A DNA stretch of 64,000 bases from Tomocerus qinae (Eukaryota; Arthropoda; Collembola; Entomobryomorpha; Tomoceridae): NCBI GenBank assembly GCA_020055645.1, contig CM034546.1:27156001-27220000 (forward strand), written 5' to 3'. Below are positions 1 through 64,000 of the stretch, piece by piece. Made by a program: the position numbers and the translations under genes. Position 1 is the stretch's first letter. Every line of letters begins with the position of its first letter. Under the pieces are notes generated by a model. It did no database searches and was not told the origin of the DNA. It saw nothing but the letters and a program-made list of their open reading frames with translations.

Positions 1-2128
1 AGTTTTAAAAAACTCTGATATTTCCGGTTCGTCCTCAAAACAAAACTTACTTAAAGTTGCTGAGTGGTTGGATAGCACTTTGGCAGCTTTAGAAACGTTC
101 ATGCGTTCCGCACCCCTAACTTCAATAAGATCTTGAGTTAATCTTGGGGCGACTTGAAGCTCACTATTGTCGTAGTTGACTAGAGTTTGCAAAGTATCTT
201 TTGTAATTAGCGTTCCAGACTTTAACATTATTCCATGATCAACAGTGTGGTTACGCAACAGTTTTATCATATGGGGACCATCAGGAAATATAAAGATATT
301 TCTATCCATACATTGTGGGTTTGTAAAACTATACTTTGTAAGAGATATTCCCAGTTCATTATGGAGATCTCTGTTTGATCCTCCCAAATCGCTTATTAAA
401 CCACACACTTTAAAATTAATCTGTTCTAATTTACATATAATTTCTATGATCAAGGGTTTTGTTACTTCCTGATCAAATTCAAAGTAGAAGGGCTGTTCCC
501 AAGGCTTACCACAAAGGCCTCTAAGAAATATCACTTGAACTTTCTTACATGGTCCAATTACCATGTCTAGAGATGTACCCATTACCACTGATGAGTCCAG
601 AGACATTTCATCACAACAAATTGCACAAAGTCGTTGAAAGTCATCCATAGATTCTCCCTCTCCTTTCATAACAGTCAGTACATCATGCAATATCCCGTTT
701 TCGCAAGAAAACTTTTGTGCCCACCGTTTCAATGTACTTGCTCCGGGGAGGGGGATCTTCCAAACCTCTCTAATGGTCTCGTACGCCTTTCGAGATATTG
801 CAAATAGAGACAAGCTTTTTGCGATATCGTCAGGTTCCCAATTTACTTTCTTAGATCCAGAAAATTTTGATAGTTGCATTGGAGAAAATATAGATTTAAC
901 TGAAGTTAATAAGCGACTGTCCGTTGAAGAATTCTTGGTTTGCATCGACGATTGGATTTTAATGTTTGCAATTGCAATCTTCTTTTTAAGGCGTCCTTCC
1001 AAAATTTTTATAATTGATAATTTTCTCTTAAGATACTGTTCCTTTTTTTGAACATTTAGCAATTTAACTGTCAGATTCCTCTTTTGATAGTAAAATTGTT
1101 GATGCTGGTTTTTTTCATATAACTTGATTGAATTCTGAGTTTCTGTAATTAATTATTAAAAACAGTAAATGTAATGGTTAAGGATAACGGGCAAACCGTT
1201 CTGGCTACCATATTACATTTTTTATAAGTCGACTTAAATCTCACAAACAACCAGGCTGGCATTAAAGTGTAGATTCTGCTCCGAAAGAGTATTTCATTTT
1301 TTTCGAATCTAGTGGTATAGTGTAATTTCAATTTTACTCGGAACTTCCTGTGTAAAGTTTTACATTTTCTTTCGGAATGGGGATGTAAGGAAATGGGATT
1401 TATTTAATTCGAATCTATCCTTTTTTAAGTCCTGGTTGTTTCTGAGGTTTTATAGGGATTTAAAAGTTTTAAGGAAATGCTATTAGTTTCGTTTATTAGT
1501 GGAATAGTTTTACTGCAACCTGTGGAAAAGTCACAACTGAGAGTACTTATAGAATTTGATTCATCATCTGTAAAAGGCTCCAAACAGACAGGTGCAGAAA
1601 CGGACATATCTGGTGGTCCCATGCTGTCGACAAGAGGATGAACGATTGAATCTAAAAAATCGGTTGAAAATATTTATTAAAAATCGATCAGTTTAATTTT
1701 AAAAGCAGAAAAGCCTGTATGTATTATTAATTAATATATTATTCATATTTTAGATCATTACCACAAGTTTTTGAATTACCGTTTTCAGACATGGAATCAT
1801 GCGAAGTCCTCCTCGACACATTAGTTGTTCTAACGACTGATAATTTTTGCAATGGAAGATTTAAAGTGGGTACGACTCCAGGTTTTAAAATCTTTCTTTC
1901 CTTCAAATTAAGCATCTTGTTCATTTTGTCTTTAATAAAGTCATTTTTGTGAAAATGGCGAGAACACACTACAGCAGTTTTTGTATTAATTCGATCTGCC
2001 CTTTTACATTTGGATTCCCAAAGTTTTGACAAAGTTTTGTCTTTTGGAAAGTGGTGAAGAGACATATCTTCATCCAGTTTCATGCTTCTATGAGTGTTGT
2101 GGCACAATGAAATAGCACAAGAAGGCAT
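1..2128 (-). CDS. P-element-like transposase with N-terminal THAP domain (3' end outside window)
   Basis: The gene starts at ATG 2128 with a THAP zinc finger: two Cys near the N-terminus, a later CSRHF (C-x2-H) and a KPGVVPTLNLP segment matching the AVPTIF box. THAP domains bind the transposon ends. Phase-1 exons appear to follow: one about 1524-1651 (contains VHPLVDSMGPPDMS), then a long open stretch from about 1150 to base 1. That stretch has a basic helical segment (LYEKNQHQQF, then many Lys), WAQKFSCENG, LISDLGGSNRDL and FPDGPHMIKLLRNH. The last two match regions of P-element/THAP9 transposases that hold catalytic Asp residues. No stop is seen down to base 1. Exon borders are inferred from GT/AG and phase. 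It could be a domesticated THAP9-like gene, but terminal repeats were not found and the 3' end is missing. Confidence 0.85.
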
Positions 2129-4500
2129 TTTGAAATGCAATTAGAAGCCTATTACAACGTATTTAGTATTTCACTATTGCCTAAAATAGCACACTATATT
2201 TGAAATCAAAATTACACAAATTTTGATATAAATAGCACATCTAAAACGATTTAAACTCATTCGAGTAGTGTTATCATGTGTTTTACACGTTTGATTTTGT
2301 GGAATGGTTACGTCATGTCCCGCGCTACAATATCCTTGCGTAACAAAATTGATAAAGTTTTTGACTGGGATCACCCATCTCTATATAATATAGTATTCTA
2401 CCGTCCTGGGTAATAGGTATCCTAGCGTATTTAAAACGCATCTATGCGTTTTAAATACGCTAAGTATCAAGGACGTATAGAGGGATGGGCTATACGGGCT
2501 AAAGACTACCCCCCACCGAAATCCAGGATAAAGGAATTTTTTCAAAATAACAAAAAATTGCAACTTTTTGCTATTTATAGACTACTTATTACTCATTTTC
2601 GTTAAAAAATGCAAAAATTTAATACAATTAGACTGTCTATCGGAAGTCTATAGCCCCTATCCCCGAAATTCAGTTCTGTATACGTGCTTGCTAAGTATAC
2701 ACCTATATAATTCTAGTTAAATGCTATAGCGCAGTATCAATAAAGGACAAAGGCGGTAAGCCTATGGTTAAGATCCTTCTGTTGAATAGGGTTGATATTC
2801 ATATATATTGTAGAGGGCATTAAGACAATCAACTGTGATTAGCGTATGAAAACCCCCGAGTAGTTTACCTGGGAGAGGTCACCAAAGGTTGTTACCCGGC
2901 ACCCCGAATTTAGGTATCCGTGGTTCGATATATCGTTCATAATCATACATATGTTCTAGAGGACATGAAGACAATCAACTTTTGTTTAAACAAAAATTGG
3001 ATCCGTCGTATCGTTTGTTTTGTCTTCATATGGCAAACCAATACGTTTAAAAGAAAATCGTCCAAGTTACGAATATTTCAATATTTTTCTACCACACTGT
3101 AGATCCTAGGATTCAACTGGTCTTTACTATACATCTTTACTATAGATGAACGTAATATGGGACATGCGCATGGAAATCTGTCGATATTCTAAGTGTTAAG
3201 TATGTCCGTATCGTTTTGTAATGACTCTTTAGATTGCCAGTACTGAATTGGATTTACATTTCAACACGCTTATAGGCATCCTCTATAATATAAAAGCCGT
3301 TATTGTAATTCCGGACGAGTGTTAGTACGCAGGCGTAGGGAATATTTTAACATTTTTCTACCACACTGTGCGTGCTAGTCTTTACTATAATATAAACTAT
3401 AAGCAGTGCATTCGCATAATGATTTCTGTAAGTGTCCGTGTCGGTTTGTATGTAAGCAGAGGATCTTCGTATAACTTTGGCTGGGCCCTGGGCCTGCCTG
3501 GTGTGATATACATGCCATTGAAAATCTGGGATCCTACTAGGAACGCGGACCAGACAAGCACAGAAGCGTTTACGTTTCGTTTCCACGTTTTCATAATACA
3601 TAACTTATAGAGTTACCACAGAAAACTCAAAACCATTAATCGGCCCCAAGACGAAATAAGGACAGACAAATTAACAAAGAAACAAAGCTGGATTTGGGAT
3701 AGTTGGATTTAAAATCTAAATTAAGTGGCTATTACAGTAAGCATAATCTATGTAATGCCAACTACGGCTTCCAAAGCGAGGTTTCAATGGTTTCGAGAAA
3801 AGGTTTCGTTTTGATCACATACCAGTTTCCTCACGCTTTAAGATTTACATAAAGCAGATGTCAAACACTATTTGTAAGGTTACCAAAACCAGTTTTTGGT
3901 TAAAAATAAGCCGTATTTCTTTAAAATAGCGAAAAATTGTCTTGGACCATGCCCTAGTGTCAATGTCATCGTCACATGTAAGTAACTGGTCACTGGTCTA
4001 GTGCAACAACGAAATCTCAATACCCATTTACGAAATTGCAAAATTCTATGCAAAATTTCGCGACATGCATTTATGAAAATTTAGTGCCTAAATTTATAAA
4101 TTTGTGCTAAATTATTTTAAAATTAAGCAAATGTAAGCATATCGAAAGATACTGATACAGAATGGAAGAGATTTTAGGAATTTTAAATTGCGGAAGAATC
4201 AGAATCTCAATCGACTACTTTTGGGGTCCAAATAATTTATGAAATTTTTATAGAATGCAGTGACTTATCCATAGAAAATTTCAATACGGATGGCTTCGAA
4301 GCTAAATAGCAACTGACAGCCTTCAGAGCTATAACTTTATGGAAAACTTCTATAAACAATTGGGGCTAAATATTTAGTTCCTAATTAGAATTTTAATGAT
4401 TTACAGTGTACCTTGTTTCATAAATATTTGAACTTCATTCGTATAATTTTAATTTCGTAAATTGAACAACACATTTTATTACAACACTCAGTAAACAAAT
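2129..4500. other. Intergenic; no gene seen
   Basis: No convincing coding region. Contains a perfect 40-bp palindrome at 2423-2462 and weakly repeated blocks around 3060-3140, 3155-3220 and 3345-3440 that share the words CTACCACACTGT, TCTTTACTATA and a GTCCGTRTCG motif. They look like remnants of a decayed tandem or dispersed repeat. Confidence 0.5.
2423..2462. repeat. Perfect 40-bp palindrome (19-bp arms, 2-bp loop)
   Basis: The arms are TAGCGTATTTAAAACGCAT and its exact complement, separated by CT. The flanks continue as a weaker inverted similarity (CCCATCTCTATA to the left, TATAGAGGGATGGG to the right), so this may be the core of a small inverted-repeat element lying upstream of the THAP gene. 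Confidence 0.85.
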
Positions 4501-5217
4501 TCATTCTTCAAGTTTGACTGCGTGCAACGCAGGTATAGGTAGTGGTGCCTGGTCGATATTTAATCTTTTTCTATCGAAATCACCTTTGTCAATTGTCCCA
4601 ATTTTATTGATGAATACTCCTACCTCCTGAAAGATAGCGGCAGCCTTAGGATTCTCTGTTTCGATTAAGGATTCAATAATCTGATTGTATTTACTTGTTT
4701 TCATCAGTGAAGTATACAGCTCGTAACCTTTTGAACACTCGTCTGGGTAACTTTCCTATAAAAAAGAGAGTATATTAAGTATTAGAATTCTTGGAAATTA
4801 TAAAATAATACTGAAGTAGTCTGGACCCAATCAGGATATTTATTTATGTCAAAGACAATATTATTATCAGGAGACAATAACGGGTTAAATAAATATGCTG
4901 TAGATATTAGCTAAACATAGAATTTTTAGAAATGTGCTAAAAATACTATACTTTTTAGATTAAAATGTTGAGAAAATAATAATTCTCGTGATGTGATTGC
5001 AAAAATGATACCATCTTATTGTCGAAGATATTGTCATATTGTAGCTATTTTCTTAAATTTAAGGAAGTGATGGAAAGAAACTTACTATGATTTGTTTAGT
5101 AGACTTAGAGATTATTTCTCTGGAGTATAATGAGGCAAGCAGAACGGGGAGATTCGATGTCCCATTTATGAGTTTCATAAGGTTTCGTCTTATGTGGTCT
5201 TTCTGACACTTTTCCAT
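4501..5217 (-). CDS. Small CARD-like (death-fold) protein, two exons
   Basis: Exon 1 is 5217-5086 (ATG, 44 codons) and ends ATA|GTAAG. Exon 2 is 4755-4501 and follows TTTATAG. The junction is phase 0, giving 128 residues. The protein begins MEKCQKDHIRRNLMKLING and continues with alternating amphipathic helices (LPVLLASLYSREIIS, YELYTSLMKTSKYNQIIESL, ENPKAAAIFQEVGVFI). Spacing and the RxxLxxLI... / ...PKAAAIF pattern resemble CARD domains, which assemble adaptors in apoptosis and innate immunity. The domain takes up nearly the whole protein, so it would act as a CARD-only adaptor or decoy. The fold call rests on pattern only; another death-fold subfamily is possible. Confidence 0.6.
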
Positions 5218-5724
5218 TATATGATGGAATTAATATTCAAAATGAAAATAATAATATGGATATAAATAATAAAAAAGTATAAAATTATACTGTAGTACAA
5301 CAGCTCTCTAGGGGGAATGAATTTGTGTAATGATTGTGATCTTTATATATACAGAAAACCAGTAGTCCCGTCAACGACAAATAAATGTTATATTATATTC
5401 CTTATCCTTCCACGTAAGTGATAATATTATCTACTTGATTTAGCAAAACTAATCTAACATGAATTAAATCTATAGCCAGTCTTTTCTGTCACATCTTTTT
5501 TCGCGTCGGCCACCGTGCGTATATAGTGATGCATATCTGTAAGATTTTTCTCCGGTAAATAATAGTTAAAATGCAAAATAATTTGATTAATCATCATCAA
5601 ATAATTATGCGCTAATACTTTAATCACAACTACAGATACGGAGAGTTTTGTACATGATTTATAAAATAATATTGATGAATGAAATTCACAGAGATTAACA
5701 TGAGAAATATAGTTACATACCGCC

Positions 5725-5962
5725 CAGGCATACAGAAAATGTTTGCAATCAAACTATTTTAGGCTTCCCTTTTCGGACAGGCATTGCCCGGTAACTACGT
5801 TAGGACTTGCGTCCGCAAGTTGAGGTGGGCTGTCCGTTTTTATAAAATTACGAGCGCTTCCTGCCCGATTTCACAAAATTACTGCCCGCCCGGTAACCGA
5901 ATTTATTTTTTGCTTGCCAGGGTAACGAGGTTACCAAAAAATTATATTTTCTGTATGCCTGG
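5725..5962. mobile_element. hAT-like MITE with 8-bp target duplication
   Basis: A 238-bp element bounded by near-perfect terminal inverted repeats, CAGGCATACAGAAAAT at the left and ATTTTCTGTATGCCTGG at the right. ATACCGCC occurs immediately outside both ends (5717-5724 and 5963-5970). An 8-bp duplication and a CAGG terminus are typical of hAT transposons. There is no coding capacity; an open frame across it is chance. Confidence 0.85.
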
Positions 5963-5970
5963 ATACCGCC

Positions 5971-7441
5971 ATATTTAAGTTTAACAAGAAATAGATTGGG
6001 TTGAAGTTAGTTATGGGGGCACAATTTATTACGAAATTATGTATATATTGTAATGTTGCAAACATTTTATTACTTGTCACATTATATAAGAACAATTAAG
6101 GAGGTTCTTCGGAGGTATATTAGCGTATTGTTGAGAATATTGGTAAAGTTTCTCGAATGTACATGAAAAATAAGAATGAAAGGGGACACATACAAGAAAA
6201 ACAAGAATGTAAATAGTGGGTGGACACTTGTCGGAAACGCAAATTTAAAGCACAAAATTTGTATTAACTGAATTCACTTTCCCCAGTTTTCCAACCACCT
6301 GTGATTGAATACCCAATTTGTCGAAGAATAGTTGGGGCCTCGGAGCAACCAACGCACATACATACATGTATTATGGCATGACTGATATTATATGATATAC
6401 CCTTATCACAGAATGCTATTTTTTGAACTCCGTACTCCGTACACACTTTTAAACATCACACAGTGTCACAGCTGACAGTGGTTAACTGATCAGCGCATTA
6501 GTCAATAGTATCATAACTATTAATTTCAAATAGCCAATACACACCATTTTATTAAAGCAGATATGCGGATGTCACCGACCTTAGCATACAGCAGTTTATC
6601 AATATTATAGACAGCAATATACATGAATTGTACTTCAAACTTTATATCCTATAGACATTTTGCATGCGTTCTGTCTGTACAACTTCCTGTAAAATACATG
6701 TACGTCATGTAACGACATGTCATGATGATATGAATTTGTTTTGATAAAGGCGTTACGACATAATATAGACTTTTATCATTTATTCTACATGTATATATGA
6801 TAAGAGGCAGGAAATTGTAATCCCTAAATGACAAAATGATAAGCACAGTTCCACAAAAAGTATTAGTTAGACATAGGTCAACAATTTTGTTGACGTATAG
6901 TATGGCAAAAATTCTATATAAATGTGATTGTAACACTGAGATCTACAAGGTATTCGGCCGGCGACAGGACAGGTACATATAGTTGTTCACCATTCTTTTT
7001 ACCTATTTCGTACATTATTTCAACAAAGTTTGGAGAAATCCTCCAAACCATTAATATTTCTCAGAACTCTATCGACTCACAAACGAGGCGATAGAATTTT
7101 GAAGAACATGTTGCGCGAATCCCAAAGATTAAAAATACTAGAACATATGTATTAATTAATCCGATTTTTACCACCGAGTGAAATACTCTTTAGGAATCAT
7201 CACCTTTACCTTTATATAATTTAGTGCAAATAAAATTTTGTTGAAGTATTTGAGAAAAAAGTTAGAGCCAGTTTATTTTTCGGAATATTAGAACTGCTCG
7301 TGAAAGTACTCAGTCGTTTAAAATTGAGCATTAAAAAAAACCTTTAGCTGACCAGTTCAAGAGACCACGAAGTCAACCAAATATTAACTAGATATACAAA
7401 AGGTTTAATTAAACCTCAGTTTTTCCATTGGTCGACTTAAT
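5971..7441. other. Intergenic; nothing recognised
   Basis: AT-rich sequence with only short chance open frames on either strand. No repeat structure or RNA gene was recognised. The right end abuts the 3' end of the PSI-like gene. Confidence 0.5.
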
Positions 7442-8388
7442 CTACTTAAATGAAAGATTTAAAAGTTGGTTCTTGAAATTGCGGATTATCTTGATGCCGA
7501 AAAAGATGGTAATGAACAACAGGATAATCCCTCCTCCTACTCCAAAAATTGTGTAGTAAGTGGGTGGTACGTCCACGCTATTACTAGGTACAATTTTCTC
7601 CTTGAACAATATGTTTTCGGTTGACTGTTCTAGATCTGCGGGTGTAGGCGATTTTGATTCAATAGTACTTGGAGAAGTTGGAGCATTGGCTTCAGATGCG
7701 GTATCATAAACGTCCTTTTTACTGACATCGGATGCTTGTATTTGTATTACACTGTAATATATTTTTAGTAATTAATAAACCTGTAGTTAAAATGCATGAA
7801 TTATTGAGTAAATAGCTTTACAAAATGACTTAAAACACATACACAGAATGTTTTTTAAATCGTTCCATTTAGGAGTTACATTTATAAAATTAAATATAAA
7901 TTTAAAATATCTTTTAAAAAACATCAAAATGCCATAAACCGTTGACAGTGAAATTTTGATGATTTTCACTTTGGATTTCGATTTTGCAGAAAAGTAAAAA
8001 TTCAATATTTTATCCTTCTAATTATTAACAAACATATAATATTTAGAATTATTTTTTTAAAAATTAAGAGGTTATTATAAATATGTACCTGCAAAAAAGT
8101 CCTGGGAATTTTCCGTTAGGCCATAAACATGTATTGTCAGTCCAGGACCATGAACAGTGAGCTGCTAAACAGGCATCACAATTATCATGGTCATTGCACC
8201 CTGAAATCAAATAAAATCAGAGCAAAAATCGTAATGAAAATCAAAATTACACTTCTTTTTGAAACACGTAAACTTTTTTCTATTTAGTAATAATCAATTT
8301 TCTTACCCAGACCCACAGTTTTTTCAACTTCCCCACCAAAACAACACGGATTTAATAACAACACAATTAGAAAAACAAATAATTCCAT
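7442..8388 (-). CDS. Secreted/type I membrane protein with PSI-like cysteine module, three exons
   Basis: Exon 1 is 8388-8307, exon 2 is 8200-8089 and exon 3 is 7751-7442; phases (1, then 2) join cleanly to give 167 residues. Exon 1 encodes a signal peptide (MELFVFLIVLLLNPCCF). Exon 2 encodes a compact Cys-rich module with the pattern CNDHDNCDACLAAHCSW then NTCLWPNG...GLFC, like the PSI/plexin-repeat fold of extracellular receptors. Exon 3 encodes a Ser/Thr/Pro-rich stalk, one membrane helix (YYTIFGVGGGIILLFITIFF) and a short basic tail (IKIIRNFKNQ). It is therefore likely a small cell-surface protein with one PSI module. Family and partner are unknown. Predicted from splice consensus only. 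Confidence 0.75.
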
Positions 8389-9609
8389 TTTTAACATTTT
8401 AATATATCAATTCAAGTGTAATAATGTCTATGCTTGTTCAGACGTGTGTAGAGACAATCCGATTGTGTAGATATTGACTTGGATCAAGATGAGAAATTGC
8501 ACTAAATAAGTATATTACATTTTTTTGTGCATGAAACAGAAATGCTTATTTAAAAGTATTTAATTTACTGTATTTGCAAACAGTTGTTGAAAGGCGTAAT
8601 GAGAATACGCAGATTTTTCTTAAGGGGAAGAGCTTCACCAAAAACAATCTCTATTTTATAATCGTAGACTTGATAAAGCAATAAATTTACCTACCTATGT
8701 ATCTATGTATGTATGTTTGTATGTATGTCTGGTAGGGCGATCGTAAAAGTAAAATTTGCATGTCATGAAATTTGGAAATGGGTGTTGAAAGTAGAATAAG
8801 CCGAGGCTCTAGCAGTATACCAAAATTAAAACAGAATTGTTTCATAATATGCACATTTTGTACAATGCAACTTTCAGAAGTATCAGCTGAGTTAAAAGTG
8901 TTTTGCTTTGTTGTGAAGTGTTTTTTACTGCATACACTGTTTACATTTTGCACTTTCAATTCATTCTTTGGTGAGTTTTGACGAAAACACAAACTACCGA
9001 ATTCACTTCCGTATGCCTATCAAAAGAAATACTCATTTTTTAATCTGAAAATTATCAACTGCGTATTCATACTTACACGTCCTGAAGACTGAAACTGCTG
9101 CTGAAACAGATTAAACGTATGGTAAAATTTAATTTGTACACATTAAATAAGATCTGAAAAAGTAGGTTTCATGTTATTTATTTAAAACCAATTGTTATTT
9201 GTAATTTTAGCTTTTAATAATTTCCATTGTATTTGAATAATATTTTCTGCATTTAAAAGTCGTAGTGTATTTTCTGCACAATAAAGATTCAATGTGTTTA
9301 CTATTGGCTAATGACTTTCCAACAAATTATCGAATAATTATGTATATAATAATTACATATTATAATTACATATAATATAATGTAAAAAGTATAGATATGC
9401 ACCAAAAATTTGGTGTATATGATGGGTTTGCTAGGTTCGTTCCTTTGCTGGGTTCACTAGTAGTGAGCATAAAAAGTTTACATGCATAAGTACCTAATGC
9501 ACAGCGGTACCATTAAATAGTGCAATGAGGAAATGAAATTTCTAGAAATACCCATTGTAATAAAAAGTTGTAAATGTCATAAAGTAGAACAAGAAATGGC
9601 AGTATTAGT
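8389..9609. other. Intergenic with short TATG microsatellite
   Basis: Upstream flank of the PSI-like gene. A degenerate TATG/CTATG microsatellite lies at about 8691-8731. Overlapping open frames on both strands at 8687-8992 have no family resemblance and look fortuitous. No other structure recognised. Confidence 0.5.
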
Positions 9610-9622
9610 ATTGATTCATGTA

Positions 9623-10156
9623 GGGCGTACAGGACGGTCTAATGGTGTAAAAACCTGGCTGGCTGTCTGCAATCTTGGGTTCGAATCCTAAGAGCGCCTC
9701 AGGTTGTGTGTTAGATAGTCTGGAATTGGGAGAAGCTATCTTTGCCGTATATTCGTTATTAGCATTGATTTGCCTATCTTGGTGACAATATGACTATCTA
9801 TCCTTACCCTGTCTGCAGTGTGCAGATTGCTCTCTTGGTTAGGTGTACACTACGAGTTTACCTAGTGATATACTGGACTGAGGAGCACATGCGAAGGGAT
9901 GCGGGAGGTTGCGATGACTGTCACACCTAATGTGGTCAGCTCACCTAACCTTGCCACCTAAGCACAGATAGGTAGAGTACGGGACTGTGTAGGGCTGTAC
10001 CACATAATGGTTCAGTACCCCTCACCAAAGTCTCTTCGTGTAAGTCTGTACACTCAGTAAAGTTGTCCGGGAGTCACTGCAAGTAAGCCACCCCAGGCTT
10101 GAGCGGTAGCATAGCTCTACTACTATAGTAGATGCTGTGCTCTCCCCCTAACACAC
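9623..10156 (+). mobile_element. tRNA-derived SINE with LINE-like 3' tail
   Basis: A 534-bp element flanked by a perfect 13-bp target duplication, ATTGATTCATGTA, at 9610-9622 and 10157-10169. The head (about 9623-9705) is tRNA-like, with an RNA polymerase III B box GGTTCGAATCC at 9678-9688 and an A-box-like segment (GGTCTAATGGTG) upstream. The last ~100 bp share blocks with the 3' end of the LINE at 43640-43747: CAGTAAAG, ACTGCAAGTAAG, GGCTTGAGCGGTAG and CTAACACACA. A shared tail lets a SINE use the LINE reverse transcriptase. Confidence 0.88.
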
Positions 10157-10169
10157 ATTGATTCATGTA

Positions 10170-10628
10170 ATGTCACATAATAAAGTAAATTTAGTGCCTA
10201 TATTATGTAGTGTTTTTGGAAGAGTAGGTAAGTCTATTACATTTACACCGATTTACCCCGTAATTTGAAACCGTCGTCAAAAGTTATATCGGGAAAAATA
10301 TCTCAATCTTAATGGATATTGTTGCATTCTCCACTAACTAACTGAACTAATTTCTAGATTTTCGTTAGGTTTGAAAAAACTAGCTAGCTAGAGGATCATG
10401 ATTTTGATACATGTATTTAGGACCAAATCTACATTCATACACAAAGTTGAATTTGGAATGACGTTTATTGTTTATAACAAAACATATTATATTCCTAATG
10501 CTAATACCTAAACTTGATTGAAATAATTAATTATTGTAGGAAGTTTTCATGTGCTTTTCTAAGACATTCCAATTGTTAATATATTTTTACTTAGCTTTCA
10601 TTATCTCTCAAACATATCAAAGGACTAG
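10170..10628. other. Intergenic; nothing recognised
   Basis: AT-rich spacer between the SINE and the 3' end of the Hsp70-like copy. No feature is supported. Confidence 0.4.
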
Positions 10629-12385
10629 TCAGAGACCAAAGCGCAAAGTACTTTGAGAACTGACATTTCTTTTCAAATTGTAAATTTGTTTCAACTGTTC
10701 GGATATTTCTTTTCGTCTCTGTTCATTTATATTATCGGTTTGTTCAGTCACAAATATTTCTTCTTTGCCCTCGCCAGCCAATATAAACCCTTTGGTAGTT
10801 AAGAGTCCCGAGCGATCGAACATAAAATGTATTTGTCCAATACTGCAACCACTGCAAAACCACCTGCAATACTGCAATTGGTTTTGTGACCCGCATCGAT
10901 GGAATAATTTCCCAATGGAATTTTATTGCCCTGAAGCTTGACTAAATTAGCACAAACAGGAGTCCCACCTGCTGGTACCCCAAATGATTCGAGCTCCTTA
11001 GTAGTTGGTAATGGTGTGTTTCTTTCAATCGTCAATTTATTCGATTTGTCTTGAAATTCAATAGCAACTCCGTACTGTAAGGCTTCTGTAACAACAAATT
11101 GTTCTCCTCTTTGCATTGACACTGCATAGTAAATCGTTCCCAATACAATCGCATTGGTAAAAGTAGCAGAGGAAATCTCATTGCAAAATTTCTTCACTTT
11201 ATTCTCATCTGGAGTGAATTCTTTACTACACTTCCCGGATTTTATTAACATACAATACCCAACACTTATCTTTTGGGTCACATCGGCTAAAATAACGTCC
11301 AGATCTTCAGGCTGAGTGCGAATAATTGAATTTAAAAAATTTGATATATATCCAGAATTTTTTAATTCCTTTACAAATGGTGGACTGCAAGAGGATAGCA
11401 TACTGATTTTTCGAGCTGTGACTTTGAATACAGATGAAGTATCATTTTCAATTTCAGATGAGTAGGAATGGACCAACAGGTTGACGTTTCCTCTTTGACT
11501 ATTATAATCTGCAGAAAAGCGGAAAGTCACCGCGGCTGCAGCGTTTTCACTCAAGATCTGCACCACTTCAAAACCAGCCAAACTGGCGCTGTCTTTTATC
11601 ATTTTTCGTTGTACGTGGTCGAAAGCATTCGGGACGCTTATCACGCATCTGTAAATTTTTTCATTGAAATATTCTGAAGCTGTTGATTTTATGTAGCCAA
11701 AAACCAAAGACACTATTACTTCCTGTTGAAGTGATTTTACATTTCCCCTCACCACTTTTTCATAAATGGAACCTACTTTATCCAACAAAACTGTTTCCAT
11801 TTTTAATCCAGATTTTTGATACGCTTCTTTAGCTTCATTTCCAACAGAAATATCTTCAGACAAATTAATGAAGTTTGGTATTGCTGCATTATTAGATATT
11901 TCGAAAAGTTTAGGGCTTCTTTCTTTGTATATTCCAAATTTGATTTCCGCCAGGCCGAATTGGATTCCCAAAATAGAAGATCCAGCCGCTTTGGATTCTG
12001 TATGAGAGACATATGCATTACGAATTCTGCAGTACTCTTCTACTATATTTTCTGAAACATTCTCAGAAAAAGGCTCTATTAATTCCTTTGGGAAAGACGA
12101 CAACTCATTGTAAAATATGTCTAAAGCACTATTTCTGGCCTGAACATGAAACTCGTACAGATTTGTGACTTTATTTGGATCAATATCTCCGATATTGCCT
12201 TGTAATTGATTCTGATAAGCCTTAAATGCCTTAGTTGCAGCTTTATTTGCATTTTCTACGACGGTTGTGTTTTGGTTTTGCATAAATTCCGTTTTGAGAC
12301 CACCCTGTATCCAATTGGCCTTTTGTCCAAGTTCTATTGAAATGGCTTCATCTACAGCATTTATTTGTTGATTTAAGAAGCCCCC
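10629..12385 (-). pseudogene. Hsp70-like protein, partial paralogue with frameshift
   Basis: The open frame from about 12385 carries a helical segment (LYEFHVQARNSALDIFYNEL) followed by an Hsp70-type nucleotide-binding domain: SSILGIQFGLAEIKFGIY where canonical Hsp70 has the phosphate-1 DLGTT loop, then IPNFINLSEDISVG and CVISVPNAFDHVQRKMIKD with SENAAAAVTF. The second phosphate loop (DLGGGT) is not recognisable. Near 10850 the frame breaks; the C-terminal part (FDRSGLLTTKGFIL to the stop at 10629) continues in another frame. A canonical AG precedes the open frame, so 12385 is probably an acceptor, but no upstream exon was found. It is clearly similar to but much diverged from the Hsp70 part of the 58164-63115 gene, and lacks most of its helical region. 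ATP hydrolysis seems unlikely. Confidence 0.75.
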
Positions 12386-15250
12386 CTGTGTGAGTAATAT
12401 ATTCAAATAAGATTCAAACCATTTTCACAGCTGCTATTTTCCTCTGCCCAAAAATGCCTTTTTTTCATTGGAAAACAGAAAATATTTCCTGATTTTATCA
12501 TTTGGAAATAAAACATATTTTGTCCAGATCTATATCCAATAAAAATGTGGATATAATTTTCATGAACAGAAAGTCAGTGGTTAGTTTAACGTGTTAAAGT
12601 TAATCCACCAGCGCGAGCGATATCAAAGAAAAATTTGACAGCCATGTTCAGCAATTAATACATATTTCATTTCCTAGCTTTTTTTATGGCTGTACCTGGA
12701 GAAATTTGAAAATACTTGACAACTAAGTTCTGATTTATTTTAGCTATACCTAAAAGTCATATTTTTGGATGTGATGCTTACTGTGTTTTTATTACAGGCC
12801 ATCATGCATGCACTAAGTCATCTATTAGCGGATTAAAAAAGAATAAGACTTTAATTTGACTGAATAATAACATCACTACTAATATAAACATAATCGAAAT
12901 TCTTGTATGTACGGATGTTTGTATGTTGTGTGTTCGCAGTTTCAAAACAGAATGGTCTAAGTTATGAATGTTATTACGCGGCCACTGTACTTGGTTTAAT
13001 GCATATATACACCCTTGCGCGATGATGAAAGTTACTGTTGTGCGTCGTGGTAGTTGAAACTTCTTCATTCAATCATTACTTTACTATTAGATAAACGGCA
13101 AAAGTTAGTCACGTGATAATTCCGTTTGTATGTTTGTACTTCTCTGTGTGATAATTTTCCCCAATTCTAAAACGCAGCTAAGCACCAAACACCAAGCACA
13201 ATAACGCACTAAATTGTTCAAATCCCTACACGTCCGAACCAGAATAACTTCAAGCCAGTGTTGAAAGCGGTTGTCTGTGTACACCTGACATACACAGACA
13301 ACCATTCACAGCAATGCATCGTATGCATGGATCCATGTTGGATATGCCATGCATCCGATTTCTGCTCCGCTCTCCTTCCAATCCAAATAGCCAGGACAAA
13401 TTAGTATTTGGAACAATTGTGTGCTGACTACCGGGCCGAGAGGAGAACAATAAATATATATTGTGAAACATACACTCGTTGTCTCTTCCACTCTCTCAGT
13501 CATACTACCCGGAATCGGTTTACGGATAAACCGATTCATTCCGAGTTCCATTCATACACTCAAGCAAGCACAGTCACACTACGAGTCACACTTACGGCTC
13601 TCGCGATTACGTAATCGAATACCGGTTACGAGGACTTGGGATAACTAGATCACATTCCGAGTCGGACATTCCCAGTCACATTCTGGACGGAGTTGACATC
13701 CGGGAGTCACTCGGACATACCTTGGACTTGGCCAACTCCATCCCCAGCACATCCACACACACACACACACACTTCATAGTCCACCGGCAAAAGTGGTATT
13801 ATAGGTTAGTAACTAATTTACTAACCAACATAGATCGGGATCACTCAGGACGAGCTACCCGATACTCCACCGCAGTGTATATATCAAACCTTCGCACTTT
13901 GCGATCAATAATTTCATAATAGATCATGCAATCTTCAGCAAGGCCGTCCACCCCCCCCCCCCCGAAATCGAGAAAATTAAAGAAATTTTTGTCTAAAATC
14001 GTAAAAAATCGCATAAATTTTTGCTGGTCAGTACTGTGTGGTTAGTATAGGGATTCTACTCTTCTCCCATTTTTCATTTCCCCCATTTCTCCTCTTGTTC
14101 TTTTCAGAATAAATTGGAAAACTACAACATTCTTCTGTATAGTAATTGATTATCACTATGAACGACTGTAGAGTATAATTTTTTTTGCCAATTTATTCTG
14201 AAGAGTAGAGGAGGGATCTTAAATTTAAGCGGGTTGTAGATAAGATGATTTAAAAAAATTAGACTCCGACTTTTGATTCACCTTATTATGAAATAATAAG
14301 AATAGACTACAAGAAGTCTTGATTACTGTGTGGTGAGTTACTCTGACTCACCATTATGCATATTGTCAAGTGTTATTCTCTTTTATCCGACGGAGACAAA
14401 TAAACTGCTTCCCCTCACTCATTTTCGTATTATGGGTCTTGTAATTAATTAACTCTAAAGGCTGAATACCCATGACTACTTGAATCTTGGTCTCAGTATA
14501 ACAGACAGGAATGGTACTTAGGAGTAATAAGGTCAATTCGAAAAAAAGTCCCATATAAAAGCTCAAACTCTCTTATGGGACATAAATTACAATCAAAACC
14601 ATTCAATTTTCTAATTGATCGCTATATTGTCAATTAAGGCTAACTTGACCTCAAAGGCGATTGTCAATTAATGGCAGTATGTATAATGGTGGTTCAGAGT
14701 ACCGTAGATCCTTAGCCAAGTGATCATGGTGGGCGACGGGAGTAAGTTTCCAATGCCGACATTTCAATTTAAAAACAAAAGTTGGTTGAAGTAAGGCAGT
14801 CGTTGCACAAGTACTTATCACAACCACTCTCTTACTTCAGCCCAAAAGGTTGATTTGGTCTTAGTAAGGCGAAGTTTTGGAATAATTTTTGACTCTCTGT
14901 CAATGTTAAATCTCTTCCCCTGGCCCACTAAAGTAGAAACCGTGCGTGATAAGGTCAATTGGAATCAATATAAAACATCTGTGCATCTGATTTACATTCT
15001 ACTTAAATCGTACAATACTGCCCCGGAATACACACTAGCTTTATTTCTAACAGGGCCTGGGCCCTGTGACCGCCTAGTTATAAAATACAAAAACCACAAG
15101 GCTATACATTATTCCTGGTGTGAAATTTGCTAGCTTTGAAAGCCTACTTCTATTTATATATAAGATGTACTCCTACGATGCACGAGGCGAAATTTCCAAA
15201 TTTAAAAATAATGATCATGGCCCGAATCATCTACCACTCGAAAGAATAAA
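12386..15250. other. Intergenic/repeat-bearing spacer between Hsp70-like and kinase copies
   Basis: No homologue of the long helical region found at the equivalent place in the right-hand gene. It holds a hairpin at 13270-13302 (arms GTTGTCTGTGTA / TACACAGACAAC), another at about 13510-13538 (AATCGGTTTA / TAAACCGATT), a (CA)n tract near 13756, a C13 run at 13951-13963 followed by a fragment resembling the inside of the hAT-like MITE at 48052, and at about 14525-14585 a segment similar to the inverted-repeat element at 50060-50300. An open frame at 14855-15133 (+) has no recognisable family. Confidence 0.5.
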
Positions 15251-15252
15251 AT

Positions 15253-17158
15253 TTATAGAAATTTACATATCTGTGAAGGAAAACGTATTTTTATTGGCAT
15301 TTCTTTTTCATAGTCTCCTGACTTAATACGCTTATTTGGTTCTTCCTCCGTCAGTTGCAATATTAGCGAATTCAGCCAGTTTACATTCTGAAGTCTACTT
15401 CCTGTATTCCTGTGATATTTTATTTTCTCGAATTTTTTGGCCAAATTGTTTTCCTTTGTGGGATCAAGGATTTCAGATAAAATCAATCCAAATGAAAACA
15501 AATCCGCGTGTTGACCATACTTCGCCTTGCCATCTTTATGTTCTTCATCCATCTCAGGTGCCCGATATCGAGTATTCCATTCCGCAAGTGTCATTGTTTC
15601 TTTCTCTTAAGTTTTGCTTTGTATTGAAAGACCAAAGTCGCCGATTTTGACAGGAGTAACGAGTTTAAGGGCTGAAAAGTATATATTGTCTGGTCTTAGG
15701 TCTCGATGAGTTATTCCTTTTCCGTGTATGTAAATTATACCATCAGCTATTGCCTGTCCAATTTCTTCGTTTGTTGACATTTTTGGCTCGTTACCGTCTT
15801 TTAAAATTTTATTCAACCATTCTCTCAAAGTTTCGCCACAAATTTCCATTTTTATGTAAAATCCAGTGACTAAGCCATTACTAGCAGAATCAAAGCATCC
15901 TGCAAAAAACTCATTGGCTGAAATTGGCATTGGCTGAAACTTTGTCAGTGGGGGCATCCCATTGAAGCAATTTCTTCATCTTATCAGTCGATAATGAAAA
16001 TCTGTCAGAGGATTTGTACTTAACAACATTTATGTAGTTTTGCTTGGTGATCTAGTTTTGCTTGATTCCTCAACTCCCTTAAAATGCCAAATTCATCAGT
16101 GTTACCAAAGCGTTTTCTGTTTGGAATGATTTTTATAGCATAAATCTGATGATCCACTGTGTGCGATGCGGCAATAACAACTCCAGAAGATCCGCTGCCT
16201 AATTAAAATGCTTGTTGTGTAATTCCAATGTGTTTGGTGGAGAGCATACGCTAGTCTTTTTTTGTCTGCAAATACTCGAATTTTAGCATCTTCAATTATC
16301 TTTAAAATTGTTGTTGGCTCAGCTCCAAGTATTAGCAAAGCCGTTTCGACCGTTGTTGCGCAGTGTTCTTCAAATTCAAATTGTGTAGCATCTTTCGATT
16401 TTGCATAATGTTTCTTTCGATTTTGCATAATGTTTCTTTCGATTTTGCATAATGTTTCTTTCGATTTTGCATAATGTTTCTTTCGATTTTGCATAATGTT
16501 TCTTTCGATTTTGCATAATGTTTCTTTCGATTTTGCATAATGTTTCTTTCGATTTTGCATAATGTTTCTTTCGATTTTGCATAATGTTTCTTTCGATTTT
16601 GCATAATTTTTCTTTCGATTTTGCATAATGTTTCTTTCGATTTCGAATATCACGAAGCTTTATCAAAGCATTTTTTTCATTGTCGTTTAGTTTTGTTTTA
16701 TGTGGCTCCCAACGAAATTCCAATGACCATTTAACACTAGTGGAGTATCCCATTTTGTAATGTCCCGGGAGTTAATCTTCTCTTGCTCTTTTGTACGTTC
16801 CATTTTTTATGGGGGTGAGTATTGAAGAAATCCTCTTCCGAACTTTTTTCCCATTTCTGACTTCTTTCCGCTAAATGGTTTTGAAAATATTCAGTAAATC
16901 CCTCCACTAAGGCATCTATTTTTACTCCATACTTGTCATCAACATCTAAAATGTTTATTTTCCCATATAATTGATACTCGAAACAAAAGATTTATTTTTT
17001 TGACTTAGTAAAACGAAATTTCATATGGTCATATTAATTGATTTATAAATATTCTTCATTTTATGAACGATAGAATGACATTAGTAAATTTCGAAAATTT
17101 TAGATATAAGTTAATCAAAAATGAATTTAATTAAGAGCTTACCCAAATTTGCATCCAT
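15253..17158 (-). pseudogene. HEPN plus eIF2-alpha-kinase-like gene, decayed near-copy
   Basis: Equivalent exons to the right-hand gene are visible: a 16-nt first exon at 17158-17143 (ATG GAT GCA AAT TTG G|GTAAGC) and a second from 16945 downward. Kinase parts survive (YIKMEICGETLREWLN, HRDLRPDNIYF, KIGDFGLSIQS, WNTRYRAPEM, GQHADLFSFGLILSEI), nearly identical to the other copy. It is broken by the 22-bp repeat expansion in the HEPN motif, frame breaks between about 15957 and 16260 (including extra sequence near 16030 and a ruined glycine loop around 16190), and an in-frame TAA just after GLSIQSKT (about 15609). At the 3' end the splice donor that joins the kinase to the Hsp70 exon in the other copy is lost (CAG|GTAAGC there, CAG|ATATGT here), so translation would end at 15253. 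Confidence 0.85.
16390..16640 (-). repeat. 22-bp minisatellite, about 11 units, inside the HEPN-coding exon
   Basis: Units of TTTCGATTTTGCATAATG plus TTTC are repeated about 11 times with one variant unit (GCATAATTTT near 16606). In the intact copy the same spot is single-copy and encodes RNRTKHYAKPK, the HEPN RNxxxH motif. Because 22 is not a multiple of 3, each unit shifts frame, and none of the three antisense frames contains a stop; the translations all read repeated NRKKHYAKSKET / LCKIERNIMQ. Confidence 0.95.
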
Positions 17159-18602
17159 ATTCTCTCAAATATATTAGGCCAATCTAGTTAGTATTTCTCA
17201 ACGTATTATGAAGCTTTGGAGATGTTCTTTTTCTTCAGCATTTTATTGTCTGGTAAAGGTATTTACCTAAGATCTCCACAAAATGACACTATTATTATTT
17301 ATAAAAACGGTCTTCTTACATGTCAAAATATTTGAATAATTTTAGTGAATTTCCCTTTTAAAACTATACAGACTACAAAAATGATGATCTAATATTTTTA
17401 AGGACGTAATAATAAAGTGCATACCCTTTACATTTTGTCATTAGATTTGTTTTTACCCCGATCGGTAATACTCTTGGTGGTATTTAAATCAATTAACAAT
17501 CAAATATAAATTGTAAGACAAAAATTACAAAAGGTTGTTAGAATTTGAAACTTACCCAAATTACCCACCATTAAACTTCCCGATGATTCGATTGGTTTAA
17601 ACTAAATTTGTCTTATCTCTGTGAAACATTCATCGGTCAGCTCAATAAGCCGACCAGATTTACTAAAGCAAAAATTATGATCATTTTATAATAAATAATA
17701 CAAAATAGTTTCGATTCTATTGACAAAGTGGCACAAATTGACACAAAACATATTAATATCCTAGAGATAAAATTCATTTAGGAAAAACGTGTCATCCGAA
17801 ATATTTTATAAAAATTTTAGTACTTAGATGACTATAGATTATAATATATAGTTTATTCAATGCATTCTTTGTGCAAAGCTCATATATTATAGTGACCTTA
17901 AGGATTTCGCATAATATTTGTAATATCACAGCTTTACCTCGTTCGACTGGTCACGCTGATACTTTTATCTGTAGCACATTGAAACAAATTTATCATTCGA
18001 TGATAATACTCCAAGTGTATAACAGTTTTAATAAATATATAAATCTCCAATCCTTTACATAATTAAAAATCTAACTTTTAACCATTATAGCTAAGCATTT
18101 CTTCAACAGAGGCGTCAATTTTCAAGTACTTAATACTAAAATTAAAAGAAATGCATACTAGTTCGATTTAATCGGCTTTATTTTTAGGTGTTTAGTACTT
18201 ATTTACGAAAGGCGAAAGCTTACAAAATTGTTGTGTGTAAAGGATTTTTTATAATCTCTACACATACCTAAAATTTATGAAAAACCAACCATTATAAAGA
18301 AAATAATGGTATATATGGATAGAATCTGCAATTTGCCAAGATTTGAAACTTGATTGGTAATTTTTGCTTTTCTGAATGATAATATTTTGTTTTATGTTTT
18401 AGGATATTAAAAATTATAATAATACGACATTGTTGAGCTTTTAATGAACAGTTAGCAAGCATTTAGAATTTTTTTATTAAACACATGTTGTTGTGGTGTA
18501 TTGGGATGAAATGTACAATAAACGTTTATTGTGAATATCCAAAGTGTATCAACCATCACTATAAACATTAACATTATATGGAGTAAACGTACCTATATGA
18601 TT
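17159..18602. other. Upstream flank of kinase copy 1; intergenic
   Basis: Up to about 17935 this is the duplicated promoter-side DNA of the HEPN-kinase gene. Beyond that it is AT-rich sequence with no recognised feature until the pogo-like element. Confidence 0.5.
17556..17571 (-). other. Possible alternative 16-nt first exon
   Basis: ATG GTG GGT AAT TTG G followed by GTAAGT has the same length and phase as the proximal first exon at 17143-17158 (ATG GAT GCA AAT TTG G|GTAAGC). Both end AATTTGG. At the right-hand locus the matching site (about 63530-63546) has lost its ATG (CCATTA became CCAATA). It could be an alternative start or chance. Confidence 0.4.
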
Positions 18603-18604
18603 TA

Positions 18605-20072
18605 CCGTATTTATCTAATTAGCACCTCGGGGGAATCATAGTTTCATGGCCACTTTTAGTCCAAGAAAAATCGATGTAGTTCCCCAGATGGGGAATTAAT
18701 TCGAATAGGGGAATTATAGTTTCAAAGTCAATATTTATTAGATTATCAATGCATTATTTAAAAATAAAATTAAAGTTTTATTAAAATGTAATTAATTTTC
18801 TTCGTCAGAGGACAGTAATGCTTCCATAGGTTCCGTGATATCCACATCCATATCATCATCTTCCGAGGGCAGCAAAATGTCATCCTCGTTAATCAACGGC
18901 TGTTCCATTTGTGAAAATTGCTGCTTTAAACTTTCCAGTCCTTCACTGCAATCTTTGCCTGGCTTAAAGGCGGTGATCAAATGATCCTCACTTCCATCCA
19001 CAGCATTAAGAATTCCGCAAGAATAAAACGAATTTTTTATTACATCTTTAGGAATGTTATCCCAGGCTACCTTGATCCAATTGCAGACAATAAGTAATGG
19101 GGGTGGCTTGGGTTTTTCCTCCTTTGGTTAATTCAATAAAACTGAATTAATAGCTAATTAATTAATAAAACCGTAATTAAATGTTGTTACCTTCGTCGGC
19201 CAATTTTTCATAATCCAATTTTTTCCGTTTCCATTCTCTTATGCTTTTTCGGTCAACTTGTAACTTTTTACTGGCGCTGTTAATGGAAGTTTCCTCGCTT
19301 AATTTGATAGCTTTCAATTTAAAAGTTAAATTTCGAGATATGTATGTGTTAACGGCAATAAGTAAATTCAGGCATTAATCTTAATGCCTAGGCAGTAAGT
19401 AAAATTTTAGAAGAATTCTAGTTTTTGGTATTTGAAGTTTAGAAGACCATTTATATTGTCCAATTTTATTCTTTTTCCTAAATAAGGACATTGTAACGAG
19501 TTCGAAATGCCGCATATGAATAGCGTGCGACTAAGACTTAAGAAGTTGTAGTGGTTTTTATGCAAAAGGTTTATAGTGTATAACTCGCACTTTATTCATG
19601 ACACAGTAAACATCTTTACGTTTTTGGACTTGTAAAAACGTCCTTATTCAAATACAAATACGAAATAATGGTATATGAATGTTCTTTCAAATTTTACGTA
19701 TGAAAAACTAAAATGTTTCAAAATTACACGTAATGCCTAGGCATTAAGCTTAATGCCTGAATTTACTTATTGCCGTCACTGGGTCTTCTTGGAGTCAAAT
19801 ACAATCGTTCTCCTCCTTCTGCCATTTCAGACTTACTGTGGACTGCAACTATTCAATACCTTTCAATACCAATGTTCTTGCTTCCTTTCTCTTTTAGTAC
19901 ACATGTACTTATTGTAAGTGTACACGTACCAAATGCTCAAATGCCCTAAATTTTGACCGGGGAATTAATTCGAATAGGGGAAAATCGAATGCTGACATTT
20001 ACGGGGAAAAATCGATAGAGTTCCCCGGTAAGGGAACTATCTCGATGAGGGGAATTATATCGATAAATACGG
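18605..20072 (-). mobile_element. pogo/Tigger-like DNA transposon, internally deleted
   Basis: Terminal inverted repeats CCGTATTTATC.../...CGATAAATACGG are flanked by TA at both ends (18603-4, 20073-4). Subterminal blocks of GGGGAATTA/TTCCCC recur. On the minus strand transposase pieces are visible. An N-terminal CENP-B/psq-type helix-turn-helix reads KLKAIKLSEETSINSASKKL then VDRKSIREWKRKK at about 19190-19325. The C-terminal tail at about 18792-19080 reads PKDVIKNSFYSCGILNAVDG, then an acidic end (EDDDMDVDITEPMEALLSSD). The catalytic DDE core is missing. A second element is nested at 19352-19776. Confidence 0.85.
19352..19776. mobile_element. MITE nested in the pogo-like element
   Basis: A 425-bp segment with long terminal inverted repeats: ACGGCAATAAGTAAATTCAG followed by GCATTAATCTTAATGCC at the left, and their complements at the right. 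It interrupts the transposase N-terminus: the short Met-initiated segment MAEGGERLYLTPRRP lies at about 19779-19830, and the HTH resumes below 19325. No clear target duplication was found. Confidence 0.8.
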
Positions 20073-22320
20073 TAAATGATAAGATAATTTTAATCTGTGT
20101 GACAAAATCCCTTTTCTCGGTCGGGATTTAGACGGAGCGGTGTCCTCTCTAAATATGTGCTTGTACAACTGTTGTTATGTTATGTTAAACAATTAATTAC
20201 AATCATTTTATTGTAATATTAGTAATGAAACCAGATTTCATATTACCTACGTAGGAATATACATATCACTTTTACCTGTCATCCTAATGGACATAATATA
20301 CTACATAATTAGAAGAGCCGTGATATGTATTTATTTAGTTTCCGAAAATATGTAGATAGACTTTTTCAAAAAAATGGCAAAACACGTACAGAAATATGTA
20401 CAAAAACAGCAAAATATCTAGAAAAGATATTTTAAAAGGGGGAAATATGTACGAAAAAACGGAAAATATGTACAAATATCGCATCATTTGCTAAATTTAG
20501 AAATATTTTTAAACAAATAACCAAAAAATGTTTATGACGGCAAAATATATATTGAAAATATCAAACTATTATCCAGGCATCGAAAATCTCTTGCAACCTT
20601 GCAACGTGGTTGCTGTGGAAATCAGTCCTTGCTCCTCCTACACTACGCCCAGTATTTCATAAGATCATGTTTGACTTTCTACTTTCAAGTTTCCCCAAAT
20701 TTAAATTGTGGAGGATAGATATTTTCCTATTCATTTCCAGGAAATGAGAAGAAAAATCTATGACGCCGAGAGAAAATCTGAAAGAAAACATTACCTAAAG
20801 ATACCCAACACATTTTATCATTGTTTGCGGACCATTGACGTCCACGCTAGTCCATCGCTGACGTTTAGAAGGCATTTTCGAACACACGTGAGGCTTTCAA
20901 ACAATAAATATTACTTTTTCTTTCACCAGTGGCCCTTCTTTATTATTGTGAAATTCTATGGACAATGTTTCCGTACAGGAAGTATCTATATCATCAAATA
21001 TTCATTCATATCACTACAATACTTGTGAATGTGTATTTTTTCGGCAGGTTAGAGCTCCTGAGAAACAAAAAAGTTTACTGACCTCAATTGGTTTCTACAA
21101 AATACAAAGTGGGTACTAATACAGTTAAAAACTATAGGGAAATATCACAATCCTGTAAGTCTCAACAAGAAAAAAGTCACACAACAAGTGCCTTAAACCG
21201 TTTTGTCATTTAGTTTTCAGGTCTTAAAATTAAATAAATGGAGTTTGAAGCTCAGTCTAAAGCGAAACAAATTATAGCTCAATAGCTTCCTCTATGTAAT
21301 TTTAATGATATGAAACCAGCCTGTAGAAGCTCAGCTAGTAGAGTCTAACTTGCAATTTTTACACTTACACTCAAGAACTTATCCAGTAGAGGCGGAGGGG
21401 GCGCAACGCCCCCCCTAACTACGCTTTTTGCCCTCATATCCCGTTATGCTAGATACGCCTCTGAACCGTTATTACAACCCATGTATGTATCGTCATTTGT
21501 TCGATCAGCTTACACCTTATACGTTATTATGTTATCAATGTACTCTGTGAGCACCTGCTTACCAATATCATGTTTATCACAAAGGCGTCTTTCCATAATA
21601 TTACTGCATTATCTAGTACCCCTTTCACCTGCTTACAGTTCATATTTACATCCCATTTAAGGTCAGTTGATCATTTTGCTTAATGCTTATTATCTATTTG
21701 TCTATTTCCACATTTTTTATTTGTTTGTTATTTAATGTATGTATCACACAAATGGCAGAAGTAACCATTAAACAATATAATTAGATCAGATTAGAGTAAT
21801 GATTATACATGTTGTGAAATCATACTTATCAATGGCGATCCGCGACATCACATTTTATCAGAATGTCAGAAGTAATACTTAGAACTATTACATTTTAATA
21901 GGTTATCCTAGAGGGTATCTCATGTCTCAGATTAGATCATATTAATATAATTTTTTTATTGGGAATATATTATTAGATTGAAAACAATTATAACTGTCTT
22001 ATAAATTACCTAATGCACCTGAGCCAGCGAACACAAATCAGTAGTGAATTATCAATTTATATCTGATATAACGATTAGGTGTATAATTTTTCAGCTATAA
22101 GATTCATTTCTATTCATGCTCCACGATCTTAGCCGAAGTGTCCGGCTGATATAATTAATAATTATACACATTCCCCCTTCTCAGCGTTCTGATTATTAAA
22201 AACTATACATGTAGATTTGGATTCTAGATGGTTTGTAAGCCTCTCGTCTTATAGTTTCACTTACTACGGTGAAAAATATGTAGAAAATAGACTCACTATG
22301 CACTAGTTTAAACACTAAAA
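20073..22320. other. Intergenic, AT-rich, with one dispersed repeat
   Basis: Contains AAATATGTAC-rich simple sequence at about 20340-20490, the dispersed repeat at 20925-21370, and at about 21370-21475 a segment bounded by CAGTAGAGGCG and CGCCTCTG that may be a small hAT-like MITE. Open frames such as 20708-21028 look fortuitous. Confidence 0.45.
20925..21370 (+). repeat. Dispersed repeat, copy A (copy B at about 37610-38030)
   Basis: Two segments of about 430 bp share long blocks in the same orientation, for example GGCAGGTTA..GCTCCTGAGAA, AGGGAAATATC, AAGTGCCTTAAACCGTTTT and ATTATAGCTCAAT.GCTTCC. Divergence is moderate and no coding capacity is evident. Ends and family are unknown. Confidence 0.75.
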
Positions 22321-24401
22321 CTAGTTTATTAGGGCACACACATGACTTTTGTATGGAGGAATTTTTGACATTAAGTGTGACTTTGTATGGTATGTTATGA
22401 CTTACCTAATGACTTTGTAAGGAAACAATTACTATGTATGGTGATAGTTTTATAGAAACATGCATAGTATACCGATGTTCGATATATATCACCACAGGTT
22501 GGTGAATTTATTTAAGTCTAAGAATATATATATAGTAGAATGATAATACCCAGGTATTACCCCCTCACAAAAAGATTGGCCTGCATGCATTTTCGATTCA
22601 TGTCCAGTGTGCGAAACAACATCCACTACCCCTTCTACAAATATGAGAGTTTTCGTTCACACTGTACAGTTCCCATTCAAACTCGTAGACAAAAGAAATT
22701 TTCCGAGTCGAGGAAGGCTGACATTATAGGTGACAGTGGCCAGTGGTAGAAACTGGCACGAACTGAACGGGCAGACAGAAACAGTCCAAAATGAAAGATA
22801 ATGTCCGCACACTTACAATTTCAGCATTTGTGTCGTTCTTTTGACATGAGGACGTGTCAAAGGGCAAGTACGACAGGCTAATACACTCAACGCCTCCTAT
22901 AATAACACCAAGGCAGTCTCCGCCAATGATGTAATGATATAAATTATAAAATTTCGTGTATTGTATTTATTAATTCCGTACTAAATGATATACCAAATTA
23001 AATGTTAACGAAAAATATTAGGGACCGTCCATAAATAATGTAGGTTTCAAAAATGACGTTTTCTCTTTATGATTGTGTACCAATGAACTATGAATACATA
23101 AAAATGTGAGCGAATCGTTTCAATCCAATAAAACTATCTAGTAAGAAAGTCCAGGATAGTAGTAACGCTATTCCTTATACTAGCCTTACTACTATTATGG
23201 GCTCTTACTAAATCATTGTATTGGGTTGAAACGATTCGCTTACAAATTATAAAAAACTACTAAGAATTTAAAAATTATGCTAGGGGTCGCTCATAAATGT
23301 GTTTTCCATAAATTACGCTATCATCACTAAACGATTTAAACTATTAAAAATCAACAGATTGTGCTAGGGGTTGTTCGTAAAAGTTATATTTGTCAGAAAT
23401 GATGTAAATCTTTACCAAACGATGTAAAATACGAAAAATTAGCAATAATGATGCTTGATGCTGTCTGGAAATTACGTTAATATGAATTATTGTTGCATTC
23501 ATGCAATAATTTTTAAAGTCAACACCAACTAAAATGATATACTAAAAATGAACAAATTGTACCTGGGGTTGTTCATAAACGGTGTATTTGTCAGAAATAA
23601 TGTAAATCTTTACCAAACGATGTAAAATACGAAAAATTAGCAATAATGATGCTTGATGATGTCTGGAAATTACGTTAATATAAATTATTAGTGCATTTAT
23701 GCTATAATTTTTAAAATAAGCAACCAACCTAAATGATAAACTAAAAATGAACAAATTGTACCTGGGGTTGTTCATAAACGGTGTATTTGTCAGAAATAAT
23801 GTAAATCTTCAACAAATGATGTTAATTGACAACAGAAATTGGCAGACCGGTGACTTTCAAAATTCTGCAATTTTGATTGGTAGGATTTTTTTTCCGATTA
23901 GCCAATGAAATAGCGAAAATGCATTTGTTGCTACTGCCAATGAAATAGCGGATATCTTGCTACTACCCCAAGGGGTTATATTTCATTAAACAATGCTCTT
24001 AATAGTCAATATTACGGTAGTATAACATCATAAATAGCTACGCTAGATTATGCTTCACTATTTGGAGTGTAATAAAACACTGCTTTAAATCATACTACTC
24101 CTAAACTCTGTCCTTTGTCACATTATCTATGACAATGCCTTTCAATGTGCAATGAGTTTCTAAACAAACTGAAAGTTTTACACACAGTTTGCTTAATATT
24201 CCAATATTCCTATGCGCGCACACTATCCAGAGCAAGTTTCATTAAAGATAACACAAAGGTGTGGGTATTAGAATTCATATAAAATTGGGTAATGAAAACT
24301 TGCAATTTCATTGGCTAATCGAAAAATATTTCCACTAATCACAATCTGGTGACATTATTTGAAGTAGTTGTAACAGCTGTATTCCTTCATTTCAGATGAT
24401 A

Positions 24402-25420
24402 TTAATCGTTGGTGTTGGCATTTCTCATGCGTTCGTATGGGGCATCAAAATTTTCCTCTGATAGCCAAGAGTTCCATGTTCCTGGGGTGGGTACAGTCGG
24501 AGTCGGAATAGCATACTGTCCCATATCCAGATGTAGGTCGACGATCACTCTCTGAAACTTCCTCACTGTCATGTGACGAGCAGCTTGTTTCAGACTCTTC
24601 ACCAGTCTTAATACACAACAAAAAACTCATGTATGGGTTAAAACGAGTGAAATGGACAGAAATCACTTACATTAATTATAATGAGCTCTTTTTCAATTAT
24701 GTTGATGAAACCATTAGCTTTCATATATCGTTCTTCAATCCTTAAGGTTGTTAAAATAATGTGATTTAGAACTTTACGCACAACTATAGTCTCATTAGCC
24801 ATCATGGGTCTCCTGGCCATTATATCTTTGTTAATAACAACAAAAAATTACCCTCGAACGGATTCAACGTGACGTCTCCAATTATCTTTGTAGTTGTAGT
24901 CCTTTAAAACTGTACTTGCTCTCTCCATTGCCTCCTTAGCATTTTTAAAGACGTTACCGTCTTTAAAATCGTACTTAATGGCATTCCAAACGTTTTCAAT
25001 TGGATTCAAATCTGGGTGATACGGAGGAAGTTTGACAACCCTATGACCGCTCTCTGCTGCTATTTGATCAATTCTGTGTTCCTTATCTACAGCTTTGAAC
25101 TTCTGTACAATTGGCCACATTTCCTTTATAGTATTGCGATTTGTGGCTTCTACGCCTTTTTTCTGCAGATATTCAAGCAATTCGGCTTTTTTAGCCCTAC
25201 ATGTGGGAGCTGTCGATTTTGAATGATAACTCGCGTTATCTAAACAGATGATGTGCTTTTTTCCTTTAGTTGTTCGGTTTCTAATAGTTTCTTAAACCAA
25301 TTCGTAAACCCATGGCTATCAACCTCATTATGGTAATCAGCGTCAGCAGTTTATGAATCTTTAATAAGCTCCGCTCCTTCCACGAAGCCATTTTCTCCAC
25401 CTATAGAATATTGGAAATAC
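24402..25420 (-). pseudogene. IS630/Tc1-like DDE transposase remnant
   Basis: Recognisable catalytic blocks on the minus strand: ADYHNEVDSHGFTNWFKKLL (first Asp region), KKHIICLDNASYHSKS (second Asp) and HRVVKLPPYHPDLNPIENVW (final Glu). An in-frame TAA precedes the first block, and the frame shifts between the first and second blocks. After VESVRG a GTAATT donor is possible; a Ser/acid-rich stretch (SCSSHDSEEVSESD) at 24445-24600 may be the C-terminal tail. A small ATG exon (MEEELEIEYRRRSSTEQE, about 27022-27078, with a GTAAAA donor) could be its start. Confidence 0.8.
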
Positions 25421-25559
25421 AAGGTGATCAGTTAATACTTGAACACGGTCTAGTCTTTCTAACTCCTAAACAAAGGCTGCTACAATTTCCTACAAAGTAG
25501 ACTGTATGGCATATTTTATTGACACTGTTTTCTGCAAGTAATATGGGGATCCGAATTTG

Positions 25560-26130
25560 TTAAAATACTGTATTTTTGCATTTGTTAGTGTACGATCTTT
25601 TATTAAAATAAAAAATTTGTTTCCCTTTGCTATCGATGCAACATTTGCACCGCTGTGGTACTGATTGACAAGCTTTCCGGATCATCTCCGGAGAGATTCG
25701 TTGAAATTCTCGTTCTATAGCCTTCTTTAGCTCATCAACAGTTTTCAGGTTAACTCCTTTAAATAACTTGATTTCGAGTCCTTTAAATAAACTTGATCCC
25801 TTAAATATCCCCACAGGTAATAGTCAGGAGGAGTGAGATCAGGGCTTCGTGGACACCTCTCTATTGTAACTCTTCTTCCATTCCAGTCTTCAAAACATTT
25901 TAAAAATTCCGTACTATTCGTCTAAAGTGGGGAGCAGTGCATCTTTTTGGAAGAAAGCTTCATTCTCTTTTTCCCTGTCAATCCTTGGTTTTGCAAACGT
26001 TTGCAACATGAGTAGATAACTTTCACTTGTGACGGTTGTTGGGAGAAAGTGCGGTCATATGATCTCTCCAGAATAGATACCTACCCACACATTCACCCCT
26101 TTGCTTTTTAGGGACTTTTCCATTACGTTA
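25560..26130 (-). pseudogene. Second mariner/Tc1-like transposase fossil
   Basis: Frames on the minus strand read VNVWVGIYSGEII, then RCPRSPDLTPPDYYLWGYL, then KTVDELKKAIEREFQRISPE...QRCKCCIDSKGKQ, in the order of a mariner/Tc1-type catalytic domain C-terminal half. Stops and shifts separate the blocks. This is a different lineage from the neighbouring DDE remnant (SPDLTPPDYYLWG signature versus HPDLNPIENVW). Confidence 0.75.
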
Positions 26131-26299
26131 TGCGGGTTGACTTTTTTACATGAAAAGCTGCACATAATTAACAAACGTCTTATGGTCACGATTTATAATT
26201 TGATAAATATGCTATGGTAGCCTACTTTGTAGGAAATCCTATCGTCTTTCCAATGGTGGTTTCTCATTTCCGTAGCGGCCTCTGTTTAGGAGTTAGAGA

Positions 26300-28689
26300 G
26301 CCTAGATCGTAGTATTTATTCCTTTTAGGGTGCCGGTGATGAAATCAGGCAGGCCTGTAACTTATTATTTTGGGCGCCCAACACGGAGGACCTAGAACAT
26401 TTCGTTTGTTTATTTTGATTAAATTATGGGAATTTTTATGTACTGGAAAGATATATTATTTTTGTACACAGATCCTCAACTCTGTGTAAAATATTTTTCC
26501 GTCCCATGGAAATGTATAGGAAATGTGGTTGTGACGTCACAAATCGATTACATTACAAAAAAATCGAATGAAGCCTGCAATTTAGGTTGTATTTACAACA
26601 GTGTTCGAAAAAATAGGCAGTGGTAACTTTTATACACAATTGCTCAATTTTATAATCATTTTCACATATCGGCGGGCTTTAACTTCTTCCAAAACTATGG
26701 TTACCTAGGATTTTTTTCGGCACATATCTAACCCCCTTGTAACCTTGAAAACGTCATATATTGTATGGACTATGTCACAATGACCAGAGGGAAAATAAAA
26801 ATATCATAAATTATGGTAACATATATAACTCAATATTTTAAAATTCATTGGGGCAAAATTTATTTACATTAGTATACTTTGATAATTCGGTTTATTCAAA
26901 AATTGTTTAATAATTAGCCACGAAATTCAGCCGAGAATACGATTAACGGTATCTATTAGGTACCTATTAATAAATCTTCAGTATTTTTAATCAAAATAAA
27001 AAATGTGCATACAAGTTTTACCTTTCCTGTTCAGTAGACGATCGCCGTCTATACTCAATTTCCAATTCCTCTTCCATAGTGTGTTGAACTTTTCAATTTG
27101 AATAAAATGTATAAACTACGAGAAGTTTATTCGCCGGATTTTGACTGAATAGGAGGCTATGCATGTAAAAGGGTGCGATTGTGACCTAATTACGAGTATA
27201 TATGAGCTATGAACATGAACATGTCTAGATAGCAATACATAAACGGCCAACACCATCAAGAATGATGACATAGCGCACAACTTGCGATCTTATAGATTAA
27301 GCGGAATTGCATAATTGATACTATTAGACTCACATGAGACAATAGTGTGGGATATTTCCTATATATATGATCTTTTGCATCAATACGCAAATGCAAATGA
27401 GTCATTTAATCCGTCAATATATTGGGTGGACTGATACAAAGATCTTAGTTGTTGACAACTTAAGATCTAATAATCTTAAAAACCAAAGCATGGGATATAC
27501 ATGGCAATTTGTTAACAGGGGTCAGCTACTACAAACGCACTTGGCATAGGGGTTTAGCAAACCCCTAAATCATATTTTTAGTATTATTGCAGTCCAATGC
27601 ATTTTCCGTATAGCCATATAATATGTACTAGTAATAGGCCCGTCCTCCAAACGGGAAATAGGTAACCCCTTAATGGGGACGGTAGATCATGGGTATGCAT
27701 TATAAATTAAAAAAGAATGAAAATTAACAGATTAAATAAAATTGTTTGGTATCTCCTTGGCGACTTGGTACAATACATCATAGTCATATTTATTCAATTG
27801 AATACTGGATGGATTGTATGGATATATAGTATTCCCATTCTCAATAATCCCATTCATATTTACATCCCAATGCAAATACGGAGTACCAACAATTTCAGGG
27901 ATGGAAAAAAATTAGCATTGAGTGCGATTCCAGGCATAGAAAATGACAAATTGTGATAGGCATGAATATCCGTAATTGTCATTGCTGCTATACTAATACA
28001 AACCTTTACGCTTTACTGGCTCGTGTTTTACTAACTACAAGGATACGAAATACATAATTTGAGCACCTCTTCCGTAAAATGACAAATCTCGTTGGATAAT
28101 CAGAATATGGCATAAATTAAAAATTATTATATGCCCCATTCTCCCGGTTGAAATCACAAATTCAAAATAGTCTTTTCACGCAAAAATTAATAAATGAAGT
28201 ACAATAATTGATAAACAGTAATCCCTTTACATGGCGGAGGCATGCCTGCTTAAAGAGTAGGACTTTGTCAAATTTTCGAAATTCACTGGCAAAATATTTT
28301 CTACTAAAAAATAAAAAAGAATGGCTACCGTCTTCATTAATAAGTCGAGTAGCTCAGGAAGAAGTTTGGTAAAGATCGGATGAAAACTGTAAGATGAGTA
28401 TTTGAACAAACGTGACCGATCAGAGCGTTTTCTCCCACTACTTCAATGTTAAAATTCAAAAAATCGTAAAACGATTTGGGGTTCGGACTCTGATGTGCCC
28501 ACCCAGTAAAAATTTGAAAGTCCTATGTTGATGTTAAAGGACATTTGTGTAGCTATTATTATAATGACACCAAACCTTTACACCGAAGTGAACATATAAC
28601 GTACCTAACTAAAAGAGACGCCGTCGCCATTTGCATAACTCCGAGATTAAGATTCGGATATAGTAATATTCACTATTCGTCTTATCGTA
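26300..28689. other. Interior of 11-kb element; no gene recognised
   Basis: AT-rich DNA with chance open frames (26426-26626, 27367-27549, 27717-27956). Apart from the possible small transposase first exon near 27022-27078 nothing is supported. Confidence 0.4.
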
Positions 28690-31600
28690 ATGGCAGTGAA
28701 AGGGCTTATAAAAGCTGCTGAAGAATTCATCAGTGCCGGCCAAAAAGAAGAGAATGATGGACAGTATTCGGTTGCCCATCACTATTATTCTATTGCTCTG
28801 TTGAAATACTGAGAATGTAAGTCATTTTGGTTTTTATTATATATAATTAGGATGGAATGGTTTTGGAAGTCGCTGTGTTACAAGCACGTATACAACAGAA
28901 CCGAGTTTGTAAGACTTCCAATCCAAATTTTAACTATAAATATTCGTATATTTACCTTTTCTTGTATTTTGGAGTAGAGGGGCTTCAGCCCATAAAGCCC
29001 AGTCCAATAACTCACTTCAACTCAACTCAGTTTTTGTATAAACTCATCCCAACATATTCTAACCCTAACACTTTCTGTCTACCTCACTCGTTCAACCTAA
29101 AATTGAGTTGAGTTGGCCCTATCACTATAATTCCTGATGGGATTTTAATTAATTGAGATTCAAAAAACATCGACTTGGAGGGATGCTAGCTTGCTTAATA
29201 TCATACCTAAAATAGATGCTGTATATTTATTGTATTTACTTGTGACTGCGCTTTAGGTTACCATGAGGCTGGTGATGACAAAAATTTGAAAGCCCAAATA
29301 ATAGGGCTAACGATGAAAGGAATAGAAAAAAAGGAGTTACTGGAATCGGTTTTGGGGGAACGTCGTGGAAATACTTCACAATGCTTAGGAAGTACTTCCA
29401 CAGCACCCTCGTTTTCACATGTCAGGCCCGGCATCCAAGCATCATCATTTCCGTCTACATTTTCATCAACTTTTAACACAGTTAGATCTAAAGCGAGTGC
29501 ACATTTGTCATCGTCATCTACAACTGTGAGACCAAGGGCGATGCCTGTAGATGCAACTAATAGGTAATTGGCAAGATTAGATAACAATTAAGTAGCATTA
29601 TATTAAAAAACTATTTCGATAACTATCTTACGATTCATCCCATGACATACCTATACTAAACAAAACCATCTATGCTACAATACCCTGTGAACAGTCAGAC
29701 GCACAGACAGACAGGATGTGAGAACTGTACATAATATCTGTGGTTGCTCGTAATATTAATTCAATTTTCTGCGTAGATCTCTTGATGACGAAAGAGCCGT
29801 AAAAGGTTTCTTTAGGAGAAAATTGGATGAGCCAAAACCTCAAACTAAATGGAATGACGTAATTGGGTGTGACGAGGCAAAGATGGTTCTAAAGATGAAA
29901 ATCATATACCCGGTACGGTATCCAAGATTGTGTGCAAGCAACAGTCCGCCATCATCAGCCAATGCCTGCCTCTTCGGCCCTCCGGGCTGTGGGAAATCTT
30001 TGCTGGTTAAGCCCCTGTCAATGAAATGGGAAACATTTCCTTTATGTCTGTTTCGGCCTCAGACCTTCTTGACAAATATGTCGGAGGTTCTGCCAAGAAA
30101 CTGAGATACCTCTTCGAGGTAGTGAGGGAGAGAAAGCCATGTGTCTTATTTATAGGTAACATAATATTTAATGACATTTTTAAAATAACAATACAGGAAA
30201 ATCTAATGTTAATTTTTCTTATCTATTAGACGAAATTGAAACTCTGTTTCAAAACCGGGCAAATTCCGATTCCTCCGGAGGAAGTGGTTTCCTATCTGAA
30301 TTTTTAATTCAAACTGATGGTGTCAACTCTTTCTTAAACAGAGGTATTAATATAATAGCAGCCACAAACATGCCATGGACCCTGGATGAGGCAATAAAGT
30401 AAGTCCACATTACAAACCAAAATTAAATTTTTTGCTAATGAATTTCTATATCATTTCTCTAGGCGCCGTTTCGGTACTTTTGTTTATGTTAAGTTGCCGA
30501 ACGAGGATAATCGGTTAACATTATTTGAAAACTTACTTGGGATAAACAAATGCCTTTTGACCCCTGATGACCGAGCATATTTAAAAAATAAAACTGTTGG
30601 GTACGAAAATACCATTTAAATAAAAACTACCCAAAATATATGATTAAATATTTTCTACTTTAACTTTTACAGATTTTCCAACTGTGATATAAGTGTCCTT
30701 GTAGACAACATTCTTTCGAGGCCTCTGTGCTGGACCCAAACTGCCACACATTTTAAAAGACATAACCCCAATGTCCGTTCTGGAAGAAAAGGCTTCTGGA
30801 CTCCATGCAATCCAAATGACCCTCTAGCTGTCCAAAGAGGACTGGAGTCAATCCTTCCGGAACTTGTTGAACCCCCTAGTCTTACAAGAGTGAGTATTTT
30901 TATGCCTTTTAAACGACAATTCATAGCACCCTCAAACAGAGATATGCCAACACGTTGTTATAAGTATATTATGTATACATACATATTATAAGTATATTAT
31001 ATACATATACATATTGTAAGTATATTATATACATATACATATTGTAAGTATATTATATACATATACATGTTATAAGTATATTATATATATATACATATTA
31101 TGAGTATAATATGTAATAATAATATGTATAAGTATATTATATAATAATAATGTATAAGTATATTATATAATAATAATGTATAAGTTTATCATATATATAC
31201 ATAATATAAGTATATTATATATATGTATACATATTATAAGTATATTATATATATGTATACATATTATAAGTATATTATATATATGTATACATATCATAAG
31301 TATATTATATATATGTATACATATTATAAGTATATTATATATATGTATACATATTTTAAGTATAGTACATGTATACACATATAATATATATATGTATACA
31401 TATTTTAAGTATAGTACATGTATACACATATAATATATATATGTATACATATTATAAGTATATTACATGTATACACATATAATATATATTTATATATATT
31501 ATTTCGATATTTCATACACCTTATATTCTTTATGTCATAGGGCGACATTATTAATGTCATCAGAGACTGCAAACCGGTAAATCCTACAGGAAATACAAGC

Positions 31601-31792
31601 CTTATTTTCCTGTCGGATGAATTTAACCGGCAACATGGAACAAATGTCACCGTGTCTTTCAATTGGGAAGAGCGAGACAAAGACCCGGTTCATCAAAAAG
31701 ACATGGATGATGACTGGGTGTGTTTTCCGCCAGGCGGAACTCTTTGCGGGAAATTCATGGTTGTTGTTTCGTTCTTTGTTGATGGTAATTGA
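28690..31792 (+). pseudogene. VPS4-like AAA ATPase with MIT domain, two lesions
   Basis: Seven exons join in consistent phases: 28690-28816, 29257-29563, 29777-30155, 30230-30398, 30463-30600, 30673-30889, 31541-31792. Exon 1 encodes a MIT-type helical hairpin. Exon 2 continues it and adds a Ser/Thr-rich linker. Exons 3-6 encode the AAA module: KWNDVIGCDEAK, Walker A FGPPGCGKS, Walker B VLFIDEIETLF, IIAATNMPW and the RRF arginine-finger region. VPS4 disassembles ESCRT-III polymers at membranes. Two lesions are seen: TGA at 28810 in the MIT exon, and a one-base shift near 30010 (after SLLVK), after which the frame resumes GNISFMSVSASDLL. The last exon matches VPS4 only loosely. The gene lies wholly within the long inverted repeats. 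Confidence 0.85.
30960..31495 (+). repeat. 30-bp AT minisatellite in the last VPS4-like intron
   Basis: Tandem units of 30 bp with the core ATAAGTATATTATATATATG and TATACATATT, best ordered at 31205-31345, with decayed units on both sides. Open frames on either strand here are artefacts of the repeat. Confidence 0.9.
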
Positions 31793-33851
31793 TACAAATG
31801 AGAAACAACGGCAACTTTTTTAATATCTGCTCAAATATTGCCTTGCTTATTAAAATTACTTGCATTGCTTTTAATATATTATTTAGATGGTTGTTTGGCA
31901 TATGAAATTATTGCATTAATACAACAATTTTCATAGTAGCATAATTAAAAACAGCATCAAGCTTCATTATTGTTAATTTTTAGTATTTTACATCGTTTGT
32001 TTGAGATTTACATAATTTCTGACAAATACATCATTTACGAATAACCCCTATTACAATTTATTGATTTTTAGTTTATCATTTAAGTTGGTTGCTTATTTTA
32101 AAAATTATAGCATAAATACACAACTAATTCATATTAACGTAATTTACAGACAGTATCAAGCATCATTATTGCTAATTTTTTGTATTTTACATCATTTGTT
32201 GAAGATTTACATAATTTCTGACAAATACATCATTTATGATTAACCTCTATTACAATTTATTGATTTTAGTTTATCGTTTAGGTTGGCTGCTTATTTTAAA
32301 AATTATAGCATAAATGCACAAATAATTTATATTGACGTAATTTCCAGACATCAAGCATCATTATTGCTAATTTTTCGTATTTTACATCGTAAGTTGAAGA
32401 TTTACATTATTTCTGACAAATACACCGTTTATGAACAACCCCAGGTACAATTTGTTCATTTTTAGTTTATCATTTAGGTTGGTTGCTTATTTTAAAAATT
32501 ATAGCATAAATGCACTAATAATTTATATTAACGTAATTTCCAGACATCATCAAGCATCATTATTGCTAATTTTTCGTATTTTACATCGTTTGGTAAAGAT
32601 TTACATTATTTCTGACAAATACACCGTTTATGAACAACCCCAGGTACAATTTGTTCATTTTTAGTATATCATTTTAGTTGGTGTTGACTTTAAAAATTAT
32701 TGCATGAATGCAACAATAATTCATATTAACGTAATTTCCAGACAGCATCAAGCATCATTATTGCTAATTTTTCGTATTTTACATCGTTTGGTAAAGATTT
32801 ACATCATTTCTGACAAATATAACTTTTACGAACAACCCCTAGCACAATCTGTTGATTTTTAATAGTTTAAATCGTTTAGTGATGATAGCGTAATTTATGG
32901 AAAACACATTTATGAGCGACCCCTAGCATAATTTTTAAATTCTTAGTAGTTTTTTATAATTTGTAAGCGAATCGTTTCAACCCAATACAATGATTTAGTA
33001 AGAGCCCATAATAGTAGTAAGGCTAGTATAAGGAATAGCGTTACTACTATCCTGGACTCTTACTAGATAGTTTTATTGGATTGAAACGATTCGCTCACAT
33101 TTTTATGTATTCATAGTTCATTGGTACACAATCATAAAGAGAAAACGTCATTTTTGAAACCTACATTATTTATGGACGGTCCCTAATATTTTTCGTTAAC
33201 ATTTAATTTGGTATATCATTTAGTACGGAATTAATAAATACAATACACGAAATTTTATAATTTATATCATTACATCATTGGCGGAGACTGCCTTGGTGTT
33301 ATTATAGGAGGCGTTGAGTGTATTAGCCTGTCGTACTTGCCCTTTGACACGTCCTCATGTCAAAAGAACGACACAAATGCTGAAATTGTAAGTGTGCGGA
33401 CATTATCTTTCATTTTGGACTGTTTCTGTCTGCCCGTTCAGTTCGTGCCAGTTTCTACCACTGGCCACTGTCACCTATAATGTCAGCCTTCCTCGACTCG
33501 GAAAATTTCTTTTGTCTACGAGTTTGAATGGGAACTGTACAGTGTGAACGAAAACTCTCATATTTGTAGAAGGGGTAGTGGATGTTGTTTCGCACACTGG
33601 ACATGAATCGAAAATGCATGCAGGCCAATCTTTTTGTGAGGGGGTTATAGAAACTGCATATCCAAGCATAAAGCATGTATAGTTAGCTATGTGGATAAAG
33701 TGAAGTCAAAATATACTTATCTCTTACGTTATCTCACAATTAGCATGTTATCAGAATTTTTCCAATCAGTATATATCTAATATCTGCTCTGCTGCCTTCG
33801 TGTTTGCTTTATTTCGTTACTAATTGCATCTGAGTGAATACAAGAAGTAAA

Positions 33852-34130
33852 ATGGCCGGTTTAAGAAAATTTGTAAGTTTGGAATACAAAACGGACAGTG
33901 ACACTGATGATAGTGAAGTTGAAAATAAAGAAAACGAAACAAAAAAGGCAAGGGTGCAACAGACCTGGACTGAAATTGACATTAACTCTGAAGATTTACT
34001 ATCCTGGAAGTTCAAGCAAACATTTAATTACAAAACTTGCAGTACAGAATATTATGATTGTGGTAAAGGTGGTAAGAGTTGCCCAGCCATTTTGAAATGT
34101 GTTAGTATTCCATGTGTTAGGTTCCTGTAA
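33852..34130 (+). CDS. FLYWCH-like zinc-finger N-terminal fragment (transposon-type)
   Basis: From ATG 33852 the frame starts MAGLRKFVSLEYKTDSDTDD, runs through an acidic/Lys-rich segment, then LLSWKFKQTFNYKTCSTEYY and DCGKGGKSCPAILKC. The YxCxxxGxxCPAxLK pattern resembles the WRKY/FLYWCH fingers at the N-terminus of many MULE transposases. It stops after 93 codons with no downstream transposase seen, so it is a fragment or first exon. It lies between the right arm of the 11-kb element and the right outer inverted repeat. Confidence 0.5.
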   Translation: MAGLRKFVSLEYKTDSDTDDSEVENKENETKKARVQQTWTEIDINSEDLLSWKFKQTFNYKTCSTEYYDCGKGGKSCPAILKCVSIPCVRFL

Positions 34131-34375
34131 ATATCCTAACTGACATTGACATTGCGTAATAATTGCCTACATTGCATTTTAAAATCAAATAAAAGGTAAC
34201 ATTACATACCTATAACGTTAAATTAACTTACCATACAAAGTCATAAACTGCCATATAAAGTCACACTATCTATTTTTACCTCGCCAATACAAAGGTCATG
34301 TGTGTGCCATACAAATTCCTATTTTCCCCTTAAAATATGCTTCAATATTTAGTATTTTCTTACGAAGTCGATTAT

Positions 34376-36290
34376 TTACTTCGTCCGGCGGAGACACCGA
34401 CACACGCTAATACCTCTTCGAATTTTTTGGTGACGAGTTTTTAGTTTGCTAAAAAGAATGACGACGTTTATTTTCAGCATCAATCTAGAGTGCCATAACC
34501 ATTCCAGAAGAAGAGTGATGAATGATCCAAGTAGAAGGTATCCACAAACGAAAAAAATAGTATGGATTTTCATCGACAGACTAATAGGCAATATCTGAGA
34601 TTCTTTATGCTTCAGTTTCGAATGGGATATTATATCTTTCAAGTCAAGAATAAAATCGAATTGTTCCTTGAAATAATTTAGAAAGCCTCTCTCTTGCATG
34701 ACTTGAAATATAGATTTGAATACATAACGGTATAGCAATTTATGAAACGATAAGGCATTGGAGTAGAAAGATCTGTTTCCTTTACAGTCATGCAAATTCC
34801 GTCAGATGATACTTTAGATGGAATTAAGGGCACAGTGTGGTGACTTCTCTTTTTATAGTATACACTAAATAGTTTCATTGGGAAGTCAGTCAAAAAACTT
34901 TCCAATTAAATATAAAGTAGTTACCTTTTTTGTGCTTAGGTTTTCTATCGGTTGCCCAATTATATATGTGGACTGGACACTTGAATTCATTTTGTCCAGA
35001 ATTTTATATTTTTCAAAATATTCGTCTCTCTGATCGTTAATATTCCACCGTCTGGTTTTCAGCCAGAACATTTTATATCCATTTTCCACGAGATCTTTAA
35101 AGTCTTTAAATTGTTTTTTGTCTGGCGGTGCAATAATCTCGCTTGTTATCCACGTTTCGTATTGAGTAGCAATTACAAATCCCATGGACGCAATTACCAA
35201 ACACAAAATGTTTCTCCTTTTATTGGAAACACCTTGGTTTAAAAGGACGGCTATTGTGGATACAAAAATAAACTCTAATTTCTTGTAGAAAGTAGAAATT
35301 CGAAAGCCTAAAGCATAAAATGAAATCGGGAATTGCGAAAATATTAGCCACCAGCAATAACCATCAAATGTATTTTGAATCAGAACTGTCAAAGGGATGT
35401 CCGCGAATCGAGCGAGGGTTGGCTTCGCAGTAATATGGAATCATCTCATCGAAGTATTCAATAGAACGAGTTGTATACCATTTCTGAATATAATTGTCTC
35501 TGTAGGGAAATAACATCAAAATGTATCCACATCGACGAAGTTTTTGTTTTAGATTTGCATATTGCCGTGTATAGTTGGCAGTGAAGTTCAATATTTCAGA
35601 CATCAAATCAAAAGTTCTCACTGTATTTCGACAATTTCCATCTCTACTTTTACATCTTATCATTTTTCTTGGATTATAAAACGGAAAAAATGGATATACT
35701 CCCCCGATTTGCATTCCATGAAGATTCCCGTTTAAATTTTTCCAAACTCTTTCCCATTCTTCTTCGGAGTCTTCTGCTTCAATTGGATGATAAGTTAAAG
35801 ACTCATCTTTGTAGAGAATTGTCGCATAAATCGAATATTGATATCCAACTTTTATTGCCATTATAAAGAGAGGAGCTACCAATTCATAAATGATGTTTGC
35901 TTGCCATTCTGGATTCAGCCATTTCAATTCATCTTTGATGACGACTATGAATCTCGAATCCCGACGATTTATTTCTTTTCCAAAAGGAATGACTGGAGTT
36001 TTTAAGTCAGAGTCTGGCTCCATTAGAATATTTACAGTGCAGAAACTTCTAGAGAGATCCCGTGGATTATCTTCATGACGACCGAAAAGAGTTTTACTGT
36101 AGTTCCACTTTGCCAATGTCCATGGTTGGCCATTTTGGTTAGACAGGATAAAATCTGTCTGCCATTCGGATTGATGGGAAGTAATCATGTTAAAATCACA
36201 ATTACTGTAGAACGACAAATTTCTAAAGCAGTTGATGTTGTTTATAATAACAGAAATTAAAAATGGTACAACTGGATGCAGGAAATACAT
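34376..36290 (-). pseudogene. Ionotropic-receptor-like ligand-gated channel with three frame breaks
   Basis: ATG 36290 opens a signal peptide (MYFLHPVVPFLISVIINN) and an extracellular region with ligand-lobe-like sequence (YSIYATILYKDESLTYHP). The channel part follows: ADIPLTVLIQNTFDGYCWW leading into the pore region, then a helix ILCLVIASMGFVIATQYETW, a second lobe (APPDKKQFKDFKDLVENGYK), and a last helix IHTIFFVCGYLLLGSFITLL. This order is that of insect-type IRs, divergent iGluR relatives used in chemosensation. The frame breaks near 35410 (CEANPRS to FADIPLTV), at the A6 run 34892-34897 (LIGK to FLTDFPMK), and near 34795 (DGIC to HDCKGN). Each is explained by one base. Either a pseudogene or an error-bearing assembly of an intact single-exon gene. 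Confidence 0.75.
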
Positions 36291-36299
36291 TTTAACACG

Positions 36300-39292
36300 A
36301 ATTTTGCTCAGTTATGTCTTCTCTTCACCTGTGAACGACCCAAAGTAAATGAAAGAATGTTAATTCAGTTTTAAATGTTGTATACCTAGTACCTAGCCAT
36401 TGAGGCAGCAACGAAGTAGTCAAGGCTGGCAGTTAATAGCAAAATAGCAACTAGCGACTGCCAAAATGTCTTTAACCTCAAATTATAAATCATATACCAT
36501 GAAATTCAAAATAGTTCTCCCAATTATTAACAATAATCGGCTGCCTTATTCCTTGTAATACATTGGCGGTTTTTCTCATAAGCATAAATTCTAACGTCCT
36601 AAACAATGCAGTGCAGAGAAATAATTTTAGAACGTGGAACCAAAAGTTATGTATGCCCTGGTAGTATTGATTACGTTTAGGCAATTTGGGATTCAAATTT
36701 TTTGTGGTTGTATTACAATTCTGCAAAAGAGGTGCAATAATAATTAGCTAATATCTTCTAAACATAAACTGAAAACTTATAAAATCATTTCAGTTTTCAG
36801 CAGAACATTTGCGCTGTGTTAGAAGACTGCAAATGCTTCCACCACTAAAAACTCTGAAAAAATGATTAGATGTCAACATTTTATTTTCCCATTCCCTCTA
36901 AGTATTTTGTAAAATGAATTAAGTATATCATGCATGATGATAAAAAGTGACAAAAATATTAAAATAATTAAAAGCTTTAAATGCATTAATTTACAACAAA
37001 ATGATATTTTCTGCTGTAATTCGTCAACATTTGTTGTGGTTTTTGTAGTTACAACAGCACCGAAGATGTCCTTACGTTGTGTCAATTGAAGAAAGCTTTT
37101 TATAGCTTTCGTCATATTTTATTTTATCCGTATCTTTGGAAAGTTACTGAAACTTTTGTGGTTGAACGTCTAAAATTAATGGCCTCTGATTTGGAATGGA
37201 TAATATTTTCACTTCACATTAACATGCGATTTTGATATTCACGGTATTATTGTATCAGCAAAAGGCTTGAACTACTTACGGCCTCTAACTAGAGCATATA
37301 CATTGTACATAACAACGGAACAAGCAATTCAGACACGAAAACTCACGACATATATACCATTACATGAAGGCTACGTGTTATAACCATAGCTCAGTGTGGA
37401 GCCAGTATTATCTCTCTATATTCATTCATAATCATCAACATGAAATTGAGATGAGTGGTATAAATTGAGTTTATTAAAATGAATATTCATTTCCATTGAA
37501 GTGATAAAGCTTGTGAGCAATTACATTTTTACATTATCAGATCTCAGTTAAATCAGTATTCTTCAATAATGTAAACTGTTAAAATATTCCTTTCTCATTC
37601 ACCAATTCTTTATTATTGTGAACGAATTCTACAGAGAAGTATCTAGGCGATCATCAAATATTCATATCACCATACTTGTGTGTATGTATTTGCTCGGCAG
37701 GTTAATGCTCCTGAGAAATAAAGAAGTTTGCTGACCGCAATCGGTTTCTACGAAATACAAAGTGAGTACTATTACAGTTAGATACTGTAGGGAAATATCG
37801 CAATTCTGTAAGTAAATCTTAAGCCAAAAGTCACACAAACAAGTGCCTTAAACCGTTTTTCATTCAGGTATCGGTTGTTAAAATTAAATAGCACGCGAGT
37901 TTGAAGCGCAATTTATGCCGAAACAATTATAGCTCAATGGCTTCCTTTATGTACAATGAAATGAAATCAGCATGTAAAAGCTCGGCTAGTGTCTCACTTG
38001 CAATTACACTTGCACTTTGCACTATAAACAATTTTGAGAACAAACTAACCAGTATTAGTGGCCAGCTAAAATCATTTTTCATCAGTGCTTTAAATTAATT
38101 AACTGACTTCTTAGAAATCAATTATTTTGGATTTTGATATGCTAAAAATTTAACTGGTCGCCCTACGTAAAATTAATTTTTTCTTACAACAATGATGTGA
38201 TACACTTACATTCTACTTTTTGAGTGAAGCTTCGGTTAATGCACTTGCACATCTTATATTAATTGCTAGTTGATAACAATTACGGTTTTTAACACCCATT
38301 CTCAGTTATTTTTAACTTCCGCAAATAAAAATGCAGAGCATGAACAAATATTGACACACTTGGTCAAAAATAACCAGAGTATAGGCAAAGAGAGTGATAG
38401 TGATATTAATCGCCAACTAAACGACGAAATGGAGACAAAAAAACTGAATCTAAGTTAACCCTTCACTTCGGGCATTTAGATCTTAGCTTAGAATGTTTTA
38501 AAATGAAAGACGTGTACAGCAGTTTTTTAGAATTAAATAAGCATAAAATTGTGTGTCTCTTCGTGAACACAGCTGACACAGCATTAGTTAGATGAGATAT
38601 AAATAGTTTAAAATGAAAAAAGGAAGACAAGGGTTCCATATGTATGGACAGAAACTGGATAGCAGCAAATCTATAATTTAAGGTTAGGTTAGGTTAGCAT
38701 TGATTTAAGTAGAGACGCAATGTTTCAAAAAACAAAATGTAGATAATTGTTAGCATATACTACTGTTACATAAGTGATAAGCTTCACGAGACATTTCATT
38801 GAAATGAAAGTTTGATCAATAATTTTAAAACAATTCAATACTGAAGCTTTTAATTAATTGTAGCGTAATGTATCTAAAACATTTCACGAAAATACAAAAT
38901 TAAACAACATTGATAATTAGATGCTACTTTGTGAATATTATGAGGTAGGTAATAATAATGATCACAGAAATGTCGTTAAATTTATAATAAATATAGGTAT
39001 GCTCGACTTCTTCTAATCTCCTAATACTAGCCCTCGAAAATCTAAAACCCTACGCTTGCGTAAAAAAGAAATTATTGAATAAAAAAATAAATTACGTAAA
39101 ATTACTATCTAATAAATAAATAAATAAATTTAAATCCGTAAATTTAAATCCAGTAATATTATAACATTTCTACAAATAGTATCTGCTATCTATGTGAATA
39201 TGGCTGTATTGTCAAGCTAGACAATGTTCCATTTAAATTGAATTAATACTCTGCTAAATCTAAGTCTGAGGATTTTACACCCAGTATTTATA
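36300..39292. other. Intergenic with dispersed repeat copy B
   Basis: About 37610-38030 is the second copy of the repeat at 20925-21370. AAATAAATAAAT simple sequence lies at about 39110-39130. Minus-strand open frames at 36490-36726 and 36873-37115 (the latter with a hydrophobic stretch LLIILIFLSLFIIM) have no recognised family. Nothing else is supported. Confidence 0.45.
38681..38697 (+). repeat. Short interstitial TTAGG tract
   Basis: AGGTTAGGTTAGGTTAG contains three TTAGG units, the telomere repeat typical of arthropods. It is short enough to be chance, but agrees with the arthropod reading of the window. Confidence 0.4.
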
Positions 39293-49196
<9,904 letters not shown>

Positions 49197-49776
49197 GTTA
49201 TTTCTTCCCAAATGATTATTTTGTGATCTTCAAATACTGTAACACTAAAAATTAAAACCGTATTAGATTAGACTGACAAATAGGCACTGCATATACGAAA
49301 TTGGCAGAAAAATGAAAACTATATCTTTGTCTTAAGTTAATTTCAAAGGTTAGGTTGTAACCTGTTGCTTACCGGTTGTGTCTCCTGCTGACATTGTTTT
49401 CGCTGTTGACAACTGTAAATTTATTATTTAGGTGTCATCTAATTCCCTTGTAATACACGGCTCATCCCTTCTACCCGACAACCGACGGCACAGTACCCGA
49501 CAGCCGACACCACCCTACCCGACAACCAAAGCCACCGAGCCCGACAACCGACGCCCCAGGACCCGACACCCGACGACACCCCACCCGACAACAGACACCA
49601 CCGGACCAGACAACCAAAACCACCCCACCCGACTACCGACGCCACCGGACCCGACAATTGAATTTACAAAAAAATTTAAAAAATAACTCAATATTTCGGA
49701 ATCTCAAAATCTTAGGGTGGACTAGGATCAGGTTGGCTTTGTCAACTGAACAAAACCATTTCGTCCACTAGAAATA

Positions 49777-51112
49777 CCGTATTAATCGATTTAGTTCCCC
49801 ATATCGTAATAATTCCCCAGTTGGGGAACTAAATATGGCTCTCTAAATGTTTAGTTCCCCATATCGAAATAGTTCCCCACCCTAAAACCCCAAATTAAAG
49901 GCATAAGAACCATATTATTATACAAATCAAATCAGTGAATCTGGACTTAGCCAGTCATTATGTGCCAACCAGTGTACCAAATGCCATTTACCATTGGTAA
50001 GTGGTTTATGATGGTATTTAATGTATTTACCATCACCCAAGGCAAATAAACTGTTTCCTTACCTCCCGTTTTCCTCCCTGGCATCAGGTGGGTTCAGTAG
50101 AGAAACTCCCATTAGATAGTTTGAAGTTTTATATGGGACTTTCTTTTGAAATTAGTTCCATTCTGGTCCCAGACCAAGATGCTGGTAGTCATGGATACCC
50201 ACCCTTCAGGAGTAAATTGCAAATCCCATATAAAAGTTCAAACTCTCTTATGGGACCTCCCTCTACTGAACCCACCTGATGCCAGGGAGGGGGAGGAGGG
50301 GGCGGGAATCAGTCTATTTGCCTTGCCATCAACTAAAAATTGTTGGTAAATGGCATAATTGGTAACAAATGGTAAAATATAGTTTTATTTAAATTACATA
50401 CAGAGTTTTGAATAAAATTCGACTCTAATACATAAAATACCGTTGCAGCTGACGATTGCTGTCCTAAATTTACTGGCCAATTTAATGTGTGTTAATTAAT
50501 CCAAGAAAGGGTCAACTAATTAGGACAAAATCATCCTTACTAACTTATTGAATAATTAATTTCAATTAAATGAGTACTTTTTCTAATTAAATGAAAGTTG
50601 GCTGTATACCAAGCGAATAATGTCGTTTAAATGACTGTTCAATTATAAATTCAAATATAAATCTTAATTAGAATTACTTTACAGAAAGTAGAGCATGCAA
50701 ACTTATTTTAATGTGTCATTTGTGTATCTCTGCTATTCACCATAATTTACCATTTTTACCACTGTGATCATGAAAAAGGCTAAAAAGTGTTAAAGTTCGT
50801 AAAGTAGAATTACGATGATGACGAGGAAAGGGATGTTGATCTAACCGAACCTATTATGGCCGTATCTCTATCCTCTGACGACGACGTTGAAATCTAAATT
50901 CCTACAAACATGCTCATTCACTATATTTACAATTAATTTAATTTGCTTTGAAATAATACAAAAATTTGACATTGAAGTATTTTAATTTGCCATTCGAAAT
51001 ATAGTTCCCCATATCATAATAATTCCCCATGTGGGGAACTATAAGAATATTTTTGACCAAAAAATGGTTTCCAAATGGGAGTTCCCCTGGGGAACTAAAT
51101 CGATTAATACGG
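49777..51112 (+). mobile_element. pogo-like element remnant inserted at TA
   Basis: Ends CCGTATTAATCG...CGATTAATACGG with TA at both flanks (49775-6, 51113-4). The right arm of the host element keeps the empty site (TAGAAATAACCGTTTTG on the complement), proving the borders. A transposase tail remains on the plus strand at about 50815-50898 (DDDEERDVDLTEPI, then SSDDDVEI and stop), matching the acidic C-terminus of the element at 18605. Holds another MITE at about 50060-50300. Confidence 0.92.
50060..50300. mobile_element. Small inverted-repeat element nested in the pogo-like remnant
   Basis: Arms CCCTGGCATCAGGTGGGTTC at about 50076-50095 and the complement at about 50267-50286, with an inner inverted pair around TTTATATGGGACTT / AAATCCCATATAAAAG. 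A related segment with CCCATATAAAAGCTCAAACT lies near 14550. Confidence 0.75.
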
Positions 51113-51650
51113 TAACCGTTTTGTCCGGATGAAATACATTTTATCCGGATAAAATCACTTTTCCCATTGGACAAAAACCATTTTATCCAACTTGTCGACA
51201 TGTCCCTTTCCGGATACCGCAACTGTGACCAGGATAATGTTTAGAATAATATTTTATTTTAAAACTTAGGTAGTGATATTACGTCACCATTGCTGCAATA
51301 AAAATTCCCCATTAAATACATTCCAATAAAGCGAAAGATTGTAAATTAAATAGTAAAGATAGTTCAATTATTTTGTTTTCTTTGTAACATCTGGTACATA
51401 ATGGCTTTATTAACAATACTGCCACAAGTGTATTATTGATTGAGGAAGTAAGTGGATACAATTAACTAATTTAAGCTTAGTTAGGTGATAGAGTTAAGTT
51501 ATTTAAAAACTCACATTATAGCAATTAAATCTAGTATTTTTTTTATAATAGTTAAGTAAATAATATTAACACATTTTGGTTACATTCCATAGGGCTTATT
51601 TTCAAAGTGTTATTTTAAAAACTCACATTGTAGCAATTAAATCTAGTACG

Positions 51651-54600
51651 TTTTAGCTCGCCTGAGGAAGCGAGCTTATAGAACCGTACAGTCCGTCCGT
51701 TCGTCTGTTCGCCAACACTGTAACTTCAAAAGTCAAAGACGGAAGTTGACCAAACTTGGCAAAAACAATGCCTATAGACCGGTGACGAACCCTATTCATT
51801 TTGGTTCAAATCGGTCAATAGGTTGCTGAGATGCCGCGCGCTCACTTTGTCTTTATTTTGATAGTCAAAGTAAAAAAGTAGCATAAAATGGACATCAAAA
51901 GTTCAATTGCGTTTCCTATAAATTGTTAGGTTGATGGTGAATAATATTTAACTCCGCTCTACTGGCTTTTAAATTTTATAGTAAAGCCACTAAAATCGGT
52001 AAAAATTGTTATGGGATCAACATCAATCTTTTTCAATTGCTTTTGTATTTCATAGTTATTATTTATGTACTTTGATTTTATATTGATTTTCATAGTTAAT
52101 ATTAATTAATTTTGCATTTCTGTTGCTTTTGATAATCAACATTAATCAATTTTTATTTTCTTTTGATTTTGACACTCAATATTCATCAAATTTGATTTTC
52201 TTTTGATTTTGATACTCAAAATTAATCAATTTTGATTTTCTGACTTTAATAATCAATATTAACCAATTTTGATTTCTTGTGGATTTTGATAATCAATATC
52301 AATCAGTTTTGAATTCCTGTTGATTTTAATACTGAGTGTGAATCAATTTTGAATTTCTGTTTATTTTGATACTCAATATTAATCTAGGTATTTTGATTTT
52401 CTGGTGATTTTGGTAGTCAACATCAATCTATTTTGATTTGCTGTTGGTTTTTATTTTGGATAATGAATTATACTAAACTAATTTGAATTAGTGTTCACTT
52501 TATTAATCAAAATCATAATTATCTCCATAATTGATATACCAAAAATGTGCACACGGTCCCTTTTACTCAGGCGAGCTTCTGTTACGGCTTGCTGTAGGTT
52601 TTTAGCTCGCCTGAATAAGGCAGCTTATAGAACCGCACAGTCCGACGTCCGTCCGTCGCCACGATAACTTTCGAAAGCAATGACGGATATTGACCAAACT
52701 TGGCAAAAACAATGCGTATGGACTGCTGACGATCCCTATTTAATTGGGGGGTAAATCGGTCCATTGGTTGAAGAGATACCGCGCGCTCACTTTGTCTTCA
52801 TTTTGATAGTCAAAATGAAAATTTGGCATTAAATGGACATTAAAAAGTTGAATGGCGTTTCCTATAAATTGTTAGCGTTATAGTATAAATATTTAAAATC
52901 CGCTTCTACCAAATTTAAAATTTTATAATAAAGCAAATTAAACCGGAAAATAACTATTAGACGATGGAAAAAAATTTCCTTTAAATTGTGATAATCGTTA
53001 CTAACCGATTTTAATTTTCTGTAGACTTTAATACTCATAATCAATCAATTTTGAATTTCTGTTGATTTTCATAGTCAACAATAAGCAATTTTGATTTTCT
53101 GTTGATTTTCAGTCAACATTAATCAATTTTGATTTTCATAGTCAACAATAATCAATGTTGCTTTTCGGTCGATTTTTATATTCAGCATTAATCAATTTTG
53201 ATTTTCTGTTGATTATGATAATCGATATCAATCAATTGTGATGGCCTGTTGATTTTAATACTCAATGTTAATTAATTTTGATTTTCTGTTGATTTTGATA
53301 GTCAACGTCAATCTATTTTGATTTGCTGTTGATTTTGATAGTCAACATCAATTTATTTTGATTTGCTGTTGGTTTTTATATTGAATAATGAATTATAATA
53401 ATCTAGTTTGAATTAGTCCTTACTTTAATAATCAAAATAAATTTATTTCTTTTATTATTACAACCAAAATGTGCACACGGTCCCCTTTTACTCAGGCGAG
53501 CTTCTGTTACGGCTTGCTGTAGGTTTTATAATAGATAGGCAAATAATATTAACACATTTTGGTTACATTCCATAGAGCGTATTTTCAAAGTAGATGGTAG
53601 TTTTCCTGACCATTTTTTTCTCCTTCCAGCTGTTCTTGTTCTATTGTTCATTGCTTTCGCTTCACAGGTTCTGTTGGAAATGGTAGCTAGAGTTTCGATG
53701 AAGCGAAAGGAACGAACAATAAAACTGTTGATAGTCAGGAAAACTAATAGAAATGCCATAATACCAATTTGTGTTAGCAATTATGCTAGTCATTAAATAT
53801 ACACTTACCTGCCTGGTGGAGAAATATACACTTATTTCTTGAACATTTTGGTTTCAAAATCTTTTATGAAAATAAACAGAAAATCAAAATAAATTATTAT
53901 TGACTATGAAAATCAACAGAAAATCAAAAAAATATTATGATTGACTATTTAAAACAACAGAAAATCAAAATAGATTATGATTGACTATTAAAATCAACAG
54001 AAAATCAAAATAGATTATTATTGACTATTAAAATCAACAGAAAATCAAAATAGATAATTATTGACTATGAAAATCAACAAAAAGTCGAAATAGATAATTG
54101 TTGATTATTTAAATCAGCAGAAAATCAAAACAGATAACTGTTGTCTATGAAAATCAACAGAAAATCAAAATTGTATAATGTTGAATATGAAAATCAACAG
54201 AACATCAAAGTTGATTAAGAGTGAGTATCAAAATTAACAAAAAATCAAAATAGAATAATTTTGAGTATCAAAAGAAAATCAAAATCGGTTAATATTGACT
54301 ATCATAAATAAAACCAATTCAAAAAATGTAAATTTGACTATCAGTTTGCATATAAATGCGAAATAGATTTATTTCCATTCTATAATAGGTATTCTCCGGA
54401 TTTATTTACTTCATTATAAAATCTTAAATTTGGTCGAAGCGGCATCAATATTTTATACTATCCCGCTAACAATCCATAGGAAGCACAAATGAACTTTTAA
54501 TGTCCATTTAATGCCATATTTTCATTTTGACTATCAAAAAGAAGACAATGTGAGCGCACGTCATCTCAGCAACCTATGGACCAATGTGGCCCATTTTCAA

Positions 54601-54739
54601 TAGGCTTTGTCCTATGGGCATAGGCAATGTTTTTGGCAAGTTTAATCAAAATCGGTCAATGCGTTCGAAAGTTATCGTGGTAACAGACGAACGGACGGAC
54701 TGTGCGATTCTATAAGCTGCCTTATCAGGCGAGCTAAAA
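51651..54739. repeat. Three copies of an AGCTCGCCTGA-ended repeat with 40-bp internal tandem units
   Basis: Copy A 51651-52599 and copy B 52600-53524 are head-to-tail; copy C (about 53860-54739) is inverted. Each begins TTTTAGCTCGCCTGA, then a GTCCGTCCG block and a conserved GACCAAACTTGGCAAAAACA region, then several ~40-bp units built on CAATTTTGATTTTCTGTTGA. A and B end with ACTCAGGCGAGCTTCTGTTA and GGCTTGCTGTAGG, the first forming a short inverted match with the start. A flank block (AATAATATTAACACATTTTG) is repeated directly at about 51563 and 53538. Confidence 0.85.
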
Positions 54740-54925
54740 CGATGGCGACGTGACAATGAAGGATGAAATTCAATATTATTTGTCATCAATTGGTTAAATA
54801 AATAAATGTAATTAAAATACGATTAAATAAATTTACAACAGCAAATTTTACTTGTGATTTATTTGCATGGAAATAGTAATAAATAAAATAAATAAAAATT
54901 GGTTTAATAAAAGAAATGGTTAAGG

Positions 54926-56883
54926 AGGCTCTCCACGCTTTCATAGCAACCACACGGGTCCAACGATATCAATGATCCAGGTATCGTCGTTTGTTTCTCG
55001 ATAGTCCAGGATTCCAAAAAGGAAATCCCTTAAAAATCGGCCTTATCCTTCGGAAAGAATAAAGCCATATGAGCTTGTAACTGGAAAAACGTCCTATAAT
55101 TCGTTGCCAAAAATAAATATTAATGTAACTAAGGACTTTAATTAGAAATCTAAACAATTTTTAACCCTTACACTCGGATGTTAGGCGCTTTGGGATTTGA
55201 GTACAATAAACAATTTCAAACTTTGACCTCAGTAGTATGAAATCACCCGCGCCGAGTTGACATTCAATCCAAATGGTAAAAAATTGAACAGTTCCAGCTA
55301 ACACTTTCCAACAGTTCCGAAAGTCTTGGAATGTCTTCCGTAGACAAATTCTTAGGAATATACCCATCGTTCGTACGGGATTGCTTAATCCACAAATAGA
55401 TACAAGACTATTAAAACACGTTTATACAGTTTCAAATACTTATGATATCTATATTATCGAAAATTTTAAAACACTATTTTCGAATAGTTTTGCAAGTAAT
55501 ATTCAGCATTCTAATCCACAAATTTGTTAAAATAATGACTAACAAATATTATAAATATTAATATTAAAATATTGTATTAACAAATACGTTTAAAAAAATT
55601 CCAATCAATTCAAAATTATTCCTTGATACCAAAAACTATTAGAAATTCCTAAAAAATATTTTACAAAATGTTTCAAGCAGAAAATTTGAAACATTCAGAA
55701 AGTATTTGGGCAACTTGAGTATACACTTCTTGTGTATTACTTAGGATTAGAGTTTAACCTGTATTTATTTACCAAAATTTCCAAACTGTGGCCGAAGGTG
55801 AATAGCCCGGGCTTTCACGAAAATTTCTAATTACTTTTAAATTATAGCGTTGGCGAAAAATCATGTTTTATCGCTAACGCTACAATTCAAAACGTGTTAC
55901 ATTTTTTAATTTTTCGGAGCCACAAGTCCGAGTATTTTCCTTCCGCCACCTTTTGGAAATTTTGAAGAATTTTGGTAAATAAATACAGGCTAGGTTGCTC
56001 CGCTATTAGCCTCCCTTAATTAACCTAACATCCGTCAAAGTACTTCTAAAATGCTAAAATTATGCGTATGCGAAGGTATTGAAAAGCTGACGAAGTAATT
56101 CTAAAATGTTCGATACTACTCCAAAGGTATTCAGAAGTACTTGGAATACTTGAAACTGACGTAGCGTTTTAGTATACTCGGCATTGCTCGAAAAGTTTAA
56201 AATGAATTCTAAAAACATTCGAAAAATTTAAAAATGTATTCTAAAAAATTCGAAAATTTTAAAATGAATATTAAAATGTTAGAAAATTTTATAAATGCAA
56301 TCTAAAATATTCGAAAATTTTAAAAATGTATTATAAAATCATCGGCAACGTAACGGAAATTATTTGGAAGTATTAAAAAATTTCAAAAAAGCGTTAAAAT
56401 TTCCGAAGAAAGGTCAGTAGCTGTTGGGAATACCAATGACCAATAGGGAGCAATATTGGCTATTGGGCGGGTAAATTGATGGGTGGCTAGAGATCAAAAG
56501 GGGTAAAAGTCAAAACTTGGTGCATAGGTTTGAAGTTTCAGTACTTTTGCTCGTTTAGCTCACTACCTACCTTTACCGGTCCCTTTTTCCTTCTAAACTC
56601 CTTAGCTATTTTTTAATCGAATGTCAATTAATTTATAATTTAACGATTTCATGTGTAAGTGTGTATGGTACACAACACAAATCCCAAAGGGTCTATACTA
56701 ACCTTAACTTCCAAGTGTAAGGGTTAAAAATTGTTTAGATTTCTAATAAAAGTCCTTAGTTACATTTTTATTTATTTTTGGCAACAAATTATAGGACGTT
56801 TTTCGACTGGCAAGCTCATATGTAAAACATTTTTTAACATGCATTTAGATAGTGGTTGCTATGCAGGCGTGCGTGGAGAGCCT
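54926..56883. mobile_element. 2-kb inverted-repeat element inside the 8-kb element
   Basis: Ends AGGCTCTCCACGC and GCGTGGAGAGCCT, with arms of about 200-275 bp (54926-55200 and 56680-56883) that share TCTAAACAATTTTTAACCCT (complement at right) and GGACGTTTTT. The interior has no recognised coding sequence. Clear target duplication not found. Confidence 0.75.
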
Positions 56884-57551
56884 ACTTGAATAAAAGATAC
56901 AAACAGTTATATAGCTCATTTTTTATCAATGATTATTTTTTAAAGGTTATCTGAATGGGTTGATAATCGTATGAAAAATAGCATTCATGGGTTAGATTAT
57001 GCAATGCATTGAACCTTAAACATTTCTCAATGATAAAAACATGAGCTGTAGTATAGTCTACCCTACCCTCTAAGTTTTAAAATAAAATATTATTCTAAGC
57101 ATTATCCTGGTCACAGTTGCGGTATCCGGAAAGGGACGTGTCGACAAGTTGGATAAAATGGATTTTGTCCAATGGGAAAAGTGATTTTATCCGGATAAAA
57201 TGTATTTCATCCGGACAAAACGGTTATTTCTAGTGGACGAAATGGTTTTGTTCAGTTGACAAAGCCAACCTGATCCTAGTCCACCCTAAGATTTTGAGAT
57301 TCCGAAATATTGAGTTATTTTTTAAATTTTTTTGTAAATTCAATTGTCGGGTCCGGTGGCGTCGGTAGTCGGGTGGGGTGGTTTTGGTTGTCTGGTCCGG
57401 TGGTGTCTGTTGTCGGGTGGGGTGTCGTCGGGTGTCGGGTCCTGGGGCGTCGGTTGTCGGGCTCGGTGGCTTTGGTTGTCGGGTAGGGTGGTGTCGGTTG
57501 TCGGGTACTGTGCCGTCGGTTGTCGGGTAGAAGGGATGAGCCGTAATACAC

Positions 57552-58163
57552 GAAGGTAAGCAATGGTAATTAATATTAATGTTTCACATAAATGAAGTCA
57601 ATAACCCATCTACTTTCTTTCTCAATTTTTTAAATTTCCTGCGTTTCCTATATCTAAGAATAATGATAACCCAAAGCGCTGGATGTAGCATTCGTGCTAG
57701 CTAATAACGTTTTCACTTATGTATCCCAAACGCATACCTTCACTTCATGTCATGTACTAAATTTTACATACGAAGCAAAAGTATGCTTTGCGGTACATTT
57801 TGTTCTCCTATCAAAATGTTCTCTTATTTATTTCTACATGTATCAGTTTAATGCAAAATAGGTTAACTTTTAAGACAGATTTGTGCCTTGGATTCTTTTC
57901 GAATTTTATAATTTTAATATTTATTAACCTAAGATAATGAATTAGTTACATTTCCTAATTGATTTGTGGAATTGATTGTTACTGGAATAAATAATAATAA
58001 TTATAGTTAAACATGTATGAAGAACAATTATTTACATGAACATAAATTAGAGTTATATTATTCATTTCCCAAAAATACGTCGAATGTTGTGATAGTTTCG
58101 TAAATTTTAAAATGGGTGTTGAACGACTATTAAATCTTATTTCATTTTTTTGTAATTCACCAG
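57552..58163. other. 3' flank of the HEPN-kinase-Hsp70 gene; nothing recognised
   Basis: AT-rich spacer between the 8-kb element and the stop codon at 58164. A 3' UTR presumably lies here, but no clear polyadenylation signal was identified. Confidence 0.4.
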
Positions 58164-61100
58164 TTAATTGTTTCTTAGCATCGATGTTTCATTCAATTTC
58201 TCAAGGCTGTGAATTTCTTTTAACATCTCCATGATATCTCTTCTTTTGCGTTCGTTAATATTTTCTGTTTGTTGATTGACGTACACTTTCTCCTGGCCAT
58301 TACTAGTGAATATATATCCTTTGGTTGATAATAGACCCGAATGGTCGATGTTGAATACGATTTGTCCAGGATTTATGTAAGAATGAGAATTGAAATGGGG
58401 TTGAATTGAATAATTACCCAAATGAGAACGCCGTCCTTGGATTTTAGATACACTTACAGGTGAGCTCGGTAACGGTAAATTAAATTCCCTTGATAATGGA
58501 ATAGATGCGTTTTTATCAAATATAAACGACCTATCTGGAAATTCTAAGCAAATTCCGTACTGCAAGGTTTCAGAAATCAAGAAATTACTACGTTGCATAA
58601 TTTCTGCGGCATAATATATCGTTCCGTTAACGACGGCTGTGATAAAAGGTGTCTGTAAAAGTATTTTGCAGAATTTTTTCGTCCCACTTTCATCCAGGTA
58701 AGTAGTAGATTTGCATTGCCCGGATTTGACAAGTAGTCCGTAATTAACTCCGACATTTGCTTTTTCAATAGCATCGTGTAAAATGAGCTCATTATCTGTA
58801 GCAGATGCGAAGTAAATTCTACTCATTATGTTCCTTAGCCCCCCTTTTTTCAAATCTGGTAAGAAAGCTGGGCTGCAGGATGATATCATTTTTATTTCTT
58901 TCTCAGTGACACTAAAAATCGACACTGAGTCAATTTCTGTGGAAGACTTGTGACATTGGACAAGTAGGTTTACATTTTTAGCTGTACCAATCTGTCTTGC
59001 AAAACGAAAAGTGACAGCGGCGGCAGTAGATTCGCTCAAAAGTTTCACGACTTCAAATCCTGCCAAAGTGGCACTATCCTTAACCATTTGTCTCTGCACG
59101 TGATCAAAAGCGTTTGGAAGGCTTATCACGCACTTGTAAATGTCTTCCTTGAAATATCCTGTGGCGGTTGACTTAATATATTCAAATATCAGCGTTACAA
59201 TTACGTGAACGTTGAGTTTTTTTACGGTTCCCATTACATTGGTCTCATAAACTTCGCCAACGCTGTTAATTAAAACATCTTCCATTTTAAAGCCTCCCTT
59301 TCCATTAAGATAAAGTTCTTCTGCTGAGTACCCAACATAAATCCGGTCAGATAAGTTGACAAAATTTGGTATTTTAGTTCTGGTCGATGTTGGATAGTAA
59401 TGTTGAGGATTTTTGTCTCTGTAGACTCCAAATCGAAATCCAGCCAGACCAAATTGAATTCCTAATACTGAAGTTGGGGATTTAATTTTCGCGAATTTTG
59501 TTTTAATAGTACGAATTGTTTCGTATTCTCTATCTATATCTTCTGAAAGATTTGTAGCAAAATGGTCTACCAAGTCCATTGGATAATTTGGAAATTCCTT
59601 GAAAAACATATTGATTGCATTTTCTTTAGCAATTTTGTGCCAATTATGTAGCGAAGCTTCATGACATTCAATTCCTTTGGTACTGCTTTCTAACTGTGTC
59701 CTGTAAAAGTTCAAAGCATCGCTTACAATTTGTTGTAACTTCTTATTCTGTATTTTCAATTGGAATTTTTTCTTTACACGGTTTTCGTAATAACTCGTTA
59801 CCTTTTCTTCCAATAATTTCACAAATGGGCTGACCCATGCCTCATTTTTTATAAAGCATTTATTCCTTAGTTTCTGTATCACATCGTTGAAGAACGTATC
59901 ATGATTCTTTTCAAGTACTTCTTCTGAGCTAATTTGTTCCAAATTGTCCATCAATGTTTGGTAAAGTTGAAATGCCTCATCCACTTCTTCATTTGCCTTT
60001 AACTTGCATTCAACGATTTGTAGCTGCCTCTCATCTAATTCTTCTGTAATTCGCTCGATTGTTTCGTTTTGAGCAGCTTCTAGCAATGTTTGGAAAGCTG
60101 CTCTATAATTTTGATCTTTCTTGATGTCACCAAACAAATCTTTGATTGCTTCAATGAGAATAGTTACTTCAGAGTTTTCTATTCTTCCATGAATGAATAT
60201 TTCATCTGAGTTGTAATAAGGATCTAGATATTGAAGAGCTTCTGATAAAATCGATTTTTTATTCTCTTCAATGATCTTCATACATTGCAATCCCAAAGAT
60301 TCAAAATTTTTAATAGCAACAGTTTTAAGTTCTGTAAGCTCACTGTCTAACCTGGTCTTAAATTTATGTTGGGTGTTATCTGGTACCTTTTCTAATTCAA
60401 TCAAAAACGGACTTTTTATTTTACTTTCGGCTTCACCTACCCAAATTTCAAAATCTTCATTTGGTCCTATCTCATGCTCAATGATTGCCAACTCTTGTTT
60501 ATAACGGTCTTTTGTCCTATCTAATGAATATACAAGTCGAACTGTCGTTGCTGCCATATTTTTACTGTTTTCTTTATCTAGCTTTTGAAATATTTGGTTT
60601 AAATCAGTTTCTAAAGCTGAATGCAATTCTTTTTCCGTCTTCTTATTGTAGAAAACCGGAATATCTTGTTGGACATGCTTCAAAGCCATTTCATGACATT
60701 TCTGTAGAACGCTTTGTTCCATAAATGATTTTTCATTAAGCATTTCGGTCATCTGCAGGTTGTATTCTCTTACTGCGCTGGAATGAGCAACTTCCCATTG
60801 GGCTGCATCTTTCTTCAACTCCCAATGTGATTTAAGGTCAACAAAAATTGCATTAATTTCTTCTTTAAGCAGTTGAATATTATTTTCGTAATTACAGTCT
60901 TGATATTCATTGAAATATCCGCCATGAACAGTGTCAAACTGTCCTTTTTCAATTCATCATGTCTAACCTCAATTTCCTGCTCTGTAGCATCCCCGGATAG
61001 AATCATTTTCATGTCATCAATGTAAATGTCCTTAACATAATTTTTCCGGTGTGTAATGAATTCTTCCAAAAGCTCGCCATTATTATTTACGGTAAGTGGC

Positions 61101-63115
61101 AATTGATATTCCTGAAATAAGGTAAAATATCATTATGTTAAAACAAATGTTGTCAGTTACAGGTAAAAAGGAGTGTAAACGATAAGAATTTTAATGTTTT
61201 CAAAATCAATTAAACAGTTGCGGTTGCGGTTAAAGGAAATTATGGAAAAAACCAAAAAGAAATTTATCAAATACCGCAACAATATCAGTGATGATGACAG
61301 ATTAGCCTATCTTTTATTCTCTAAAAGGAAATAACTAACCCTTTTGACTTTGCAAGGTACTCTGGCCCTTCAAAGAAACTCAGAGTCGAATAGTATTACT
61401 ATGACAAAAATACTCGTGATCTTGTTGATACGATTTATGAAAAACTAGAACCCATTACATTTTAAAAGAACTATATGCTTACCTGTGCATTAAAACGGAA
61501 TTTTATTGGCATTTCTTTTTCACAGTCTCCTGACTGTATTCGTTTATTTGGTTCTTCCTCTGTCAGTTGCAATATCAGCGAATTCAGCCAGCTTACATTA
61601 TGAAGTCTACTTCCTGTATTCCTGTGATATTATATTTTCTCAAATTTTTTGGCCAAATTGATTTCCTTTGTGGGATCAAAGATTTCAGATAAAATCAATC
61701 CAAATGAAAACAAATCCGCGTGTTGACCATACTTTGCTTTTTCCATCTTTATGTTCTTCATTCATTTCAGGTGCCCGATATCGTGTATTCCATTCCGCGA
61801 GTGTCATTGTTTCATTCTCGTAAATTTGGCTTTGTATTGAAAGACCAAAGTCTCCGATTTTGACAGGAGTAACAAAGTCCAGGTGTGAAAAGTATATATT
61901 GTCTGGTCTTAGGTCTCGATGAGTTATTCCTTTTCCGTGTATGTAAATTAAACCATCAGCTATTCCCTGTCCAATTTCTTCGCTAGTAGACATTTTTGGT
62001 TCTTCGCCGTCCTTTAAAATTTTATTCAACCATTCCCTCAAAGTTTCGCCACAAATTTCCATTTTTATGTAAAATCCAGTTACTAGGCTATTACTAGCAG
62101 AAACGAAGCATCCTCCAAAAAACTCTCTAGCAATAGCTGAAATTTTGTTAGTATGGTCATCCCATTGAAGTATTTTCATCATCTTATCAGTCGATAATGA
62201 AAATTTGTCAGAGGATTTGTACTTAACAACATTTGGGTGATCTAGTTTTGCTTGATTCCTCAACTCCCTTAAAATGCCTACTTCATCAGTGTCGCCAAAG
62301 CGTTTTCTGTTCGGAATGATTTTGATAGCATAAATCTGATGATCTACTGTGTCCGATGCGGCAATAACAACTCCGAAAGACCCGCTGCCTAATACTTTAT
62401 TGGTTGTGTAATTCCATCGTTCGATGACATGCAGAAGATTCTTTTTATCTGCAAATACTCGATTTTGGGCATCTTCAATTATCTTTGAAATTGTTACTGA
62501 GTCTGCTCCAAGAATTAGCAAAGCCGTTTCGACCGTTGTGCAGTGCTCTTCAAATTCTAATTGTGTAGCATCTTTCGGTTTTGCATAATGTTTCGTACGG
62601 TTTCGAATATCTCGAAGTTTTATCAACGCATTTTTTTCATCGTCGTTTAGTTTTGTTTCATGCGGCTCCCAACGGAATTCCAATAGCCATTTAACACAGA
62701 GTGGAGTATCCCATTTCGTTATGTCCCGAGAGTTGATCTTCTCTTGTTCTTCTTCGCGCCATTTTTTATGGGGGTGAGTAATAAAGAAATCCTCCTGAGA
62801 ACTATTCTCCCATTTCTGACATTTTTCCACTAAATTGTTTTGAATGTATTCAGTAAATCCCTCTACTAATGCATCTATTTTCACTCCATACTTGTCATCA
62901 ACATCTAAAATGTTTATTTTCCCATATAAATGATACTCGAAACCAAAAATGGTATTTTTGACTTAGTAAAACGAAATTATTTCATATGGTAATATTAATT
63001 AATTTATAAATTTTCTTCATTTTAAGAACGATGGAATGATATTAGTAAATTACGAAAATTTTATACATAAGTTAATCGAAAATGAATTTAAAAGCTTACC
63101 CAAATTTGCATCCAT
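58164..63115 (-). CDS. HEPN - PKR-like kinase - GBP/atlastin-like helical stalk - Hsp70-like fusion gene
   Basis: Three exons join in phase: 63115-63100 (MDANL), 62904-61483 and 61111-58164, about 1,461 residues when two single-base breaks are allowed for. Residues ~70-145 form a DZIP3-type HEPN domain with RNRTKH (RNxxxH, nuclease motif). Residues ~175-470 are an eIF2-alpha-kinase-like kinase: LGSGSFGVV, YAIKII, FYIKMEICGETLREWL, HRDLRPDN, KIGDFGLS, APEM. Residues ~480-1025 are helical and start like the atlastin/GBP middle domain (RHDELKKDSLTLF...GGYFNEY). From ~1026 an Hsp70 fold follows: SVLGIQFGLAGFRFGVY, IPNFVNLSDRIYVG, CVISLPNAFDHVQRQMVKD, TVVNG-like TAVVNGTIYYAA, then NIDHSGLLSTKGYI from the substrate-domain region. 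DLGTT and DLGGGT loops are lost. Frame breaks: T5 run 61738-61742, and about 60925-60950. Two separate genes remain possible if the intron is not used. Confidence 0.8.
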
Positions 63116-64000
63116 CCTCTCAAATAGATTAGGCCTTCTAGTTAGTATTTCTCAATGCATTATGAAGCAATTGGAGGTGTTCTTTTCTTCAGTATTTTAT
63201 TGTTGGTAAAGGTATTTGCCTAAGATCTTCACAAAATGACACTATTATTATTTATAAAAACGTATAGCTTACATGTCTAAATATTTGAATAATTTTAGTA
63301 AATTTCCCTTTCATTATAATACAGACTACAAAAATGATGATCTAATATTTTTTAAGGACGTAATACTAATAATAAAGTACATACCTCCTACATTTTTGTC
63401 ATTAAATTTATTTTGACCCGGATCCGGAATGCTCTGAGATGGCAATTAAAATGCTAAAATCAATTAACAACCAAATATAAACTGTAACTGTAAGACAAAA
63501 ACTACAAAAGGTTGTGAGAATTTAAAACATACCCAAATTACCCACCAATATACTTCCCGATGATTCGATTGGTTTCAACTAAATTTGTCTTATCTCTGTG
63601 AAACATTTATCGGCCAGCTCGACAGAAATAAAAGCCGACCAGATTTGCTGAAGCGAAAATTATGATCATTTTATAATAAATGATATAAAGTAGTTTAGGC
63701 TTTATTGACAAAGTTGCCTATTCTAATTAATTGTATTATTGTCTTAAATAATATAAATCTAATCTAAACCTAATGATCTGAGTATCAGTATCATTAGCAT
63801 AGATTGACACAAAATATATTAATATCCTAGAGTTAAAATTCCTTAAGATAAAACGTGTCATCCGAAATATTTTATGAAAATTTTAGTACTTAGATGGTTA
63901 TATATTATAGTATATAGTTTATTCAATGCATTCTTTGTGCAAAGTGTTTTCAAGCTCATATATAATGCGCTTTAGGATTTCGCATGTCGTAATATCGCAA
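61495..64000. repeat. Segmental duplication, copy 2 (partner 15287-17935)
   Basis: Same-orientation match to the left-hand locus through the kinase exon, the first intron, the 16-nt first exon and the upstream flank up to the window edge. The left copy has accumulated stops, the minisatellite and a lost donor, so this copy is closer to the functional form. Confidence 0.9.
63116..64000. other. Upstream flank of the fusion gene with a decayed alternative first exon
   Basis: About 63530-63546 corresponds to the alternative ATG exon of copy 1, but the ATG is lost and the donor reads GTATGT. The promoter must lie here, but no TATA box or other element could be assigned with confidence. Confidence 0.4.

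Follow-up and report, generated by a model that had tools for sequence, protein, structure and literature searches.

IRE1 and RNase L each combine a protein kinase and an RNase of the HEPN superfamily in one protein, with the RNase (KEN) domain C-terminal to the kinase, and their output is directed to stress or infection. To our knowledge, neither carries an atlastin-type stalk or an Hsp70 region. PKR and PERK sense through a double-stranded RNA-binding domain and a luminal domain, respectively, and we know of no HEPN domain, stalk or Hsp70 part in either. The KEN domain has been counted among the HEPN domains (PMC3710099).

The locus described here has a different arrangement from IRE1 and RNase L. 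A predicted Swt1-like HEPN domain lies N-terminal to an eIF2AK-like kinase, and the kinase is followed by a stalk and an Hsp70-derived end rather than by a C-terminal KEN domain. The window (the whole stretch of 64,000 nucleotides that was analyzed, from the springtail Tomocerus qinae) contains two copies, of which the first is referred to as the window copy.

Gene copies and their lesions

Paralogs were considered in 20 regions of the genome (L001-L020), each centered on one of 76 genome matches listed, mostly the best ones. Counts out of 22 refer to these regions and the two copies in the window; strong matches outside the sample lie, for example, near C1:34.30 Mb and C1:23.916 Mb and on C34. 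In the same genome, arthropod-like TTAGG arrays were detected by exact matching of six repeats (184 + 216 matches, control 0); many of the matches listed lie inside contigs. The features of the two copies are presented in Table 1.

Table 1. Features of the window copy (copy 1) and of the second, decayed paralog (copy 2), in window positions.
Feature	Positions	Strand	Basis or remark
Copy 1, exon 1 (ATGGATGCAAATTTGG), start codon and phase-1 donor GTAAGC	63100..63115	-	alignment of eight copies
Copy 1, exon 2 (HEPN and kinase)	61483..62904	-	ORF 61685-62962; Pfam; conserved donor; preceded by TTTTAG, first base 62904; 3' end CAG/GTAAGC at 61483
Copy 1, HEPN domain	62438..62904	-	HEPN_Swt1 profile; family alignment
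Copy 1, HEPN catalytic-type motif RNRTKH	62588..62605	-	RN...H in 13/22 loci
Copy 1, eIF2AK-like kinase domain, broken here	61483..62431	-	motifs; PDB matches
Copy 1, frameshift, extra A in an A-run relative to L001	61738..61742	-	L003, L004, L005 likewise one base shorter
Copy 1, in-frame TAA in kinase C-lobe	61630..61632	-	common to L001
Copy 1, intron of 371 nt, GT...TTTCAG	61112..61482	-	phase 0 on both sides
Copy 1, exon 3	58164..61111	-	TTTCAG acceptor, then 61111 to stop at 58164
Copy 1, atlastin-type helical stalk	59475..61111	-	HHalign against L022/L023 stalk; stalk HMM match
Copy 1, frameshift in stalk, one base fewer than L001	60914..60915	-	placement approximate
Copy 1, pseudo-Hsp70: partial nucleotide-binding half, then weakly supported substrate-binding-like tail	58167..59474	-	HSP70 profile; HHalign
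Copy 1, exon 3 stop codon	58164..58166	-	
Copy 2, whole	10632..17158	-	exon 1 at 17158-17143
Copy 2, HEPN-kinase pieces	about 15270-16948	-	
Copy 2, pseudo-Hsp70	10641-12424	-	

Read strictly, the HEPN-kinase frame of the window copy stops short of its donor. The extra A near 61742 takes the kinase out of frame at about residue 411, and the TAA at 61632-61630 ends the frame even without this shift. A twin copy, L001, differs from the window copy by 0.3% and has the TAA without the two indels. The indels could be assembly errors, while the shared TAA can hardly be one. Because the kinase is lesioned and the TAA is common to the twin, the window copy is probably a recently decayed paralog and not a working gene. 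Stops, frameshifts or a truncated stalk are found in the window copy, L001, L003, L005, L009 and the second window copy.

HEPN-kinase and Hsp70-like parts occur together at six loci (both window copies, L001, L003, L004 and L009), and only L004, on the minus strand at C1:27231500-27241400 and about 13 kb beyond the right end of the window, is intact. Its three exons are open throughout and encode 1,459 residues, with the HEPN domain, the kinase, an intron of 172 nt, the stalk and the Hsp70-like region in this order. Two stops flagged in L004 by the genome search, a TAA just 5' of the exon-2 acceptor and a TGA at the end of the gene, do not lie inside this reading. The same region also holds a decayed extra HEPN-kinase fragment that lacks the RNxxxH region. 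Exon 1 was aligned in eight copies; the ATG is present in all of them and the GT donor in seven (L009 has ATAAGC).

Domains of the predicted protein

Pfam analysis of the open frames matched the window copy to HEPN_Swt1 (PF18731) at 1.7e-5, with a score of 25.5 bits that lies under the cut-off (27.5 bits). With hmmscan, one of seven copies passes this cut-off (L002, 27.6 bits), the window copy being followed by L004 (21.5), L010 (20.5), L007 (18.2), L006 (17.8) and L008 (16.7). A scan of the whole genome placed three loci over the cut-off: the window copy (27.5 bits), L001 and L002. A DZIP3-like HEPN domain, as suggested in an earlier note on this DNA, was detected among the copies scanned only in L006 (0.0025, better than 0.0041 for Swt1) and in L010 (0.03, worse than Swt1). 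The Swt1-like model is thus the nearer one, with DZIP3 ahead only in L006. The RNxxxH motif named in the same note is borne out, both by RNRTKH in the window copy and by its presence in 13/13 HEPN-bearing loci among the 22. From this profile and motif, the N-terminal region may be considered a Swt1-like HEPN domain with a catalytic-type motif and a putative RNase. At the other 9 of the 22 kinase loci, no HEPN domain was found in the DNA examined around them, so the coupling of kinase and RNase is not universal.

The kinase was matched to Pkinase at 1.9e-28 in the open frames of the window copy, which retains the glycine loop, YAIK, HRDLRPDN, GDFG and APE motifs. The best PDB match was PERK (8.6e-20) for the window kinase and PKR (2.7e-22) for intact L004. 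All of the top 8 of 262 distinct PDB sequences matched by the L004 kinase were PKR or PERK (2.7e-22 to 1.4e-20), in agreement with the PKR-like kinase proposed earlier. Across the 22 loci, the DFG pattern is present in 22, HRD and the glycine loop in 21 each (both missing from L019), and the lysine pattern in 19 (missing from L011, L015 and L016). The lysine, glutamate, HRD and DFG are invariant in five aligned copies. The domain is a putative eIF2-alpha-kinase-like enzyme with its catalytic motifs kept.

The cluster that contains the HEPN-kinase genes also contains two genes, L022 and L023, that encode an atlastin-type GTPase, a stalk and a canonical Hsp70. In L022, the GTPase (5.2e-40) and HSP70 (1e-180) matches lie in a single frame; the GTPase of L023 is atlastin-like (5.9e-21). 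When the stalks of the window copy and of L004 were aligned by HHalign to that of these proteins, the E-value was 9.3e-49 over 464 columns. The window stalk alone has no match in the PDB; direct proof of an atlastin stalk was therefore not obtained from that source and the tie to atlastin is indirect. A direct stalk-to-atlastin match was not significant (i-E 1.8e+02), and no GBP GTPase domain was matched by Pfam in the window or L004 frames. Of the GBP/atlastin-like stalk in the earlier note, the homology to the stalk of atlastin-type proteins holds by way of L022/L023, but the parent appears to have been atlastin-type rather than GBP-type. Compared with atlastin and GBP GTPases, the GTPase head is absent and a HEPN-kinase head is present instead. 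Since the stalk and C-terminal half are homologous to the atlastin-type GTPase/stalk/Hsp70 family of the same cluster, the HEPN-kinase head seems to have replaced the GTPase head of such a protein, and we regard this head swap as a likely origin. No report of an atlastin-GTPase/Hsp70 fusion was found in titles and abstract starts among the literature matches listed. Spectrin-type exons lie 3' of some kinases and could belong to neighboring genes.

The HSP70 match of the window copy is 1.2e-13 and 50.6 bits (cut-off 20.6) over 83 residues only, and HHalign aligned the region to the canonical Hsp70 of L022/L023 at 1.9e-9 over 169 columns. The ATP-site motifs DLGTT, the KRLIGR lysine, DLGGGT and GGSTRIP are absent from the window copy, L001, L004, L021 and the second window copy where covered; L022 and L023 have all of them. 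When the C-terminal tail was searched as a profile against the PDB, no Hsp70 was found. When the tails of the window copy, L004 and L021 were compared with the substrate-binding region of L022, 21, 3 and 17 of 2000 shuffles reached the score, respectively, against 1036, 583 and 1266 of 2000 for L023. An Hsp70 substrate-binding half was thus not recovered by profile and is weak by shuffling. Since the tail profile finds no PDB Hsp70 and similarity is seen to L022 and not to L023, client sensing is weakly grounded. The Hsp70 of the earlier note is therefore retained as Hsp70-derived, but as a pseudo-Hsp70 that lacks the ATP-site motifs and has a weakly supported substrate-binding half.

A probable single spliced protein

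The earlier note joined the two halves through a phase-0 intron of 371 nt (CAG/GTAAGC to TTTCAG), and this junction was confirmed by conservation in the paralogs. The GT donor codon, the phase and the TTTCAG/GA acceptor are common to L001, L003, L004 and L005 (introns of 371, 172, 172 and 359 nt), and a phase-0 donor lies 3' of the kinase at the homologous codon in 17/22 loci; such recurrence argues that the junction is not due to chance. A match to the stalk profile follows the donor by 58-532 nt in 10/22 loci and once falls within the same open frame: L012 has the kinase and a stalk-like segment in one frame of 528 codons. Both halves are of like age in the L001/L004 pair (dS 0.27-0.41). The fused architecture, HEPN-kinase-stalk-Hsp70-derived end in one spliced protein, is predicted with high confidence. 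The Hsp70-like part can thus be placed in the C-terminal half of a HEPN-kinase protein by domain order and by intact L004, but the window copy itself is broken, with three lesions that the earlier note passed over.

A pair of separate adjacent genes, one for HEPN-kinase and one for stalk-Hsp70, duplicated together as a block, could account for kinase matches without a nearby Hsp70 match and for stalk-Hsp70 matches without this kinase nearby. However, a gene boundary could not be accommodated in the gap of 172 nt in L003/L004 or in the single frame of L012. The kinase exon has a conserved donor at its end where a separate gene would have a stop, the acceptor is conserved as well, and L001 and the window copy have a leucine in place of a methionine found early in exon 3 of L004. 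The two-gene reading was judged very improbable. The lesions in the copies listed above could instead mean that the whole subfamily is being lost, its recent tandem expansion consisting of functionless, decayed copies. L004 is intact, however, and dN/dS is below 0.46 in all domain comparisons made. The values for HEPN and kinase (0.06-0.38) argue against wholesale decay, while those for the stalk (0.42) and Hsp70 (0.23-0.45) are looser, which is compatible with rapid evolution and also with a partial relaxation of constraint. We consider a dying subfamily unlikely, and a single spliced protein, represented by L004, is the preferred reading.

Proposed role and comparison with known systems

Taken as a whole, the family is best explained as a lineage-expanded multidomain sensor-effector, an explanation to which we give about even chances. 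Its role would most likely be to sense stress or virus and to stop translation in response. In a tentative mechanism, the Hsp70-derived end would recognize a signal of stress or infection, either an exposed hydrophobic peptide or RNA, and binding would bring molecules together by means of their stalks. The kinases in such clusters would trans-autophosphorylate, like PKR and PERK, the HEPN domains would pair and cut RNA, and both outputs would halt translation.

Two other assignments for the C-terminal half were weighed. The pseudo-Hsp70 end might bind RNA or ribosomes and not misfolded protein, making the protein an RNA-triggered shut-off device; the loss of the ATP-site motifs fits this, as does the argument, made for bacterial CoCoNuT systems, that RNA binding would suit the degenerate Hsp70-like domains accompanying HEPN RNases there (PMC11090510), although CoCoNuT is a very distant system. 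We consider this reading rather unlikely. Somewhat less probable still is a C-terminal half that only oligomerizes or localizes the protein, in association with membranes as in atlastin relatives, with the HEPN domain or the kinase as the sensor. Homology of the stalk to that of an atlastin-type protein favors it, as do the PHR-like or shorter stalk exons that follow some family kinases, but the Hsp70-derived part is under some constraint. Returning to a sensing Hsp70-derived end, a broader and more speculative proposal is that the head swap created a single-chain protein of the cytosol equivalent to IRE1, PERK and RNase L, in which an ATPase-dead Hsp70 sensor would activate a HEPN RNase and an eIF2-alpha kinase at the same time. 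This protein would belong, as one branch, to a family of modular receptors (with pseudo-Hsp70, PHR-like or short-stalk ends) whose mode of action might resemble that of vertebrate interferon effectors or NLR-type receptors.

Active Swt1-type HEPN domains are reported in 46 copies in Daphnia, and those of Daphnia, Naegleria and dictyostelids are listed as solos in eukaryotes (PMC3710099). The springtail domain is of the same type by Pfam, has an active-type motif and is likewise multiplied in an arthropod, but is joined to a kinase. CoCoNuT combines GTPases, degenerate Hsp70-like NBD/SBD regions, coiled coils and HEPN RNases, a likeness by description, and differs in being encoded by multi-gene bacterial operons with McrB-type GTPases (PMC11090510). 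In oyster, HEPN and HSP70 are among the variable domains of expanded immune-type proteins; these metazoan proteins are built around TRADD-N, and the passages cited here mention neither an eIF2AK-like kinase nor an atlastin stalk (PMC8195603).

A HEPN-kinase-stalk-Hsp70 fusion was not found in titles and abstract starts among the matches listed for open-licence papers, nor were HEPN-kinase relatives found in viral contigs or GTDB genome contigs (two peptide patterns per scan) or in phages. We know HEPN RNase, eIF2-alpha kinase and Hsp70 modules only from separate proteins. Here, three shut-off or quality-control modules appear joined on a stalk of the dynamin-superfamily type, with a likely origin that can be traced within one gene cluster. 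The family makes it testable whether a dead Hsp70 can act as a ligand sensor. Should the protein prove active, it would represent a translation-arrest sensor of a new type in an animal that lacks interferon.

Exon organization and integrity of the window gene

The window occupies C1:27156001–27220000 of a eukaryotic genome of 334 Mb, which its TTAGG arrays mark as arthropod-like. The gene under study carries the exons, splice sites and phases that the earlier note claimed for it. A Pfam analysis identified a protein kinase (1.9e-28), an Hsp70 piece (1.2e-13) and, slightly below the cut-off, a Swt1-like HEPN domain (1.7e-5). The gene was compared with 20 regions fetched from this genome, each placed around a different one of the 76 kinase matches that a genome scan listed; together with the two window copies, they make 22 loci.

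If the HEPN-kinase part and the stalk-Hsp70 part were separate genes, the exon boundary between them would be difficult to account for. At 17 of the 22 loci a GT donor follows the kinase at the exactly homologous codon boundary; the exceptions are L008, L010, L019 and L020, which have no GT there, and the second window copy, which has AT instead. In the kinase tree, whose 18 rows exclude the window copies, L009 and L020, there is branch support for grouping L008, L010 and L019. A TTTCAG acceptor with GA opening the next exon follows the donor after 371 nt in the window copy and L001, 172 nt in L003 and L004, and 359 nt in L005. A stalk profile matched 58–532 nt behind the donor at 10 loci (window copy, L001, L003, L004, L005, L012, L013, L016, L017 and L018); as it was built from L001, L004, L022 and L023, the L001 and L004 matches are by construction. 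In L011 and L014, a similar exon was seen by eye only. In L012, the stalk match starts 58 nt after the kinase and shares its frame. Because of the donor, acceptor, stalk profile and L012 frame data, two separate genes are hard to reconcile with the loci.

The window copy is a broken gene. It differs from its twin, L001, at 15 of 4,999 aligned bases, and two one-base indels, near 61742 and near 60914, break its frame; L001 has neither. A TAA at 61632–61630 is common to both, and thus the kinase frame is cut in both twins; the paralogues have AAA (L003, L004) or AGG (L005) at this site. The exon 1 ATG is kept in all eight aligned copies and its GT donor in seven. The paralogue L004 is intact, with three exons joined in frame to give 1,459 residues and a stop, and no internal stops.

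Coordinates of the genes and of other elements in the window
Feature	Position	Strand	Description
Gene under study	window 63115 (ATG) – 58164 (stop)	minus	
Second window copy, HEPN-kinase/pseudo-Hsp70	window 10632–17158	minus	more decayed than the first copy; short tandem repeat expanded directly after the HEPN motif, about 16395–16640
L004, intact paralogue	C1:27231500–27241400		
L022 GTPase-stalk-Hsp70	L022:3679–8148	+	one 1,490-codon frame; atlastin-type GTPase, helical stalk, canonical Hsp70
L023 GTPase-stalk-Hsp70	L023:185–4237	minus	one open frame except the first part of the GTPase, in another frame
Perfect inverted repeat	window 47038–48986		arms 721 nt, 100% identity; spacer 507 nt
Inverted copies	window 49457–49776 / 57225–57544		100% identical; second member immediately downstream of the gene under study
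Inverted copies	window 51113–51269 / 57070–57226		98% identical; second member immediately downstream of the gene under study
Tandem array	window 53888–54327		period 40 bp
P-element-like transposase	window 1–1152 and 1742–2140	minus	TNP-like RNaseH 3.7e-12; adjoining THAP domain 1.6e-17

Among the other elements of the window, the perfect inverted repeat is either a young foldback element or an assembly artefact, and the pairs of inverted copies are probably a mobile element.

The HEPN-kinase family

The RN...H motif is present at all 13 HEPN-bearing loci of the 22, and only some of the copies pass the Pfam HEPN_Swt1 cut-off. At the other nine (L011–L019), the fetched sequence, which reaches about 4 kb upstream, shows no HEPN. 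The kinase domain of the intact L004 is best matched by PKR (2.7e-22) and PERK (3.5e-22); for the broken window copy, PERK comes first (8.6e-20) with calcium-dependent kinases little behind.

In the kinase tree, the cluster copies L001–L005 group together as a clade (support 99/97). Of the four whose downstream part was resolved, L001, L003 and L004 have an Hsp70-like part and L005 a truncated stalk only. Related kinases are followed by PHR-like exons, below the Pfam cut-off in L015 (1.9e-4) and L006 (0.016) and by eye in L014. The family looks modular and fast-expanding, with constant effector heads and variable ends. Downstream of the kinase-stalk genes of L012, L017 and L018 are spectrin-repeat exons, belonging to the same gene or to a neighbour.

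Pairwise dN/dS was 0.06–0.38 for HEPN, 0.11–0.28 for the kinase, 0.42 for the stalk (a single pair) and 0.23–0.45 for Hsp70. Between L001 and L004, dS was 0.41, 0.29, 0.40 and 0.27, respectively, as expected if both halves duplicated together. The L003/L004 pair is out of line (HEPN dS 0.21 versus kinase dS 0.05), which may reflect gene conversion.

The stalk, the pseudo-Hsp70 end and their GTPase-bearing neighbours

While a phmmer search of the window stalk returned no PDB matches, profile comparison aligned it with the L022/L023 stalk over 464 columns (9.3e-49). L022 combines a GBP-family GTPase (5.2e-40) with a canonical Hsp70 (1e-180), and the L023 GTPase best matches atlastin-1 (5.9e-21). 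Within C1:26.89–27.56 Mb, a GTPase match directly precedes a stalk match on the same strand in 10 places, 8 of which have an Hsp70 match too; these pairings are by position, with the DNA read for two (L022 and L023). In L021, a weak GTPase remnant (0.027, below the cut-off) is ahead of a pseudo-Hsp70 of the window type. From these sequences, the simplest history would be that a HEPN-kinase head took the place of the GTPase head in a pseudo-Hsp70 member of the cluster.

The IDLGTT, KRLIGR, DLGGGT and GGSTRIP motifs, canonical in L022 and L023, are absent from the window copy, L001, L004 and L021, and the (N/T)EPTAAA segment is retained as SES(T/A)AAA. With HHalign, the nucleotide-binding half was supported over 169 columns (1.9e-9). 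A PDB profile search with the C-terminal tail returned no Hsp70. In local alignments of the tail to the L022 substrate-binding region, the score was reached by 21 (window), 3 (L004) and 17 (L021) of 2,000 shuffles, compared to 1036, 583 and 1266 for L023; four control stretches gave nothing. A substrate-binding half is likely but weakly supported.

Proposed mechanism and published comparisons

A signal may be received at the pseudo-Hsp70 end, whereupon the stalk would cluster molecules and the kinase would be trans-activated in the fashion of PKR and PERK. HEPN domains could then pair and cleave RNA, giving, with the kinase, two possible routes to translation arrest. By analogy with the CoCoNuT paper (PMC11090510), the pseudo-Hsp70 end might alternatively bind RNA.

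Searches of the open-licence literature listed no report of a HEPN-kinase-Hsp70 or atlastin-Hsp70 fusion, and one may be in print elsewhere. PMC3710099 describes an active Swt1-type HEPN that has 46 copies in Daphnia and occurs as well in Naegleria and dictyostelids; eukaryotic Swt1-type HEPN domains are given there as solos. PMC8195603 describes expanded oyster proteins with variable domains that include HEPN and HSP70.
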